Assembly: GCA_015075105.1 (NCBI GenBank)
Contig: JABTUZ010000001.1
Span: 755,001 to 819,000, forward strand
Source of the DNA: Leptospiraceae bacterium
GTDB lineage: Bacteria > Spirochaetota > Leptospiria > Leptospirales > Leptospiraceae
Reading direction: 5' to 3'
Length of the DNA stretch: 64,000 nt
Part shown: positions 1 through 64,000 of the stretch, piece after piece
Layout of the letters: each line of letters begins with the position of its first letter
How positions within the stretch are numbered: position 1 is the first letter of the stretch
The notes under the pieces: model-generated
Databases searched by the model: none
Told to the model about the DNA's origin: nothing
Seen by the model: the letters and a program-made list of their open reading frames with translations, nothing else
Position numbers and translations under genes: made by a program

Positions 1-1719
1 CAAACAGTGGATAGAGGGTTTTCTATTCCGTCTAATTTTCCTTTAGGAAATAATCTTAATGCGTTGAATGATGCAACTGGTAGTAGTGCAGAGGACTCTG
101 ATCTAGGTCGAAAAGAATTGGAATCCGGTGGGTATAAGATTGTAGCAATCCCTATGCTATTCAATGATTCTACTTTGCAGAAATTAGAACTCGATAGTGG
201 AGGTTCGCCAAAAGAATCATTATTTGACCCGGAAAAATTGTTTCCTCAAAATTCTCCTCCAATCATTTATCAGATTTTTCAAAATTCAGAAAGGACTCAC
301 CCGGATAATAGTTTTGCAAAAGAGCCACCAGTACAAGAGCCGAGAAAATCAGTTGATTCAAAATTAGAAACTGAAAAACAAGAGTCCGATTCTTCTAAAG
401 AAAAAACTTCACCCGCCTTAGACACTCAAACTGAGCAAACGAAAAAATCTTCTCCTCTTGATTCAGGAGGGTATTCAGGGGGATTTGGCGATCGGTATGC
501 TGAATCTAAATTAAACGATCTGCTAAATAAAGAATCCTTACCACAAAAAAAATCAGACGAAATTTTAGAGTCTGCGGTATTCGATGCGAACTGGTCAAAG
601 TTTCAAAGCCTTCCGATTAAGGATAGAAGATCAGGAATAGAAAGAAGAAAATCAAATGAAAGAAGAGGTGACTTTCAGAGAAAGGATAGAAGGTCTGGAG
701 AAGATCGAAGAAAAAACGATCTATTTAAAGAAAGAGAAGAATTCTTAGAAAAGAAGAAAGAAGAGAAAGAAGAAGATTCGCTTAGCAATTTCGCCGATAA
801 GAAATTGTCAGATTTTTTGCCTCAAGTTTCATTTCCTCCATCGTTACAGCCGGGGTATTTTCCATTTGAAAAACTACCGATTCTCTTACCTGATCCGCAA
901 GAAAATGAAATTCAAATTCATCCGTTACCTTTGCCGAGCCCTGTAGAAAAACAAATTCTTCCAGAGCCAAGTGTGATTCGTGATGGTGAAGATCATTCTA
1001 AGGAAAGTAAAGAAATTATTTCTCCAATAAATCTTTCTCTGATTGATTTGCCAATACCAACAGATATTTTATTAAAACCGGAAAGTTCTGAAACCTCAAA
1101 TGGTTTGCCTTATGTAGTGGTCGAAAAGGAATCTCCGCCACAGATTCAAGACGACAAAAAAGAAAATGAATTTGGAAAAAAAGAAAATCAGTTTACAAAA
1201 ATTTTGTTACCGGATCCGGTTGACTTCTCTCATGAAGAAAAGGAAATCGAGGCAAGCCCCCTCCCTCAAATCCCACAAACACCTTTTGATGAAGATAAGG
1301 AATTGCCTGAGGTTGAAGTCGTTGATGGCAACTTAGACGAATTAGAGCCACCACCGGAAGCAGAGCAGGCAGAAGTCAACCAACCTGAGCCAGAAAGAAC
1401 TATCCACGGTATTTTAGAATTAAAGCCCCCTGAAGCGGATGACGCACCGTTTTTGACATTGACTTATGATTTTGGAAAAATTCCACACTCTTTCAGGCTT
1501 TCTAAAAATCATACAGTAATGGAATATTCTTATTATAAATATAAGCCAATGCTAATGAAGGCCCAGGAATTTGCACGAAGGAAAATGTTGAAAAATGCGT
1601 TAAACTACTATCGCGTTATCAAATCTCAAAATATTCCTCCTGAGCTAAAGAAAATGATTAATAGAAATATCACGGATATTACCGAGTTTATGGAAAAATA
1701 TTTAATGGCAAAGGGTTGA
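1..1719 (+). CDS. Low-complexity hypothetical protein, possibly 5'-partial
   Basis: I do not recognise this protein. A GTG at position 7 could be the start, but the frame stays open to base 1, so the true start may lie outside the window. From GTG it is 570 residues with no signal peptide or membrane segment, so it is probably cytosolic. Residues 1-470 are low-complexity, rich in Pro, Glu, Lys and Ser. They include recurring SGG motifs (about residues 40, 64 and 153) and a strongly basic cluster at 206-236 built on repeated DRRSG/ERR units. An acidic Pro/Glu linker (about 430-465) leads to a probably folded C-terminal segment (about 480-570) that is helical and rich in Tyr, Lys and Met. It converges on the next gene with a 19-bp gap. 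The frame itself is convincing; the function is unknown. Confidence 0.75.
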   Translation, partial: QTVDRGFSIPSNFPLGNNLNALNDATGSSAEDSDLGRKELESGGYKIVAIPMLFNDSTLQKLELDSGGSPKESLFDPEKLFPQNSPPIIYQIFQNSERTHPDNSFAKEPPVQEPRKSVDSKLETEKQESDSSKEKTSPALDTQTEQTKKSSPLDSGGYSGGFGDRYAESKLNDLLNKESLPQKKSDEILESAVFDANWSKFQSLPIKDRRSGIERRKSNERRGDFQRKDRRSGEDRRKNDLFKEREEFLEKKKEEKEEDSLSNFADKKLSDFLPQVSFPPSLQPGYFPFEKLPILLPDPQENEIQIHPLPLPSPVEKQILPEPSVIRDGEDHSKESKEIISPINLSLIDLPIPTDILLKPESSETSNGLPYVVVEKESPPQIQDDKKENEFGKKENQFTKILLPDPVDFSHEEKEIEASPLPQIPQTPFDEDKELPEVEVVDGNLDELEPPPEAEQAEVNQPEPERTIHGILELKPPEADDAPFLTLTYDFGKIPHSFRLSKNHTVMEYSYYKYKPMLMKAQEFARRKMLKNALNYYRVIKSQNIPPELKKMINRNITDITEFMEKYLMAKG

Positions 1720-1738
1720 GAATCTTAAAGAAGAAGTC

Positions 1739-3352
1739 TTACTCTTTAGAAATTTTATGTTTTGAAACTCTCTGAATTACAATGATCCCGTCTTTTTCAA
1801 AAATTGTTTGGAACTTTTTTGAATGGAGTAAGCTATCTTTTAATATTTTTAATTCTTCCAATGATTTGTAAGGCGAAAATCCATTTTGTAAATTAAAGAA
1901 CAGGTAATCTTTTGGCTCCATTGTCATAGGGAAAATTTGGCTTTTCCTATTTACAAATCCTGAGACATCAAATTGAGCATTCACTTTAGAATGATTTGGG
2001 ATAATAGAAGAGGCTTCAATCACACTTTGAAATTTACTGTAATCTATTTTCGGAATCTGCAACGGAAAAAATTGATCTTTTGAAGATCTGAATAGTGTTA
2101 GGCTTAAAAATAGGAGTAGAAAAGGTAGAGTAAGTAAGTTTTTGGAGGGTTGAAAATTTTCGATTTTTTTAAATCCTTCTACGCTTCCATAAATTAGAAA
2201 AGGAAGAATTGTATAGCTGTAATAATTATAGAAATCGTTGAACCATATTCTATCAGAGCTAAAGTGAAAAATAAAAATTGGAATTAGTATGAGAAAGATT
2301 TTTGGATAAAAAAAGAAAAGAAAACTAAAAGAAAGCGATATATCAAAAAGTAGAGATTTTTTTTGTACAAACAACATAAAAACTTTTATCGGATTCGATA
2401 GAATTTGTATCGCAATTTCTGAAATTGAATTTCCCCATTTACTCCAATCCAAAAGCCAATTGATTTTTGCTCCTGAATCTATCGAGTCTTGAATCCAAGG
2501 AACTAAGTAGAAAAAGTAGCCAATGGAGACAGCAATCAAAATCGTGCCCATTTTTTTTCTTTTGGTGAACAATAGAAAAATTCCCAAAAGAGTCATGTAT
2601 ATAGAAATATCTTCCTTGATAAAAATACAGATTAGAAATAGGAAGTAGCTTAATATTTTTTTTTCTTTTTGAATTGCCCAAAAAAGCAGAACACAAAAAA
2701 ATAAGAATATTTGTTCAAAGTGATAAGATTGAAATAAACGATATACATAGATATTGATCATAAAAAAGCAAAGTAAAAAAAAGAATTGAAAGCCTCTGAT
2801 GTTCCTTGAAATCAGATAGAGAGAAATCGCAAAAACTCCCAGTAGGTTATAGAACAACAAAGAGTATCCATACCCAAGACGGTATTCACTGAAAACCATA
2901 AATGGAGACAATAAAATAATTGCCGGAGAAAAATGGTGGGATAAATAATTGGAGTTTTCTGTTTGTCCATGGTAGTTTGTTGAAAAAAAATTTCCTTTGA
3001 GTGTAGAGTTTAAAACTTCAGCCATAGATACATAGTCCATGTCCCCTAGAAAAAACGATTGAAAATGTGAATTGTGTATAGAAAAAAAATGAATAGAATA
3101 AATTACACAAGCAAGGAAGGCAAAAGCAATTTCTTTATAGCACGAGTTTGAGTTTTCTGTAGTTTTTACTTGAATTAAATTTTTCTTGAATATAAAAAAA
3201 ACAAGCAATCCTATAATAAATACTACAATAGATAAAAAGCGTATAGGTTTCCTAAAGTCAGGAACTTCTGTAAAGGAAATCAGATAAATTAAACTAATAA
3301 TAAATAAGAACAGGAAAAATGTGAGAAAGTCGATTTTTCTTTGCATTCTCAT
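1739..3352 (-). CDS. DUF2079-family multi-pass membrane protein
   Basis: A 537-residue integral membrane protein with about ten or more hydrophobic helices, the first at residues 8-27. A soluble C-terminal tail (about 420-537) follows. The segment around residues 100-145, with a GDMDY motif and later a YLSHHFSP motif in a loop, is typical of DUF2079 proteins. These are uncharacterised and resemble glycosyltransferase-C-type membrane enzymes in layout. ATG start at 3352. It appears monocistronic, lies on the opposite strand to both neighbours, and has a very AT-rich upstream gap. A role in envelope glycan assembly is possible but is only inference. Confidence 0.8.
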   Translation of the reverse strand: MRMQRKIDFLTFFLFLFIISLIYLISFTEVPDFRKPIRFLSIVVFIIGLLVFFIFKKNLIQVKTTENSNSCYKEIAFAFLACVIYSIHFFSIHNSHFQSFFLGDMDYVSMAEVLNSTLKGNFFSTNYHGQTENSNYLSHHFSPAIILLSPFMVFSEYRLGYGYSLLFYNLLGVFAISLYLISRNIRGFQFFFLLCFFMINIYVYRLFQSYHFEQIFLFFCVLLFWAIQKEKKILSYFLFLICIFIKEDISIYMTLLGIFLLFTKRKKMGTILIAVSIGYFFYLVPWIQDSIDSGAKINWLLDWSKWGNSISEIAIQILSNPIKVFMLFVQKKSLLFDISLSFSFLFFFYPKIFLILIPIFIFHFSSDRIWFNDFYNYYSYTILPFLIYGSVEGFKKIENFQPSKNLLTLPFLLLFLSLTLFRSSKDQFFPLQIPKIDYSKFQSVIEASSIIPNHSKVNAQFDVSGFVNRKSQIFPMTMEPKDYLFFNLQNGFSPYKSLEELKILKDSLLHSKKFQTIFEKDGIIVIQRVSKHKISKE

Positions 3353-3480
3353 AATGGATAAAAAAATAGGAACTGTATGTCAACTAAGGTTATTTTCAAA
3401 TTGAATTTAATGTCTTTGCATTGTTACTCAATTGGCAAGCATTGCTTAAGAGTCAAAGAATCGTAGTAAGGGGGAGCATT

Positions 3481-4542
3481 ATGAATAAATCTAGAAATGT
3501 ATTCCTTGTCTTTTTTGGATTTTTTGTGTTATTTTTAGGGGTCATAGGCGGGTTAAGTAGAATCGGAGTATTGCAGATTTCCAATAATTTTCACTGGAAT
3601 GATATGCACGGTCCACTTATGGTTTCCGGATTTTTAGGAATAGTCATTAGTCTGGAAAGAGCGGTTGCTTTAAATAAATATTGGGGGTATTTTTCTCCTG
3701 TATTTAGTATACTGGGTGCAGTTTTTCTTGCTTTTGATGTTCTTTCTCTTCCCATTGCATCTGTGTTTTTTGCAATCGGAAATTTATTTCTCGTAGGAAT
3801 CTTTCTCTATTTTTTAAAAATACATTTTGATCGAAATTTAGTTTTTATGGCGATAGGAGCGTTTTTTTTCTTTCTTGGAAATTTGTATTTAATCTTCGGA
3901 AATTCAATCTATGTAGCGGTAAGTTTTTGGATCGTATTTTTAATTCTTACTATAGTCGCAGAAAGGCTTGAACTATCTTCTTTTTTAGTCAGATCAAAAA
4001 ACCAAATTCTTCTTTTATGGATACTTTTATTTTTAGTCGGAATATTTTCTTTTTTGAAAACAGGAGGAGTTTTTTTTGGAGCGGCAATTTTAGGTGTGGC
4101 TTTATGGCTTGCGTTTAACGACATCGCAAGAAGAACGGTACAAAAAACTGGGCTTGCGCGATTTAGTGCGTTTAGTCTTTTGATTGGGTATGTATGGCTT
4201 GGGGTATCCGGTGTCTTGTTTATTTTAATGCAAGATTTGAAACCGGGTTATTATTATGATTCTGTAGTTCATTCTTTTTTTCTTGGGTTTATTATGCTGA
4301 TGATATTTGGGCACGCTCCTATTATCTTTCCGTCTGTCTTGGGTGTAGGTTTCGTATATAGCCCCATATTTTATATTCATGTTCTTGTCATGAACTTTGC
4401 TTTGGTTCTTAGGGTTTACGGCAATCTTACTGGAAATTTTTCGTTGAGAGTATTTGGGGGAATCGGGAATTCAATATCTATTGGTTTATTTTTACTATTT
4501 ACCATGCCTCTTGTTTTAAAACAAGTTTTGAATAAAAAATGA
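3481..4542 (+). CDS. Multi-pass membrane protein, NnrS-like motifs
   Basis: A very hydrophobic protein of 353 residues with about 10-12 membrane helices. I chose the ATG at 3481 because a strong ribosome site (AGGGGGAG) lies just upstream; an in-frame TTG at 3421 would add 20 residues but lacks one. Two histidine-containing motifs stand out: HGPLMVSGF with a following LERAVAL near the N-terminus, and HSFFLGF followed by FGHAPIIFPS near the C-terminus. Similar paired His motifs occur in NnrS-type membrane proteins linked to nitric-oxide and haem-copper metabolism. The match is from memory and distant. No denitrification gene is nearby, so substrate and role are open. Confidence 0.65.
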   Translation: MNKSRNVFLVFFGFFVLFLGVIGGLSRIGVLQISNNFHWNDMHGPLMVSGFLGIVISLERAVALNKYWGYFSPVFSILGAVFLAFDVLSLPIASVFFAIGNLFLVGIFLYFLKIHFDRNLVFMAIGAFFFFLGNLYLIFGNSIYVAVSFWIVFLILTIVAERLELSSFLVRSKNQILLLWILLFLVGIFSFLKTGGVFFGAAILGVALWLAFNDIARRTVQKTGLARFSAFSLLIGYVWLGVSGVLFILMQDLKPGYYYDSVVHSFFLGFIMLMIFGHAPIIFPSVLGVGFVYSPIFYIHVLVMNFALVLRVYGNLTGNFSLRVFGGIGNSISIGLFLLFTMPLVLKQVLNKK

Positions 4543-4599
4543 TTCTTAATTCACAGATAGAATTTCAAAGTAATAAGAATTTTCTTTAGAGGGTAATTT

Positions 4600-5139
4600 A
4601 TGACTGTTCAATTTTTTCAATTAATACTAATTTCTTGTTTTTCTGTTCTACTTTTTTTCTCAATCGTTGTGGTCTATTTAGAATGGAGAAAGTTTAGAAA
4701 GAGATGGTACAAGGTTATTTTTGATGCTCCTTTTTTATTAGCGTTTACGAGTATTCTTCTTTCATTTTTTGTTTCTGAGTATGCAGAAAAATTTTCCTAC
4801 TTTTACACGAAGGGGCTTTCTTCTCTTTTGCTTTTGTTGTACGGTATCTATAGTACACTTTTTAATTTTAAAACCGAAGAAAGCCCAGGGAGTATTCGAC
4901 TAACGTTACGAGGCGCTCTTGGAATTACCTTTTTAGTTACTACTGGAATCTGTGCTTTTAGTGCAGAAGCAGTTTCTACTTTTCAACAAGATGAGAACAA
5001 AAGAATCGCGGATGAAAATGCAAAAGGATTTCTTGATAAAATTTCTAATAATGTAGATTCAGAAGGAAAAAAATTGATTCGAAGAATTCCACAATTCAAA
5101 GGCTATAAAATGAGAGAACTGAAACGTATAAAAAAATAG
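4600..5139 (+). CDS. Small membrane protein, N-terminal part of a probable frameshifted protein
   Basis: ATG start preceded by TTAGAGGG. The 179 residues include hydrophobic helices at about 5-27, 43-60, 70-87 and 103-123, then a charged C-terminal stretch. It ends at a TAG directly after a run of seven A bases (5130-5136). The -1 frame opens right after that run and continues the charged helix without a break for another 234 residues, so the intended product is probably about 413 residues: a membrane anchor plus a long coiled coil. I do not recognise the family. Whether the stop is bypassed by slippage, is a mutation, or is a miscounted homopolymer cannot be decided here. Confidence 0.6.
   Translation: MTVQFFQLILISCFSVLLFFSIVVVYLEWRKFRKRWYKVIFDAPFLLAFTSILLSFFVSEYAEKFSYFYTKGLSSLLLLLYGIYSTLFNFKTEESPGSIRLTLRGALGITFLVTTGICAFSAEAVSTFQQDENKRIADENAKGFLDKISNNVDSEGKKLIRRIPQFKGYKMRELKRIKK
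5130..5139 (+). other. Candidate -1 frameshift site (A AAA AAA then TAG)
   Basis: In the frame of the upstream gene the bases read ATA AAA AAA TAG, so positions 5130-5136 form the heptamer A AAA AAA in exactly the X XXY YYZ register used for bacterial -1 slippage, and the stop codon is next. A one-base backward slip enters a frame that stays open to 5837. The downstream frame has no ATG for at least the first 35 codons and no convincing ribosome site. An eighth A in the true genome would give the same protein without slippage. Confidence 0.5.
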
Positions 5140-5840
5140 CACAAAAACACGAAGAGTTAAAGCAGCACGAATTGGTTTTTAATCAAGCAATTAAAGATAG
5201 GGATGAAAATATAAAAAAAAAGGATGATTCTTTTTTATCCATACTGAAAGAGAAAGAAGAAGCAATCAAACAAAAAGATATTTATCTTGCAGAAGTACTA
5301 AAAGATAAAGAAGAAAAAATCCAAGAAAAAGAAAAATTGTATCAGCAAACACTAAAAGAAAAAGAGAATATCGAGAAAGAAAAAGCCAAAGAAATTTTTG
5401 AGAAGAGTGAGAATTTTTTACATTCACTACAATCAAAAGAGGATAGCTTCAAAAAAAAAGAAGAACAATATATTCAGCAAATAAAAGAAAAAGAATTGAG
5501 TTTAAAGCAAAAAGATGAAAATTATTTGCAAAATATAAAAGAAAAAGAAAATTTTTGCAAATTAAAAGAAGAGAACTTAACTCAATCCATCAAAGAAAAA
5601 GAGTCTCAGTTGAAAGAGAAGGATACTCTTATCAAACAAAAGGATGAAACGTTTATTCATATTTTGAAAGAAAAAGACAATACATTAAAATTAAAAGAGG
5701 AATCCTATTCTCAACTCGTAAAGGACAGAGAAACAATTTTGAAACAAAAAGAAGACACTTGCAATATTCAAATAAAAGAAAGAGATTCTATTATTAAACA
5801 GAAAGACGAGTCTTTGAAAAATTGTAATTCTAAATTATAA
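5136..5840 (+). CDS. Coiled-coil repeat region, probable -1 continuation of the upstream gene
   Basis: Read after a -1 slip at 5136 this gives 234 residues; the first non-ATG start available on its own is a TTG at 5172. The sequence is almost entirely Lys, Glu, Gln, Asp and Ile/Leu. It is built from about ten copies of an 18-residue (54-bp) unit with the pattern (I/L)KEKE..(I/L)KQKDE.yL.q, and two units are lengthened by 6-8 residues. Such a repeat should form a long, highly charged helix or coiled coil. It has no signal peptide or membrane segment of its own. Its stop touches the stop of the convergent efflux gene with no gap. Independent translation is possible but poorly supported. Confidence 0.55.
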   Translation: MAQKHEELKQHELVFNQAIKDRDENIKKKDDSFLSILKEKEEAIKQKDIYLAEVLKDKEEKIQEKEKLYQQTLKEKENIEKEKAKEIFEKSENFLHSLQSKEDSFKKKEEQYIQQIKEKELSLKQKDENYLQNIKEKENFCKLKEENLTQSIKEKESQLKEKDTLIKQKDETFIHILKEKDNTLKLKEESYSQLVKDRETILKQKEDTCNIQIKERDSIIKQKDESLKNCNSKL

Positions 5841-7349
5841 TCATTCGTACATTTCCCATCCTCCTCCCAGTGCCTTATAAATTGAAATTAGGTACAGTGC
5901 AAGGCTTAGATTGCTTTGGGCTAACGCATTTTCTGAATTGAATAGAGATTGTTGAGCCGTAACTACGTTTAGAAAATCTGTTTTTCCGGCTATATAAAGA
6001 GTCATAGAAATCTTTACCGATTTTCTGTAATTTTCTACTGCCTCTTGTAGATACTTTAATCGTTTTTCTTCATTGCCATAACTAACAAGTGAGCTTTCTA
6101 CTTCTTTAAATGCGATCAGTAAAGTTTTTTCATATAGTAGCAGTACCTCTTCCCTGACACTTTTTTGAAGTTCCACATTCCAACTGATCCTTCCTGCCGT
6201 AAAAATCGGGAGACTAACAGATGGTCCAGCCGTCCAAAAGACACTATTTGAAGTACCAATATCGCTCGCGTTGGTTCCGGAAAACCCTACAGTTCCGGTG
6301 AGCGTAAATTTTGGAAAAAAATCTGATTTAGCTACACCGATTTTTGCAGTCGCTGAATGCAGCTGAGCTTCAATTTTTCTTACATCCGGTCTTCTCTGAA
6401 CTAAATCTGATGGAAAGCCGACTGGGATATTTCTGGGGAAGTTAGGTATATCCGATGGGTTCGATAGAGTTTTTTGTAGATATTGAGGCTCCTTCCCTAA
6501 TAGTACACTTAAGTTTTGTATCGCAATTTTTTCTGCAGATTCTAAAATAGGAATTTGAGCTTTCGTATTAGCCACGAGTGCATTTGCATTGGAAGTATCC
6601 AAAATACTTGCAAATCCTGCTTCGTATCTTTTTTTCATAATCAAAGAGGTTTGTTCTTGAATCTTTAGTTGTTCTTTGGCAATAGAAATTTGTTTTTGAA
6701 ATGTTCTCAGATTTACATAATTAGTGGCTACATCAGAAATTAGAGTTAAAAATATTCCTCGCCTATCTTCGAGAGTCATTTGTAGGTTAGCATTTGCAGA
6801 TTCTATATTTCGTCTAACGCCTCCAAAAACGTCTAACGTCCATGAAGCGGTCAATCCTGTTTGAAATAGATTGGTCGCGCTTTTGGTAGATGGACTTTTT
6901 TCTGTAGCAGCAATTATTTGAGAATTGCTCGGTGGAATACTCGTGGCTTGTGCAGTGTTCGTTGTGTTATTTGAAGACGAAACAGACATAGAGTTGTGGC
7001 GACGGGTCATTGCACCTTGAATCCCAAGCTCAGGAAATAGTCCTGCTGTCATTATTCCGAGTGATGCTCTTGCTTGGGCTACTCGAAAACCAGCTTGACG
7101 AATATCTAAATTGGAATGAATTGATTCTTCAATAAGCTCTGTTAAAATTGGGTCATTAAAATTTTTCCACCAATAGGCTAAGTTGATAGGATTTTTGTCA
7201 TCGTCTTGTAGTATATCATTTTCCCATTTTTGGGGAATCGGTATTTGTGGTCTTCTAAAATCTGGACCTACTGTGCAATACACAAATAATATACTTGTAT
7301 TATAGAAAAATAGTATCAAAAATACATTGTGTAAAAAATTTTTATTCAT
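5841..7349 (-). CDS. TolC/NodT-family outer-membrane efflux lipoprotein
   Basis: Outer-membrane channel of a tripartite exporter. From the ATG at 7349 it has 502 residues: a signal peptide, a lipobox ending at Cys25 (FVYC), and the family hallmark VGPDFRRP straight after the lipid Cys. Two repeated efflux-protein (OEP) domains follow, with long helices and an LGVAKS/IGVAKS-type segment in the second half. A TTG four codons upstream is also possible. The gene overlaps the 3' end of macB by 8 bp, so it is the third gene of a macA-macB-channel operon. By family knowledge it would form the duct that takes MacAB substrates across the outer membrane. The substrate is not predictable. Confidence 0.9.
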   Translation of the reverse strand: MNKNFLHNVFLILFFYNTSILFVYCTVGPDFRRPQIPIPQKWENDILQDDDKNPINLAYWWKNFNDPILTELIEESIHSNLDIRQAGFRVAQARASLGIMTAGLFPELGIQGAMTRRHNSMSVSSSNNTTNTAQATSIPPSNSQIIAATEKSPSTKSATNLFQTGLTASWTLDVFGGVRRNIESANANLQMTLEDRRGIFLTLISDVATNYVNLRTFQKQISIAKEQLKIQEQTSLIMKKRYEAGFASILDTSNANALVANTKAQIPILESAEKIAIQNLSVLLGKEPQYLQKTLSNPSDIPNFPRNIPVGFPSDLVQRRPDVRKIEAQLHSATAKIGVAKSDFFPKFTLTGTVGFSGTNASDIGTSNSVFWTAGPSVSLPIFTAGRISWNVELQKSVREEVLLLYEKTLLIAFKEVESSLVSYGNEEKRLKYLQEAVENYRKSVKISMTLYIAGKTDFLNVVTAQQSLFNSENALAQSNLSLALYLISIYKALGGGWEMYE

Positions 7350-9468
7350 ATCTAAGAGCACTTATTGGATCTAATTTTGATGCTTTCCATGCAGGGTAGT
7401 AACCAAAAATTATTCCTACCATAGTTGAGACTGCGAATGCAGCCACGATGGATTCGTAAGAAATTTCAGTTGGCCAGTGAAGTAAAACTCTAATTAAAAC
7501 AGATACACTTCTTCCTAGTAGAATTCCTATTATTCCTCCAAGAAAGCAAAGTGTAACAGCTTCAATTAAAAATTGTTGTAATATATTTTTACTTTTAGCT
7601 CCAACTGCCATTCTTAGCCCTATTTCTTTTGTTCTTTCAGTGACAGAGACGAGCATAATATTCATAATTCCTACACCACCTACAATCAATGAGATCATAG
7701 CAACTATCAATAAAAGATTTGTCATCATATTTGAGGTAGAAGATAGGGCTTTTGTCATTTCAGTCATATCTCGAATAGTAAAATCATTTTCTTTGTCATT
7801 TTGGATTCTATGTCTTTCTCTTAAAATCTTAGTAATCTCTTTAATTGCCAAAGGAATGACTTCAGGATTTTTCGCGGCAACTATGATTTGATCTATATTG
7901 GAAAATGAAATAAGCATGGGTGAGTTTGTGGATTGAACGCTGGAAGTAGCAGGGTAAAGTCCGGTGGAAGAACCCGGATAAAGTTTATTCAATGTGTTTA
8001 TCTGTTGGATAGAATCTGTGGAAGAGATTGAGCTTGAGTTTATGGAAGATAAAGAAGCAGCGCTAATCCTAAATTTTACTGTAGTCCACGGTGCAATTAA
8101 AATATCGTCTTGATCCATTCCCATCATATTGGCTCCTTTGAAACTAAGAACTCCAATTACAATAAACGGTACATTATTGAGTCTTACTTCTTTTCCGATT
8201 GGAGATTCGTTTTGAAATAATTCTCTTACTATAGTTTGTCCAAGGATACAGACTTTGTTTGAATTCCTTACATCTCTTTCAGTAAAAGGTGAGCCTAAAG
8301 ATAAATTCCACTCTCTTACATCTAAAAATGAAGGTGTAGTTCCATAAATATAGGCAGGGATCCAATTTTTATTTTGGAATACAATTTGAGTTCTTGTTCT
8401 GACAGTGGGTGCTACTGCACGAATGTATTTTGCTTCTCTTGAAATCGTCTCTGCATCTTCCGGTGTCAGAGTTGTGCTTGTACCTGCACCGTAAGATACC
8501 CCTCCGCTTGATGTTGTTCCGGGTAAAACAAGGAGACTGTTTGCTCCCATGCTGCTAATTGTTTCCTGAATTGAGGTGGATGAGCCTTTGCCTATTTCCA
8601 TCATGGCTATAACAGCACTTACACCAATTATGATCCCGAGAGTGGTAAGGGATGCACGCACAATATTTCGGATTAGACTTGTGTAGGCAGTATGAATTGT
8701 TCTTTTGAGACGCCATAGTGTATTTGATGTTTTTGAGACGTTATGAGAAATTGTAAAAATAGGGGTAATTTTTTTAGGTCTTGAAATCCTGTCGGATTCT
8801 ATAATTCCGTCTTTGATAGTAATTACTCTTTTTGCGTGGTTTGCAACATTGGTATCGTGAGTAACTAAAATAATCGTAACTCCTTCACTTTCGTTTAGTT
8901 CGCGAAATATATTCAGTATTTCTTCGCTTGTTTTTGTGTCTAAGTTCCCTGTAGGTTCATCAGCAAATAATAGAGAAGGACGAGTTATTAAAGCTCTTGC
9001 AATTGCTACTCTTTGCTGTTGACCTCCGGAAAGTTGAGATGGAAAGTGATTTATCCTATTATCTAACCCGACTTTTTTTAATACATCAATAGACCTTTTT
9101 TCTACTTCTTTATCTGATAGTGGATCGTCAGAATAAAATAACGGGATGATTACATTATTGAAAGAATTTGTACGAGGGAGTAAGTTGAAATTTTGAAAAA
9201 CAAAGCTAATTTTTTTATTTCTTATAATTGCTCTTTCATCCAAAGAAAGATTGCCTGCTTCTTTGCCATCTAAAAAATATTTTCCTGATGTTTGTCTGTC
9301 CAAGCAACCTAATATATTCATAAGGGTTGTTTTTCCTGATCCGGAAAGTCCCATTAAGGCAACGTATTCTCCTTGTTCAATTTTTAGAGAAATGCCGTGC
9401 AAGACTGGTGTTTCCAATTCACCCGTTTTGTAAGTTTTTGTAATATTTGAAAGTTCAATAAGAGGCAT
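7342..9468 (-). CDS. macB: MacB-type ABC transporter, ATPase plus permease
   Basis: A 708-residue fusion of an N-terminal ABC ATPase and a C-terminal permease. The ATPase shows Walker A (GLSGSGKTT, about residue 40), the signature LSGGQQQR (about 146) and Walker B LLFADEPTGNLD (about 166). The permease has the first helix near 275-295, a large periplasmic region, and three helices at the C-terminus with the FtsX-like motif MLVSVTERTKEIGLRMAVGA. It is somewhat longer than typical MacB (about 650), mostly in the periplasmic part, which is rich in Ser and Thr. ATG start, 5 bp after the macA stop. It drives export of lipopeptides, macrolide-like compounds or small proteins from the periplasm through the TolC partner. 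Confidence 0.92.
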   Translation of the reverse strand: MPLIELSNITKTYKTGELETPVLHGISLKIEQGEYVALMGLSGSGKTTLMNILGCLDRQTSGKYFLDGKEAGNLSLDERAIIRNKKISFVFQNFNLLPRTNSFNNVIIPLFYSDDPLSDKEVEKRSIDVLKKVGLDNRINHFPSQLSGGQQQRVAIARALITRPSLLFADEPTGNLDTKTSEEILNIFRELNESEGVTIILVTHDTNVANHAKRVITIKDGIIESDRISRPKKITPIFTISHNVSKTSNTLWRLKRTIHTAYTSLIRNIVRASLTTLGIIIGVSAVIAMMEIGKGSSTSIQETISSMGANSLLVLPGTTSSGGVSYGAGTSTTLTPEDAETISREAKYIRAVAPTVRTRTQIVFQNKNWIPAYIYGTTPSFLDVREWNLSLGSPFTERDVRNSNKVCILGQTIVRELFQNESPIGKEVRLNNVPFIVIGVLSFKGANMMGMDQDDILIAPWTTVKFRISAASLSSINSSSISSTDSIQQINTLNKLYPGSSTGLYPATSSVQSTNSPMLISFSNIDQIIVAAKNPEVIPLAIKEITKILRERHRIQNDKENDFTIRDMTEMTKALSSTSNMMTNLLLIVAMISLIVGGVGIMNIMLVSVTERTKEIGLRMAVGAKSKNILQQFLIEAVTLCFLGGIIGILLGRSVSVLIRVLLHWPTEISYESIVAAFAVSTMVGIIFGYYPAWKASKLDPISALRYE

Positions 9469-9473
9469 TGAAT

Positions 9474-10829
9474 TTATTTTTGCTTTTCATCTTTTTTTCC
9501 TCTTCTGGAAAATTTAGGCGTAAATGGATTTATGGTTTGTTGCTTTTTTGTAGAAGTTTCTTCTTTACCGATTACTACAATATCTCCTTCCTGAATTTCA
9601 CTACTTTCTATTTCGGTCTGAGTTCCATCACTAAATCTCGTATGAATAGAGATAGGCTGTAATGCTCCTTCTTTCAATACCCAAACATTTCCGTTAAAAT
9701 TTTTATCTGCTTTATTCTCTTGTTTTTCGTTTTGGATTAAAATATTTTCATCACTCTTTTTTTCTTGTTTAGATGAATTTTCCTTATTTGCGTAGTTCAA
9801 TCCTGGAGAAAATTGAAGTGCTGAGTTTGGGACAAGAAGTACGTTTCTTCTGTCGCTCAATATAAATTTTACATTCGCAGTGAGATAGGGGAGTAGGCGG
9901 CCATCTGAATTGTCCGTATTTACTTCTACAGTATATGTTACCACATTTTGAGTCATGGAAGCGTTCAAACGTATCTTTCCTACAATCCCTTGAAATGTTT
10001 TTCTGGGAAAGGCATCTACACTAAATTGGACTTTTTGTCCTTTTTTAATGCTTCCAATATCAGCTTCATTTACTGCTACCCAGATTTGCATTTTACGAAG
10101 GTCGTAGGCAATTAAAAAAAGACTTGGGGCGTTTAAACTGGCTACTACCGTCTGACCAATATTTACTCTCCTGTCTATAATAACTCCTCGAACTGGAGAA
10201 ACAATCGTACAAAAAGCTAAATTTTGCTCTGCTAATTTTAGGCTTGCCTCTGCTTGTTTCACGGAGTGTTCTGCTTGGAGTATGCTCGCCTTCCCTACTT
10301 CAATTCCAGCTTGAGCATTTTTATATGCAGAATACGCTGCATCAAAATCGGCTTGAGATAAAGCATCTGAGGGGCCAAGTTTTTTTGCTCTTTCGTAGTC
10401 TCTTTCTGCTTGATAGTATTTTGCCTTGTATTGATTTAAGTTCGCCTTAGCTAAATTCACGTTTGCTTTGGATTGCTCCAATTGTGCTGTTGCACTTAAC
10501 ACTACACTTTTATAAACTCGTTCATCAATCTTAGCAAGGATTGTTCCGGATGAAATTTCTGACCCGTAGTCTATAGGGTTTCCAGAATTGTCTTTACCAA
10601 AAGAAACTATTCTTCCGGCAACTTGTGCTCCTACATCAATAACTTTTTCGGGTTCCAGAGTTCCGGTGGCGCTAATAGTAGCTAACAGGTTCCCTCGCTT
10701 GATAGGGTGAGTGAAGTATTCCGGGCTTTTTTTCTTGTTTGTCTTATACACCAAAAAGAGAAAGACTCCTGCAATAGTCATAATGGTTAGTGTATAGATA
10801 GTTCTTTTTGAAAAATTTTTTATATTCAT
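9474..10829 (-). CDS. macA: MacA-type periplasmic adaptor (HlyD family)
   Basis: Membrane-fusion protein that links the ABC pump to the outer-membrane channel. Of its 451 residues, 11-28 form the N-terminal membrane anchor. The biotinyl-lipoyl half-motif (GTLEPEKVIDVGAQVAGRI) lies near residue 55-75. A long Ala/Gln-rich coiled-coil hairpin spans about 105-200, and the second lipoyl half (SPVRGVIIDRRVNIGQTV) follows. The beta-barrel region and a Lys/Glu/Asn-rich insert near 345-375 come next, with a Lys-rich tail. First gene of the macA-macB-channel operon. A 12-bp palindrome just before the start codon may be a control site. Confidence 0.9.
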   Translation of the reverse strand: MNIKNFSKRTIYTLTIMTIAGVFLFLVYKTNKKKSPEYFTHPIKRGNLLATISATGTLEPEKVIDVGAQVAGRIVSFGKDNSGNPIDYGSEISSGTILAKIDERVYKSVVLSATAQLEQSKANVNLAKANLNQYKAKYYQAERDYERAKKLGPSDALSQADFDAAYSAYKNAQAGIEVGKASILQAEHSVKQAEASLKLAEQNLAFCTIVSPVRGVIIDRRVNIGQTVVASLNAPSLFLIAYDLRKMQIWVAVNEADIGSIKKGQKVQFSVDAFPRKTFQGIVGKIRLNASMTQNVVTYTVEVNTDNSDGRLLPYLTANVKFILSDRRNVLLVPNSALQFSPGLNYANKENSSKQEKKSDENILIQNEKQENKADKNFNGNVWVLKEGALQPISIHTRFSDGTQTEIESSEIQEGDIVVIGKEETSTKKQQTINPFTPKFSRRGKKDEKQK

Positions 10830-10840
10830 TTAGTAGTCTC

Positions 10841-10852
10841 ATCGAATTCGAT
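10841..10852. promoter_or_regulatory. 12-bp perfect palindrome upstream of macA
   Basis: ATCGAATTCGAT reads identically on both strands and ends 12 bp before the macA ATG, in an otherwise featureless AT-rich gap. The position suits an operator or part of the leader. There is no regulator gene beside it, and a palindrome this short can occur by chance. Confidence 0.25.
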
Positions 10853-11023
10853 ATGTTATGTTATAGCGATTCAACCAATAAACCAAGTTGAATATAAATC
10901 AGAAAGGTATCAATAGAAATTTTGAAATAAAAGGAATTTTAGAAACTGGATAAAAAATCGAAAAAAACAGGTTCCATTTTATTCAAAAAAACTTATAATA
11001 GAATTATTTTTTTTATCATCAAA

Positions 11024-12043
11024 TCAATCTACAGAAAGAACAATTTTGCCGATGCTTTTTCCTGACTGAAAATAATTTAGAGCATTTATTGTTTCTTTAA
11101 AAGGAAATATCTTTCCGATATATTGTGGCTCTAATTTTAAATTTTGAACTTCATTCAACAAGTTGCCTAACGTATCAATTTCTTCCCATAGCCAAATCAA
11201 GTTAAATCCTAAAACAGATTTATTTTCAGATATAATTTGCAGTGGATCTATTTTCGGTCTTAGAAAATAATTTTTAATAACTGCTAAGTAATTAGGTCTG
11301 GAGCGTTTTGGAGTAAAATTCGCGGAACCATAGGTGACTATCCTTCCGGTTGGAGAAAGTGCTTCGTAGCTCTTTTGAAAAATACTTCCACCTATAGAGT
11401 CTAATACTAAATTTAGTTTTCTTTTGCCAACTGCGTTTCTTATATTTTCAGAAAAATGTTTGTCTCTTACGATTATATCATCGTATCCTTCACTTTTTAA
11501 AAAATCAGACTTAGATTCATCTCCTATCGTCCCTATGGTATAAACTCCGAATTTTTTAGCGATTCGATTTGCAAAAATTCCGACCCCTCCCGCAGCGCTA
11601 TGAATTAATACAGTGTCTCCCTTTTTTAAATTCCCTAATGGAAGAAGAGCGTAATAAGCAGTCAGAGATTGTGTAAGAAATGCTGATCCTTCAAAGTAAT
11701 CCCAATTTTTAGGAAGTTTACGGATATACTTCTCATCAACATTTAGATGAGTGGAGTAGGCTCCAAATCGGGTCACTCCCATGACTTTTTCTCCTGACTT
11801 CCATTTTTTTACGGATTTTCCTGTTTGGATTATTTTGCCTGAAAATTCCAAGCCTGGAATGAAGCTCTCTTTTGGTGTTGCACTATAGAGTCCTGTGATT
11901 GCAAATATATCGGCAAAATTCAATCCAATAGAGTGAACCTCTATCGAAACTTCATTTTCTTTTAGAGTAGGAATTTCCTCTTCGATGAGTTTTAAGTTTT
12001 TGATGGAGCCTGCTTTTGCTATTCTATACACCAATCGTCTCAA
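11024..12043 (-). CDS. VAT1/quinone-oxidoreductase-like medium-chain dehydrogenase
   Basis: A 339-residue member of the zinc-independent MDR superfamily. It has an N-terminal GroES-like domain with GLNFADIFAITGLY and PGLEFSGKI. A Rossmann domain follows with the nucleotide loop HSAAGGVGIFANRIAKKFG at about residues 148-166. The C-terminal segment ends GKIVLSVD as in VAT1-like proteins. No zinc-binding Cys cluster is visible. The start is TTG at 12043, supported by GGAG seven bases upstream. Probably NADPH-dependent and soluble; the substrate (quinone or enone) is unknown. It lies downstream of the HIT/DCC pair on the same strand, with a 93-bp gap containing an AT-only inverted repeat. Confidence 0.85.
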   Translation of the reverse strand: MRRLVYRIAKAGSIKNLKLIEEEIPTLKENEVSIEVHSIGLNFADIFAITGLYSATPKESFIPGLEFSGKIIQTGKSVKKWKSGEKVMGVTRFGAYSTHLNVDEKYIRKLPKNWDYFEGSAFLTQSLTAYYALLPLGNLKKGDTVLIHSAAGGVGIFANRIAKKFGVYTIGTIGDESKSDFLKSEGYDDIIVRDKHFSENIRNAVGKRKLNLVLDSIGGSIFQKSYEALSPTGRIVTYGSANFTPKRSRPNYLAVIKNYFLRPKIDPLQIISENKSVLGFNLIWLWEEIDTLGNLLNEVQNLKLEPQYIGKIFPFKETINALNYFQSGKSIGKIVLSVD

Positions 12044-12136
12044 AATTTCACTCCACGAAAGAAAATTGATTACAAAAAATATTTTCTATAATCATAAATC
12101 CAATTGATTATTTTTTTTAAGAGAAAACTCCAATTT

Positions 12137-12526
12137 CTAAATAAATCTATCATGAATTGACTTGTCTGAAATTCTACAAGATATTTTTTTTCCAAAAATC
12201 CTGTATCTGTTTTTTGCGATAAAGTCGTAGAAAAAGTCACGAACCTGTTCAGGAATACAAGTTAGTAATAAAAAAATATTTCTAAATCTTGGAAATAGCA
12301 AAAATAGGATTTGTAAAATAGCAGTCGATTTTTTTAGTTTTTCTTTTTCGTCCAAAAAAAAGATCGAATCAGGAGTGGAAATTTCTTCTGAAGATGGGAA
12401 TGTTTGCAAAAATAGAGTTGAATGAATTGGTGAAAATTGAAAAATTTTTTCTTTGTCGTGATCTATTATGAAGTTGATGAAACTGTTGCACAAAATACAA
12501 ACACCATCAAAGAATATGACTTTCAT
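12137..12526 (-). CDS. DCC-family (DUF393) thiol-disulfide oxidoreductase-like protein
   Basis: A short protein of 129 residues that opens with the family signature FFDGVCILCN (residues 5-14). This holds the Asp and the CxxC-like pair that define the DCC family, and a conserved hydrophobic helix follows. No signal peptide. The family is thought to be thioredoxin-like and to act on disulfides, but its substrates are poorly known. It starts 9 bp after the HIT gene stop, so the two are probably co-transcribed. Confidence 0.85.
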   Translation of the reverse strand: MKVIFFDGVCILCNSFINFIIDHDKEKIFQFSPIHSTLFLQTFPSSEEISTPDSIFFLDEKEKLKKSTAILQILFLLFPRFRNIFLLLTCIPEQVRDFFYDFIAKNRYRIFGKKISCRISDKSIHDRFI

Positions 12527-12535
12527 CGTACAGTC

Positions 12536-13054
12536 TTAGTCTGTATTTTCATTCCAGAGTTTTTTAATCTCTTCTACCATTTTATATGGCTCATAAATTA
12601 CTACTCTTGTATTGGCAAACACATCCAAAAAACCGACTTCATTCGGAAACCGGGGGACAATATGTTGGTGAATGTGCGGGATAGAGCCTCCACTGTTTTG
12701 ACCTATATTATATCCGATATTGAATCCCTTAACATTCCACTTATCTGAAACAAGTTTAACTGATTTTGTAGTTAGTTTGTGCATATCAAGAATTTCTTCT
12801 TCTTGTATATCTTCGTAATTCAACAAATGTCGCTTTGGAAATACAATTAAATGACCCGGGTTGTAAGGAAATAAATTTACGGAAAGTACGGACAGTTCAG
12901 TGGAAACGATAATAAGATTCGGTACATTGGGATCATTGTCTTTTACTCCACAAAGAATGCAGTCAACCTTGGGTCTGTCTCCTTTTGCATATTTTAATTT
13001 ATTGACGGAAAATAGATTCTTTCTTGGGTTTTGTATATTGTATTTACTTCCCAT
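12536..13054 (-). CDS. HIT-family nucleotide hydrolase/transferase
   Basis: A 172-residue soluble protein. The histidine triad is visible as HIHQHIV near residue 137, preceded by GGSIPH, and an upstream [15 protein letters not shown] segment is typical of the HIT fold. A CxxC pair (CILCG) near residue 33 resembles the zinc-binding extension seen in some bacterial Ap4A-phosphorylase-like HIT proteins. It probably hydrolyses or phosphorolyses dinucleoside polyphosphates or nucleoside phosphoramidates. ATG start at 13054. First gene of the HIT-DCC pair, divergent from rsmH across a 249-bp gap. Confidence 0.9.
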
Positions 13055-13230
13055 AGTTCAAGTGGAATTTTATTTTTAAATATTGCAAGTGAATTTATGA
13101 ATGAATGCCTGTAAAAGACAGTTTTTTCATCAAATAGAAAATTTGTACAAAAGTTGCACTTTAAGATTTCACTGCAAATCTTTAAAAAAAGTTTTATAAA
13201 TGTTCAACTGTAAGTCGTGGATAATAATGC

Positions 13231-13258
13231 TTGACTGTGGCTTAGAATTGTATTTAAT
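13231..13258 (+). promoter_or_regulatory. Predicted sigma-70-type promoter of the mur/fts cluster
   Basis: TTGACT (13231-13236), a 16-base spacer and TTTAAT (13253-13258) give close matches to both consensus hexamers. They sit 45 bases upstream of the rsmH ATG, in the only long gap before a run of overlapping plus-strand genes. The prediction is by eye only. Confidence 0.4.
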
Positions 13259-13303
13259 AAAAAGTGTACTTGTCCCAATGGGAATAAAAAATATTTTTAG
13301 TTG

Positions 13304-14236
13304 ATGAAAACTTTGAGTGAATCGTTTGAATTACAACCAACCCATATTCCTGTAATGACGGAAGAAGTTCTCAAAATATTTGATTTCTTAGGGGATAGCC
13401 AGTCAAAAATATTTTTGGATTGTACGGCTGGAGAAGGTGGACATTCTATTGCGATATTAGACTATTTTCCAAATTCCAAAATTTTACTTATTGACCGAGA
13501 TGTTGAAATGCTCGAAAGAGCTAAAGAGCGATTGAGTAAATATAAGGACAGGACTTATTTTTACAACTGCAACTATTCACAAATAGATGAGAATCTTTTA
13601 ACTGAATTGCATTTCCCAAAAAGTGTAGATGGGATTCTAATCGATGCGGGGATTTCTATGACCCACTATCTAAAGTCAAACAGAGGTTTTGGGATTAAAC
13701 AAGACGAGGACTTAGACATGAGACTTGACTGTAACGGGACTGTTACAGCAAAAGAAATCCTAAAGAATTATAGCGAAAAAAAGTTAGAAGAGATTTTTTT
13801 GAATTACGGTGAAGAAAATTGGTCAAGAAAAATTGCCGAAAAAATCGTAGAAGAGAGAAGAAGAAATCCGATTCAAACTACATTCGATTTGTCTAAACTT
13901 ATAGAGAGAACTATCCCAAGGAAATTTTGGCCTCCAAAGTCACACCCGGGTGTTAGGATTTTTCAAGCTCTTAGAATTGAAGTCAATTCTGAATTAAAAC
14001 ACTTGAGTGACGCTTTTCAGAATCTTCCGAAATTATTAAATAAAAACGGAATACTGTGCATTATTTCTTTTCATTCTCTTGAAGATAGAATTGTGAAACA
14101 CTCTATGATCAATTTGAAAAAAGGAGGATTTCAGATTTTAACAAAAAAGCCGATAATTCCATCAGAGGTAGAAATTAGAGGAAACCACGCTTCTCGCTCT
14201 TCAAAGTTAAGAGCGATCCAAAGAAAAGAAATATGA
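13304..14236 (+). CDS. rsmH: 16S rRNA (cytosine1402-N4)-methyltransferase RsmH
   Basis: The classical first gene (mraW) of the division and cell-wall cluster, which methylates C1402 of 16S rRNA using S-adenosylmethionine. The 310 residues carry HIPVMTEEVL at the N-terminus and the SAM loop LDCTAGEGGHS near residue 40. GILIDAGISMTHY, with Gly-Ile-Ser in place of the usual Gly-Val-Ser, and the conserved SHPGVRIFQALRIEVN/ISFHSLEDR blocks follow. ATG at 13304 is preferred over the adjacent TTG at 13301. Its stop overlaps the next start by 4 bp (ATGA). Confidence 0.95.
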   Translation: MKTLSESFELQPTHIPVMTEEVLKIFDFLGDSQSKIFLDCTAGEGGHSIAILDYFPNSKILLIDRDVEMLERAKERLSKYKDRTYFYNCNYSQIDENLLTELHFPKSVDGILIDAGISMTHYLKSNRGFGIKQDEDLDMRLDCNGTVTAKEILKNYSEKKLEEIFLNYGEENWSRKIAEKIVEERRRNPIQTTFDLSKLIERTIPRKFWPPKSHPGVRIFQALRIEVNSELKHLSDAFQNLPKLLNKNGILCIISFHSLEDRIVKHSMINLKKGGFQILTKKPIIPSEVEIRGNHASRSSKLRAIQRKEI

Positions 14237-14583
14237 AAGAATATATTAAAAATCATATCTATACAGTTACCTTTATGTTTAAATTGTTTGGACTTGTTCT
14301 CATGCCCGCTCTCCTTTTCTTTTTCTATGTATGGCAAAATGTATCGTACTCTATGTTGAGTAGGGAAATCAGAAAAATGACTATTAAAAAAGAAGAGTTT
14401 ACAAAGAAAAATGATGACCTTAAAATAGGAATAGCTGAATACACGTCTGCAGAAAGAATTGAGGGATTGTACAGAAAGACGTACAATTATCTTCCAATAT
14501 CCGCGGAAAATAAAATAATTACAGTAACACTTCCTCCCGATAAAGAATTTAGAATAACCGAGAAAGACGAAAGAAAGAATTGA
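14233..14583 (+). CDS. Small single-pass membrane protein in the FtsL position
   Basis: A 116-residue protein with one membrane helix at about 14-33, then a Lys/Glu-rich stretch that should form a coiled coil (about 40-85) outside the membrane. Its size, layout and place between rsmH and murE are those of FtsL, the division protein that partners FtsB and FtsQ. FtsL sequences diverge so much that identity cannot be shown by eye. Start (ATGA) and stop (TTGA) both overlap the neighbouring genes, so translation is probably coupled throughout. Confidence 0.65.
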   Translation: MKEYIKNHIYTVTFMFKLFGLVLMPALLFFFYVWQNVSYSMLSREIRKMTIKKEEFTKKNDDLKIGIAEYTSAERIEGLYRKTYNYLPISAENKIITVTLPPDKEFRITEKDERKN

Positions 14584-16079
14584 AAATAGAAGACCTCCCT
14601 TTAGAAGCCTATCGCATAACGCTTCAAAAAAATAATCCAAATTTAGAAGTCTCGTATATTCATACAGATTCAAGAAAAATATCACAGGGAGATATTTATT
14701 GTGTAAATGAATCCTTTGCGGATAGGACTCCAAATTTTTTAGAAGATGCGTTATCAAAAAAAGCAAACGCAGTTTTAATTAAAAAAGGCTCTAAATATTC
14801 ATTCGACACAAATAAGTTTGAAATCGTAATGGAATCAGAAGATGATCCTGAAACTATTGTAGGTTATCTTGCATCAGCTTTAAAAAATCATCCATCAAAA
14901 TTTTTAAAAGTTGTTGCAGTTACAGGAACAAACGGGAAGACCTCTGTTACCCATATTCTTTACGATCTATTGACAAAGGAAAATAAAAAATGTGGAATAA
15001 TCGGAACAATTCAAACTTATTATGACGGGAAGTCGATAGAAACAGGATACACTACTCCTGACGCACCTTTCCTTCATGAAATTTTTTATGATATGAAGAT
15101 GGCTGGAGTTGAATATGTTTTCATGGAGGCAAGCTCTCATGGTTTGAAGTTAGGCAGATTAAACGGGGTTGAATTTTACGCGGCAATATTTACAAATCTC
15201 ACTGTAGATCATTTAGATTTTCATATCAATATGGAAGATTATAGAAATAGTAAATTGAAACTATTTGAGTTGTTAGAAAAAAGTAGTGTACCGGAAAAGT
15301 TTGGTATTGTATACAAAGATTTTCCGGGAGGGTTAGAATTTGTTGAAATACTAAAAAGTAAAAATTGTTCTTATCCCATTTATATCTTGGGTGGTGAAAA
15401 TTTTGAACTAAAAAATATTCAAATTACTTCTTTTGAAACACAATACATTATTGTTGATATACAAAAAAAAGTCTTTAGGAAAATACAAACAAACCTTTTA
15501 GGAAATTTTAATGCGATTAATTCTGCTTTAGCCTATATAGCGTGTGAAAAATTCGGATTTTCCTCGGATAGGGTTGCAAAGAATTTAACAAATTTAAAAT
15601 CTGTTCCCGGTCGATTTCAAAAAATTTATGACAACTCAGGCGAAAAATTAGCAATTGTAGATTATGCGCATACTCCGGATGCTTTAGAGAATGTGATTCA
15701 AAGTGCAAGAGAGCTTACTCAAAAAAGACTTGTTACTTTGTTTGGTTGTGGGGGAGATAGAGATAAAACAAAAAGACCGTTAATGGGAGAAATTGCAGAA
15801 AAATATTCCGACTTAGTGATTGTTACCTCTGACAATCCAAGAACCGAAGACCAAGAAAAAATTATAGACGATATAGTTTCGGGTTTCTCAAAAAATTATA
15901 CAAATTTCTATAGAATTTCTGATAGAAGTGAAGCCATCCAAAAAGGGGTAAAATTATTGAAACAGGGTGAGATACTTTTAGTTTGCGGGAAGGGACACGA
16001 AGATTACCAAATTTTGGGGAAGAAGAAAATTTATTTTAGTGATGAAGAAGAAATAAAAAAAGCATTTCGTAAAAATTAG
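14580..16079 (+). CDS. murE: UDP-MurNAc-tripeptide synthetase MurE, probably meso-DAP adding
   Basis: Cytoplasmic ligase that adds the third amino acid to UDP-MurNAc-Ala-Glu. The 499 residues show the ATP loop VTGTNGKTSVTH (about 116-127), the EASSHGL motif, the TNLTVDHLDFH block and a C-terminal GCGGDRD. The motif SDNPRTE (near residue 421) is the DNPR signature of meso-diaminopimelate-specific enzymes; lysine or ornithine ligases differ there. The start is TTG at 14580, overlapping the previous TGA stop as TTGA. This agrees with Leptospira-type peptidoglycan. Confidence 0.94.
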   Translation: MKIEDLPLEAYRITLQKNNPNLEVSYIHTDSRKISQGDIYCVNESFADRTPNFLEDALSKKANAVLIKKGSKYSFDTNKFEIVMESEDDPETIVGYLASALKNHPSKFLKVVAVTGTNGKTSVTHILYDLLTKENKKCGIIGTIQTYYDGKSIETGYTTPDAPFLHEIFYDMKMAGVEYVFMEASSHGLKLGRLNGVEFYAAIFTNLTVDHLDFHINMEDYRNSKLKLFELLEKSSVPEKFGIVYKDFPGGLEFVEILKSKNCSYPIYILGGENFELKNIQITSFETQYIIVDIQKKVFRKIQTNLLGNFNAINSALAYIACEKFGFSSDRVAKNLTNLKSVPGRFQKIYDNSGEKLAIVDYAHTPDALENVIQSARELTQKRLVTLFGCGGDRDKTKRPLMGEIAEKYSDLVIVTSDNPRTEDQEKIIDDIVSGFSKNYTNFYRISDRSEAIQKGVKLLKQGEILLVCGKGHEDYQILGKKKIYFSDEEEIKKAFRKN

Positions 16080-16101
16080 AAAACTCCCGAAAATATAGTA
16101 T

Positions 16102-17211
16102 ATGTTCCAGTGGATTTTTGAATTATTTTCAGAGGATCCGGGTTTTTTCCGGATTTTCAGTTATGTGACTTTTCGGGCGCTCATGGCCGGTTTGACTTCT
16201 ATGCTGCTATCTTTTTTATTGGGTAAGAAGATTATAAACTTTTTACACGATTTGAAATTCAAAGAAAGCATTCGAAATGATGGACCCAAGACCCATGAGT
16301 CTAAATCGGGCACTCCGACTATGGGTGGGGTCATGATTATTTCTACTTTACTAATCTCTGTTCTATTATGGGGAAATTTAAAAAATCCGAATGTAATTTT
16401 ACTATTAGTGTTTAGTTTTTTATTCTCAATTCTTGGGTTTATTGACGATTATCAAAAATCAGTTTTAAAGATAAAAGGGGGGATGAAGGGTCGAGTCAAA
16501 TTTATACTTTCTATTCTTATCTCTATTTCATTTTGCCTTATCTTCTTTTTGAAGACAGGAAGTGTAGGCTCTGATTCCAGAGGAATTTCATTTACTTTGA
16601 CAGATTTGTTTATCCCTTTTTTAAAAGGGCCCTTGATCAATTTAGGAATTTTGGCTATTCCGTTTTCGATCTTAGTAATTATAGGGTCATCTCACGCAGT
16701 CAATCTAACCGATGGCTTAGATGGACTGGCAACAGGAACAGTGATCATATCCACTGTTACCTTAGGAATTATTTCCTATGTGTCTGGAACTCCTGTAGCT
16801 GCAAAATATTTGAATATACCGTATTTTCCGGGTGCTCATGAATATTCTGTCTTCCTATCTGCTTTAACTGGATCACTCATTGGATTTTTATGGTTTAACG
16901 CTCACCCAGCTGAGGTATTTATGGGGGACACAGGATCTTTATTTTTAGGGGCAACTCTTGGAATGATTGCAATTCTATTGAAAAAAGAAATTTTGCTTAT
17001 TATTTTAGGAGGTGTTTTTGTAGTCGAAGCGTTAAGCGTCATCCTTCAAGTCGGCTCTTTTAAATTGACAGGGAAAAGAATTTTTAAAATGGCACCCATC
17101 CATCACCATTTTGAATTGCATGGGTTAAAAGAAACAAAAATCGTAATTCGACTTTGGATTTGTGCAATCATTCTTGCACTTATCTCCTTATCGACTTTGA
17201 AGATTCAATAG
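16102..17211 (+). CDS. mraY: Phospho-MurNAc-pentapeptide transferase MraY
   Basis: Integral membrane enzyme that makes lipid I from undecaprenyl phosphate. The 369 residues have about ten helices and all the main cytosolic motifs: [13 protein letters not shown] (near 66), GFIDDYQK (near 112), [10 protein letters not shown] (near 202), [16 protein letters not shown] (near 273) and [10 protein letters not shown] (near 330). The aspartates of DDY and the HHH loop needed for catalysis are present. Unlike its neighbours it is separated from murE by 22 bp. It ends one base before the GTG of ftsW. Confidence 0.96.
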
Positions 17212-17212
17212 C

Positions 17213-18358
17213 GTGAATCTAAAATCTAAAATTATAAAATTTTGGAAAAATTCAGAAGACCCTGTGGATATCATTTTGGTCTTTTCTATTTTTACTCTAC
17301 TTTTATTTGGTATATCCATTATGTATTCAAGCTCTGCGGTTACAGCTGAGCGTGAATTCAACGATCCAATGTATTTTTTAAAAAAACAATTTGTGTGGAT
17401 ATGTATTTCTTTAGTTGTGTATATCAGCTTTTCACTTTTACCATATAATCTATTGCAGAAGTTTGCAATTTATATAGCTGTGTTTTCTGTGTTTCTCTTA
17501 GTATTAGTCTTTTTACCCGGAGTAGGTAAATCTGTAAGCGCCTACTATGGTAGAAATTTTCATCGTTGGATCGGGATCGGCCCATTTCAATACCAGCCAT
17601 CAGAATTTTCAAAACTGGCAATGGTGATTTACCTTTCAGCATTTTTAGTAAAAATAAAATCGAACCAAGTAAAAAATTATAAAATATTTCTGTTTCCTTC
17701 ACTGCTTGTTGGAATTGAGTTAGTTTTGATTATTGCAGAGCCTGCATTTGGGACTACCATGGCGGTTATTTTTGTAATAGTGACTCTTATTTTTTTAGAT
17801 GGGTTTCCATTAAAAAATTTAATTATTTCTCTTGTTGCTATGATTCCTCTTATGTTTATTTTGGTAGATAAAGTAGGATATAGGAAAAAAAGAATAGAAG
17901 TCTGGCTCGATCCTTATAAATATAGATTTGACGAGGGGCATCAATTGGTTTCTTCTTTTCGTGCATTTTCTGATGGGGGATTGTTTGGTAATCCTATTTC
18001 ATTAGGGTATTCTCATCGGTATTTGACTTATAGTCACACAGATTTTGTAATGGCTACCTTTGTAGAAGATTATGGATTTTTGGGGTTTATAATTCTTTTA
18101 TCACTTTTTTTACTTTTAATTATTAGAGCTTTCTATCTTATTAAAAAAGTAAAAGATCTGTTTGGATTTTATCTTGGAGTAGGTATTATTACAATGTTTA
18201 GCATTCAGATTTTGATAAATTTATTTGTTGTAACCGGTGTATTTCCGATTACAGGAATCAGCCTCCCGTTTATAAGTTATGGGGGGTCGTCTATTTTAAC
18301 AATGATGGTGTCTCTTGGAATTTTGACAAATATTACAAGAAAAGAGAATCTAACTTGA
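17213..18358 (+). CDS. ftsW: FtsW/RodA/SpoVE-family peptidoglycan polymerase, probable FtsW
   Basis: A 381-residue polytopic protein with about ten helices. The SEDS signature appears as [16 protein letters not shown] near residue 125, FVEDYGFLG near 283 and [11 protein letters not shown] near 350. SEDS proteins are the glycosyltransferases that polymerise lipid II with a cognate class B PBP. Its place between mraY and murG points to FtsW (septal) rather than RodA. GTG start one base after the mraY stop. No PBP gene is present in the cluster. Confidence 0.92.
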
Positions 18359-19449
18359 TACGCACAGTAGTGATTTCTGCCGGTGGCACAGGTGGGCATA
18401 TCTCTCCCGGTATCGCTCTTGCAGAAACTTTCATAGAATTCAAAGATCATTTCGAGTGTGAATCGGTAATAATTCACTCTGTCAAAAGAAACCTGAATAA
18501 CCCGGACTTACAAAATCCACCTTGTCTGGTTGTATGGCATGATTCTCCAAGATTGTCTAAATGGAACTTTCTCATTTTTCCGATCCTATTTACAAAAAAT
18601 TTGCTGATTACTTTTTTCCAATTTCGTAAGTTGAAAGTAGATGTAGTGATTTCTATGGGCGGGTATTCTGGTTTACCTGCACTAATCTATGCAATCGTAT
18701 TTAGAAAAAATATTTTTCTGTGTGAACAAAACTGTGTCATGGGAAGAGTGAATAAATTATTTAAAAATTTTGCAAAAAAAGTTGCGCTGAGTTTCCCGTT
18801 ATCGGATACAACAGAACTACAAAATAATTTTAAGATTATTGGGAATCCTATTCGTAAAAAAGTGATTCCAAGTATTTCTATCAAGGTCAATAGAGAAATC
18901 TCTGCAAAGAAAAAAGAGAAGTTAAATGTACTGGTTATGGGAGGCTCTCAAGGCTCAAGACAAATCAATAATATGGTGATACGTGCAATGGAAAATGACG
19001 AGGTCGCTCAGAAAATAAATTTTCGGATGCTCACCGGTACTTCTCTGTATGAAGAAACAAAAAAGAAAAATACAAAACAATTGGACTTAATTTCTTATTC
19101 TATTGATATGAAGGAGCACTACGAGTGGGCAAACTTAGTAGTTGCAAGGTCGGGTGCAGGTGTGCTTTCAGAGTGTGCAGTTTTTGCTATTCCGATGATT
19201 CTAATTCCCTATCCTTATGCCGCAGACAATCATCAAGAGATGAATGCTAAATATTTTGAATCTAACGGAGCTGCATTTATAATTAACAGTGAAAGTGAGG
19301 ACGAGACCGAGCTTGTAAAACTACTGCTATCGATGTCATCCAATTTAGAAATATTGAACGAAGCATCTAAAATGTCTCTATCTCTTTCGAGGATTAATGC
19401 GTCATACGATACTCTAAATTTTTTCTTAAAAGAAAAACATGAATCTTAA
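18355..19449 (+). CDS. murG: Lipid II synthase MurG
   Basis: Peripheral membrane GT-B glycosyltransferase that adds GlcNAc to lipid I. The 364 residues contain [15 protein letters not shown] at the start, [10 protein letters not shown] near 98, GGSQGSR near 198 and the donor-binding block [10 protein letters not shown] near 263 followed by [10 protein letters not shown]. It starts with TTG at 18355 overlapping the ftsW stop (TTGA). Its 3' end overlaps murC by 11 bp. Length is normal. Confidence 0.96.
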
Positions 19450-20833
19450 ATTTACTTCTCCTTTTTTCATAGGGATTGGAGGCTCTGGGATGTCTCCATT
19501 AGCTCATATACTTCTTGATTTTGGGTATCAGGTTTTTGGTAGCGACAAATCCTCAGACTCATCTGTTTTAGAAAAATTAAAAGAGCGTAAAGCTAAAATT
19601 TTCAGTACTATAGAAAATTTAAACTTATCAACAATTGACGCAATTATTTACTCTACTGCAATAGATAGATCAACGAATCCAATATATTTAAAGCTGAAAG
19701 AAAAAAATCTCCCAGAATTTCATCGTTCTGAAATTTTGCACAATATATTCAAGACTAAAAAATCTATTGCAGTTGCAGGCTCGCACGGTAAAACTTCAAC
19801 AACGGCTATGATCGCTCAAATTCTATTAGAAAATGGATTGGATCCAACTGTAATGATTGGAGGAGAGGTTTCTTTTTTGGGTGGAAGAGGTGGGAGATGG
19901 GGCGAGGGAGAATGGGGAGTTTATGAATCAGATGAATCCGATGGGACTTTTTTAAACTCTTCTCCCGAAGTAAAAATTGTTACAAATATTGACAACGACC
20001 ATTTAGACTATTACAAAACTTTTGAAAACTTGAAATTGAATTTCGCAAGATTTATAGAAAACAATGAAAATTCTAAGTCGGTGGTTTGTTTGTCTGATTC
20101 AGGAGTTAGTGAAACTATGAAATTGATTCCTGATAAAGCGGGGATTTTAGGTTATTCCGATAAAAATGAGTCCGATAGCTCACAAGTGAATTTTTCTATT
20201 GAAAAAGATATTTTGCATTTTCAAAAAAATAACACTAAGTATCAAGTTGTTCTGCCTTTTAAGGGGGAGCACTATTTAAAAAATTCCTTAGCTGCGATAC
20301 TTGCATCAGAAATAGCGGGAGTATCTATTGAAGATTCCATAAATACTCTAAAAAAATATTTAGGCGTAAAAAGAAGATTGGAATTTATCGGCAATACACA
20401 CGGCATTCAAGTGTTCGATGATTACGGTCACCATCCAACAGAAATACTTTCAGTAATTCAATCTGTAAAGCAAATGAAAGGCAAAGATTCTCGTTGTGTG
20501 ATTCTATTTCAACCTCATAGGTTTACGAGAACAAAAGAATTGTATAAAGAATTTTCACTTGCACTAAGCGAAAGCGACTTTGTTTTTTTATTGCCTATCT
20601 ATTCTGCCGGAGAAGAGGAGATCGAAGGAGTTACCTCGGCATTGATTTTTGAAAATTCTTTAGATTTGAGAAAAATCTATCCACTGACAGGAGACTTGAC
20701 TTTGGATATAGAAATTTTAATAAAGTTTTTAAAGAAAGATGATATACTCGTGACTTTGGGTGCAGGGAATGTCAGGAAATGGGGAGAGTTATTTTTACAA
20801 AAAAAGCAAAAAGAAAAGTCCTCTTCAATTTAG
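19439..20833 (+). CDS. murC: UDP-N-acetylmuramate-L-alanine ligase MurC
   Basis: Adds L-alanine to UDP-MurNAc. The 464 residues have the N-terminal nucleotide-binding loop GIGGSGMSPLAHILLDFG and the ATP loop VAGSHGKTSTTAM near 116. YESDESDGTFL, NIDNDHLDYY and the C-terminal DDYGHHPTEI and QPHRFTRT blocks follow. It is the last gene of the cluster; murD, murB, ddl, ftsQ, ftsA and ftsZ are not downstream as in many bacteria. The end of its reading frame contains one arm of a hairpin that appears to terminate the convergent FecR-domain gene. Confidence 0.96.
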   Translation: MNLKFTSPFFIGIGGSGMSPLAHILLDFGYQVFGSDKSSDSSVLEKLKERKAKIFSTIENLNLSTIDAIIYSTAIDRSTNPIYLKLKEKNLPEFHRSEILHNIFKTKKSIAVAGSHGKTSTTAMIAQILLENGLDPTVMIGGEVSFLGGRGGRWGEGEWGVYESDESDGTFLNSSPEVKIVTNIDNDHLDYYKTFENLKLNFARFIENNENSKSVVCLSDSGVSETMKLIPDKAGILGYSDKNESDSSQVNFSIEKDILHFQKNNTKYQVVLPFKGEHYLKNSLAAILASEIAGVSIEDSINTLKKYLGVKRRLEFIGNTHGIQVFDDYGHHPTEILSVIQSVKQMKGKDSRCVILFQPHRFTRTKELYKEFSLALSESDFVFLLPIYSAGEEEIEGVTSALIFENSLDLRKIYPLTGDLTLDIEILIKFLKKDDILVTLGAGNVRKWGELFLQKKQKEKSSSI

Positions 20834-20852
20834 AAAAATGAAAAGAGGACTT
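20816..20852 (-). terminator. Probable terminator of the FecR-domain gene, inside the murC 3' end
   Basis: A perfect 10-bp inverted repeat (AAGTCCTCTT at 20816-20825 and AAGAGGACTT at 20843-20852) has a 17-base loop. On the minus strand it is followed by a long U-rich tract made by the A-rich bases just before 20816. It lies 20 bases past the stop of the minus-strand gene and overlaps the last codons of murC. The plus side lacks a T-run, so murC may share only the hairpin. Confidence 0.6.
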
Positions 20853-20871
20853 AGGACACTTATCTTAAATC

Positions 20872-21942
20872 TTAATTTGGAGCAAGTTTGTCTTTTAGAC
20901 TTCCTTTGTCTTTTTTGATTTCATCCATATCGGATTTACCTTTTGTTTTGAGAGCATCTTTCTCTATATTGGTGCTACCTTTCACAGATTCAAGTTCTGC
21001 CTTATCTTTGGCTTTTTGATCTTCTAATTCTTGCCTGTTTTTATCTTTTTGTCCCTCTAATTCAAGTCTATTCGATTCTTTTTGGTCTTCTAAGTGCTGT
21101 TTGATTCTTGCTTTGTTCTCTTCAAAATCTTTTAAAATATCTTGGATCCTTGCTCTTGCGTCTTCGGTAATTGATTGAACACTTTGAGAATCTTCTTTAA
21201 GAGAGTTTTTTTCTTCTTCGGTAAGCTCGGATTTTTTAATATTGTTGTCTTTATTTGTAGTAACTTTGTGTCCTTCTTCTACAACTACTTCTTCTCCGAT
21301 ATGTTTGTCGTCGTCAACTGCATTGACCGCAACTGTACCATCATTTACCAAAACATCTGATTTGTCTCCATTGTCTTGGACTAAAAATTCAGTTCCTCTA
21401 ACTCCAGCCACAGAGGTCGGTGTCTTTACATTGAACGAGCTATTTTTTGTAAGTTTAGAAACAACCTTAGCAAATAAAGCACCTTTATTTAGCTCTATAT
21501 TTGCTGCCATTTCTTTTCTTCCAGAGTCCACCCAAATCTTCTTTAGAGTGATAATTGAATTTTGCTTGATTCGGATGATTACTCCGTCCATTAACTGAAT
21601 ATCCGCTACAGAATCTTTCCCAGTGCGGATTTCATCGGTAGGCAGAAAAAATCCTTCTACTTTTATAGGTTTCAGCTTACCCATTATATCAAAAAGTTTC
21701 ACGTCTCCTTTGATGAAGGTAAACACCCCGCCTTGCAGGTCTGTAATTTGATTAGCGCCTTTACAATTTCCTATTCCAAGGATTGTCAAAGCTGAAATAA
21801 CTATTCCAATAAATGGCGTACCTACAAAAAGTCGTTTTTTGAAAAAGCAATTGTTCAAAAAGCCAATAAAAGTGCCATTTTCAGGCGTTGTAAAAAGCCC
21901 TGAAAGGGATTTTTGCAGTAGCGTCATAAATATTTTATTCAT
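20872..21942 (-). CDS. FecR-domain lipoprotein with coiled-coil tail
   Basis: A 356-residue protein. A strong ribosome site (GGAGG, 4 bases before ATG) fixes the start, which leaves an unusually long, charged N-terminus (about 36 residues) before a hydrophobic helix (38-56). A spirochaete-type lipobox ends at Cys60 (LGIGNC). Residues about 75-210 match the FecR domain pattern (EIRTGKDSVADIQLMDG, then TPTSVAGVRGTEFLV). From about 240 on the chain is a highly charged coiled coil with repeated DQK/LE units. In Leptospira, FecR-domain lipoproteins such as LipL45 are envelope proteins, and this is probably one of that kind rather than an iron-signal regulator; no sigma factor or receptor is adjacent. 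Confidence 0.8.
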   Translation of the reverse strand: MNKIFMTLLQKSLSGLFTTPENGTFIGFLNNCFFKKRLFVGTPFIGIVISALTILGIGNCKGANQITDLQGGVFTFIKGDVKLFDIMGKLKPIKVEGFFLPTDEIRTGKDSVADIQLMDGVIIRIKQNSIITLKKIWVDSGRKEMAANIELNKGALFAKVVSKLTKNSSFNVKTPTSVAGVRGTEFLVQDNGDKSDVLVNDGTVAVNAVDDDKHIGEEVVVEEGHKVTTNKDNNIKKSELTEEEKNSLKEDSQSVQSITEDARARIQDILKDFEENKARIKQHLEDQKESNRLELEGQKDKNRQELEDQKAKDKAELESVKGSTNIEKDALKTKGKSDMDEIKKDKGSLKDKLAPN

Positions 21943-22131
21943 TGTTCCTCCGAAAATACTAATTATTATCTAAATTCATAAAACGTCGAGAGAAAAATAA
22001 ATACAACACAACCATTTTTATAAAAAAAAAGAAAAAAATCTATATAAAAAGAGGGTTGAGTTGATTTTTTATAAGGGAAACCTACTTCATGCAATAAAAA
22101 TACGGCAGGAAATAGATTCTGGGTGCAGAAA

Positions 22132-22638
22132 TTAAGAAGTTTTTATATCTACTTTTTTAGAAGCTTTTTGTGCGTCTGCTTTTTTAGGAACTTTTATAGT
22201 TAAAATTCCATTTTGAAAATGAGCTTCTAATTTAGAAAGGTCAACAGTTTGTGGGAGTCCGATAACCCTCTTAAAACTTCCGTAAGCACTTTCTAATAAG
22301 TGGTATTCGTCTTTATCGGTTTTCTTCTCTTCTTTTTTTTCTCCCTGAATGGTTAGAGAATCGTCTGTGTGACTGACTTCCACATTTTTTGCATCTAATC
22401 CTGGGAGCTCTGCTTTTACTGTAATTTCTTTGTCATTTTCTACAATATCTACAGAGGGAACAAAACTTTTAAGATATTTTTCGGATTCTGCGATATTCTT
22501 TTTAAACCCGCTAAGTCCTCCAAGAAAATTTCCGTATAGATTGTCTAAATCTTTTTGGATATTTGCAAAAGCTGTGTCAAAGTCTCTCCTGAAAATATCT
22601 CCTCTTTCTCTTGCCCATGATGGAATTATATCTTTCAT
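22132..22638 (-). CDS. Small heat-shock protein, Hsp20 family
   Basis: A 168-residue ATP-independent chaperone. An N-terminal aromatic-rich region precedes the alpha-crystallin domain (about 60-155), which shows VDIVENDKEITVKAELPGLDAKNVEVS and ends with the NGILTIKVPK motif typical of the family. ATG start with an AAGGAG site nearby. It appears monocistronic, with clear gaps on both sides (189 and 69 bp). No CIRCE-like inverted repeat is visible upstream, so heat control by HrcA is not indicated. Confidence 0.93.
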   Translation of the reverse strand: MKDIIPSWARERGDIFRRDFDTAFANIQKDLDNLYGNFLGGLSGFKKNIAESEKYLKSFVPSVDIVENDKEITVKAELPGLDAKNVEVSHTDDSLTIQGEKKEEKKTDKDEYHLLESAYGSFKRVIGLPQTVDLSKLEAHFQNGILTIKVPKKADAQKASKKVDIKTS

Positions 22639-22707
22639 AAAAAAATCTCCTTAATATGATATTGACCAAACCTTGAAAGTCTATAGTAAAAATATCAAGA
22701 TTTTTTT

Positions 22708-25350
22708 TTATTCTGATTTTTGTTTTTTTCGTAATTTCAGGCAATTTATTTCATGGTCTTTTAATTGAATGAGATTTTTTCTTAGTGAGGGTCGCATATT
22801 TTTCCGTATCAAATAATCACTAATATCGTTTTGACTTTTTTCATCACAATTCGAGGGGACTAAAGATTTCACATAGTTCCCGATAAATGAATCGTCTCTG
22901 TAAACTTCGATTGTATTTAACCCTGAATAGATTTCCCTTGTAAATTCAGATTGCAAATTTTTTTGATTTATTGGAAATAAAGAATTTGCAATCACTCGAA
23001 GAGTGGTGTTTGAGTATTCAGACTTAGGGGCTAAGATTTTTTGAAGAAATTTTTGTTTGGATTCTTTAGAATTGTAAGAGGCTTGACACGCAATCGCAAA
23101 ATCCTTCCCTCTTTGTGTTTTGTCTTTTTCGGATTCTGCTTTTACCAATTCCTTTACAATAGGTAAGTTACCGGTTGAAAGTTTTTGTAGAATTGTCCAT
23201 CTAATATCTTGGTCAATTTTTAATCCTTCAATAGTTTTTTTCTCTTCCAAAATTTGCAGCAGGTCATTGTATTTAGAATTTTCATCCGACAGGTTTATAT
23301 ATCCATAAAACCAAAGTTTTTGAATATCGGAACCTTTTTCTGATAGAAGTAAATTTTTCTTGTAAAAGTTTTGTAATTCAGTAAGTTCTTTAGTTTCTTT
23401 TCTATAGTCTTCCCAAAATAAAGAAGTATAATAAGAAACTCCGGAATCAGAATGGATTGTAGGAAGTACAAATCGTAAAATTTTTTCATTATTTTCTTTG
23501 GCTATATTTTTTAATACAAAGTCTTTGTAGGTGTTGATAGAAACTTTTCCATCTAATACCATATCCCAGTAACTCGCCCAAATTACTGTTTTTGCAAGCA
23601 GGTCTTTTTCTGTTAGGTTTTCTAATACTTTTTCTAAATTATTTAAAGAAACCGGATCCATAATAAATTTTACGTAATCCATGTCCTTTGAATTCAGGGA
23701 AACAAAGATGGGACAGTCCATGCCTTTTAACTGTGGGATTTCTGTAGATTTATCTTTGTAAACAACGTCTATTTCGTTACTGACCTTTAACCCGGCGCTA
23801 AATTCGCTTATCAATTGCAGTTTTGTTTTGTGTGTTCTAAAAATAGTAGAGTTCGTTGAATTTGTTTGAAGAATATGAAAATTGGTAATTTTTTTATTAC
23901 TGCATTGAAAGTCGGCTTGAATTTCATTTAATCCTTCTTTTTCCAACCATTCCTTTGACCAGTATTTTAATTCTTTGCCGAATCTTTTTTCGATTGGTTG
24001 TAAAAAATCCACTAAGTTTGCATTTTTAAAACTATTTTGTTTTAGGTAATCTCTTACTCCATCTCGGAAATTGTTTTCACCCACATAGAAAGCTAATTGT
24101 TTTAAGACAGACGCTCCTTTGCCGTAGGTAATTCCATCAAAATTGGCAGTAGCTTGATTCGTGTCTGGTACAACGGATTCAATCGGATGGGTTGTACTCA
24201 GTTGATCTTCTTTGTATGCCCAAATTTTCATTTTTTGAAAAAATGTAATCCAAGATTCTTTGAATTCGGTTGCTTGAAACTGGGCAAGACTCGCCATATA
24301 GGTAGCAAAACTTTCATTGAGCCAAAGCCCGTTCCACCACTCCATAGTCACCAAGTTTCCAAACCAAAAATGAGCCATTTCGTGCAACACTACATTCGCT
24401 ATAGACTCTCTTTGATTTCGAGTGGGAACTCCTCTGGACAGATATCTTTCTGAAAATGTAACTGCACCTACATTTTCCATGGCTCCGGAGTTGAATTCTG
24501 GTACAATAATTTGATCGTATTTCCCAAATGGGTAGGGGATTGCAAAATATTCTTCAAAAAATTGCAAGCCTTGTTTTGTTATTAAAAACCATTCTTCCGA
24601 ATTTACGAATTTTGCCATTGATTTTCTTGAGTACAGTCGAAGTGGAATGGACTTATATTGAGACTTCCATTCAGAGTAAGGGCCCGCAATTATAGAAAAA
24701 AGATAAGTCGAAAAAATTTTAGAAACCGGAAAGTTGAATTTGTTTACTCCACTATCTACTGTTAGCTTAGGAAGGGTAGAGCTGATTGCACTAAAATCTT
24801 TTGGTGTAATTAAATTTAGCTGGAAGTCGGCTTTGAGGTCGGGTTGATCAAAACATGGAAATACTTTATTTGCGTGGAAGGCTTCAAACTGAGTGTAAAA
24901 ATATATAGAACCATCTTCCGGGTCTATAAACTTATGTAAACCTGTTCCGTTTCGAGAATACGATTTTGTATATTCTATGTTGACTGTATTTTCTCCAATC
25001 TTTAAAAAATTAGCAGGAAGGGGGATTGAATTTTCATAGTATTCTTGAGATGGAATTACTTTTTCTGAATTGATCGAAAAATCGGATACATTTCCATTTT
25101 CAAAATCTAAATGAATATTTTCTATCGACTTTAACTGAAACAGAATTTTCGTTTTTACTTTTAAATTTTCCTTATCGGTTAAATCAATATTTAAAATATA
25201 ATGCAGACCGCTTATAATTTCTTTTCTTTTTTTTGCAGTTTCGTGGCTCAGGTTGGCTTTGGACCTATTTGTTTCAGAGCCTTTGCAATTTGTGGATAGC
25301 AGTGTAAAGCAGGTTAAGGCAACTATTAACCCAAATTTGAAATAATTCAT
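22708..25350 (-). CDS. M1-family aminopeptidase N, lipoprotein
   Basis: A zinc aminopeptidase of 880 residues, the usual PepN length. It has a signal peptide with a lipobox ending at Cys22 (LSTNC), which would place it on an envelope membrane rather than in the cytosol as for E. coli PepN. The exopeptidase motif GAMENVGAVTF (near 283) and the zinc site HEMAHFWFGN with the downstream Glu in WLNESFATYM (near 318-345) are intact. The catalytic Tyr is expected near 402 (ITYGKGASVL). The C-terminal half is the helical ERAP1-like domain. Likely role: trimming peptides at the cell surface or in the periplasm. Confidence 0.92.
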   Translation of the reverse strand: MNYFKFGLIVALTCFTLLSTNCKGSETNRSKANLSHETAKKRKEIISGLHYILNIDLTDKENLKVKTKILFQLKSIENIHLDFENGNVSDFSINSEKVIPSQEYYENSIPLPANFLKIGENTVNIEYTKSYSRNGTGLHKFIDPEDGSIYFYTQFEAFHANKVFPCFDQPDLKADFQLNLITPKDFSAISSTLPKLTVDSGVNKFNFPVSKIFSTYLFSIIAGPYSEWKSQYKSIPLRLYSRKSMAKFVNSEEWFLITKQGLQFFEEYFAIPYPFGKYDQIIVPEFNSGAMENVGAVTFSERYLSRGVPTRNQRESIANVVLHEMAHFWFGNLVTMEWWNGLWLNESFATYMASLAQFQATEFKESWITFFQKMKIWAYKEDQLSTTHPIESVVPDTNQATANFDGITYGKGASVLKQLAFYVGENNFRDGVRDYLKQNSFKNANLVDFLQPIEKRFGKELKYWSKEWLEKEGLNEIQADFQCSNKKITNFHILQTNSTNSTIFRTHKTKLQLISEFSAGLKVSNEIDVVYKDKSTEIPQLKGMDCPIFVSLNSKDMDYVKFIMDPVSLNNLEKVLENLTEKDLLAKTVIWASYWDMVLDGKVSINTYKDFVLKNIAKENNEKILRFVLPTIHSDSGVSYYTSLFWEDYRKETKELTELQNFYKKNLLLSEKGSDIQKLWFYGYINLSDENSKYNDLLQILEEKKTIEGLKIDQDIRWTILQKLSTGNLPIVKELVKAESEKDKTQRGKDFAIACQASYNSKESKQKFLQKILAPKSEYSNTTLRVIANSLFPINQKNLQSEFTREIYSGLNTIEVYRDDSFIGNYVKSLVPSNCDEKSQNDISDYLIRKNMRPSLRKNLIQLKDHEINCLKLRKKQKSE

Positions 25351-25558
25351 AAAAATTCCCTATAGAGTCGATATGTGAAAATCTATTTTTTTAAGAATAC
25401 TGATTTTGTAACAAGTCTTTTTATTTGTAAAGAATAATTTTTCATTTCAAAATTCTGTAAATTTAAGTCAAATAGATTGGTATGGATGAAATAGCGAATT
25501 GAATGTGTCGATAATTAATATAGTTTAAAATCTCTCTCTAAAAAATACTGAAATTGTA

Positions 25559-27856
25559 ATGCAAATTTTTCATAAAATACTCATCTATAAGAAATATCTA
25601 AAAGGAGATTTTTATGGAGGAGTGTCTGCAGCTATACTTTCTATTCCGAGTGCCTTAGCTTATGGAGTTTTGGCTTTTGCACCACTGGGAGAAAAATATA
25701 TTGCCTTAGGTGCTGTTGCCGGTTTATTGTGTGTAGTTTTTAATGGAACTGTTTCTTCTCTTTTTGGAGGAACTCCTACCATGATTTCAGGACCTAAAGG
25801 CTCAATTACACTTATACTTAGCTCTATTTTGACAAGGTTGCTAATTGGGATGAAAGCCGATCTGAACGATCCAGTTGCAATTTCTTTAATTATCACTATA
25901 CTCTTTTTTTCGATTTTTCTATCTGGATTGTTTCAAGTAATTTTTGGAATGATGAAAATAGGAAACTTTATTAAATTCATTCCTTACCCTACAATAGCCG
26001 GATTTATCAACGGAACAGCCATACTGATTATTACAAACCAATTGAGTATATTTTTTGGGGTGAAAGGGCATGACTTTTTCTCGACTGTTTTTCAAGACCC
26101 AAGTCAAATACAGATTTTGACTTTTATTGTAGGGCTTGTTACTGTGTATTTTATTTTATTTCCAAATAGGATAACTAAAAATTTACCGAGTCCTGTAGTT
26201 GGGCTTTTTATGGGGGCACTCACTTATTATATTTTTATATTTCTTGGGTTTGAAAAAGAATTGGGTCCTGTAATGGGGGCTGTCGGAATCGAATTTCCTA
26301 CACCTAAATACATCCCCGAATTTATTAGTTTATTTACCAGCGTTGAAGTATTGAAAACTATTCTAAGTATTTTTCCAGCGATTGTAGTTTTAACACTATT
26401 AACATCTATTGACACTTTGGTAAATAGTTTAGCAGTAGAAAGTTTCACCCATCAAAAGTCGGATTGCAATAAAGAATTAATAGGGCAAGGACTTGGGAAT
26501 TTGATTTCGGCTTGTTTTGGAGGGCTTTCCGGGGCAGGGACAGCATCTCGTGCGCTTGCGAATTATAAATCGGGAGGGCGTACTGAGTTGAGTGGTGGGA
26601 TCAGTGGAATTTTTGTATTGATTTCTGTACTCTTTTTTGCTACTGAAATGAAGTATATTCCCAAGGTTGTTCTCGCCGGTATTTTGATTGCTATTGGTAT
26701 TCAGATGTTTGATCGGTGGAGTCTTAGGATTTTAAAAAAAATAATACAAAGGAAGGTGCACAATTGGACAGAGACGGCAACTAACGTCCTTGTGATCTTT
26801 GTTGTTTCAGCTACTTCGGTTATTGTGGACATGGTGTTTTCTGTTTTTTTAGGTCTTGGGTTGACAATTCTTTTACTTGCAATGAAAACATCTCAATCGG
26901 GAATTCGGAAAAAATACTATGGTGGTAAAATATTTTCTAAAAAGCAAAGAGATTCTCGCTTTATGGAAATTCTCTATGATGAAGGGAGAAAAATAGTTGT
27001 CTTTGAATTGGAAGGGTATTTGTATTTCGGTTCTTCGGAAAGGCTCGCCGATGAAATCGACAAGTTGGACGATCAAATACGTTTTGTGATTATAGATTTA
27101 AAAAGGGTAGTTGAGATAGATATTACCGGAGCCAAGGTTTTAGAAAAAATATTTAAAAGTCTCCAGAAAATAGACGTGCATCTTTTTGTTACCAACTTAG
27201 ATACTCATGGAAAAATTTGGTATTTTTTGCAGGATACGGGAATTTTAAATTCAATCGGTCAAAAACATTTTTTCCCAGATACGGATATTGCATTGGAATA
27301 CGCAGAAGATTATTTGATTAACTACAATTTTGTCAGAAGAATGAGTCCGGATTCGACAATGAAAGAGGAAGATAGGGCTTCTAATTTAATTGATCTTTTT
27401 GATATGAACTATAAGGAAATTCCGTTAGAGAAAACAGATATATTTCAGGGTTTCACAAAAGAAGACCTTTCTATTCTAAGGCCTTACTTAGAAGAGAGGG
27501 TATTTAATATTGGAGAAACAATTTTTAGACAAGGTGATCCGGGAGATGAAATGTTTATCATCACAGAAGGGACAGCAACTGTTTCTATAAATCTATCCGA
27601 AAATAAATATAAAAGACTTATCGTATTTAGTCCAGGTACAGTATTCGGAGAAATGGCTTTGATAGACAAAAAGCCGAGATCTGCCAATTTAGAAGCAAAT
27701 GACCACTTAGTGTGTTATTCGTTGTCGTACAATTCTTTTTTGGAATTAAGAAAGATGCACCCGGAAATCATCATCAAGCTATTGGAAAATATCAGTAAAG
27801 AAATCACATCAAGGCTTAGGATGAGTCACAGTATTATTTCAGAATTAGAAAATTGA
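25559..27856 (+). CDS. SulP anion transporter with STAS and cyclic-nucleotide-binding domains
   Basis: A 765-residue three-part protein. Residues about 1-440 form the SulP membrane domain (about 12-14 helices) with SIPSALAYGVLAFAPLG and GGTPTMISGPKG near the start and GLSGAGTASRA near 325. A STAS domain follows (about 465-575) with VIIDLKRVVEIDITGAKVL. The C-terminal CAP-ED domain (about 640-765) has the phosphate-binding cassette FGEMALIDKKPRSA, including the Arg that contacts cyclic nucleotide phosphate. Likely a sulfate, bicarbonate or related anion transporter whose activity responds to cAMP or cGMP. It converges on the adenylate cyclase operon 78 bp away. ATG at 25559; no strong ribosome site seen. 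Confidence 0.88.
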   Translation: MQIFHKILIYKKYLKGDFYGGVSAAILSIPSALAYGVLAFAPLGEKYIALGAVAGLLCVVFNGTVSSLFGGTPTMISGPKGSITLILSSILTRLLIGMKADLNDPVAISLIITILFFSIFLSGLFQVIFGMMKIGNFIKFIPYPTIAGFINGTAILIITNQLSIFFGVKGHDFFSTVFQDPSQIQILTFIVGLVTVYFILFPNRITKNLPSPVVGLFMGALTYYIFIFLGFEKELGPVMGAVGIEFPTPKYIPEFISLFTSVEVLKTILSIFPAIVVLTLLTSIDTLVNSLAVESFTHQKSDCNKELIGQGLGNLISACFGGLSGAGTASRALANYKSGGRTELSGGISGIFVLISVLFFATEMKYIPKVVLAGILIAIGIQMFDRWSLRILKKIIQRKVHNWTETATNVLVIFVVSATSVIVDMVFSVFLGLGLTILLLAMKTSQSGIRKKYYGGKIFSKKQRDSRFMEILYDEGRKIVVFELEGYLYFGSSERLADEIDKLDDQIRFVIIDLKRVVEIDITGAKVLEKIFKSLQKIDVHLFVTNLDTHGKIWYFLQDTGILNSIGQKHFFPDTDIALEYAEDYLINYNFVRRMSPDSTMKEEDRASNLIDLFDMNYKEIPLEKTDIFQGFTKEDLSILRPYLEERVFNIGETIFRQGDPGDEMFIITEGTATVSINLSENKYKRLIVFSPGTVFGEMALIDKKPRSANLEANDHLVCYSLSYNSFLELRKMHPEIIIKLLENISKEITSRLRMSHSIISELEN

Positions 27857-27857
27857 A

Positions 27858-27895
27858 ACTCTTGCTGAAGATAGACTATGTAGAAAGAGTATTTT
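27858..27895 (+). terminator. Possible weak terminator after the SulP gene
   Basis: ACTCTT (27858-27863) pairs with AAGAGT (27885-27890) across a 21-base loop and is followed by ATTTTT. It starts 2 bases after the SulP stop codon. The stem is short, so support is modest. Confidence 0.35.
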
Positions 27896-27933
27896 TGCAA
27901 TCGGAAGAATTTCTTATATTACCCTTTTGATAC

Positions 27934-28275
27934 TTATTTTATCTTTTGTAAACGAGAGGAGTTTAATTTGGCTACCTCAGAGTTTGGGTTTATCTCAATT
28001 ATTTTTTCCCATAGAGTTTCTGCCTCTCTATATTTTTTCGTTTTAAAATATACGTACCCAAGGTTGTTCATCGCTTGAAAATTTTTTGGATCTAAATCGA
28101 GGCATTTCTTAAAATTAAGAATTGCATCTTCAAATCGTTCAATACGCAAAAAGCAGTTTGCAATTTTTAAGAGCACTTGAGAAGTGTCGCCTTCTAAGAT
28201 TTGTATCTCTTGAAACAGAGTTAGAGAATTGCTGTAATCTTTTGAAGAATACAAATAGATTGCTTTTTTATACAT
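27934..28275 (-). CDS. Small TPR protein, last gene of the receptor/cyclase operon
   Basis: A 113-residue protein with no signal peptide, made of about three tetratricopeptide-like helical repeats. The clearest are CFLRIERFEDAILNFKKCLDLDPKNF and NLGYVYFKTKKYREAETLWEKIIEINPNS-type units spaced 34 residues apart. TPR repeats mediate protein contacts. It begins 5 bp after the adenylate cyclase stop, so it is very probably co-transcribed and could be a cytosolic partner of the cyclase. That partnership is inferred from position only. Confidence 0.8.
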   Translation of the reverse strand: MYKKAIYLYSSKDYSNSLTLFQEIQILEGDTSQVLLKIANCFLRIERFEDAILNFKKCLDLDPKNFQAMNNLGYVYFKTKKYREAETLWEKIIEINPNSEVAKLNSSRLQKIK

Positions 28276-28280
28276 TTCTT

Positions 28281-29957
28281 TTAGAGTTTTTTTTTAGACT
28301 TTGACTCTTGTGATTTATCTTTCTTTTGTGTGCTGGTATGAATGAAATAATCTAAGGTTTCAGAGCTTTGAATTTTCACCTGTTGTATTTCCGGGTCAAC
28401 CTGAGGAATTGAAATTTGTATTTTTTGATTTATGATTTTTTTTCTTTGTTCATAAAATTTGTCGTTGGGTTCAACACCCAATTCATCTTTTGAGTATTCT
28501 TTCTTGATTCTGTTTACAAAATACATTCCTATGGGAGCTTTATTTTTTGCCGGAATTTTTCCTCTGTATTCGCACTCAAAAAATTCTTTTATGTAACTAT
28601 AAGTAGTTTCTGAAATATTGACTTTTCCTGGTTCACCGGAGGACTCCATTCTGGAAGCAGTATTGACAGTATCCCCCCATATATCGTAGGCAAATTTTTT
28701 CCTTCCAATCACACCTGCCATAATCTGACCGGTATGAATTCCGAGCCTCATCTCCCAGTAAGGCTCTTCGTTTAGAATTTTAATTCGTTTTTTCTCCTCC
28801 ATGAAATTCTGCATTTGTAGCCCTGCCACACAGGTATCAATAGGGTGAGAATTATTTTCTTCGGGGATTCCTCCTGCACACATATAAGCGTCACCAATAG
28901 TTTTGAGTTTTTCTAATGTGTGCCTTTCTGTAATTTCATCAAACTTAATGAAGCACCTTTCTAATTCCATGAGCAATTCTTTTGGATCCATAATTTCTGC
29001 GACTTTCGTAAATCCTTTAAAATCCGTGAATAGAATAGAAGTGGAATGGTAAAGCCTTGACTCTACATGACCATTTTCTTTTAACTCTTCGCTGATTTTC
29101 ATCGGGAGAATGTTGAGTAAAAGACTTTCGCTTTTTTCTTTTTCTTGCTTTAACTCTATAGTTCTTTCAATGACTTTTTGCTCTAAATTATTCATCAAAT
29201 CTTGAATTTTTGCGGTCATGTCATTGAATGAAAATGCAAGCTCACCAATCTCGTCAGAACTTTGAACTTTGATTCTGTGGTTTAGATTTCCTCCACCAAT
29301 TATATTTGCACCTTTAGAGAGTTGCAATATCGGACGAGTGAGTACAATAGCTGCTATGATTCCGATAATGACAGCAAAAGAAAAAACTATAACTGAGGTA
29401 AGAATAATTGTGTCCCTAATCTTGTTTATGGGAGCATAGACTAATTTCTTATCAAACTCAAAAACAGCAGCTCCAAGCTTCATATTTTTTTCGCCGTAGC
29501 TCATAAAAATCGGGTAAATAAAACGTAAGTTGACTTTTTTGTTCTCATTGGAAAATTCGGATAAAGAGAGATTGGAAATATTTTGAACTTCATTGATTAA
29601 TTTTTCTGAAGCAAAAGTATTCAGTCTTGTTTTGTTCATATCTGCAATGATTTGTCCTTCTACATTCAATACATAAGCGTCGTTTAAAGCATTCACGTTT
29701 AATTCTTTTAATCTGTAGATTGAAGTTTGTGTAGAATCATAAGTTTCATTGATTAATAATTCTTCTGTTGCAAAATTAGCGATATTTTGAGCCATATTTT
29801 TACAGACTTCTAAAGTTTTTTCAGTGATGACTCTTTCATTTTGCCAGAGAACTAATAACGAGACAGGAGATATGCTAAGCACCACAATTCCTGAAGCAAG
29901 AAGAATCATTTTTACTTTTAAACCAGGCGAGAATAATTTTGTAATTAATTTATGCAT
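28281..29957 (-). CDS. Membrane adenylate cyclase (class III) with HAMP domain
   Basis: A 558-residue signal transducer. Membrane helices lie near 17-37 and 184-206, with a periplasmic sensor of about 145 residues between them. A HAMP domain (about 207-260), a coiled-coil linker and the cyclase domain (about 300-475) follow. The catalytic set looks complete: first metal Asp in FTDFKGF, Lys and second Asp in KLKTIGDAYM, Asp in YDIWGD and the Asn/Arg of NTASRM. The Lys/Asp pair indicates ATP rather than GTP as substrate. The Lys/Ser-rich tail has no known domain. It starts 19 bp after the TonB-dependent receptor stop. The periplasmic sensor probably reads a signal delivered by the receptor or binding protein of the same operon. 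Confidence 0.92.
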   Translation of the reverse strand: MHKLITKLFSPGLKVKMILLASGIVVLSISPVSLLVLWQNERVITEKTLEVCKNMAQNIANFATEELLINETYDSTQTSIYRLKELNVNALNDAYVLNVEGQIIADMNKTRLNTFASEKLINEVQNISNLSLSEFSNENKKVNLRFIYPIFMSYGEKNMKLGAAVFEFDKKLVYAPINKIRDTIILTSVIVFSFAVIIGIIAAIVLTRPILQLSKGANIIGGGNLNHRIKVQSSDEIGELAFSFNDMTAKIQDLMNNLEQKVIERTIELKQEKEKSESLLLNILPMKISEELKENGHVESRLYHSTSILFTDFKGFTKVAEIMDPKELLMELERCFIKFDEITERHTLEKLKTIGDAYMCAGGIPEENNSHPIDTCVAGLQMQNFMEEKKRIKILNEEPYWEMRLGIHTGQIMAGVIGRKKFAYDIWGDTVNTASRMESSGEPGKVNISETTYSYIKEFFECEYRGKIPAKNKAPIGMYFVNRIKKEYSKDELGVEPNDKFYEQRKKIINQKIQISIPQVDPEIQQVKIQSSETLDYFIHTSTQKKDKSQESKSKKKL

Positions 29958-29976
29958 GTCTCTTATGTTTTATCCG

Positions 29977-32805
29977 TCAAAATGATTTAAAATGAATTTT
30001 AAAATAAATACTTCTACCCGGTTGATTGTACAAAACATCAAACGTACCAGTTCCTGCTGCAAGCGCACCTGCATCATAATATTCTTTATTCATTAAGTTA
30101 TCTATTCTTACCATCAAGTCAAGATTTTCTGTAATATTGGACCAATAGAAAACAAAATTCAATAAATAGTAAGATGGGGCTTTGATTGTTGTGTCGATTG
30201 GATTATTATAATAGTATCCCGGCTCTCCCGGAGTTGTGTCTATAGGTAGGTACCCGGGACTTCCAATTTTTGAAAGGTTGGCGGTATTTGTGGTCGAAGG
30301 AACTCCTTTATCACTAACGTATCTTCCGATTAAAGTAAATGTATAGTTGTCTTTGAATGTATAAGAAACGCTTGAGCTGTATTGGGTTTTTGCTGCGTAG
30401 TTTAGAGTAGAGCTTCGTTTCATTGTATCGTCGTCGTACTGCTTAGTCTTAGTCAAAAAAACTTGGGCGAGATTTGCTTTATACGCTAATTCACTTTTCA
30501 CCTCATCCATCCATCTAAAGGATCCGTTAAAAGATATTGTGAGATTTTTCATAGGTCGTAAATCAAATTCAACTTCCCCACCTTTACTTCTATAGTCGTT
30601 TGTAGAGTTGGCTTGTTGTCGATAGTCGAATGTGCCTGTGGGTCTGTCGTTGACTTTGAAACTACTCTCTCCGTACAGCTTTTCTCTTCTATCTCTTACT
30701 TGGTAGTAAATAATATCACTGATGAGGATACTGTAAACTGTAAATTTACTAACTAACCAATTGAATGGAGTATAGATAATTTGTGACTCATAAGTTTTGT
30801 TGGACTCAGGCTTTAAATTTGGATTTCCAAAAGTTGAGTTTGCTCTTGCATAGTACAATTCAAAAATAGATGGAGCCTTGTATGCCTCACCATACATCAT
30901 TTTAATTACAACATTATCTTTTGGTTTTAGGATTAACCCTGCTCGAGGGCTATTTTTTGAATGAAAAATACTATCGAAGTCGTAACGTATTCCGGCGTTG
31001 ATATTGATCATTTTGTGAGGAGTGTAACTCCATTGGGCGTAAGTCCCGTGCTGAAAAGTGTTAAATTTTGGTACATCGGAATAATTGTTTCCTATCGTTT
31101 CCGGGAAATACCATAGAGTAGTGTAGCGATATTCATAATTTCCACCCGCAATGATCGACATATTTCTTAAAATATCATAATTTGCTAGGAAACGAAATCC
31201 GGAAATTTTATCGGCTCCTTTCATTGGTTGGATAAACCTTTGGGTACCTAATTTATTTTTAGCCGGTTTTGCAGGGTCTGTGATCGGACCATTGTAAGGG
31301 TTATCTTCGTATCTTGCGTCTTTTCCCCATTCTGTTTGATCATAGTAAATAGAGGAACGAAGCTCTAATCTTTCTGTAACTTTTTTTTCCCAGAGTAGGT
31401 CAGCGTAGTATTTATTGATTTGAAATAGAGTATTTCCCCCAACGCTGTATTGGCTGATTCCTTTTCTGCCATTATCTTGGCTAAACATTGTATTCAACAT
31501 AAAATCTTTGTATTTAATTTTAGTATAGGAATTCACGTATTTGCTATCGTTTCCGGTGTTGTAAACATCTCTGCCTTTTACATCAGACCATTCCTTGATC
31601 TTTCTTGGAACATTTTCATTATAATAAGAAAGAGTAGAGTAAATTTGTCCGGTTTCTGCAAAAGTTTTTGAGCCTGTTATATTTCCACCTAAGGTAGAGT
31701 TAGAGCCACCGAGTGCAGAGATTTGTCCGTCTCCTACATCTTTATTGTCTTTCGTGATAATATTCATTACCCCAAGTACCGCGTTCGCTCCCCACAGAGC
31801 CGAGTTTGGGCCTTTTACAATTTCAATCCTTTTGATATTGTCAACGGACAGCCAAGCAGGGGAAAGGTAGTTTCTGTAAAATTGTCTCCATGTCATGTCA
31901 TGCCCATCGATTAGAATTTGCCAGTATTTACCCATGTTTAGATTGCTATTGATCCCTCGTCCACCAATATCAAGTAGATACCCTTGACCGGGTGAATTAA
32001 TATCGATCATTGCAACATCTCTTAAAATATCGAGAATCGTGTTATAACCTTTTTTTTGAATTTCTTTGTCAGTGATTACTACAATACTCGCCGGGGCTTC
32101 AGATACTTTTTGTGCTTTTTTTGACGCGGTTACAACTTCAGTCTCCTCAAAAATCTTAAAAACATCAGCAATGTCGCTTTCTATATTTTCTTTTTGTATA
32201 GGAAAATTTTTAACTTGTCCGATTGGTGAGCCTATTACGTATTCGTCGATATTTTCACTTTTAACGGCTCTTTTAGAATTGGTTCTCAGTCTGTCGGAAA
32301 GCTTTGTTGTGAATTCAGAGATGCTCGTATCATCCGGGATTTGCATTTCTTGCTTATCGAGAACGATTCCTTCTTCGGTAGAGCCTAAATCTTCTTCTAC
32401 ATTGATTGCATCTATCAAAAAGCCTGTTTCAGGATTGTAAATCTGCCCATACAAATTTAGATTTTCTGATTGTGAAGTTTTTTTGTAAAGCCCTTCAACG
32501 TAAAAAATAGCTTTTGCTTCTTTTGCATCTTGCAAATTCAAATTTAGATTTTTCCCTTTCGAATTCACTACTCGAAACCCTAAATGAGAAAGCCTTTTTT
32601 CTAAAGAACTGTAAATTTTATTTGAAATTATAGAATTTTCTGGAGACTTAAATGAAGTGAAAGGAGCTAAATAAATAATACCGGAATTGATTTTTTTTGT
32701 TTGAGAGATGATTTCAGATTTTTCAAATTGAAAAATACAAAGACATAGAAATATCAATGGAAATATGTATCTCTTTTTTAAAAATTGTCTCATTTCTATT
32801 TTCAT
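29977..32805 (-). CDS. TonB-dependent outer-membrane receptor with N-terminal extension
   Basis: From the ATG at 32805, which overlaps the upstream stop as ATGA, this has 942 residues; an ATG at 32814 is the alternative. A signal sequence comes first. Then comes an extra domain of about 140 residues whose pattern (YLAPF, LGFRVV, YVEGLY, a GQIYNPETG strand) resembles the TolB-N/CsgG-like fold. A plug domain follows from about residue 225 (TEVVTASKKAQKVSEAPASIVVIT) with the conserved IEIVKGPNSALWG. A 22-strand barrel of Tyr- and Asn-rich strands ends in a C-terminal Phe. It imports a siderophore, cofactor or other large nutrient using TonB energy. No TonB/ExbBD genes are in the window. The extension is unusual for this family. 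Confidence 0.92.
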   Translation of the reverse strand: MKIEMRQFLKKRYIFPLIFLCLCIFQFEKSEIISQTKKINSGIIYLAPFTSFKSPENSIISNKIYSSLEKRLSHLGFRVVNSKGKNLNLNLQDAKEAKAIFYVEGLYKKTSQSENLNLYGQIYNPETGFLIDAINVEEDLGSTEEGIVLDKQEMQIPDDTSISEFTTKLSDRLRTNSKRAVKSENIDEYVIGSPIGQVKNFPIQKENIESDIADVFKIFEETEVVTASKKAQKVSEAPASIVVITDKEIQKKGYNTILDILRDVAMIDINSPGQGYLLDIGGRGINSNLNMGKYWQILIDGHDMTWRQFYRNYLSPAWLSVDNIKRIEIVKGPNSALWGANAVLGVMNIITKDNKDVGDGQISALGGSNSTLGGNITGSKTFAETGQIYSTLSYYNENVPRKIKEWSDVKGRDVYNTGNDSKYVNSYTKIKYKDFMLNTMFSQDNGRKGISQYSVGGNTLFQINKYYADLLWEKKVTERLELRSSIYYDQTEWGKDARYEDNPYNGPITDPAKPAKNKLGTQRFIQPMKGADKISGFRFLANYDILRNMSIIAGGNYEYRYTTLWYFPETIGNNYSDVPKFNTFQHGTYAQWSYTPHKMININAGIRYDFDSIFHSKNSPRAGLILKPKDNVVIKMMYGEAYKAPSIFELYYARANSTFGNPNLKPESNKTYESQIIYTPFNWLVSKFTVYSILISDIIYYQVRDRREKLYGESSFKVNDRPTGTFDYRQQANSTNDYRSKGGEVEFDLRPMKNLTISFNGSFRWMDEVKSELAYKANLAQVFLTKTKQYDDDTMKRSSTLNYAAKTQYSSSVSYTFKDNYTFTLIGRYVSDKGVPSTTNTANLSKIGSPGYLPIDTTPGEPGYYYNNPIDTTIKAPSYYLLNFVFYWSNITENLDLMVRIDNLMNKEYYDAGALAAGTGTFDVLYNQPGRSIYFKIHFKSF

Positions 32806-34394
32806 TTTTTCCATAAGAATCTACATTTCTTATCCTTCTTTTCAGAGCAGTTTAGATGGTCAACGAGAGCCTTGTCTTTCTTCTTAGAAAGCCTTGAGTA
32901 TTCTTGAGCTTCTTTATTTTCAGGAAAGAGAAGTAGGACAAGGTCAAAGATTTCCAAAGCTTGTTTGTATTTTCTGGAATTGTACAATTCGTTTCCCAAT
33001 TCAAGATAGGATGAAATTTTATGGTATTCTTCTGATCGAATTTGAGCCATTTTATCTTTCACTTTTTGGTTGTTCGGATAAATTTCTAATGATATTTTTA
33101 GTTTTTTGTAGCTATCAAAAACTTTTTTATTCGATAGAAGTTGAATCGCTTCATTGTACTCTTTTTCACTTGCCGATTTTTTTGATTCTTCTAAATAGTG
33201 TTGTGCTTCAAGTGAGTCGGGGTTTAACGATAAAACTTTTTTAAAAATTTCTAAAGCCGAACTAAAGTTTTTCTTTTCGTAATAGTCTTTCCCTTGAATC
33301 AGTAAGAGGTGGGTTTGTTCTCCGGTCAATTTTTCTGTAGCTTTTTGAATGTATTCTTTTATATTTTTATTTTCTGGATCTTTTTTGGAGAGTGCTATAA
33401 AAATATTTCTTGCAGATTTTACTTTTCCAGTATTTAAGAGATACACTCCTTTTGAAAAAATTCTGCTTAGTCTTGCCCTCTCAATAATTGAAGAAGGGAG
33501 CACGACTCCTGACTCTTTTGCATAAGATTCATTGACTGCAAAAATAGACTCTTGCAAAAATAAAAAAGGGCCTTCTTTGCATTCTTGGCTTTTTAATAAT
33601 AATTGATTTGCTAACTCACCAGAGCGTACTCCAATTTTGTTATAATCCGGGCTGATACTGAAAGTAGCTCCTGCTTTCAGTATGGAAGGGAAACTCGTAA
33701 TTAGGATAACTTTATTTTTTTTACAAAAATTAGAAAGTATCTCAAAGTTTTTTTGATTGTACAGGCGATCGTTTACCATGAGAATGGCTTCTACTTCTCC
33801 CTTAATTTGGTCTAATACTGACTGAAAATTTATATTCGGGTTTACTTTTCTTTTGGTGTATAAAAAGTTAAATTTCAGATCGTTGAAATCTCCTTCAGTA
33901 GCTTGTTGTTCTCCTGTTTGGTCACTGTAAAATGAATAAACTTTTTTTATATTTGGAGATATATCTTTTAATATTTGAAAATATTCTTTAATTTCAATTT
34001 CACTGACGACCCCACAAATTTTATTCTTATTTAAGTTTAAAGTCTTTGGGGAGTTGACCATCGAAAACATAATGGGAATATTGGATAGGTATTCCTTCGC
34101 TAACTGTGTAGCTTTTAAACCGAATGTTATTACTAAGTCCGGCTTTGTAGATTGTACTTCTTTAAAGTAATTGTCTATATTTGGGTATTCAGACTCAATA
34201 ATGTCAATGAATTGAATTTTAGGCTCTACTTGCAATGTGGATCGCAAACCAATAAGTCCTTCTTCATAAAACCTGTTTGAAGATGATAAAAGTACCAAGA
34301 CTTCTTTCCTTTCAGGAATTTTTTGAGAAAAATTGGGTGAATTTTCTGAAAAAAATATGATAAGAATCAATATAAAAATTTTTCGTAGTTTCAT
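32802..34394 (-). CDS. ABC-type substrate-binding domain fused to TPR repeats
   Basis: A 530-residue exported protein with a signal peptide (about 1-24) and no clear lipobox. Residues about 30-300 look like the PF04392-type periplasmic binding domain (SSSNRFYEEGLIGL, DLVITFGLKATQLA, PIMFSMVNSP, and YSFYSDQTGEQ). The rest is a series of TPR-like helical repeats rich in Lys, Glu and Tyr (about 310-505), then a Cys/Lys-rich tail. No ABC permease or ATPase gene is nearby, so it is unlikely to feed an ABC importer. It is the first gene of the operon and overlaps the receptor gene, which suggests that it hands ligand to, or senses ligand for, the receptor/cyclase pair. Confidence 0.82.
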   Translation of the reverse strand: MKLRKIFILILIIFFSENSPNFSQKIPERKEVLVLLSSSNRFYEEGLIGLRSTLQVEPKIQFIDIIESEYPNIDNYFKEVQSTKPDLVITFGLKATQLAKEYLSNIPIMFSMVNSPKTLNLNKNKICGVVSEIEIKEYFQILKDISPNIKKVYSFYSDQTGEQQATEGDFNDLKFNFLYTKRKVNPNINFQSVLDQIKGEVEAILMVNDRLYNQKNFEILSNFCKKNKVILITSFPSILKAGATFSISPDYNKIGVRSGELANQLLLKSQECKEGPFLFLQESIFAVNESYAKESGVVLPSSIIERARLSRIFSKGVYLLNTGKVKSARNIFIALSKKDPENKNIKEYIQKATEKLTGEQTHLLLIQGKDYYEKKNFSSALEIFKKVLSLNPDSLEAQHYLEESKKSASEKEYNEAIQLLSNKKVFDSYKKLKISLEIYPNNQKVKDKMAQIRSEEYHKISSYLELGNELYNSRKYKQALEIFDLVLLLFPENKEAQEYSRLSKKKDKALVDHLNCSEKKDKKCRFLWKK

Positions 34395-34571
34395 TTTGGC
34401 TTATAAAAATTGCAATACTCTATAATTATCGGACAAAAAAATCGAAGAATGAACTTCTCATATTTTTAGTGTTCTCGTATTGTTGAAAAATTTTCAGTAT
34501 TTAGAGAGAATCTGTAATGTGATAAATATGTATAGCAAGAACTGCCTAAATTTCATAAGGAATTGATTGAA

Positions 34572-34618
34572 AGAGCCAATAGCTCTAAAAATATAGGTTA
34601 GAATTGATTACTCTAACC
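34572..34618 (+). promoter_or_regulatory. Two tandem hairpins just before the helicase start codon
   Basis: AGAGC/GCTCT (34572-34576 with 34582-34586) and GGTTAGA/TCTAACC (34596-34602 with 34612-34618) form two adjacent hairpins. The second ends one base before the ATG at 34620, where it would hide the ribosome-binding region. Neither is followed by a T-run. They may control translation or mark a protein site; no experimental parallel is known to me. Confidence 0.35.
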
Positions 34619-34619
34619 A

Positions 34620-36608
34620 ATGAAACGTAATATTCAAGAATATTTTACTGAAGAAAAAATTAAAAATTGTCTTCCTGACTTTGAGCCGAGAGTAGAGCAA
34701 GTGAAAATGGCTGAAAAAGTTTTTCAGTCTTTTTCTAAATCTGAGAATTTGATAGTGGAGGCGGGCACTGGTGTAGGAAAAAGTCTTGCCTATATCATTC
34801 CAGCAGCGATTTTTTCTATGGAGTCGGAGACAACTGTAGTGATTTCCACTGAAACAAAATCTCTCCAAACTCAGATACTTGAGAAAGATATTCCTATTGC
34901 AAAAAAAATTCTACAAAAAGAGTTTCGAGCAGAGATTGCACTTGGTTCAAACAATTATGTTTGCAAGAGAAAATTGTCTAATACAATCGACAGCGGTAAT
35001 TTTGGAATAGAAATGACTGACCACCTGAAAGAATTTTACGAATGGGAAAAAAATACACAAACAGGGATTAAGTCAGAATACACCAGATTTGCATCTAATG
35101 AATTTTGGTCGAAGGTGACAAGAGAAAGCGACAACTGTCTTGGGAAAAAATGTCCGAATTTTTCTTCTTCGTATTATTTTCTTGAAAAAGAAAAATGGAG
35201 AAACTCTAATATTCTTGTAGTGAACCATCATCTTTTGGCAAGCCATATCGCAGGAGAATATAAAATTCTTCCAGAGTTTTCATATCTTATTATTGATGAA
35301 GCCCACAATTTTCCTGAAATCTTGAGTAAAACTTTTGGAGCTAAACTTACATTTGAGGACATTCAAAAAAGTTTGGATTTCATTTATGTTGTTGGGAAAA
35401 AGGGAGGAATCATTACCAAGTTTCAAAAAGAAAAATCTATAGAGGGATTAAAAGAACAAATTAAAGGGACAAATAAATTGCTCGTAAGCTATTTTAATAA
35501 ATTGTATTCGGAAGTTCCTATTTCATTCACAACTCAAAGAATCAAAGAGAAATTAAAATTAGATGAAGGCGATTTAGAATGTGCGTTAGGCGAAATTGTA
35601 GAAGAACTGAGTAGGGAAATAGCAGATTCTGCCAATGAATCCGATGGGGTGGACTCAAAAGAAAAAGTTTTGGAATTGCAGATGGTGTCTGATCGGCTGA
35701 ATAGTTCGATAGATATTTTAAAGAAAGTTCGTATGAAAAAGGAAGCAGATTTGGTAGTGTGGCTTGAGGCCAATGGAGACAGATTTGCAACTCTTTGTGT
35801 CGAGCCTTTGCAATCTTCTTCTATTTTTCAAGAGAATGTAGTCGGAAAAATGGAAAGCATTATTTTTACATCGGCAACTTTGAAGAGTGGAAAAAAAGAC
35901 TTTAGCTATTATAAAAATAAATTAGGGGATATTCCGGTAAAAGAAGAAATTCTGAACTCTCCTTTTGACTATACTAAAAATTCTATTTTGTATCTTGCAA
36001 GAAATTTAAGGGATCCTTCCAGTGAAAGTGATGACTTTCAAGAGGATGTAATTAAATTGATTCCATACTTACTCGAGCTTACTCAGGGAGATACCTTCGT
36101 TCTTTTCACTTCGAATAAATCCATGAATTCTGTTTACGATGCACTCTCTAAAAATTCTACATACCCTATCTTCTCTCAAGGAGAATTGGGACCCAATCGA
36201 GCCAAAGAAGGGTATTTGAAAACAGAAAAAAGTGTACTCTTCGGGGTATCCACTTTTTGGCAAGGGATTGATATAAAGGGAGATAAATTGAAAAGTGTAA
36301 TTATCGTAAAACTTCCCTTTCAACCACCCAACGACCCTGTGCTTGAGGCAAAAACCGATGAGTTGAAAAAGCTTCGCTTGAATCCATTTATGGAATTGCA
36401 ACTGCCTTTGGCAATTCAAACTATGAAACAGGGGTTTGGAAGACTAATCCGAAGTAAAACAGACACCGGGGTTGTTTCTATTTTAGACCCAAGGATCCGT
36501 ACTAAATCCTATGGCTCTTTAATCTTGGATTCTCTCCCGCCTGCAAAAATTGTCAATTCATTCGGAGAGTTAAAGTTTGCCTATTCAAAACTACCTCAGT
36601 ATAAATGA
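34620..36608 (+). CDS. DinG/YoaA-type superfamily 2 DNA helicase
   Basis: A 662-residue XPD-like ATP-dependent helicase. Walker A is EAGTGVGKSLAY (about 47-58), the DEAH box IIDEAHNF is near 224, and the later motifs are FTSATLKSG, FVLFTSNKSM, FGVSTFWQGIDIKG and QGFGRLIRS. In this family an Fe-S cluster is held by four Cys between Walker A and DEAH. Here Cys115, Cys173 and Cys178 are present, but the fourth position (in FSSSYYF, about residue 184) is Ser. The enzyme would act in repair of stalled replication or R-loops. Start at 34620 is set by the reading frame; two hairpins precede it. Confidence 0.87.
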   Translation: MKRNIQEYFTEEKIKNCLPDFEPRVEQVKMAEKVFQSFSKSENLIVEAGTGVGKSLAYIIPAAIFSMESETTVVISTETKSLQTQILEKDIPIAKKILQKEFRAEIALGSNNYVCKRKLSNTIDSGNFGIEMTDHLKEFYEWEKNTQTGIKSEYTRFASNEFWSKVTRESDNCLGKKCPNFSSSYYFLEKEKWRNSNILVVNHHLLASHIAGEYKILPEFSYLIIDEAHNFPEILSKTFGAKLTFEDIQKSLDFIYVVGKKGGIITKFQKEKSIEGLKEQIKGTNKLLVSYFNKLYSEVPISFTTQRIKEKLKLDEGDLECALGEIVEELSREIADSANESDGVDSKEKVLELQMVSDRLNSSIDILKKVRMKKEADLVVWLEANGDRFATLCVEPLQSSSIFQENVVGKMESIIFTSATLKSGKKDFSYYKNKLGDIPVKEEILNSPFDYTKNSILYLARNLRDPSSESDDFQEDVIKLIPYLLELTQGDTFVLFTSNKSMNSVYDALSKNSTYPIFSQGELGPNRAKEGYLKTEKSVLFGVSTFWQGIDIKGDKLKSVIIVKLPFQPPNDPVLEAKTDELKKLRLNPFMELQLPLAIQTMKQGFGRLIRSKTDTGVVSILDPRIRTKSYGSLILDSLPPAKIVNSFGELKFAYSKLPQYK

Positions 36609-36673
36609 AACATAAAACTGTTGTTGAAATTCGATTGACACAACATATAGAATTTTAGGATTATGTCTCTAAA

Positions 36674-37696
36674 ATGGAAAATAAGAAAAATTCATCAGGA
36701 TTGTTCTCCGGCTCAAAGAAAGCGGCGTTGTTGTTATTATCCTTAAAAAAAGAAGAAGCTGCAAAAGTATTATCTCACTTAGATGATAAGATGATTGAAG
36801 AAGTGGTTGTGGAAATGTCAAAGATTCGCTCTGTTTCTAAAGTGGAAAAAGAGAGTATTCTTGCCGAGTTTCAATTTGAGATAAGCAGAATTTCTGGAGA
36901 GTTGGTCGGTGGGATCGAAAAGGCAAGAGAAATTCTAACCTATTCCAGACTTGGTGAATCAAAAGCAGAAGAAATTATCGGAAAAATTTCTAAAAAGGAT
37001 ATTGAGAAAGATTTTGATTTTTTCAATAGTGTAGATCACATAGTTTTGAGTAGTTTACTTGCCCATGAAGCTCCTCAAACAATCGCAGTCACTTTATCTT
37101 TTTTGCAACCAAAAGTTGCGGCTCTTGTATTGAAAAATTTTCCAGAAGACTTGCAAGCAAAAATCGCCATGAAACTTGCAATAACTTCCAAGACCCACCC
37201 GGATGCAATTTCTGAAATAGCCAAAACCCTAAAGAAAAAATATGAAGCCAGAGATAAGTCTGAATTGAGCGAGGCAGGTGGTGCCCAGTCTCTTGCAAAT
37301 ATCCTAAATCACATGGATAAAAATTTGGAAGATAAAATTCTTCGAGATCTTACAGAAAACTCACCAGAGCTTGCAGGTCAGGTTCGAGAAAAATTGTATT
37401 CCTTTGAAGATATTTTTAACTTAGATAATAAAGAAATGAGAATCCTAATCAATAGGATCGGAAATAATGAATTGTTTGCACTTGCACTCCGGGGGGCAGG
37501 AGATGAGTTAAAAAAACATTTTTTTGGAGCCATGTCTCAAAATCGAGCTTATGATATTGTAGAAGAAATGGAATCTAAGGGACGAGTCACTTTACGAGAA
37601 ATTCAAGAAGCGAGAAATTCTATTCTTTTTACTGCAAGGAATCTCGAAGAAGAGAATCTTATCATTATTAAAAAAGGCAAAGAAGAATATATTTAA
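36674..37696 (+). CDS. fliG: Flagellar motor switch protein FliG
   Basis: Component of the C-ring that meets the stator and sets rotation. The 340 residues have the expected N-terminal (GSKKAALLLLSLKKEEAAKVLSHLDD), middle (HEAPQTIAVTLSFLQP, an EHPQ-type motif) and C-terminal domains. The C-terminal domain carries FEDIFNLDNKEMRILINRIGNNELFALALRGA, the torque helix with charged residues. ATG start, 65 bp after the helicase. It stands apart from other flagellar genes here. Spirochaetes often carry two FliG paralogues, and from this copy alone I cannot tell which it is. Confidence 0.95.
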   Translation: MENKKNSSGLFSGSKKAALLLLSLKKEEAAKVLSHLDDKMIEEVVVEMSKIRSVSKVEKESILAEFQFEISRISGELVGGIEKAREILTYSRLGESKAEEIIGKISKKDIEKDFDFFNSVDHIVLSSLLAHEAPQTIAVTLSFLQPKVAALVLKNFPEDLQAKIAMKLAITSKTHPDAISEIAKTLKKKYEARDKSELSEAGGAQSLANILNHMDKNLEDKILRDLTENSPELAGQVREKLYSFEDIFNLDNKEMRILINRIGNNELFALALRGAGDELKKHFFGAMSQNRAYDIVEEMESKGRVTLREIQEARNSILFTARNLEEENLIIIKKGKEEYI

Positions 37697-37706
37697 AAAT
37701 TACAGA

Positions 37707-38636
37707 CTAAGTAGATTCCAAAAGTTTTAGAATAATTGCTTTTTGAGCGTCAAGTCTATTCTCTGCTTGTTGAAATATAATAGAATTTTCACTTTCTACA
37801 ATTTCTCTGGTAATTTCATAACCGGCGTGTATTGGCATATCGTGCATAATTTTCGCTTTTGAGTTTTTTAATAAATTGGAATTGATTTGATAGGGCATCA
37901 TGATTTCGATTCTTTCTTGTTTTTCTTTTTCAAATTCTGGGTCATTGAAAAATTCCATATCTACCCAAGTATCTGTATATACATAATCTGAATTTTTTAC
38001 CGCAAACCGAATATCTTTTTCCCAAGTTAAGGTCTTTCTTTTTTTTCCTTTAGCTATTGCATTTTCTACTGTTGATTCAGGTTTTGCAATCGGAGTTACT
38101 AATACTAAATTCACACCTAAAGACGAGGTAATTTCTATAAGTGAATTTACTACATTGTTGTGAACCCCAACATAACAAAGATTGACTCCTTCCATATTTC
38201 CCCTGTCCATAGCAATTGTAAGCATATCGGCAAGAGCTTGGCACGGGTGGTATAAATTGCAACAACCATTGATAAGAGGGACTTTGGAGCCGGATTTCAG
38301 TGTAAGAAGGTCTTCGTGCTTTTTTAGCCTTGCCATGATAATAGCTACATTTCTGGAGAGATACTCTGCTTCAAAATCTATTTCCGAAATTTGAAAATTA
38401 GAGGAAAACCAATCTAAATAGATCGCATGCCCTCCGAGTTCGGTCATCCCTGCTTCAAAAGATACTCTTGTTCTTGTAGAAGTTTTTTGGAAAACCATAG
38501 CCATTGTTCTTCCCGATAAGTGTCCGGAAAAATACACCCTATTTTTTTTTACATAGAGTGAAAAATCCAATAGTTCTTGAATTTCAGAATCGCTCCAGTC
38601 GTCAAAAGAAATAAGGTGTTTTACTTTTTTCTGCAT
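37707..38636 (-). CDS. argF: Ornithine carbamoyltransferase
   Basis: Makes citrulline from ornithine and carbamoyl phosphate in arginine synthesis. The 309 residues carry the carbamoyl-phosphate loop STRTRVSFEAGM (about 52-63), the HPCQALADMLT block (near 131), and the ornithine-side segment HDMPIHAGYEIT near the C-terminus. In most OTCases the conserved motif reads HCLP; here it is HDMP, so the usual Cys is Asp, a variation also seen among acetylornithine- or succinylornithine-specific relatives. The true substrate is therefore slightly uncertain. ATG start. argH lies about 15 kb away. Confidence 0.85.
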   Translation of the reverse strand: MQKKVKHLISFDDWSDSEIQELLDFSLYVKKNRVYFSGHLSGRTMAMVFQKTSTRTRVSFEAGMTELGGHAIYLDWFSSNFQISEIDFEAEYLSRNVAIIMARLKKHEDLLTLKSGSKVPLINGCCNLYHPCQALADMLTIAMDRGNMEGVNLCYVGVHNNVVNSLIEITSSLGVNLVLVTPIAKPESTVENAIAKGKKRKTLTWEKDIRFAVKNSDYVYTDTWVDMEFFNDPEFEKEKQERIEIMMPYQINSNLLKNSKAKIMHDMPIHAGYEITREIVESENSIIFQQAENRLDAQKAIILKLLEST

Positions 38637-38681
38637 AATTCAATTATCGGCAGAAAAATTACTCATTCTAAAGGAGGGAAT

Positions 38682-38774
38682 TTGGAAAACCACAATTCAA
38701 CCATGATTATTTTAAGAGGATTTTTGAAATATGTTTGTGATTGTTTTACAGTTTCTTGTTCCATGTTATTTTAG
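38682..38774 (+). CDS. Possible 30-residue peptide with a strong ribosome site
   Basis: A TTG start follows AAGGAGGG by 4 bases, one of the best ribosome-binding matches in the window. It opens a 30-codon frame rich in Cys, Phe and Leu that ends at TAG. There is no known homologue by eye. It sits in the 193-bp gap between argF and the next small gene. It could be a leader or tiny membrane peptide, or simply a chance frame. Confidence 0.3.
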   Translation: MENHNSTMIILRGFLKYVCDCFTVSCSMLF

Positions 38775-38829
38775 AAATTCAAAATTTCCACTTGACCAAA
38801 TATTGGGTTTCTGTAAACCAACAAGATAG

Positions 38830-39009
38830 ATGATGAAAATTCTTCTATTTTTAGTTTTTTTTTATTATTCATGGAAAGTAATTAGGAATTTTCTTTTTGA
38901 AAATGCAAATAGGGAAGAAAAAGAAAAATACTCACAAAGAAATTCCCCATTTTCCAGACAAATCGAGAAAGACGTTACGAATCGTGCAAGAGTGATTAGA
39001 GAAGATTGA
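38830..39009 (+). CDS. 59-residue single-pass membrane protein
   Basis: Starts with two consecutive ATG codons. The product has an N-terminal membrane helix (LLFLVFFYYSW, about residues 5-20) and a hydrophilic, Arg/Glu/Asn-rich tail ending in a basic helix. This layout is typical of small bacterial inner-membrane proteins with a cytosolic tail. It converges on the next minus-strand gene with a 6-bp gap. Function unknown. The clean hydrophobic-to-charged pattern makes a real gene likely. Confidence 0.5.
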   Translation: MMKILLFLVFFYYSWKVIRNFLFENANREEKEKYSQRNSPFSRQIEKDVTNRARVIRED

Positions 39010-39015
39010 AGTTAT

Positions 39016-39405
39016 TTAGATTTTTTCAAATTTACTAATTGGAAATATCCATTCAACTCCAAAATCTTCATCAAAGTCATCATACAAACCCATTTGAATT
39101 GTAGGAATTAAATATTTGGAATTCAAAATTTGTTGAAATTCCAGAATCATGGTTGGTCCAAGTCCAACTGTTCCTAATTCAACTATTAATTTTTCGTTAA
39201 ATATTTTTGCTGGCATATTTTCTGTAGGTATATGTTTGGAACTATCTAAAGAATTTTGGATTGGAAAAAATTTGTTTTGATTTAAAAAATCTACCAATAT
39301 TTTTTCTTGAATAGATTTGATTTTTAGTCTGCAACCAGATTCATTTTTCCAAAAACCTAGAAAGTCAATAATAGCGACAGATATAAGAAACCTCTTTTTC
39401 TGCAT
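39016..39405 (-). CDS. Hypothetical protein overlapping ppnP
   Basis: 129 residues if started at the ATG at 39405, which lies inside the end of ppnP (41-bp overlap in another frame). A later non-ATG start is possible. I do not recognise it. The middle and C-terminus look like a small alpha/beta domain (IVELGTVGLGPTMILEFQQIL, then an acidic DDFDEDFG stretch), and it has no signal peptide. Its codon use resembles its neighbours. The position suggests coupling to ppnP. Confidence 0.55.
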   Translation of the reverse strand: MQKKRFLISVAIIDFLGFWKNESGCRLKIKSIQEKILVDFLNQNKFFPIQNSLDSSKHIPTENMPAKIFNEKLIVELGTVGLGPTMILEFQQILNSKYLIPTIQMGLYDDFDEDFGVEWIFPISKFEKI

Positions 39406-39643
39406 TTACATGAAAAATTTTTCCAGCTTCAATTGTAAAACTCTCACCGGATGTAAAAACTTTCCAATCCGATTCGGGTAGTTGTACCTTTAGACTGCCC
39501 GAGGTAATAGTCAGAATTTCTTTTTTTGTAGTATCAAATTCGTATTTACCGGATGAGATGACCCCGACAGTGGCCGGTGAATCTTCGGTTTGAAAAGAAA
39601 TTGATTTTACGTTTCCGTTAAAATATTCGTTTACTTTCAGCAA
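39365..39643 (-). CDS. ppnP: Pyrimidine/purine nucleoside phosphorylase PpnP (DUF1255)
   Basis: A single-cupin protein of 92 residues, close to the usual 94. It opens with VNEYFNGNVKSI, continues with VGVISSGKYEFDT and ITSGSLKVQLP, and ends with the hallmark SYICRYY. PpnP phosphorolyses a broad range of nucleosides to base and ribose-1-phosphate. The start is TTG at 39643, with AAGAGG about seven bases upstream. It lies 33 bp after the korB stop, so it may be read through from the oxidoreductase operon. Confidence 0.92.
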   Translation of the reverse strand: MLKVNEYFNGNVKSISFQTEDSPATVGVISSGKYEFDTTKKEILTITSGSLKVQLPESDWKVFTSGESFTIEAGKIFHVNAEKEVSYICRYY

Positions 39644-39676
39644 ATTGGGCCTCTTTATTTTTTTGCAATTTTGGGG

Positions 39677-40690
39677 TTATTCTATATTCCAGACTTCTCC
39701 GGAATAGAGTAGTTTGTGTAAGTCCCCTTCGCCTTTTTTGGATTTAACCAGATCAATTTGTTTTTTGACTTCCACCTCATACGCCGGTTTCTCTACAGCC
39801 CTTAATACTCCCATAGGCACCGGAAACTCAGGCAGATTCATTCTGGAAAGCATAAAGGCATAGTCAGGGTTCATTCTTTTTTCGTCATGGACTGATATTG
39901 AATCCATTCCTGATTTTGCAACTTCTACAACTTTTGGTTTGAATTCATCAATTTGTATTCCGAATTCATTTTCTTTTCCGAACACTAAAGGTTTTCCATG
40001 CTCGATGTGAATCGTTTTATCATCGCGGGATTCCTTACTGATAGATGAGTCATGTGCACCGTCGTTAAATATAATGCAATTTTGAAATACTTCAATAAAA
40101 GATGTTCCTTTGTGTTTTGCTGCTCTTTCAAAAACTTCCGACATGTGCTTTTGATTTTTATCGTAGGTTCTTGCTACAAAACTTGCTTCTGCGCCAAGAG
40201 CTAAAGATAAGGGAGCGAGTGGTGCATCAATGGAGCCGTAAGGGCTGGACTTAGTTACTTTTCCGAACTCACTGGTTGGTGAGTATTGTCCTTTGGTTAA
40301 GCCGTAGATTTGGTTATTAAAAAGAATGATGTTAATGTCAACATTCCTTCTGACTGCATGAATTAAATGATTTCCTCCAATAGACAATCCATCACCATCT
40401 CCTGTAATAACCCAAACGCTTAAATCCGGGTTAGCTACCTTGACTCCGGTTGCAATCGCAGGCGCACGGCCATGGATAGTATGAAAACCGTAAGTATTCA
40501 TATAGTATGGAAATCTGGACGAGCATCCGATTCCGGATACAAATACAAATTTTTCTTTTGGTATTCCAAGTTCCGGTAGTGTCTTTTGGACTGCACTTAA
40601 AATACCATAGTCACCACAACCCGGACACCATCGTATTTCCTGATCAGCCGTAAAATCTTTCTTTGTTAGCAATTGTTTCGTATCCGACAT
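39677..40690 (-). CDS. korB: 2-oxoacid:ferredoxin oxidoreductase beta subunit
   Basis: Thiamine-diphosphate-binding subunit of a 2-oxoacid (probably 2-oxoglutarate) oxidoreductase. Of its 337 residues, WCPGCGDYGI (near 22) supplies the first Fe-S Cys pair. GIGCSSRFP carries another Cys, and VITGDGDGLSIGGNH (near 93) with NNQIYGLTKGQ binds Mg-ThDP. Subunit sizes fit the two-subunit KorAB type. ATG start, 2 bp after the korA stop, so they form an operon. Electrons would go to a ferredoxin; one is encoded at 61543. Confidence 0.92.
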   Translation of the reverse strand: MSDTKQLLTKKDFTADQEIRWCPGCGDYGILSAVQKTLPELGIPKEKFVFVSGIGCSSRFPYYMNTYGFHTIHGRAPAIATGVKVANPDLSVWVITGDGDGLSIGGNHLIHAVRRNVDINIILFNNQIYGLTKGQYSPTSEFGKVTKSSPYGSIDAPLAPLSLALGAEASFVARTYDKNQKHMSEVFERAAKHKGTSFIEVFQNCIIFNDGAHDSSISKESRDDKTIHIEHGKPLVFGKENEFGIQIDEFKPKVVEVAKSGMDSISVHDEKRMNPDYAFMLSRMNLPEFPVPMGVLRAVEKPAYEVEVKKQIDLVKSKKGEGDLHKLLYSGEVWNIE

Positions 40691-40692
40691 AT

Positions 40693-42546
40693 CTATCCCT
40701 TTAAAGATCGTAAAATCTCTTCTATTTTTTCTTGAATTTCGTTTATAGTAAAAGGCTTACCCTTGATCTTGTTTAATTTTTCTACTCTCACTCCAAAAGT
40801 TCCCTGTAATAAAAACGCCAATTGACCGGTATTTAATTCAGGGACGAGTATATGGCGAAAATTTTTCATAATAGATTCTAAATTTTTTGGGAATGGGTTT
40901 AACCAGCGAATTTGTGCGTGAGACACCTTCACTCCTTCTTTTTGGCTTTTTTCTACTGCGCTACGGATTGAGCCTTGGGTAGAGCCCCAACCGATGATTA
41001 AAATATCCCCGGATTTTTCTCCGAAGATTTCTTGTTCAGGAATAAAATTTTCAATATTCTTTATTTTTTTTGCTCTCATCCAAACCATTTTTTCGTGGTT
41101 GTCCGGATCGTAGCTAACTGCACCGGAAAGAGAGTCTTTTTCTAAGCCTCCGATTCTATGTTCAAGTCCAGGAACACCAGGCACTGCCCAATCTCTGGCA
41201 AGAGTATCTTCGTGTCTTTGGTAACTCATGTATTTCCCTGAAGGGTGGTTTGGGGATTGAATTAGGTTAGATTTTATTTCAGGTAGATTTTCTAAATTGG
41301 GCAGTTTCCACGGCTCGGATCCATTTGCGAGATAACCATCTGTCAATAGAATGATTGGGGTCATAAATTGTAAGGCGACTCTTACAGCTTCATAAGCAGT
41401 TTCAAAACAATCAGCCGGAGTGTCTGCTGCAAGAACTGGAATTGGGCTTTCCCCGTTTCTTCCGTAGATAGATTGGAGTAAATCGGATTGCTCTGTTTTT
41501 GTAGGAAGTCCTGTAGAAGGCCCACCTCTTTGAACATTCACAATCACCAAAGGAAGCTCTGTCATTATAGCGAGGTTGATTGCTTCTGATTTCAAACAAA
41601 GCCCGGGGCCGGAGGTGGTTGTAACCGCAAGATTTCCTGCAAAAGATGCACCAATTGCACTTGCAACACCTGCAATTTCATCTTCACACTGTAGTGTCTT
41701 CACATCATAGTTTTTGAATTTCGACAATTCGTGTAAAATATCAGAGGCAGGGGTAATCGGATAACTCCCAAGGAATAGAGGAAGGTTTGCTTTGTGTGCT
41801 GCAGTTACAAGACCGATAGCGGTTGCCGAGTTGCCTGTAATATTCCTGTAAGTTCCTTTTGCGAGTTTTGCTTTCGGTACTTCAAATTGAGATACAAATA
41901 CTTCGGCTGTATCTGCATAATTGTATCCTGCTCGTAAGGCTAATAAGTTGGCTTGAATAACTTGGTCTTGACCTTTGAATTTTTCTTCCAACCATTTTTC
42001 TGTGTTTAGCATCGGTCTGGAAAACATCCAATAAGTCATTCCGAGAGCAAAAAGATTTTTTGTTCTATCTACTTCTTTTTCTGACATATTTAATTTTTCG
42101 AGAGCCAAGGAAGTCAGTTTGTTGATTTGCACTTCAAATACTTGGTATTTTTTCTTCAATTCATCTGTAATCGGAGTTTCTTTGTAACCGGCTTTTTCTA
42201 AATCTTTTTCAGTGAATGCGTCGCTGTTTGTGATAAGGATTCCGCCAATCTTCAAATCTTTGATATTGGTCTTTAAGGCAGCCGGGTTCATTGCGATTAA
42301 CACATCCGGTGAGTCTCCGGGTGTGTGAATGTCTTCAGAGGAAAAATTTAACTGAAACCCGGAAACCCCCGCAAGCGTACCGGCAGGGGCACGAATCTCT
42401 GCGGGGTAGTCTGGAAAAGTAGCAAGGTCATTTCCGAATATGGCAGTAGTAGCTGTAAACTGGCTACCTGTAAGTTGCATTCCATCCCCTGAGTCACCAC
42501 AAAATCTGATTATTGCTGAGGTTTTTGTTTCTTTTGATTTTTGCAT
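40693..42546 (-). CDS. korA: 2-oxoacid:ferredoxin oxidoreductase alpha subunit with fused gamma domain
   Basis: A 617-residue fusion. Residues about 10-190 form the gamma-type domain (FCGDSGDGMQLTGSQF, PDYPAEIRAPAGTLAGVSGFQ). Residues about 225-617 form the alpha subunit with GSYPITPASDILHELS, the substrate-side block EDEIAGVASAIGASFAG, and TTSGPGLCLKSEAINLA. It catalyses CoA-dependent oxidative decarboxylation of a 2-oxoacid together with the beta subunit. The precise oxoacid cannot be read from the sequence. ATG start at 42546, facing a long divergent intergenic region. Confidence 0.93.
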   Translation of the reverse strand: MQKSKETKTSAIIRFCGDSGDGMQLTGSQFTATTAIFGNDLATFPDYPAEIRAPAGTLAGVSGFQLNFSSEDIHTPGDSPDVLIAMNPAALKTNIKDLKIGGILITNSDAFTEKDLEKAGYKETPITDELKKKYQVFEVQINKLTSLALEKLNMSEKEVDRTKNLFALGMTYWMFSRPMLNTEKWLEEKFKGQDQVIQANLLALRAGYNYADTAEVFVSQFEVPKAKLAKGTYRNITGNSATAIGLVTAAHKANLPLFLGSYPITPASDILHELSKFKNYDVKTLQCEDEIAGVASAIGASFAGNLAVTTTSGPGLCLKSEAINLAIMTELPLVIVNVQRGGPSTGLPTKTEQSDLLQSIYGRNGESPIPVLAADTPADCFETAYEAVRVALQFMTPIILLTDGYLANGSEPWKLPNLENLPEIKSNLIQSPNHPSGKYMSYQRHEDTLARDWAVPGVPGLEHRIGGLEKDSLSGAVSYDPDNHEKMVWMRAKKIKNIENFIPEQEIFGEKSGDILIIGWGSTQGSIRSAVEKSQKEGVKVSHAQIRWLNPFPKNLESIMKNFRHILVPELNTGQLAFLLQGTFGVRVEKLNKIKGKPFTINEIQEKIEEILRSLKG

Positions 42547-42823
42547 AAAATGGATAAATCCTTCCTAATAACTAATACCAAACTTTACATTGTCAAATTT
42601 TTAGCAAGTAACTGATGATTGGAGTCCAATTATTCTAAAAAAGTTTGTCCTTTTTTTTATAAAAATGGTATATAATGAATTATAAGGGTAGCAAGTATTT
42701 TAATTGTCTTGGTTTAGATTATGTATTATTGATAATTGTGGATTTATTGAAAATACATAACTAACCTCAGTTTTTTATTAATTGACCCTATAATAAGTAT
42801 ATTTTAGCGAAAAAGAGGGAGTT
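42547..42823. promoter_or_regulatory. Divergent intergenic region between korA and a putative outer-membrane protein
   Basis: 277 bp of very AT-rich DNA and the longest gene-free stretch in the window. It contains two exact TATAAT hexamers on the plus strand (42671-42676 and 42789-42794), but neither has a good TTGACA-like partner at 16-18 bases. It must hold the promoters for both divergent genes. I see no coding frame, RNA gene or clear terminator in it. Confidence 0.4.
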
Positions 42824-44503
42824 TTGAAGAAAAATTACGAGTTGTTTGTCATTTATTTTTTGAATTTCCTGACTGAATTGAAGCAAATGAGACTTTTTTG
42901 TATATTAGTCTTGGCACTATGTTATTCGTACGATGTTCAAGCTCAAGTTTGGGCACCTCCAGGATACAATACCAGACCCAACCAAGATTTTTTCTCTTAC
43001 GATACAGGTATCAATAAATACGACAACGATTATTACTTGTATTTTGCCCCATCTTTCAATTTTAACTTACTTGGGGTAATGGGTGCATCTTTTACTCTTC
43101 CGATGAACTTTCTTATTTATGATAAAGAGCCTAAGATGGAAGGTAGCAGGGTAGGTAAACTTCGACCTATGGACTACGATCAGAAATCGGACTATCTACG
43201 TTTGATCAATTATTTGTGGTATGGAACTTTTGGGGAGTATAAACCCGGAGAGTTGACGTATTCTGTTTATATCGGTAAGACTTTTGATGCTTATATTGGT
43301 CATGGTTCTATATTGAACAGGTACGTGAACAATCAAAGAATAGACGTTTATAAAGCCGGGCTTTGGGCGGATTTAAACGGAGATTACGGTGGAGTTCAAG
43401 TATTTACAAATTCTATCTACGATAGGGATGTAAATGCGGGTAGGGTATTTATTCGCCCGGCTGCGATTGTTACTAAAGCTATAGATATAGTAAGAGGGAA
43501 GGCTGATCTTGTGGGGATGATGCCTGCTTATGGAAATGTATTGGATGAAGCCGGAAGAAAAAGTGTGAAAGAGGAGGCCGGTCTCAATACAAAAAATGAT
43601 CGATCTATGAAGTTAGATGAAGAAAAGTCGGACGACAAGAAAAAAGAAGAAGAAAAAAAGAAAAATGAAAATATAAAACCCGGGCAACTTTTTAGACCGG
43701 ATGCTTGGTGGAATCGTTTTGCGATTGGTTATACTTCAGCTTACGATAGAGATGCTCCTTATGATTTAAAGTTTGACACTACAGGAAATTTGATCCTCGA
43801 TTCATCTCATAACCCACAAGCTCTCTCTGAAAAAAAAGTGAGAATAGACGGGTACGACGCAGAAATTAAAGTAGTGAGCACTCAATATGTTGAGATTACC
43901 CCTTACTATGACGTAAATAAAATCAGAGGGTTAGAGAATTCTCACGGAACCCACTATGGTATAATTGCTAAATTTGGCGGGAAGGATGTAAACATTACAT
44001 TAAAACCAGAATATAGAAATATGTCTGCAAACTACATTCCTATGTATTTTGATAGTTTTTATGAATTAGAAAGGTTTAGCACAAATTCGGTTACTTCTCT
44101 TCCGACTTCTAAATGGAAATACGCAAATAGTTTGGATCCAAATGCCGGCAACATTAAAGGCTCATACCAAACATTTTTATTCAATTTTTATAGAATTGCA
44201 GTTGAAGCAAGCTATGAAGACTATGACGGACCCGACAACTCTAGGGTGTTTACTGGACTGTATTTGCCTATTGGAGAAATGTTTAGAATTTCTGGTTACT
44301 ATATGAAGAAAGGGTTTGATAAGAAGAAAGACGCTTATAAATTAGATGATAAGGCGATGGGAGCCATTGAGCTTGCGATTAAATTAGGTCCAATTCAAAT
44401 CAAGTTGCAGGATAGAAGAAGATGGGTGGCCGATGAAGAAACAGGAAAGTTTGTAGCTAAAGATGAAAAAATGATTTTATTTTCCGGTGGAACAAAATTT
44501 TAG
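42824..44503 (+). CDS. Putative outer-membrane beta-barrel protein
   Basis: 559 residues from a TTG at 42824, which has a good ribosome site (GAGGGAG). An ATG at 42887 (residue 22) would give a cleaner signal peptide ending in VQAQ, but lacks such a site. After the signal the sequence is rich in Tyr, Asp, Gly and alternating hydrophobic residues, with many putative strands. It ends SGGTKF, with the C-terminal Phe usual for barrel proteins. A Lys/Glu-rich low-complexity segment (about 265-290) probably forms a loop. No specific family is recognised. It is probably a surface-exposed or channel protein of Leptospira type. Confidence 0.7.
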   Translation: MKKNYELFVIYFLNFLTELKQMRLFCILVLALCYSYDVQAQVWAPPGYNTRPNQDFFSYDTGINKYDNDYYLYFAPSFNFNLLGVMGASFTLPMNFLIYDKEPKMEGSRVGKLRPMDYDQKSDYLRLINYLWYGTFGEYKPGELTYSVYIGKTFDAYIGHGSILNRYVNNQRIDVYKAGLWADLNGDYGGVQVFTNSIYDRDVNAGRVFIRPAAIVTKAIDIVRGKADLVGMMPAYGNVLDEAGRKSVKEEAGLNTKNDRSMKLDEEKSDDKKKEEEKKKNENIKPGQLFRPDAWWNRFAIGYTSAYDRDAPYDLKFDTTGNLILDSSHNPQALSEKKVRIDGYDAEIKVVSTQYVEITPYYDVNKIRGLENSHGTHYGIIAKFGGKDVNITLKPEYRNMSANYIPMYFDSFYELERFSTNSVTSLPTSKWKYANSLDPNAGNIKGSYQTFLFNFYRIAVEASYEDYDGPDNSRVFTGLYLPIGEMFRISGYYMKKGFDKKKDAYKLDDKAMGAIELAIKLGPIQIKLQDRRRWVADEETGKFVAKDEKMILFSGGTKF

Positions 44504-45003
44504 AAATGAAAAATCCACTTTTTCTTTTTTGATTTTTTCTTTTCTTTACGAAACTCCCAAGGAGGAATTGGATCTTCTAAATTCCAAAGACCGATTTTTT
44601 TGTCTTTTGCTATTCTCTCTGCTTCAATATATTCTTTAGAGCGGTTGTACTTTCTATACACCCAAGCATTTCCTGTTTTTACCATTTCTAAATTTATATT
44701 TTGGTTTTCTGATTTGATATAGCCTAAAATTCTTTTGTATTTATCTTCTCCTTGTACACTAACTTCTACAATTTTTCCAAAAATAAAATCCGATAGAGCT
44801 TGTTTGGATTTTCTTCCATGCGTTTGGTTTTTTTCCGGTGCATCAATTCCTGATAAACGAATCTTATATTGGGTGTTATCCTCTTTACTATATAGACGAA
44901 TCGTATCTCCATCACTTACGCCCACTACCTTCCCTGTAAGGATTTCTTCGGAGAACAGACTCAAAAAAGATATAAGGAATAGTGGAAGAATTATTTTGAC
45001 CAT
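44500..45003 (-). CDS. Secreted thermonuclease-like protein (SNase fold)
   Basis: Staphylococcal-nuclease-type domain. From the ATG at 45003, which lies inside the end of prmA, it has 167 residues with a signal peptide (about 1-17). The catalytic set is visible: Asp in VSDGDTIRLY, Arg in IRLSGIDAPE, and a second Arg (KRILGYI), with the AWVYRKY block afterwards. A Lys-rich tail follows. It would cleave DNA or RNA outside the cytoplasm with Ca2+. It overlaps prmA by 13 bp and is convergent with the upstream barrel gene (4-bp overlap of 3' ends). Confidence 0.85.
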   Translation of the reverse strand: MVKIILPLFLISFLSLFSEEILTGKVVGVSDGDTIRLYSKEDNTQYKIRLSGIDAPEKNQTHGRKSKQALSDFIFGKIVEVSVQGEDKYKRILGYIKSENQNINLEMVKTGNAWVYRKYNRSKEYIEAERIAKDKKIGLWNLEDPIPPWEFRKEKKKSKKKKWIFHF

Positions 45004-45887
45004 TCTATTATCACCCAATCATTCAATTTATCTTCATACAATAATTTGCCGCCCAAATTCTTGGAAAATAGCTCAATTGCTAAGTCCCTTTTTTCTGTAA
45101 TTACCCCACTAAAAAGAAAATGATCTGTCTGTATCGAAGAAATGAAATCAATATTATTTGATATAACTGAATATGTTATATTGGTTAAAAGAAAATCATA
45201 CTTTTTTTCTTGAGCCATTTTGTGATCGAATCCACCTTCATACAATTCAAATCGTACGTTAGGCGGAATTGCGTTTTCATTCCAATTGTATTCGGCAGCT
45301 CGTATCGAATTGGGATCAATATCCAATGCTGTGACAAATTTTGCACCGAGGAGTGCTGCCCCGATAGATAGGATTCCTGATCCTGTACCAATATCGAGAA
45401 TAGATTTTTCTGTGAAGTTTAAAGAGCTCATCCTATTTAACATCAACTTTGTTGTTTCGTGGTGTCCTGTTCCAAACGCCATTCCAGGGTTTAGAAAAAG
45501 AGGAATCGAAGAGCTTGGAGTATTTGCGTTTTTTGACTTTTCCCAAGTTGGGATTATGAAATATCTACCGATTTCAAAAGGAGTATAGAATTCTTTGTAA
45601 GATTCCTCGTAATCTTTGGTTTCAATGATCTTTGATTCAAGAAAAAAATCATCCAAAGAGTGTATTTTTAAGAATACGAAAATTTTTAATTCGGTATGTA
45701 GATCATCCTCTTTTAAATAGACGCTCAGTCTGGTGTTGTCTGATATAATTCCTTCTTTATGAGATTTTGGATTTTCCGGATCAAAAAGAATCTCGTAATA
45801 CCCTTCTATAGGAAGTTGTAAAACAAATTCTTCAAATTCGTCATAAATTTTTTTAGGAATTTGTATCTTGCATTCTCTGTACTTCAT
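44991..45887 (-). CDS. prmA: Ribosomal protein L11 methyltransferase
   Basis: SAM-dependent enzyme that trimethylates L11. The 298 residues have an N-terminal recognition domain, then NPGMAFGTGHHETT (about 150-163), the hallmark of PrmA, followed by the SAM loop DIGTGSGILSIGAALLGA and the NPSIR-like NITYSVI block. ATG start at 45887, 6 bp after the stop of the BrkB-type gene, so the three minus-strand genes look co-transcribed. Confidence 0.92.
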   Translation of the reverse strand: MKYRECKIQIPKKIYDEFEEFVLQLPIEGYYEILFDPENPKSHKEGIISDNTRLSVYLKEDDLHTELKIFVFLKIHSLDDFFLESKIIETKDYEESYKEFYTPFEIGRYFIIPTWEKSKNANTPSSSIPLFLNPGMAFGTGHHETTKLMLNRMSSLNFTEKSILDIGTGSGILSIGAALLGAKFVTALDIDPNSIRAAEYNWNENAIPPNVRFELYEGGFDHKMAQEKKYDFLLTNITYSVISNNIDFISSIQTDHFLFSGVITEKRDLAIELFSKNLGGKLLYEDKLNDWVIIEWSK

Positions 45888-45893
45888 AAAAAT

Positions 45894-48209
45894 TTAAATC
45901 AAATCACTAAAATGGATAGATGAAAATTGGCTCTTTACTGTATTTCCTAACAGTTGAAAATGAGCGGTGAGCTTTTTTGTATTTTCTAAATTTTCTTCGT
46001 TCAAAGGACAGTGAAATGATTCTCCTACGAGTATTTCATAGACTGAATATAAAGACAAATCTTCGGATCTTTTCACCGGACATACTTCGCCTTGCGTGCT
46101 AACCGTTATTAGATTTGATTCTTGGAGTTTCCTTTCTAAATTCTCATAGTCAGTGATTCCAAAATTCAATTTTTTTTGTAACTCTCTATTGGATAGGAGA
46201 GTTCCTTTGTCTCTTTGAGATCTATAAATTTCTTGAAGAAAGCTCACTCCTTTATAAAAACCATTCTGTAAACTTTCATCAATTTCCACAAATGGGTGCT
46301 CAGGTAAAAGATACCTTTCTTTATGGTGCAAGGTGGCGGTAATTTCGGCTCCAAACAATACGATGAGTGACAAGCTATAAACCCCGAGTAAAGAAATTGG
46401 AATTACAGCAAGTGCTCTGTAGATTATCATTGTAGTTTCGCTAAAGGACGTAACGTAGAATTTGAAAAAAATAGAAAACATTAGAAAAATCACACCTGTT
46501 ACACAGGCTCCGATTGCAGCAGATAAAAATGGAACTCGGTCGTTGGGTATAAGTAAAAATAAACTAAGAAAAAAAATCCAAACTCCAAAGAGAGGTACTA
46601 TAAATCCAAAAATAGAATATAGAGAAAATACACTCCCTCCACCTTGTATGTTTTCCCATACAATTGTTTTATCTTGAATATCTCCGATTGAAATTTTTCT
46701 AAATTCTCCTACAGAAAGAATATCTCCACTAACAGTTTTGGTACTTACCTCTGAGTTTGGAGCTTCTTTTTGCTTTTCTTCTTTAAATGAAGTAAAGACA
46801 ACTTTAGGATTGATTGTAATCATTGCAGTCGGTTTGGCTTTTGAAATATCTTGATAAGAAACCCATTTTACCCCACTATCAAAAGATTGTAAAATTTCTC
46901 CTATGTCGTTTAAAACTAAAATAACCGGCCCGTTGGAATCTGATAGAATCCATAGTTTTTTATAAGAATTTCTCTTGTGCGATATATTGAGCCAATTGTT
47001 CCCGCCATCTTCAGATTTTAATATAGTTCCGCGATCTCCTACCACAAATAGAGTCATTGGGTTTAGTGCTTCAATATCGTTGATGCTGTTTGTGGAAATT
47101 TTTTGTGGTACAAAACTATCTCCACCATCTTTTGTTTTCCATAGGGTTCCATTCGTATCCAATATAAAACCGATAGTTTCATTGAAAAATGTGATTTTAT
47201 TTGCAGACATTTTTAATACACCGGTGAATACGGGCTTATAGGAAATTCCGTTTCGATTGTATCGAAGTAGTTCTCCATTTTCCATTACAAGGAACAATTG
47301 GTCTTCTGTAACAATAGAGAAGTCTTTAAATTTTGTTCCGTTAAAATACGTTACGTTCCATTCAGCACCAAGATTTGTAGAATCCAATAGAACTCCATTT
47401 TCAGAGATTGCAAAAAGAGTCTTACCTTTGTTTCTGATTTTTACAAAATTTTCACTTTGAATTTTTGGTTTATTGCATACCCCTATATCTTCTCCAAACG
47501 AATTTAAGCATTTCATATTTTCAAAATCAATTTTTAAGTCTTTTAAGATAGCGAGCCTTTTTCCGTTTTCGTTCACTTTAAGGATTGTTCCTTTTTCACC
47601 TGATATCCATAAATAATTGTCTGATGACCTTGCAATGGAAAAATAATGAGGTGAGCGAATGATTCCTGAAACTTTTTCACTGATTCCGCCTATCGTCATA
47701 AAAAGAAGAGGTCCGATAGTGAGAATGAAAAAGTAAAAGATCAACTTATTAAAAAAGGATCGATCGGATTGAATCCTCCAGATTTGGTTGAAGGAAGTTT
47801 CAAAAGTTCTAAGAACTGCAGTTGCCGAAAATATTAAAACTACAAAACCAATCGCTCCGATTTGTGTAGCGGCACTGATTATACTGTTTAGGGTTTCAAG
47901 GTATGGGTTTATATCTATTAAAATATTATTTTTTAATAAGAAGGAATTGATCTCATCAAATAGAACATCTTTTTTCTCGTTGAACCCTGATGTAATCGTG
48001 ATTAGTGCCAATGCGACTGTTAGCATGGGGACTAGGGATACGATAGCAGTGTATGCAATTCCTGAGGCTTTGGTTAGGCAATCATCTTTTAGAAATCGGA
48101 AGATAGATACAGAGATTACTCTAAGTGCAACTATTACAGATCGCAAAAATTTATTCTCTCGATTTAGATCAAATAGCTTAATTAGAAATTCATTTTTTTT
48201 GGTTTGCAT
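45894..48209 (-). CDS. BrkB/YihY-family membrane protein with inserted beta-propeller
   Basis: 771 residues, far longer than the usual 280-420 of the family. The N-terminal part (to about 184) contains the expected helices near 27-40, 48-75, 115-135 and 155-175, with ASGIAYTAIVSLVPM and RTFETSFNQIW. Helices resume near 526-555, 560-582 and 590-620 (FLSAAIGACVTGVIFLMF, LFGAEITA). Between them lies a hydrophilic insert of about 340 residues with at least six YCF48/BNR-like blade motifs (GEKGTILKV, SENGVLL, MENGELL, DTNGTLWKTKDGG, GDRGTILKSEDGG, NDIGEIL), spaced about 40 residues. The C-terminal 130 residues are cytosolic and resemble a winged-helix domain. The family's role is unclear (once misnamed RNase BN). 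Confidence 0.88.
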   Translation of the reverse strand: MQTKKNEFLIKLFDLNRENKFLRSVIVALRVISVSIFRFLKDDCLTKASGIAYTAIVSLVPMLTVALALITITSGFNEKKDVLFDEINSFLLKNNILIDINPYLETLNSIISAATQIGAIGFVVLIFSATAVLRTFETSFNQIWRIQSDRSFFNKLIFYFFILTIGPLLFMTIGGISEKVSGIIRSPHYFSIARSSDNYLWISGEKGTILKVNENGKRLAILKDLKIDFENMKCLNSFGEDIGVCNKPKIQSENFVKIRNKGKTLFAISENGVLLDSTNLGAEWNVTYFNGTKFKDFSIVTEDQLFLVMENGELLRYNRNGISYKPVFTGVLKMSANKITFFNETIGFILDTNGTLWKTKDGGDSFVPQKISTNSINDIEALNPMTLFVVGDRGTILKSEDGGNNWLNISHKRNSYKKLWILSDSNGPVILVLNDIGEILQSFDSGVKWVSYQDISKAKPTAMITINPKVVFTSFKEEKQKEAPNSEVSTKTVSGDILSVGEFRKISIGDIQDKTIVWENIQGGGSVFSLYSIFGFIVPLFGVWIFFLSLFLLIPNDRVPFLSAAIGACVTGVIFLMFSIFFKFYVTSFSETTMIIYRALAVIPISLLGVYSLSLIVLFGAEITATLHHKERYLLPEHPFVEIDESLQNGFYKGVSFLQEIYRSQRDKGTLLSNRELQKKLNFGITDYENLERKLQESNLITVSTQGEVCPVKRSEDLSLYSVYEILVGESFHCPLNEENLENTKKLTAHFQLLGNTVKSQFSSIHFSDLI

Positions 48210-48227
48210 ATTTATTACTCCGATTTT

Positions 48228-49115
48228 TTATTTCACTGCGTATAGGACAAGGCTGGAAGTGAGACTTTTGTTATTCAATCTGATTTTACTTTTAAAATGG
48301 TAAAATGAAATACGAAACCACGTCAAATAGTCGGTAAGTTTAGAAAAACTCCCTCTTGATTTTTGTAGTTTTGCTAATAACGGAAAATCCACTCCAAAGA
48401 AAGAATAGAATTTAGAAAAACCATTTTTCGTCAAAATTTTTTTTAAATTAGATTCAGAATAATAAAACAGATGTCCGGGTAAATAGTAGTGGTAAGATGC
48501 CCCTGCTGAAATGGCTTGCCACCCTTCAAAATTAGCGGTTTGTATCACAAGTAGTCCGTCTTTCTTTAATAGATCAAACAATTTTTGAAACACTTCTTTT
48601 GGCTTGTCTAAATGCTCTATTACCTCAATCAAAGTAATTACATCAAAAAAATGATTCGGAAACTTAGAGTCCAAAAACTCACCTTGAAAGGTTTCTATAT
48701 TTCTATCTTGGCAATATTTTGCAGAGTAAGGGGAAATTTCAATTCCGTAAGGCGTAAACCCGAACTTTTTTGCTCTTTCCAAAAATCCTCCAAAGGAAGA
48801 GCCTACGTCTAAGAAATTTCCGGATTTTACGAATTTCTGAATATTTTTCAGACGTGCATCCCAAACGAAAGAATCAAACTTTTCTGTTTTCCTTTCGTCT
48901 TTATAGGAATAATTTGAACTCCCTGAGTAATAGTTCTCGTCGTAAATTGCTTTAAGCGATTTGGGCTTAGGGTGGATTGTTTGGAGCCCGCAGTTTTTGC
49001 ATTTATAAATAGGTAGATTGTAATTATGGAAAGTAGAATTGTAAAGAAACTCCCAATTGCAATTTTCATCGAGAGGGCAGTTTGTTATTTTCTTGCTTTG
49101 AATATCCAATGGCAA
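48228..49115 (-). CDS. Class I SAM methyltransferase with N-terminal Cys-rich domain
   Basis: About 295 residues from a TTG at 49115 (other TTGs are possible, so the start is uncertain). An N-terminal region has paired Cys (CPLDENC, then CKNCG) that probably bind zinc, followed by the Methyltransf_23-type core: LDVGSSFGGFLERAKKFG (about 97-114) and ITLIEVIEHLDKP. Such proteins often act on sugars or lipids of surface glycans. It overlaps the preceding methyltransferase gene by 31 bp. The target is unknown. Confidence 0.83.
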   Translation of the reverse strand: MPLDIQSKKITNCPLDENCNWEFLYNSTFHNYNLPIYKCKNCGLQTIHPKPKSLKAIYDENYYSGSSNYSYKDERKTEKFDSFVWDARLKNIQKFVKSGNFLDVGSSFGGFLERAKKFGFTPYGIEISPYSAKYCQDRNIETFQGEFLDSKFPNHFFDVITLIEVIEHLDKPKEVFQKLFDLLKKDGLLVIQTANFEGWQAISAGASYHYYLPGHLFYYSESNLKKILTKNGFSKFYSFFGVDFPLLAKLQKSRGSFSKLTDYLTWFRISFYHFKSKIRLNNKSLTSSLVLYAVK

Positions 49116-49753
49116 ATTCTTTCTTCCAATTTTCCGATAGGAGATCTTTCTGAATAGCCAAATTCAGAATACGAAAAATCTTTTAATAAATCTTTCAATT
49201 CGTCAAAACTATATAAAAAAATTTGTCCTCCTTTTAAGTCTTCTATTTGGATTTCTGTATTTTTTACTTTGAGATAGGTGTCGTTTTTTGAGCGAATAGT
49301 TCCTGCAAGAATTCCTCCCGGTTTTAAAATTCTATAGAATTCTTTAAGAATCTTTATTGATTCTTCCAATGTATTGTAGTGCAATACCCCCCAATTTACG
49401 ATTAGATCAAATTCTTCGCTTTGCAATCTAAAAGGAGGCGAGCCGACTATAGAAGTATGAATATCCAAATTCAATAATTGAATTTGCTCTATTGATTTTT
49501 CAGAATAATCTGCTGCATAAACTTCAAATCCAAAATCTTTTAAAAGTACAGAATGCCTTCCGGAGCCTGCGCCAAAATCCAAAGCCTTTCCTCTATTGGG
49601 AAGGCTGGAAAGAATTCTAACTAAATTTTCATCAGGGTATTTTAATTTTGATTTTTCTTTTTTGTAGTGATTGTCCCATAAAATTTTTGTTTTCATTTCA
49701 GGATTCAAACTTGACAGAGATTCTTTCTCGAATGCTTTTATCAAATTCTTCAT
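49085..49753 (-). CDS. Class I SAM methyltransferase (UbiE/Methyltransf_11-like)
   Basis: 222 residues from the ATG at 49753, which lies inside the end of the ATP-grasp gene (56-bp overlap). Motif I is ALDFGAGSGRHSVLLKDFG, motif II FDLIVNWGVLHYN, and YRILKPGGILAGTIR follows. The C-terminal segment ends FKARK. It probably acts on a small molecule or a ligated intermediate made by the adjacent ATP-grasp enzyme. No sequence feature tells the substrate. Confidence 0.85.
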   Translation of the reverse strand: MKNLIKAFEKESLSSLNPEMKTKILWDNHYKKEKSKLKYPDENLVRILSSLPNRGKALDFGAGSGRHSVLLKDFGFEVYAADYSEKSIEQIQLLNLDIHTSIVGSPPFRLQSEEFDLIVNWGVLHYNTLEESIKILKEFYRILKPGGILAGTIRSKNDTYLKVKNTEIQIEDLKGGQIFLYSFDELKDLLKDFSYSEFGYSERSPIGKLEERICHWIFKARK

Positions 49754-50912
49754 GGCTAATATTTTTTTTTGTTTCAATTCCCAGAACTAAAACTCTGGAG
49801 TGATTCCCTTGAGAAGTGAGAAGGGTATCTCCTTCTTGCTTTAAATTTTCACGAAAAAATAAATTTTCTGATGGTTCTACTTCAAATGGAGAAATTTGTT
49901 TTAGTTTAGACTTATTTTCAGGTGGAGCAAAAAATACGATATGGGATTTTTTTAAATTTCTATCAGATTTTTGAGCTTTTGTTTCTATAGGCTCGCCTAT
50001 AAATACTTTTATTAAGTTTTGAAAATAATCGTATCCGTAGAATTGAGGGATTAGGTAATCTGCCAAATATTCTCCCCCTACCTCAGGTTTCACTTCCATT
50101 AAATAGATTTCATCGCTATTTGTAATTTTAAATTCTGCTACAAAAGGGCAGTTGTCTATTCCGGTTAAATTTACGATAGATTGGCATATTATTTTTATTT
50201 CCCCTGAATGGTCTTCAAAATCGGAGGGAAGTCTGTGGGAAATCTCTATAAAAGGTGGATAAGTAGTTGTGATTTTGTCTGAAATGGAAACCAAGTGAAA
50301 TGTTTGATTTTGAACAAGACCAAGGACCGTGATTTCTTTTCCTTCGATGAACTCTTCCAATAGATAAGAAGAATCGTCGGGAGAAATTTTATTTAATTTT
50401 TCTTTTAACTCATCTTTGTTGTAGAATAATTCTATTCCTTTTTTTGATTCTGAGAAAGAGGGCTTCAATATACAAGGGTAGGAGATGATGGCAATAGTTT
50501 TTGCCATAAGTGAATTGGAACGCCAATTGTAGTAATTAGGAACCTTGATCCCTTTTTTTTCTAAAAATTCTTTTAGCTTTCTTTTATTATCAAAAATTTT
50601 TAATGAATTGGGTTTTACTCCGGGCAGTTTCAATTTTTCTGCTAAATAGGAGGCAGAATATACTGTTTTCCCGAAAGACCTTGTTCCTACTCCGTATATT
50701 GGGTAAATAAGCGGAATTTCACCGATGCTTTTATATAGCTTTCGATATTCATGCACAGATTCTATAATTTTGATTGAAGTAAAATGAAAACCGGGTGCCT
50801 TATCGTTCTTATCGACAGAAATTACTTTTAATCCAAGGGCATTCGCCTTATGAATTAGAGGGATTTGATTTTTCCCTGCACCAAGTGAAATAAAGTAGCC
50901 GTCTTTTCGCAT
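49698..50912 (-). CDS. ATP-grasp ligase, small-molecule biosynthesis type
   Basis: A 404-residue enzyme. Its pre-ATP-grasp fold opens with SLGAGKNQIPLIHKANALG and VISVDKN. The ATP-grasp domain (about 120-320) follows, with LKEFLEKKGIKVPNYY, PCILKPSFSESKKGI, YLLEEFIEGKEITV and EFKITNSDEIYLMEVKPEVGG supplying the nucleotide and metal-binding residues. It resembles the carboxylate-amine ligases of the CarB/PurK/BtrJ group. First gene of a three-gene cassette with two methyltransferases. Its product would be an amide or peptide conjugate, but neither partner is known. Confidence 0.85.
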   Translation of the reverse strand: MRKDGYFISLGAGKNQIPLIHKANALGLKVISVDKNDKAPGFHFTSIKIIESVHEYRKLYKSIGEIPLIYPIYGVGTRSFGKTVYSASYLAEKLKLPGVKPNSLKIFDNKRKLKEFLEKKGIKVPNYYNWRSNSLMAKTIAIISYPCILKPSFSESKKGIELFYNKDELKEKLNKISPDDSSYLLEEFIEGKEITVLGLVQNQTFHLVSISDKITTTYPPFIEISHRLPSDFEDHSGEIKIICQSIVNLTGIDNCPFVAEFKITNSDEIYLMEVKPEVGGEYLADYLIPQFYGYDYFQNLIKVFIGEPIETKAQKSDRNLKKSHIVFFAPPENKSKLKQISPFEVEPSENLFFRENLKQEGDTLLTSQGNHSRVLVLGIETKKNISHEEFDKSIRERISVKFES

Positions 50913-51062
50913 TGTCTATCTTTTTGTATCGTCACTATTTTTAAACTAATTCATTTGCAAAATTCTTTTTTTATGAATTTTAGAGAAATATCATATTCGC
51001 AAAAATGTTTATTTTCTAAAGAGTTTTGGAAGTAAAACGATAATGAAAATAAGGAAGGCTAT

Positions 51063-51926
51063 ATGCTCAGAGGGATTTATACCGGATCGAACGGAATGAC
51101 AATTCAACAGACAAGGATGGACACAATCGCAAACAATCTTGCAAATGTTGATAAAACAGCGTATAAAAAGGATACTACGATATTTAAAACCTTCCCGGAA
51201 TTACTGATTCACAGATTTGAAGAAGACGGTGTAGGAAAGGTTCCGATGGGGTCTTTTGATACCGCTCCTGTAGTCGGAAAAATTGGTTTGGGTGGTGAAG
51301 TGAATGAAATTTACACTAGATTTGAGCAAGGTGCAGTAAAAAAAACAGACAACCACTCGGATATAATGATACAAGATAAACCCGGAGTGGAAAAGCCCGC
51401 CTTTTTTGTTGTAATGACAAACAGAGGAGAAAGATTGACAAGAAGCGGTTCATTTATCTTGGATAGGAAGGGGAATTTAGTCACACCACAAGGATTTCCA
51501 CTGATGGGAGAAAAAGGACCGATTCAGGTTGCAGGTGGAAATTTTTTGATTAAAGAGAATGGTGAAGTCTATATAAATTCTACAATTGGGAATGACCCCA
51601 GAAATGGAACGAGTATTGATAAAAATCGTTTTGATTCACCCATATTATTGGATCGGTTAAAAATCAGGACTGTGGAGAATCCACGCCATTTGGATAAAGA
51701 GGGAGATTCTTTTTATAACGATACACCTGAGTCCGGAGAGCCTGTGGGGTTTCAGGAGGAATTTTCTCCTTCTGTTTTACAAGGGTATTTGGAGGCTTCC
51801 AATGTTCAGGTAGTTACAGAAATGGTGGAAATGATCGAAGTCAATCGTGCTTATGAGGCAAATCAAAAGGCAGTTCAAACTCACGATCAAATGCTTGGAA
51901 AATTGATTAACGAAGTTAGTCGATAA
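51063..51926 (+). CDS. flgF: Flagellar basal-body rod protein, FlgF/FlgG family
   Basis: A 287-residue rod component exported by the flagellar apparatus. It starts [16 protein letters not shown], followed by [16 protein letters not shown]. The C-terminal [34 protein letters not shown] motif is the conserved helix shared by rod and hook proteins. Its length and its MLRGIYT start fit FlgF (FlhO-like) of spirochaetes better than FlgG, but the two are close paralogues. ATG start with an AAGGAAGG site. Confidence 0.82.
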
Positions 51927-51962
51927 ACAGAATAAATGATTGAATAGTTTGGGGTGGAAAAG

Positions 51963-53369
51963 ATGAATTTTATTTTTTATAAAAATTTTTTGAAATGGTT
52001 TAATTCAAATCAAAAGGAATTGAAAAAACAACTATTATCATACAAAGAAACTTCTTTGAAAGGTATTGTTGGGGAGTTATTTCAAAAAATAAATTTATAT
52101 AGAAGCTCTGTTGTGGAGAGTGCGGATGCCTTAGCTGTGTCTTTGTTTAAATTTCCGGAAAAAATACACCAAATCACAAGTACAAATAATGAATTTATAG
52201 AAGCCATCCAAGGGCAGTCGGATATATTGAGAGAGCTTGCGAGTGCGTCTGAAGAGTTGGATGCTGTTGTGCAGAGCATTAAAGGCAAACTTTCAGAAGG
52301 TAACGATATAAACAGTTTGAATTTAGATTATTCGATTACCACTGTGAATTCGATTAAAGAATCAGAATCTACAATGATAGATATTGTTACTGAAGCAGAT
52401 ATAATTAAAAGTGATAACGAAAAATTTATTTCTGAAATAGACATATTAAAAAATTTAATTAAAGACGTATCTAAAAATATTGCTTCCGTAAAAGAAATTG
52501 CGGATCAGACCAATTTACTCGCACTAAATGCATCCATTGAGGCTGCAAGAGCAGGGGAGCAAGGAAGAGGGTTTTCCGTTGTTGCGGAGGGTGTCTCTAA
52601 GCTTGCAGAACAAAGTCAGTCTATTGTAAAAAAAATCAATTCGTCAGTCCAGCAAATGAAAAAAGGTTATGAAGACCTTTCAGAAAATTCCAATAAGCAT
52701 ATACAAAAAGTAAACACTATAATCAGTTACATCAATTCTATTCAAGATTTTTTCAGTGATAATGAAATGCGTGCGATGATGACAGAAAATTCTATGAGAA
52801 ATACGAAAGATTTATATATTCAGATAGAAGAGCAATTGGCTCAGATTAAGGAGGCTTCTCAACATCTCTCTAATTTATCTGTTTCGGCTAGTGACAAGGA
52901 AGAGCATTTAGTGGAAATAGGAAAGGAAAGCGCCCTAAGACTTGCAGAAATTGAGGATAGTGTATCTTCTGTAGTGAAAACAATTACTAACCAAAACCCG
53001 GTATGGCTTTTAGAGTTTATTATGGCGAGACGTGTAGATCATATTAATTGGGTAAAAAATGTTGATAAAGCGATAGCAGAAAAAAATTCTGATAAGCTAC
53101 CGGAAAAAAACCCCAGAAAGTGTAAAATGGGGTTATGGTTTTACAACTCTTATGTTGATGATCTTAAACAAAAAGAGATCCACGATAAATTAGAAGAGCC
53201 TCACCGTAACTTACACGAGTCTTGCATAAAAATAGCTGAAGCAATTCAGTCTGCGAACTCTGATGAAATAAAAATAGAAAGAGGAAATTTAGAAAACCAC
53301 TATAAAGAGATAGCGGTCATTTTCGATGAATACCTATCCTACCTAGAAAAAAAGATCTTATCGAATTGA
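51963..53369 (+). CDS. Soluble methyl-accepting chemotaxis protein with CZB zinc domain
   Basis: 468 residues with no membrane helix, so a cytosolic receptor. The N-terminal half is a coiled coil. The signalling tip is [40 protein letters not shown]. The C-terminal CZB domain (about 345-460) has the four zinc ligands expected of the family: His in RRVDHINW, Cys in RKCKMGLW, and His in EEPHRNLHE and in ENHYKE. CZB receptors sense zinc or redox oxidants. ATG at 51963 is chosen for its GGGGTGG site; a GTG at 51954 is possible. It lies 36 bp after the flgF-like gene. Confidence 0.9.
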
Positions 53370-53482
53370 TTATACTAAAATTTTCTTTTACTTGAAGTGA
53401 GAAAACTTAATTTAAAAAAATACAAAAAGGAAATTCACTTTACGAAAATAATTATTTTTGAATTGTATTTTTAAGGAAAGAA

Positions 53483-53932
53483 ATGATGAATAAAAAGAAA
53501 ATCCTAGGTATAGTATTTGGTGTTTTTGCCCTCTCTCAATTGATCCCTGTAGATAAAACAAACCCTCCTTCAAATAGTGAAATCGTAGTAGAAAAAGAAG
53601 TAAAATTAATTTTAAAAAGAGCTTGCTACGATTGCCATTCCAATAAAACGATTTGGCCGGCGTATTCAAAAATATTTCCGATTTCATTTGCAATATCGAA
53701 GCACGTAAAAAATGGTAGAGAAGAATTGAATTTTTCAGAGTGGGAAGCCTTTACTGCAAAGAAAAAAAATAAAAAAGCCTCAGAGGTAATTGAAGAAATC
53801 GAGTCTGGAGATATGCCTCCACCATATTACAAAATTTTTCATTCCAATTCTAAACTAAACCAATCTGATATTCAGGTATTAAAAAACTGGGCGTTAAAGA
53901 TTGAAAAAGATTTTGAAAAAGAAAAAAAATAA
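53483..53932 (+). CDS. Haem-binding periplasmic protein (Haem_bd type)
   Basis: 149 residues with an N-terminal hydrophobic segment (about 7-22) that anchors or exports it. The motif RACYDCHSNKTIWPAYSKI (near 48) is a c-type CxxCH site with the NxTxWP surround typical of the Haem_bd family. A later His (SKHVKNGRE) and NFSEWE complete the pattern, and MPPPYY may supply an axial Met. It would carry one covalently bound haem c. Its stop overlaps the argH start by one base (TAATG), so the genes are coupled, though no metabolic link is evident. Confidence 0.87.
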   Translation: MMNKKKILGIVFGVFALSQLIPVDKTNPPSNSEIVVEKEVKLILKRACYDCHSNKTIWPAYSKIFPISFAISKHVKNGREELNFSEWEAFTAKKKNKKASEVIEEIESGDMPPPYYKIFHSNSKLNQSDIQVLKNWALKIEKDFEKEKK

Positions 53933-55377
53933 TGAAAAGTAAAACTAACAAAACCCAAACAAATAAAAAAATGTGGGGTGGAAGGTTTCAAGAAAAAATG
54001 TCCTCGATAATGGAGAGAATCGGAGAATCTATCTCATTCGATAAAAGGCTTTACCGTGAAGATATTACAGGCAGCTTAGCTCACGCCAAAGGATTAGAAA
54101 AAATTGGAATATTGTCAAGGGATGAGTTGAAAAATATTCAAAAAGGCTTGTCGCAGATATTGCATGAAATAGAAAGTGGTGAGTTTGAATTTCATTCTGC
54201 TTTGGAAGATATTCACATGCACATTGAATCCAGATTAACCGATCTCATCGGAAACACTGGAAAGAAATTGCACACTGCAAGGTCAAGAAACGATCAAGTT
54301 AGCCAAGATGTCAGGTTGTATATATTGAAAGAGATTCAGGAAATTCGTAAACTGATTTTTCAATTATTGGAAACCTTGCTTTTGCGTGCTGAAGAATCAG
54401 TGAACACAATTATGCCCGGTTTTACCCATCTGCAAGTCGCTCAACCGATTCGTGCTTCTCACTATTTTCTGTCTTACTTTTCCATGTTTCTTAGGGATTA
54501 TGAAGAGTTAGACAATGTAGAGAAAACTACAAGCATACTAGTGCTTGGCTCTGGTGCTATGGCAGGGGTGAATTACCCAACAGATAGAGATTTTTTAAAA
54601 AATGAACTACAACTAAATTCTATCAGCTTAAATTCTATGGATGCAGTATCCAGTAGAGATCATATACTTCAGTTTTTATTTTTTGCTTCCCAGTGCATGG
54701 TTCATTTGTCCAGATTCTCTGAAGATACAATTATATACACTTCGCAAGATTATTCATACATACAATTGTCTGATTCGCTTACCACAGGCTCATCGATAAT
54801 GCCTCAGAAAAAAAACCCGGATATTGCAGAATTGATCCGGGGAAAAACTGCCAGAGTCATAAGTAATCTAAATTCGCTTTTCATTCTTTTAAAGGGTCTG
54901 CCTATGACTTACAACCGTGATTTACAGGAAGATAAAATTTCTTTATTTGACTCGGTTGACCAGTTAAAGATTTCTTTGGAAGGAATAACAGAGATTGTAA
55001 AGTCTATGAAGTTCATCCCTGAAAATATGGAAAGTGCATTAAAGAAAGGTTTTGCAACTGCTACCGATTTGGCTGACTTTCTTGTAAGGGAAAAAAATAT
55101 TCCATTCAGAGAAGCCCATGAATTGGTCGGCAAACTTGTAGAAATTTGTGTAAAGGAACGCTCAAATTTATTTGATCTCCCCGAAGAAAAAAGAAAAAAC
55201 TTGTCTGATTTTTTTATAGGAGAGGAATATTTTGAAGCTATATCACTTTACAATTCTTGTGATAAAAAAGATGTGTATGGTGGAACGGCAAAAAATCGAC
55301 AAATCGAGCAGATTGAATTTTGTAAAAATAAACTGCAAGAAATAAAAATAAAGTCAAATAAGGTTTTTGTAATATGA
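53932..55377 (+). CDS. argH: Argininosuccinate lyase
   Basis: Last step of arginine synthesis. The 481 residues begin with a Lys/Asn/Thr-rich leader of about 13 residues before MWGGRFQEKM. The signature loop is TTGSSIMPQKKNPD near 285; HTARSRNDQVSQDVRLY (about 117-133) and the catalytic-base region GFTHLQVAQPIR are intact. The extra N-terminal residues, from the coupled TAATG start, are unusual. Translation may really begin at the ATG of MWGGRF (residue 14). Confidence 0.94.
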   Translation: MKSKTNKTQTNKKMWGGRFQEKMSSIMERIGESISFDKRLYREDITGSLAHAKGLEKIGILSRDELKNIQKGLSQILHEIESGEFEFHSALEDIHMHIESRLTDLIGNTGKKLHTARSRNDQVSQDVRLYILKEIQEIRKLIFQLLETLLLRAEESVNTIMPGFTHLQVAQPIRASHYFLSYFSMFLRDYEELDNVEKTTSILVLGSGAMAGVNYPTDRDFLKNELQLNSISLNSMDAVSSRDHILQFLFFASQCMVHLSRFSEDTIIYTSQDYSYIQLSDSLTTGSSIMPQKKNPDIAELIRGKTARVISNLNSLFILLKGLPMTYNRDLQEDKISLFDSVDQLKISLEGITEIVKSMKFIPENMESALKKGFATATDLADFLVREKNIPFREAHELVGKLVEICVKERSNLFDLPEEKRKNLSDFFIGEEYFEAISLYNSCDKKDVYGGTAKNRQIEQIEFCKNKLQEIKIKSNKVFVI

Positions 55378-56237
55378 AAAAAAAAGTGTTTATTTGTTGT
55401 GTATTTCTTTCTCAATTGGTATTTTGTAAAGAAAGTGAATTTAAAAAAAATCAATATTCTCCGGTGGCGTACAAACCTATGAAAGTTACAGTAAACAAAA
55501 AAGAAACTACTACAGAATCTCTCCCTGATAAAAAAGCAATCTATGCAGTCGTAGCAACAAATAAAGGGAGTTTAATTGTCGAACTATTCGATAAAGATGC
55601 ACCGGCAACTGTTCAGAATTTTATTGACTTGTCCCAGGGAGAAAAAGAATTTACTCTTCCAGACGGTAATAAAAAGAAGAAACCTTTTTATGACGGTTTA
55701 ACTTTTCATAGAGTGATTCCTGACTTTATGATCCAAGGTGGATGTCCAAGAGGAGATGGAACAGGGGGGCCGGGTTACCAGTTCGATGATGAGATTAATG
55801 GGAAGTCACTTGGTTTGGACAAAATGAAAATAAAAGATGCGCCCTACTATCAAAACTATTTACAAAGAGCGGTGATCATGGGACTAAATATTAAATCTCA
55901 AGCTGAATTTGAAGAGAAAAGAGAACTGATAGAAAAAAGTTTCATAGAAGCCTCTGAGCTATCTGTATTAGAAATACTATCAAGAGTCGGCTATAAATAC
56001 AACGAGGTAGTGACAAGCCATCCTGCTGTAAAAGGTTCTCTCGCTATGGCGAACGCAGGTCCTTCTACAAACGGATCACAGTTTTTTATCAATCAAGTAG
56101 ATACTCCTCACTTGAATGGAGTTCATACTGTATTTGGCCATCTTGTATCAGGAGAAAAAGTTTTGGATTCTATAATTACCGGTGGAAATGGGAAAACCCA
56201 AATACAGCATATAGCGATTATTGACAATAGAGAATAA
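55374..56237 (+). CDS. Cyclophilin-type peptidyl-prolyl isomerase, lipoprotein
   Basis: 287 residues with a short signal and lipobox ending at Cys18 (LVFC). The cyclophilin core shows FHRVIPDFMIQGGCPRGDGTGGPGY (catalytic Arg in FHRV), SLAMANAGPSTNGSQFFI and FGHLVSGEKVLDSI. Between GYQFDDEI and HPAVKGSLAMANAG there is an extra segment of about 75 residues, mostly helical and rich in Glu and Ser, so the protein is longer than PpiA/PpiB. It probably folds exported or membrane proteins in the envelope. It overlaps the argH stop (ATGA). Confidence 0.9.
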   Translation: MKKKVFICCVFLSQLVFCKESEFKKNQYSPVAYKPMKVTVNKKETTTESLPDKKAIYAVVATNKGSLIVELFDKDAPATVQNFIDLSQGEKEFTLPDGNKKKKPFYDGLTFHRVIPDFMIQGGCPRGDGTGGPGYQFDDEINGKSLGLDKMKIKDAPYYQNYLQRAVIMGLNIKSQAEFEEKRELIEKSFIEASELSVLEILSRVGYKYNEVVTSHPAVKGSLAMANAGPSTNGSQFFINQVDTPHLNGVHTVFGHLVSGEKVLDSIITGGNGKTQIQHIAIIDNRE

Positions 56238-56245
56238 ACTATTCG

Positions 56246-56875
56246 ATGAGCTTAGAAGCATTGTCCAAAGAAGAAGCTTATACCGATTGTCTTCATTCAA
56301 TATTATCGCTCGGAGTAAAGGATTCCTTAGCTCCCATATTTCAAAAAATAAGCCAAATTGATGAAGACGTAAAATTTAGAGAAGCCATCCTGACTGAAAT
56401 GGACAAGACCAAAGTGTATCCTGACTCTTTAAGCCGAATTATTACTTTTCTGAAATTTATTCAAACTGAAAGATTGGCAATCAATGGCTTGTATGAAGAA
56501 TCTATTGAAAAGTACAATAAGATCAACCAATTGACTTCAAAAAGAAAATCAACCGATGATGAAGCAAAAATCAAAAAAACTCTAACAGATTTTATCATTA
56601 AAATTGAATCTTTCTTTGAAGCCAATGATACCCATGACGAAGGAATCGTAAGAGAGTTGAATAAATATATGGCGGAGTCTAATTTATTCGGCAGTTCAGG
56701 AAAAGAATTTTTGAATTTAAAGGTATCTTCAAAATCTATGTCAATCATTGTACCTTTGATGGAGAAACTGATTCTTATTTTTTTTGATTATAAAAAATAC
56801 ATAGGAATACTTCAGAGGCTTATTAAAATCTCAAATTATATCATTGAAGACGCAGAGAAATTAGCAAAAATTTAA
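56246..56875 (+). CDS. Hypothetical helical protein
   Basis: 209 residues, mostly alpha-helical, with a Lys/Glu-rich middle and hydrophobic heptads. No signal peptide or membrane segment. Not recognised. It starts 8 bp after the cyclophilin stop and belongs to the same run of genes that leads to fliM. A flagellar or envelope-associated role is possible from position only. Confidence 0.7.
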   Translation: MSLEALSKEEAYTDCLHSILSLGVKDSLAPIFQKISQIDEDVKFREAILTEMDKTKVYPDSLSRIITFLKFIQTERLAINGLYEESIEKYNKINQLTSKRKSTDDEAKIKKTLTDFIIKIESFFEANDTHDEGIVRELNKYMAESNLFGSSGKEFLNLKVSSKSMSIIVPLMEKLILIFFDYKKYIGILQRLIKISNYIIEDAEKLAKI

Positions 56876-56910
56876 TTGTCTTTTTTTATAGTTTTGTCGA
56901 TTTTATTACC

Positions 56911-57888
56911 ATGAGGTTCTTGATTATTGCATTATGTTTCCTGCCTGTGTATATTTTTTCTATTCCGGATAGAGATGCACGAGGAAACCACACCCAAAAC
57001 TATCTTCACCTTCAAGGAAAGATTCAAATTAGTCTTTCCAAGATACACTATAATTATGGAGACAATATTTTTCTGAATTTTTCAGTTACAAACTCAGGAA
57101 ATGAAATTCTCAGGATTTTTCCAGTAGAAAAAAAATTTACCACTTTTCAGGTTGTAATTTTAGATGAAAATAACGAAAAAGTCAAAAGAAGCGAGGAGGG
57201 TGACTTCTCCGAAGAAATTAGAACTAAAAAAACTTCTATTGTAAATTTGGCAGGAGATGAAGTAAAAGAAATTTTATTGAATGCAAACGAAACTTATTCA
57301 AGGAAATTGAATTTAACCCGTAATTTTGATTTGAAACCAGGAAAAAAGTACTATGTACAAGGGTATTTTTATCCTAATTTTTTAGAAGAAAATGTATTTT
57401 TAAAATCAAAAAATACTGCTTTTTTTTATATCGAGAATAAAAAAGATGAAGAGTTTGTTCCAAAGCTACCTACGGGAGATTTGAGAAATGAAGGAATCTC
57501 CCCCGAAGAAACAATTTTTCTGTTTCTTGGTGCAGAAATGAAAAAAAACTGGGAAAATTATTTTAAATATATTGATTTTAGTGAATATATTTTATCCTAT
57601 GATAGATTTTCAAGAGATTTTACGGAAAGCGATCCAGAATCAAAGCAAGTAGTACTGGAATCTTTTAAAAGACATTTAACTGAAACAAAATCAGGAATTC
57701 TAAAATACTATAAGGTGCTTTCTGTGAATAGGATTAACCCGACTGTTTCAAGAGTGAATGTATATGTGGAAAGAGAGCAAGAGAGAATCCCTTCCAGATT
57801 TGAGTATCAATATACTTTGAAAAAAAGTGAAGAAGAGCCGACACCATTTTGGAAAATATCTAATCTAATTGTAAAGGTAAGAAAATGA
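56911..57888 (+). CDS. Hypothetical secreted protein upstream of fliM
   Basis: 325 residues with a signal peptide (about 1-17, ending IFSIPD). The N-terminal half is beta-rich (ILRIFPVEKKFTTFQVVILDENNE, then FDLKPGKKYYVQGYFYP), like an immunoglobulin-type fold. The C-terminal half (ETIFLFLGAEMKKNWENYFKYIDF, FEYQYTLK) resembles an NTF2-type fold. Not recognised as a named family. It ends in an ATGA overlap with fliM, so the two are translated together. Confidence 0.75.
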   Translation: MRFLIIALCFLPVYIFSIPDRDARGNHTQNYLHLQGKIQISLSKIHYNYGDNIFLNFSVTNSGNEILRIFPVEKKFTTFQVVILDENNEKVKRSEEGDFSEEIRTKKTSIVNLAGDEVKEILLNANETYSRKLNLTRNFDLKPGKKYYVQGYFYPNFLEENVFLKSKNTAFFYIENKKDEEFVPKLPTGDLRNEGISPEETIFLFLGAEMKKNWENYFKYIDFSEYILSYDRFSRDFTESDPESKQVVLESFKRHLTETKSGILKYYKVLSVNRINPTVSRVNVYVEREQERIPSRFEYQYTLKKSEEEPTPFWKISNLIVKVRK

Positions 57889-58910
57889 CTGAAATTCTTT
57901 CTCAAGATGAAATCGACGCTCTCTTAAATGCTATTTCGAGTGGAGAGGTAAGCGAAGAAGATTATTCCTCTGTCGGAGAGCAAAAGAAGGTAAAAATTTA
58001 CGATTTTAAAAGACCGGATAAATTTTCAAAAGATCAGATTCGAACTTTACAAATGATGCACGAAACTTTTGCTCGTCTTGCTACAACAGGTCTTTCCGCT
58101 CAGCTTCGTGCGCTTGTAGTAGTGCACGTTACCTCTGTAGATCAGTTGACTTATGAGGAGTTTATTCGCTCTATACCAAATCCGACTACACTTGCGGTTG
58201 TGAATATGGATCCGCTGAAAGGCTCTGCTATTTTGGAGATGGATCCTTCGATAACATTTACTATTATAGATAGGCTTTTTGGAGGAAAGGGTGAGTCAAC
58301 AAAAATCAATAGAGAGCTTTCTGATATTGAGTTGTCCGTAATAGAAGGAATCATAGTCAGAATTTTAGGACATTTAAGAGAGTCTTGGGCAACTGTGATC
58401 GATCTAAGACCGAGACTTGGGAATATAGAAACAAACCCGCAGTTTGCTCAAGTAGTTCCTCCCAATGACATGGTGGTACTTATCACTTTAGAGACTAAGG
58501 TAGGTGAGGTAGAGGGAATGACAAATTTTTGTATTCCTTATATTACAATCGAGCCTATCATCAATAAACTTTCGGCTCAATACTGGTATTCTTCTATTCG
58601 TCGAGGTGGAACGGATGAGAATAAGGCAGTGATCCAAGAAAGATTGGACCAAGTTACAATCCCGCTCGTAGCCGAGGTGGGTACTGTGGATATTTCTCTA
58701 CTCGATTTGATGAATGTTCAAGTCGGGGATGTAATCAAAATGGAAAACACTTCTATCAAAACAGATATGATTATTAAAGTGGGAGATAGAAGTAAATTCA
58801 AATGCACTCCCGGAAAAGTTGGAAACAGGCAAGCTGTTCAAATCGGTGATATGATAGAAGATATTCCGGATGAATTACTCGGCTCTACAAGATCGGAACA
58901 AGAATACTAA
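57885..58910 (+). CDS. fliM: Flagellar motor switch protein FliM
   Basis: C-ring protein that binds phosphorylated CheY and reverses the motor. The 341 residues open with the CheY-binding peptide LSQDEIDALLNAIS (about 4-17). The FliM core (YDFKRPDKFSKDQIRTLQMMHETFAR, LRALVVVHVTSVDQLTYEEF, GG in LFGGKGES) and the C-terminal FliN-like domain (PLVAEVGTVDISLLDLMNVQVGDVI) follow. ATG overlaps the upstream stop. The following obgE start touches the fliM stop. Confidence 0.96.
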   Translation: MTEILSQDEIDALLNAISSGEVSEEDYSSVGEQKKVKIYDFKRPDKFSKDQIRTLQMMHETFARLATTGLSAQLRALVVVHVTSVDQLTYEEFIRSIPNPTTLAVVNMDPLKGSAILEMDPSITFTIIDRLFGGKGESTKINRELSDIELSVIEGIIVRILGHLRESWATVIDLRPRLGNIETNPQFAQVVPPNDMVVLITLETKVGEVEGMTNFCIPYITIEPIINKLSAQYWYSSIRRGGTDENKAVIQERLDQVTIPLVAEVGTVDISLLDLMNVQVGDVIKMENTSIKTDMIIKVGDRSKFKCTPGKVGNRQAVQIGDMIEDIPDELLGSTRSEQEY

Positions 58911-59909
58911 TTGTCAAAATTTATAGATGAAGTACTGATTACCGTAAAAGCCGGACACGGTGGTCCCGGCGCTGTTTCTATGCGAAAAGAAAAATTTGTA
59001 GAATTTGGTGGACCGGACGGTGGAGACGGGGGTAGAGGTGGAGACGTTATCTTTCGCTCTAAGCTCTCTATTCAGACCCTTGATAAATTCATCCCGCTAA
59101 AAGTGTATTCTGCAAGACCCGGAAATAATGGAGAAGGTAGAAATAAGTCTGGAGCCAAAGGAGATGATCTGGAACTTGGTGTTCCGGTTGGTACTCAAAT
59201 TTACGACGTAAACACGAATGAGTTAATATTTGATTTTTTAGATGAAGACCAAACTTTTATTCCTGTTCGTGGAGGGCGTGGCGGAAAGGGCAACGCATTT
59301 TTTAAATCTTCTACATTCCAAACTCCGAGATTTGCACAAACAGGAGAAGAAGGGGAAATTAGAGATTTAAAACTTTCTTTAAAATTACTCGCCGATATAG
59401 GAATTGTCGGACTTCCAAATGCCGGTAAATCCACACTACTTAGTAAGATTACTGAAGCCCACCCAAAAATTGCAAGTTATGCTTTTACAACTTTGATTCC
59501 AAATTTAGGCGTAGTAGAAAGGGAAAACTCTACTTTTCGTTACACAATAGCTGATATTCCGGGTATTATAGATGGTGCAAGCAAGGGACACGGACTTGGG
59601 CTTTCTTTTTTAAAGCATATCGAAAGGGTAAAAGGAATTATCTATCTTATTGATGCTGGCTCAATTGACATAGAATCCGATCTGAAGATGTTAAAAAATG
59701 AATTGCAATTTTACAATAAATCTTTATTGGATAAGCCTTCTATTTTGGTTTTGAATAAGATCGATCTATGGGAAGACGAAACATTTACAGAGGAACTGCT
59801 CCACAATCTAAAGCACCTTGGGAGAATTATACCAATTTCTGCAGAAAAATCCATTCATTTAGACCAACTGTTAGACGCTATGGATGAAGTTTTTTTTCAT
59901 AAAAACTAG
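58911..59909 (+). CDS. obgE: Obg-family GTPase (ObgE/CgtA)
   Basis: Essential ribosome-associated GTPase. The 332 residues show the glycine-rich Obg fold ([15 protein letters not shown] and [10 protein letters not shown]) followed by the G domain: P-loop [11 protein letters not shown] (about 164-174), the G3 motif DIPGI, G4 NKID and the SAE of G5. No extended C-terminal domain is present, which is within family variation. TTG start placed directly after the fliM stop codon with no gap. Confidence 0.96.
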
Positions 59910-59956
59910 TAATTTTTCAAAAATTCACTTTCCAAAATTTTTTTCTTTTTCAAACT

Positions 59957-60721
59957 ATGCTAACTATGATCCGATTGAATGAATTTGAATACGGTGGGCA
60001 AATCGAGAAATTCAAATACGAAGCTATTGAAAAGAATTTACAAGAGAGGCTTTACATTCTTTTTGGAGAAGCGTTTAAACAAAAGATTGGGACTTTGATT
60101 GTATTAGAAGGATGGGGAGCAAGCGGAAAGGGTGATTTATTAAAAACAATCACCACGCGTTTGGACCCTAGAAAATTCCGAGTCTATTCAATGAATTCTG
60201 GTTCTTCCGATAATTACCCATTTTTACATAGGTATTGGAAAGGTTTACCTGAATATGGAAACACGGCTATCTTAGACGGCTCTTGGTATTCGAGAGTAAC
60301 TTACGATAAAATAAATAAATTGCTCACTAAAAAAGATTGCAAGAATGCGTTTCAATCTATCTTGAATTTTGAAAAATTAATACAGGATGACCACTATATT
60401 ATTTTAAAATATTTTTTAAATATATCTGCAAAAGAACAAAAAAATAGATTAAAAAAAGCCAAGGAAACTGAAAAGAAGTGGATGATTTCTGAAACAGATT
60501 GGGAAGAGTATGAAAATTATGAAGAGTACCGAAATGAGTTTGAATACGCATTAAATACCACCAATACTGAAAATTGCCCTTGGTGTATTGTCTCTGCGAA
60601 AAATAAGAATTTTGCCAAGTATCAGGTGATGAACAGCATTATCGCTAGTTTAGAAAAAAAATTAAACATCGATAGCAATAAAATACTATCACTGTTATTG
60701 GAAGAAGCGGGTGTTTCATGA
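59957..60721 (+). CDS. PPK2-like protein with degenerate active site
   Basis: 254 residues related to polyphosphate kinase 2. The Walker A region reads EGWGASGKGD (51-60), where the family has D at the fourth position (GWDxxGKG). The Walker B-side motif is DGSWYSR (107-113) rather than DRSWYxR. Losing these Asp and Arg residues suggests weak or no catalysis. The end of the gene overlaps the next PPK2 gene by 4 bp (ATGA). In two-domain polyphosphate:AMP phosphotransferases one protein holds both halves; here they are separate. Start at ATG 59957, with another ATG at 59966. Confidence 0.85.
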   Translation: MLTMIRLNEFEYGGQIEKFKYEAIEKNLQERLYILFGEAFKQKIGTLIVLEGWGASGKGDLLKTITTRLDPRKFRVYSMNSGSSDNYPFLHRYWKGLPEYGNTAILDGSWYSRVTYDKINKLLTKKDCKNAFQSILNFEKLIQDDHYIILKYFLNISAKEQKNRLKKAKETEKKWMISETDWEEYENYEEYRNEFEYALNTTNTENCPWCIVSAKNKNFAKYQVMNSIIASLEKKLNIDSNKILSLLLEEAGVS

Positions 60722-61440
60722 AACTATCAGAAGTTGACTTGAATTTATCTTTAGGATACACTGAGTATAAAACGGAAATCAAGGACTTGCAGGAGAAGGC
60801 AAGACTCTTGACTCACTACGCATTTAAAAAGAAGCGAACAATAATACTTGTTTTTGAAGGTTGGGATGCAGCAGGAAAAGGTGGCTCTATCCGAAGACTA
60901 ACTTCTACATTCGATCCGAGGCTATACACTGTTAAGTCTATTGCAGCCCCAAATGAAGTAGAAAAGAAGCATCACTATCTTTGGAGATTTTGGACTACTC
61001 TGCCTGAAATCGGACATGTAGGTATTTATGATAGATCTTGGTACGGAAGGGTATTGGTTGAGAGAGTGGAGAATTTTGCTACAGAAGAAGAATGGTCAAG
61101 AAGCTACGAAGAAATCAATGGATTTGAAAAAGACTTAACAGACAATGGTGCTATTTTGATCAAGTATTGGCTGCATATTAGTTTTGAAGAGCAGTTCAAG
61201 CGATTCAATGCTCGAAAAAATGACCCTCTAAAAAGGTGGAAATTAACCGATGAAGATTGGAGAAATAGAGAAAAATGGGGCAAGTATGAGGAAGCTGCAA
61301 ATGAAATGTTTGCAAAAACCTCCAAGATAGAATCTCCATGGGCGATTATTTCTGCAAACGATAAATACAACGCAAGGGTGAGTGTACTCAGAACATTTTG
61401 TGAGAATTTAAAAAAATCAATGGATATACACAAGCTATAG
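60718..61440 (+). CDS. Polyphosphate kinase 2 family, active-type
   Basis: 240 residues with intact PPK2 motifs: EGWDAAGKGGSIRRL (47-61), the DRSWYGR block (105-111), and HYLWRFW with TLPEIGHVGIYDRSWYG between. PPK2 enzymes transfer phosphate between polyphosphate and nucleotides (ADP/GDP or AMP, depending on subgroup). The direction and nucleotide cannot be told here. It is encoded with the degenerate paralogue immediately upstream, sharing an ATGA overlap. A hairpin starts at 61441, directly after the stop. Confidence 0.9.
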   Translation: MKLSEVDLNLSLGYTEYKTEIKDLQEKARLLTHYAFKKKRTIILVFEGWDAAGKGGSIRRLTSTFDPRLYTVKSIAAPNEVEKKHHYLWRFWTTLPEIGHVGIYDRSWYGRVLVERVENFATEEEWSRSYEEINGFEKDLTDNGAILIKYWLHISFEEQFKRFNARKNDPLKRWKLTDEDWRNREKWGKYEEAANEMFAKTSKIESPWAIISANDKYNARVSVLRTFCENLKKSMDIHKL

Positions 61441-61542
61441 TTTACACTTAAAGCAGGTGTAAAAAAAATATTTGAGACTTGACCACCATGTAAGTTAAAA
61501 AACTTTGTCTAATAGTTAAGAAGACCCCAAGGAGAAAAAGTA

Positions 61543-61761
61543 ATGGGTAGAATTGCATATGTAAATAAGGACGACTGCACTTCCTGCAATCAGTGTGTTG
61601 ATAACTTACCGAAATATTTTCAAATGGATGATAACGATACATCTGAAACCCATATAAACGGTGGAAATATCAACAACGCAGAGATTCCTGAACAAGATTG
61701 GAAAGCAGTCCAAAAGGAAATGGATGAGTGTCCGGGTGAGTGCATTCACTGGAAAAAGTAG
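61543..61761 (+). CDS. Single-cluster 4Fe-4S ferredoxin
   Basis: A 72-residue acidic protein. Cys are in DDCTSCNQCVD (CxxCxxC) and in DECPGECIHWKK near the C-terminus, enough to hold one 4Fe-4S cluster; the second cluster motif of 2x[4Fe-4S] ferredoxins is absent. Excellent ribosome site (AAGGAG) before ATG. It ends just before a strong terminator. A likely electron carrier, possibly for the 2-oxoacid oxidoreductase at 39677-42546, but that link is not shown by position. Confidence 0.92.
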   Translation: MGRIAYVNKDDCTSCNQCVDNLPKYFQMDDNDTSETHINGGNINNAEIPEQDWKAVQKEMDECPGECIHWKK

Positions 61762-61773
61762 ATATAAGATAAC

Positions 61774-61808
61774 GCCTCTTATAGACTAAGAGGCTTATTT
61801 CTTTTTTT
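61774..61808 (+). terminator. Rho-independent terminator after the ferredoxin gene
   Basis: GCCTCTTA (61774-61781) and TAAGAGGC (61787-61794) form a perfect 8-bp stem with a 5-base loop. A T-rich tract (TTATTTCTTTTTTT) follows, with the T-run inside the 3' end of the convergent phosphodiesterase gene. It lies 12 bp after the ferredoxin stop and is the best terminator in the window. Confidence 0.85.
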
Positions 61809-63093
61809 CATCCTTATTGCACGGAATTTTTAACCAATTGCAACTTAGAGGCAAAACATTTTTAATAGACTTTAACTTATAATTTGAGTTTTTGGGGTAA
61901 GATAGAAGTATAGTTTTCATAGAAGTATCCCCCGGTAGAAATCCATGATTGGAAAAAGTTTGTCCAAGTAGTTTTAGTAAATCACCATCAGTTTTTTCAC
62001 CAAACCCTGTGTTGTTTTCCGAATATAAAAAAGCGATTGCACCACTGTGAAACTTTCTTTTTAATTTTTCAAAACTTTTTCCTTCATAGATAAATTTTGT
62101 GCCTTCACATTTTGATTCAATTGTTTGTTTTAGGGAGCTTAGTTCATCTTTCGTAAACCGAAATTGCAAATCATCGTTTTGTAAAAGAAGTGAAATCCCT
62201 CCCATCGTTCTAAATATCCCTTTCCAGTTATTTTTTTCTAAGTTCAAATACCCTCTTTGTTTTAACTCTGTATTCGGGTAACAAATTCTGGAAACATCCT
62301 TAAATCCATGGTCGGACACAATGATTAAGGAAAGATTTTTTTTTGAATAGAGTGAAGTCTTTTCGATGATTTCTTTTATCAAAGAGTCAATCTCGATTAA
62401 TTTTTCTTTTGCCTCTTTGGAATAGACTCCATAGGTGTGGTGAGCTGAGTCCAAATCAGTGGTGTATATAAATAATGCGTCTGGTTTTTTCTTTTTCCAT
62501 ATAGATAGACCTGCACGCACCTTTTCTCTGTCGGGTGTGATTTCACTTACCGTAATACCTTCTTCTTTTAGCTCCTCGTATAGCCCTTTTGTTGAAAGAA
62601 TTCGGATTAGTTTTTCATCTTCTGAATTTTTTGCTCTCCAGTATTGTGGAATATTGTAATCAATTTCTGCACCTGCGCTAACAGGCCAGTACACTGAAGC
62701 AGATTTTTTGTGACTTTCTTTAAGAAACTCAAAAATTGTTTTGGCATTGATTTCCTCATAATACCACATCCACCCTCCAAGGTTTTTATTGTACGGATCG
62801 AAAGGGGTATTTGAGCGAATTCCATGAACTTCAGGATCCACCCCTGTAATCATGGAAGTGTGTGCAGGGTAGGTCATAGTCGGATATACTGAGGTAACCA
62901 AATTAGAAAAATTGGACATCCTTCTCAGTTTATTTAAGTTGGGTGTATATTGATAAAATTTTGAATCCGTATTTGCATAGTACCCGGGAAATCCGTCTAT
63001 AGACAATACAATTAATTTTTTCTTGGATTCTTTTGGATACAATGAATTAGTTGATGCAAGAACTACAATCAGCAAAAAAAACAATTTTGACAT
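61795..63093 (-). CDS. Exported alkaline-phosphatase-superfamily phosphodiesterase (ENPP-like)
   Basis: A 432-residue exported enzyme with a signal peptide (about 1-20). Its metal-binding core fits nucleotide pyrophosphatase/phosphodiesterases: VLSIDGFPGYY, TPNLNKL, the nucleophile Thr in YPTMTYPAHTSMITG, and DSAHHTYGVYS and ISDHGF-like VSDHGFKDV later. It would hydrolyse phosphodiester or pyrophosphate bonds of extracellular nucleotides or lipids. The ATG at 63093 overlaps the upstream TGA by one base; a TTG at 63096 is just before. It is probably co-transcribed with the VWA gene. Confidence 0.87.
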   Translation of the reverse strand: MSKLFFLLIVVLASTNSLYPKESKKKLIVLSIDGFPGYYANTDSKFYQYTPNLNKLRRMSNFSNLVTSVYPTMTYPAHTSMITGVDPEVHGIRSNTPFDPYNKNLGGWMWYYEEINAKTIFEFLKESHKKSASVYWPVSAGAEIDYNIPQYWRAKNSEDEKLIRILSTKGLYEELKEEGITVSEITPDREKVRAGLSIWKKKKPDALFIYTTDLDSAHHTYGVYSKEAKEKLIEIDSLIKEIIEKTSLYSKKNLSLIIVSDHGFKDVSRICYPNTELKQRGYLNLEKNNWKGIFRTMGGISLLLQNDDLQFRFTKDELSSLKQTIESKCEGTKFIYEGKSFEKLKRKFHSGAIAFLYSENNTGFGEKTDGDLLKLLGQTFSNHGFLPGDTSMKTILLSYPKNSNYKLKSIKNVLPLSCNWLKIPCNKDEKKK

Positions 63094-64000
63094 CAAAGAT
63101 AACTAAAAGACTTCTTTTTATTATTTATAAAATCATAAAGTATGATCTGACTCAATTCATTTGGGTTGGAATAAAAAACTCTTCCTTGTGCAATTTTGGA
63201 AAATTGTTTGATAAAACTTTCTTCACCAAAATAATTATAATCCCAGTCAGAGGTCAATAGAAATGTATTAATTGATATGTTTTCGGCTACACACTTTTTT
63301 ACTTCAGAGAGTGTCTCTTCAAAGTCTTCTATGCTCGGAGGATAATTTATATGCAAGGTAGAGCCTTTGAAGTGGGCGGTAGGCGCACCGTCTGTAATCA
63401 ATATTATATTTTTATTGTTTGTTTCTTTAGAAGAAAGAGTCATTCTGGCAAGAGACAACCCTCTTTGTAAATTTGTAAAATACATTGGAACCAAAGTTTC
63501 TATTTGCAATTTACTCAAATTAGAAAAATTGAATTTGAGTCGGATAAGAGGGTTATAAATTGTAACAGGATAGGGTTGTAAAAATGCCAACTTTGGGATA
63601 GAGATGATTTTTGCTGTGCTGCCGAATCCGATTACGGTAAGTTTGTCTTCTTTATACTCTTGTCGAATTAGCGAATCGAGAGCAAGGGTGATTTTTTTTG
63701 CGTTGTAAAATCTCCCAGATCTTTCCATCGACCCGGACATATCAATAAGAATAACAGTGGAAGACTTAGAAAACCCTCTCGAATAAAATATATCTAAATC
63801 TGATAGGCTTATATTTTTACCATTCCCTCTTGCGATACTATTGGTTATACTTCCAATATAATCAATTTTAGTTACGCTATCTCCAAATTCATATTTTTTG
63901 GTTAAAGAAATTTCTTCTTCTGACTCCCCAAGACTCTGAATTGGATTATTCCCGCTTTCATCACTTTTTAATTCCAGAAAAATTTCTTTGAGTATATTTC
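63093..64000 (-). CDS. VWA-domain protein, truncated by the window edge
   Basis: An open frame continues past the right edge, so the start is missing. The visible 301 residues include an acidic, Ser/Asn-rich segment and then a von Willebrand A domain. Its MIDAS motif ILIDMSGSME (about 220 residues before the end) holds the DxSxS metal site, with later VIGFGSTAK, ITDGAPTA and a third metal-coordinating segment. It resembles VWA partners of MoxR/CoxE-type AAA+ systems more than adhesins, but no AAA+ gene is in view. One-base overlap with the phosphodiesterase gene suggests an operon. Function unknown. Confidence 0.75.
   Translation of the reverse strand, partial: NILKEIFLELKSDESGNNPIQSLGESEEEISLTKKYEFGDSVTKIDYIGSITNSIARGNGKNISLSDLDIFYSRGFSKSSTVILIDMSGSMERSGRFYNAKKITLALDSLIRQEYKEDKLTVIGFGSTAKIISIPKLAFLQPYPVTIYNPLIRLKFNFSNLSKLQIETLVPMYFTNLQRGLSLARMTLSSKETNNKNIILITDGAPTAHFKGSTLHINYPPSIEDFEETLSEVKKCVAENISINTFLLTSDWDYNYFGEESFIKQFSKIAQGRVFYSNPNELSQIILYDFINNKKKSFSYL

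Follow-up and report, generated by a model that had tools for sequence, protein, structure and literature searches.

Four adjacent genes on the minus strand of a Leptospiraceae genome appear to encode a relay across the cell envelope, in which a TonB-dependent receptor would inform a periplasmic binding protein bearing TPR repeats, the binding protein an inner-membrane sensor, and the sensor an output that can be swapped; in the copy analysed here the output is a predicted adenylate cyclase, so that ligand arrival would be turned into cAMP. We place the probability of this reading at about 0.6. It is built on features that can be read in the sequences themselves: the architecture of the proteins, the tight packing of their genes, a three-gene core, co-divergence, the swapping of outputs and a set of catalytic residues. 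The physical contacts, the order of events, the ligand, the target and the sign of the effect that a relay entails are inferred.

ORF calling across the window (the whole 64-kb stretch of DNA under analysis) confirmed all four minus-strand genes, at the coordinates at which an earlier note had placed them. In the order of transcription they encode a binding protein exported to the periplasm, with TPR repeats towards its C-terminus (32802–34394; 530 aa; ORF, Pfam and export-like N-terminus), a TonB-dependent outer-membrane receptor (29977–32814; 945 aa; Pfam Plug and TonB_dep_Rec_b-barrel), an inner-membrane sensor-HAMP-class III adenylate cyclase (28281–29957; 558 aa; ORF, Pfam, hydropathy and residues) and a small cytosolic TPR protein (27934–28275; 113 aa; Pfam TPR). 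The first two genes overlap by 13 bp, and gaps of 19 bp and 5 bp follow. The ORFs and junctions thus agree with the earlier description of four minus-strand genes with overlaps or gaps of at most 19 bp, and the Pfam matches with its naming of a PF04392-like exported protein with TPR repeats, a TonB receptor, a membrane cyclase and a small TPR protein. The upstream neighbour, 225 bp from the binding-protein gene, encodes a DinG-like helicase and is divergent; the neighbour downstream of the small TPR gene encodes a SulP transporter and is convergent. The four genes therefore form a stand-alone unit and are probably co-transcribed. A promoter and terminator scan returned sites no more numerous than in shuffles. 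The SulP transporter (25559–27856, plus strand) carries a STAS domain and a C-terminal cyclic-nucleotide-binding domain and is a possible local target of cAMP; its gene is not among the families that recur across the 35 module loci described below.

Profiles of the binding protein (A1), of an N-terminal domain of the receptor (A2) and of the sensor (A3) were compared with 48 genomes of the class, many of them drafts and related to one another. The binding-protein/TPR gene occurs in 35 copies in 24 of the 48 genomes, the receptor N-domain in 23 and the full-length sensor in 24. Each pair of these core families is held jointly by 22 genomes, a co-occurrence with a Fisher p of about 1e-9 when relatedness among the 48 is ignored. 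The genes also lie together: 32 of the 35 binding-protein genes have a sensor gene no more than 8 kb away, and 24 have an N-domain receptor at that distance or less, with three more at up to 13 kb, so that the binding protein accompanies the sensor more faithfully than the receptor. In four divergent copies the adjoining receptor has no detectable N-domain. Three binding-protein genes have no sensor nearby; at two of them (G005:C54 and G035:C78) the locus is limited by short or broken contigs. The third, in G023 (L087 8784–11801), is a binding-protein/TPR gene with two receptors and no sensor, followed by a soluble cyclase of 258 aa.

Clustering of 404 genes from the 35 loci gave only three widespread families, namely the binding protein (35 loci), the receptor (27) and the sensor (27). 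The fourth commonest reached five loci, four of these from one genus, and flanking genes differ between module copies while the core stays. A recurrent metabolic gene, sought among the neighbours as a clue to the ligand, was not found. Outside the class, the binding-TPR architecture was not seen at E<=1e-20 in 296 genomes drawn from the phylum, where the receptor N-domain gave weak matches to other proteins only. Judged by these comparisons, the receptor, the binding protein/TPR and the sensor domain are the conserved core of a real module: the co-occurrence that the earlier note had anticipated holds for these three, which co-occur and adjoin across the class. Its expectation that cyclase and receptor would stay together in relatives held in part, in that L041 and L042 keep a sensor-PAS-cyclase, whereas most relatives keep receptor and sensor without a cyclase at the locus.

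The window genome holds a second full module (L035 4234–11382; G000:C1, about 1,647–1,654 kb) with a sensor-SpoIIE-TPR output, and an AraC-like gene lies just past it on the opposite strand. In one genus (L077 12476–14974, L074, L075, L076 and L078) the module is trailed by a set of related ~390-aa proteins; they show weak similarity to sortilin/BNR repeats and lie between the binding protein and the receptors.

Might the cluster be one of chance neighbours without joint function, the cyclase sensing something unrelated? A genome with 22 class III cyclase domains will have some beside receptors by chance. However, the second copy in the genome and 33 elsewhere keep the core while their flanks differ. 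Chance is already contradicted by this conserved core, and we consider it highly improbable.

The binding protein and its sensor diverge together. Distances between binding proteins correlate with those between the neighbouring sensors (r=0.91 over 30 pairs), against a maximum r of 0.43 in 2000 control shuffles. When sensors were exchanged between paralogous modules in the same genome, r fell in 13 of 15 cases and changed by <0.001 in the remaining two. Clades in the binding-protein and sensor trees match, with the exception of the window copy, whose binding protein groups with the kinase/cyclase-output branch (99/95) and whose sensor groups with the phosphatase-TPR branch (90/95). Since the two fall in different sub-clades, the history of the window module may include recombination. 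Adjacency and co-divergence are arguments that the genes function together, not that their products touch, and adjacency could in part reflect shared regulation only.

The binding protein begins with an export-like signal, followed by a PF04392 (ABC_sub_bind) domain at residues 78–307 (33474–34163, minus strand), whose Pfam E of 3.9e-21 makes the protein a member of that family by the domain criterion, and by periplasmic TPR repeats at about residues 360–500 (32895–33317, minus strand; Pfam). The nearest solved structures of the domain are 3lft, 6hni and 3lkv, ABC binding proteins of the TrpX type with which it shares a binding-domain family by profile. The window protein differs from these in scoring below the cut-off for NCBIfam TrpX (63.7 of 390 bits), in its TPR extension and in the absence of a transporter partner nearby; the resemblance does not fix its ligand. 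Plasmids that were searched yielded PF04392 proteins of the plain type only.

As a rule, PF04392 proteins serve ABC transporters as binding proteins, the window one being closest to TrpX, and receptors of the window type import ligands. On these grounds the genes could be taken for an uptake system with a regulator, receptor and binding protein feeding an ABC permease encoded elsewhere, while the sensor would control expression or activity uninformed by either. We think this unlikely. A scan around the 35 binding-protein loci, which covered ATPase motifs within 6 kb, found no protein with a Walker A and an ABC signature motif at any of them, and the lack of an ABC ATPase remarked on in the earlier note is in this respect a property of every copy. 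Further, the TPR extension is a conserved part of the binding protein's family, the sensor (32 of 35) is a more constant companion of the binding protein than the receptor is, and the output of the module is always a signalling enzyme.

The receptor has the plug (Pfam E 6.4e-18, residues 237–349), the barrel (E 7.1e-29; both matches over the cut-off) and the TonB box of a TonB-dependent receptor, the last as a box-like motif, ETEVVTA, read directly at residues 224–230 (32125–32145, minus strand) with the plug following. Its barrel is closest to colicin I, B12 and haem/enterobactin/siderophore receptors, a likeness that leaves the ligand unfixed. Between the signal peptide and the TonB box is a domain of ~170 residues, missed in the earlier note, that is a candidate signalling domain (residues 44–215; 32170–32685, minus strand) and is conserved in 14 relatives at 25–46% identity. 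Against Pfam, STN included, the domain of the window receptor had no match at E<=1; the N-domains of 13 relatives likewise had no STN match, and by sequence no solved structure in the PDB matches. Comparisons with E. coli TolB, CsgG and LpoB were not significant, a rough CsgG-like set gave E 0.021 at a probability of 2%, and among distant N-domain relatives joined to barrel-like proteins the sole outcome was a FlgO match below threshold, in one relative; a CsgG/FlgO/TolB-N-like fold is accordingly a lead, not a result. AlphaFold2, run on single sequences, gave unusable models for the receptor N-domain (mean pLDDT 39.8) and for the sensor domain (44.8). According to a study of Leptospira interrogans (PMC8638967), no receptor of that species carries an N-terminal extension with which it could touch anti-sigma factors.

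The N-domain is also found elsewhere. Of 60 N-domain receptors, 27 are more than 20 kb from a binding-protein gene or on another contig, so the domain may serve something else. The window genome itself has a tandem pair of N-domain TonB receptors (L096 5938–11612; G000:C1, about 890–896 kb) that has neither binding protein nor sensor close by; a gene unit follows it. In other families of the phylum, relatives of the domain are fused to a different barrel-like C-terminal part (L142 719–1801, L143 803–1885); the FlgO match below threshold came from a third relative.

Receptors of this kind away from binding-protein genes, the tandem pair included, together with the N-domain relatives on other barrel-like proteins outside the class and with the fact that the linkage of binding protein and sensor is the tightest in the module, would fit a signalling pair made up of binding protein/TPR and sensor alone; the receptor would then be a co-regulated importer whose N-domain serves transport, assembly or peptidoglycan. 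Such a division of roles seems to us somewhat unlikely, because 22 of the 24 genomes with the binding protein also have the N-domain, and because this domain precedes the TonB box, the site used by known transducers (PMC11637429).

The third gene encodes the sensor and the output. Hydropathy gives two hydrophobic spans (18–36 and 189–207) that flank a periplasmic stretch of ~150 residues, with the sensor domain, conserved as family A3, at residues 37–183 (29409–29849, minus strand). This domain is common to the cyclase, phosphatase and histidine-kinase versions of the protein. Pfam detects a HAMP domain (E 6.5e-14) and a Guanylate_cyc domain (PF00211, E 2.5e-50), the class III cyclase domain occupying residues 300–482 (28512–29060, minus strand). 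Its adenylate-cyclase residue set is complete: D312, K352, D356, D425, N432 and R436, which we take, from general knowledge of class III cyclases, to be the two metal Asp, the adenine-specifying Lys/Asp, the Asn and the Arg. The best-matching solved structures are adenylate cyclases, and the protein qualifies as a class III adenylate cyclase whose activity is predicted. A search of genome contigs with the cyclase returned only relatives of the catalytic domain, in Bacteroidota. The window genome (G000, 3.4 Mb) encodes 22 cyclase domains of class III, and its 14 cNMP-binding domains could receive a cAMP signal.

Twenty-nine complete sensors adjoin a binding protein, and they end in SpoIIE/PP2C (26), a histidine kinase (2) or a class III cyclase (1), the sole cyclase being that of the window; in 15 of the 26 SpoIIE/PP2C versions a TPR tail is fused at the C-terminus. 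The earlier note's receptor-to-cAMP system is therefore an apt description of the window copy but not of the family, in which SpoIIE/PP2C is by far the commonest output. The cyclase is, on domain content, one of several interchangeable outputs, all of them signalling outputs. Further combinations of sensor and cyclase exist: L041 and L042 have an additional, second sensor-HAMP-PAS-cyclase in the locus, and another lies at a contig end in G005 (L105). Distant sensors in G018 and G029 also end in a cyclase and adjoin exported TPR-only proteins, which suggests that the periplasmic TPR is the element that the sensor recognises. In L107 (8130–10614) and L108 (8691–11267) the TPR-only proteins are exported and possibly lipid-anchored, their genes are divergent from those of the distant sensor-HAMP-cyclases, and the genomes are without the binding protein. 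Inside the modules of L080 (9655–14797), L081, L084 and L085 lie SiaC-like and slr1658/DUF6272-like genes together with the gene for a second SpoIIE protein. By their similarity, the SiaC-like and slr1658-like products are the kind of partners that a PP2C output would target, which ties the relay to a partner switch.

The small TPR protein lacks an export signal. When compared with all TPR genes of eight family genomes, its six best non-self matches were the C-terminal TPR tails of the module's sensor-SpoIIE-TPR proteins, one of them from the second module of the same genome (C1:1,650–1,654 kb). Because all of these are module TPR tails, the protein is a detached part of the module rather than the product of a random TPR gene, and its role as a partner is supported.

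Taken as a relay, the module would work as follows. The TonB-dependent receptor would catch a ligand at the cell surface, and its N-domain, the admitted ligand or both would engage the PF04392 binding protein, whose TPR repeats would bind the inner-membrane protein at its periplasmic sensor domain. The change would pass through HAMP to the output, here the class III adenylate cyclase, so that ligand arrival would alter cAMP. The small cytosolic TPR protein corresponds to the output-side TPR of the phosphatase version, here on a separate polypeptide, and is probably a scaffold for the cyclase or for its target.

Several known systems share parts of this plan. In signalling of the FecA-FecR-FecI and FoxA-FoxR-FoxI type, the receptor is TonB-dependent, bears an additional periplasmic domain before its TonB box and is connected to a signalling protein of the inner membrane (PMC11637429), and the signalling domain of such transducers sits at the position of the window receptor's N-domain (PMC11637429). 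The window N-domain, however, has no STN match, and no FecR-like anti-sigma or ECF sigma gene is present among the four window genes or as a family recurring in the 35 loci. The module moreover interposes a TPR-bearing binding protein, and its outputs are cAMP, a PP2C phosphatase or a histidine kinase. Because both the STN domain and the FecR/sigma pair are missing, we do not file it under FecA/FecR/FecI signalling: by analogy it is functionally like TonB-dependent cell-surface signalling, and not a member.

In LuxP-LuxQ, ChvE-VirA and TorT-TorS a periplasmic binding protein without a permease informs a membrane sensor, and the window binding protein likewise appears to lack a permease of its own and lies beside a membrane sensor. 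It differs in joining a PF04392 fold to TPR repeats, and the module in its unrelated sensor domain, its obligate-looking TonB receptor partner and its cyclase or phosphatase output. The SiaA/SiaB/SiaC and related PP2C partner switches share the HAMP-SpoIIE output and, with L080-type loci, the SiaC-like and slr1658-like genes, but the Sia system has neither the module's sensor domain nor its binding protein and receptor. In the window copy the output is a cyclase, and a SiaC phosphoprotein or SiaB-like kinase is absent from the window set and present in L080-type relatives only. LprA of Leptospira kobayashii, a light-activated adenylyl cyclase, shares the cAMP output in a spirochaete (PMC9043183), but is driven by light, with no receptor or binding protein described.

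A published description of the combination of receptor, binding protein and sensor was not found in the openly licensed papers searched. We regard the module as a form of receptor-linked signalling across the envelope in which the parts are new and the outputs can be swapped. We would give even odds to the wider proposition that such relays from outer membrane to cytoplasm operate throughout the class, an undescribed receptor N-domain and a TPR-bearing binding protein driving a conserved sensor with PP2C, kinase or cyclase outputs, and that in the window receptor occupancy is converted into cAMP.

Known signalling from TonB receptors leads mostly to sigma factors. If the relay is true, nutrient receptors would also feed second-messenger and phosphatase pathways, by way of an extra binding-protein step and with an output that has been exchanged during evolution. 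The new receptor domain would acquire a function, and PF04392 proteins without transporters would be explained. In Leptospira kobayashii cAMP alters swimming within a short time (PMC9043183); for a lineage with such a reported effect, the relay would supply candidate inputs to cAMP signalling.
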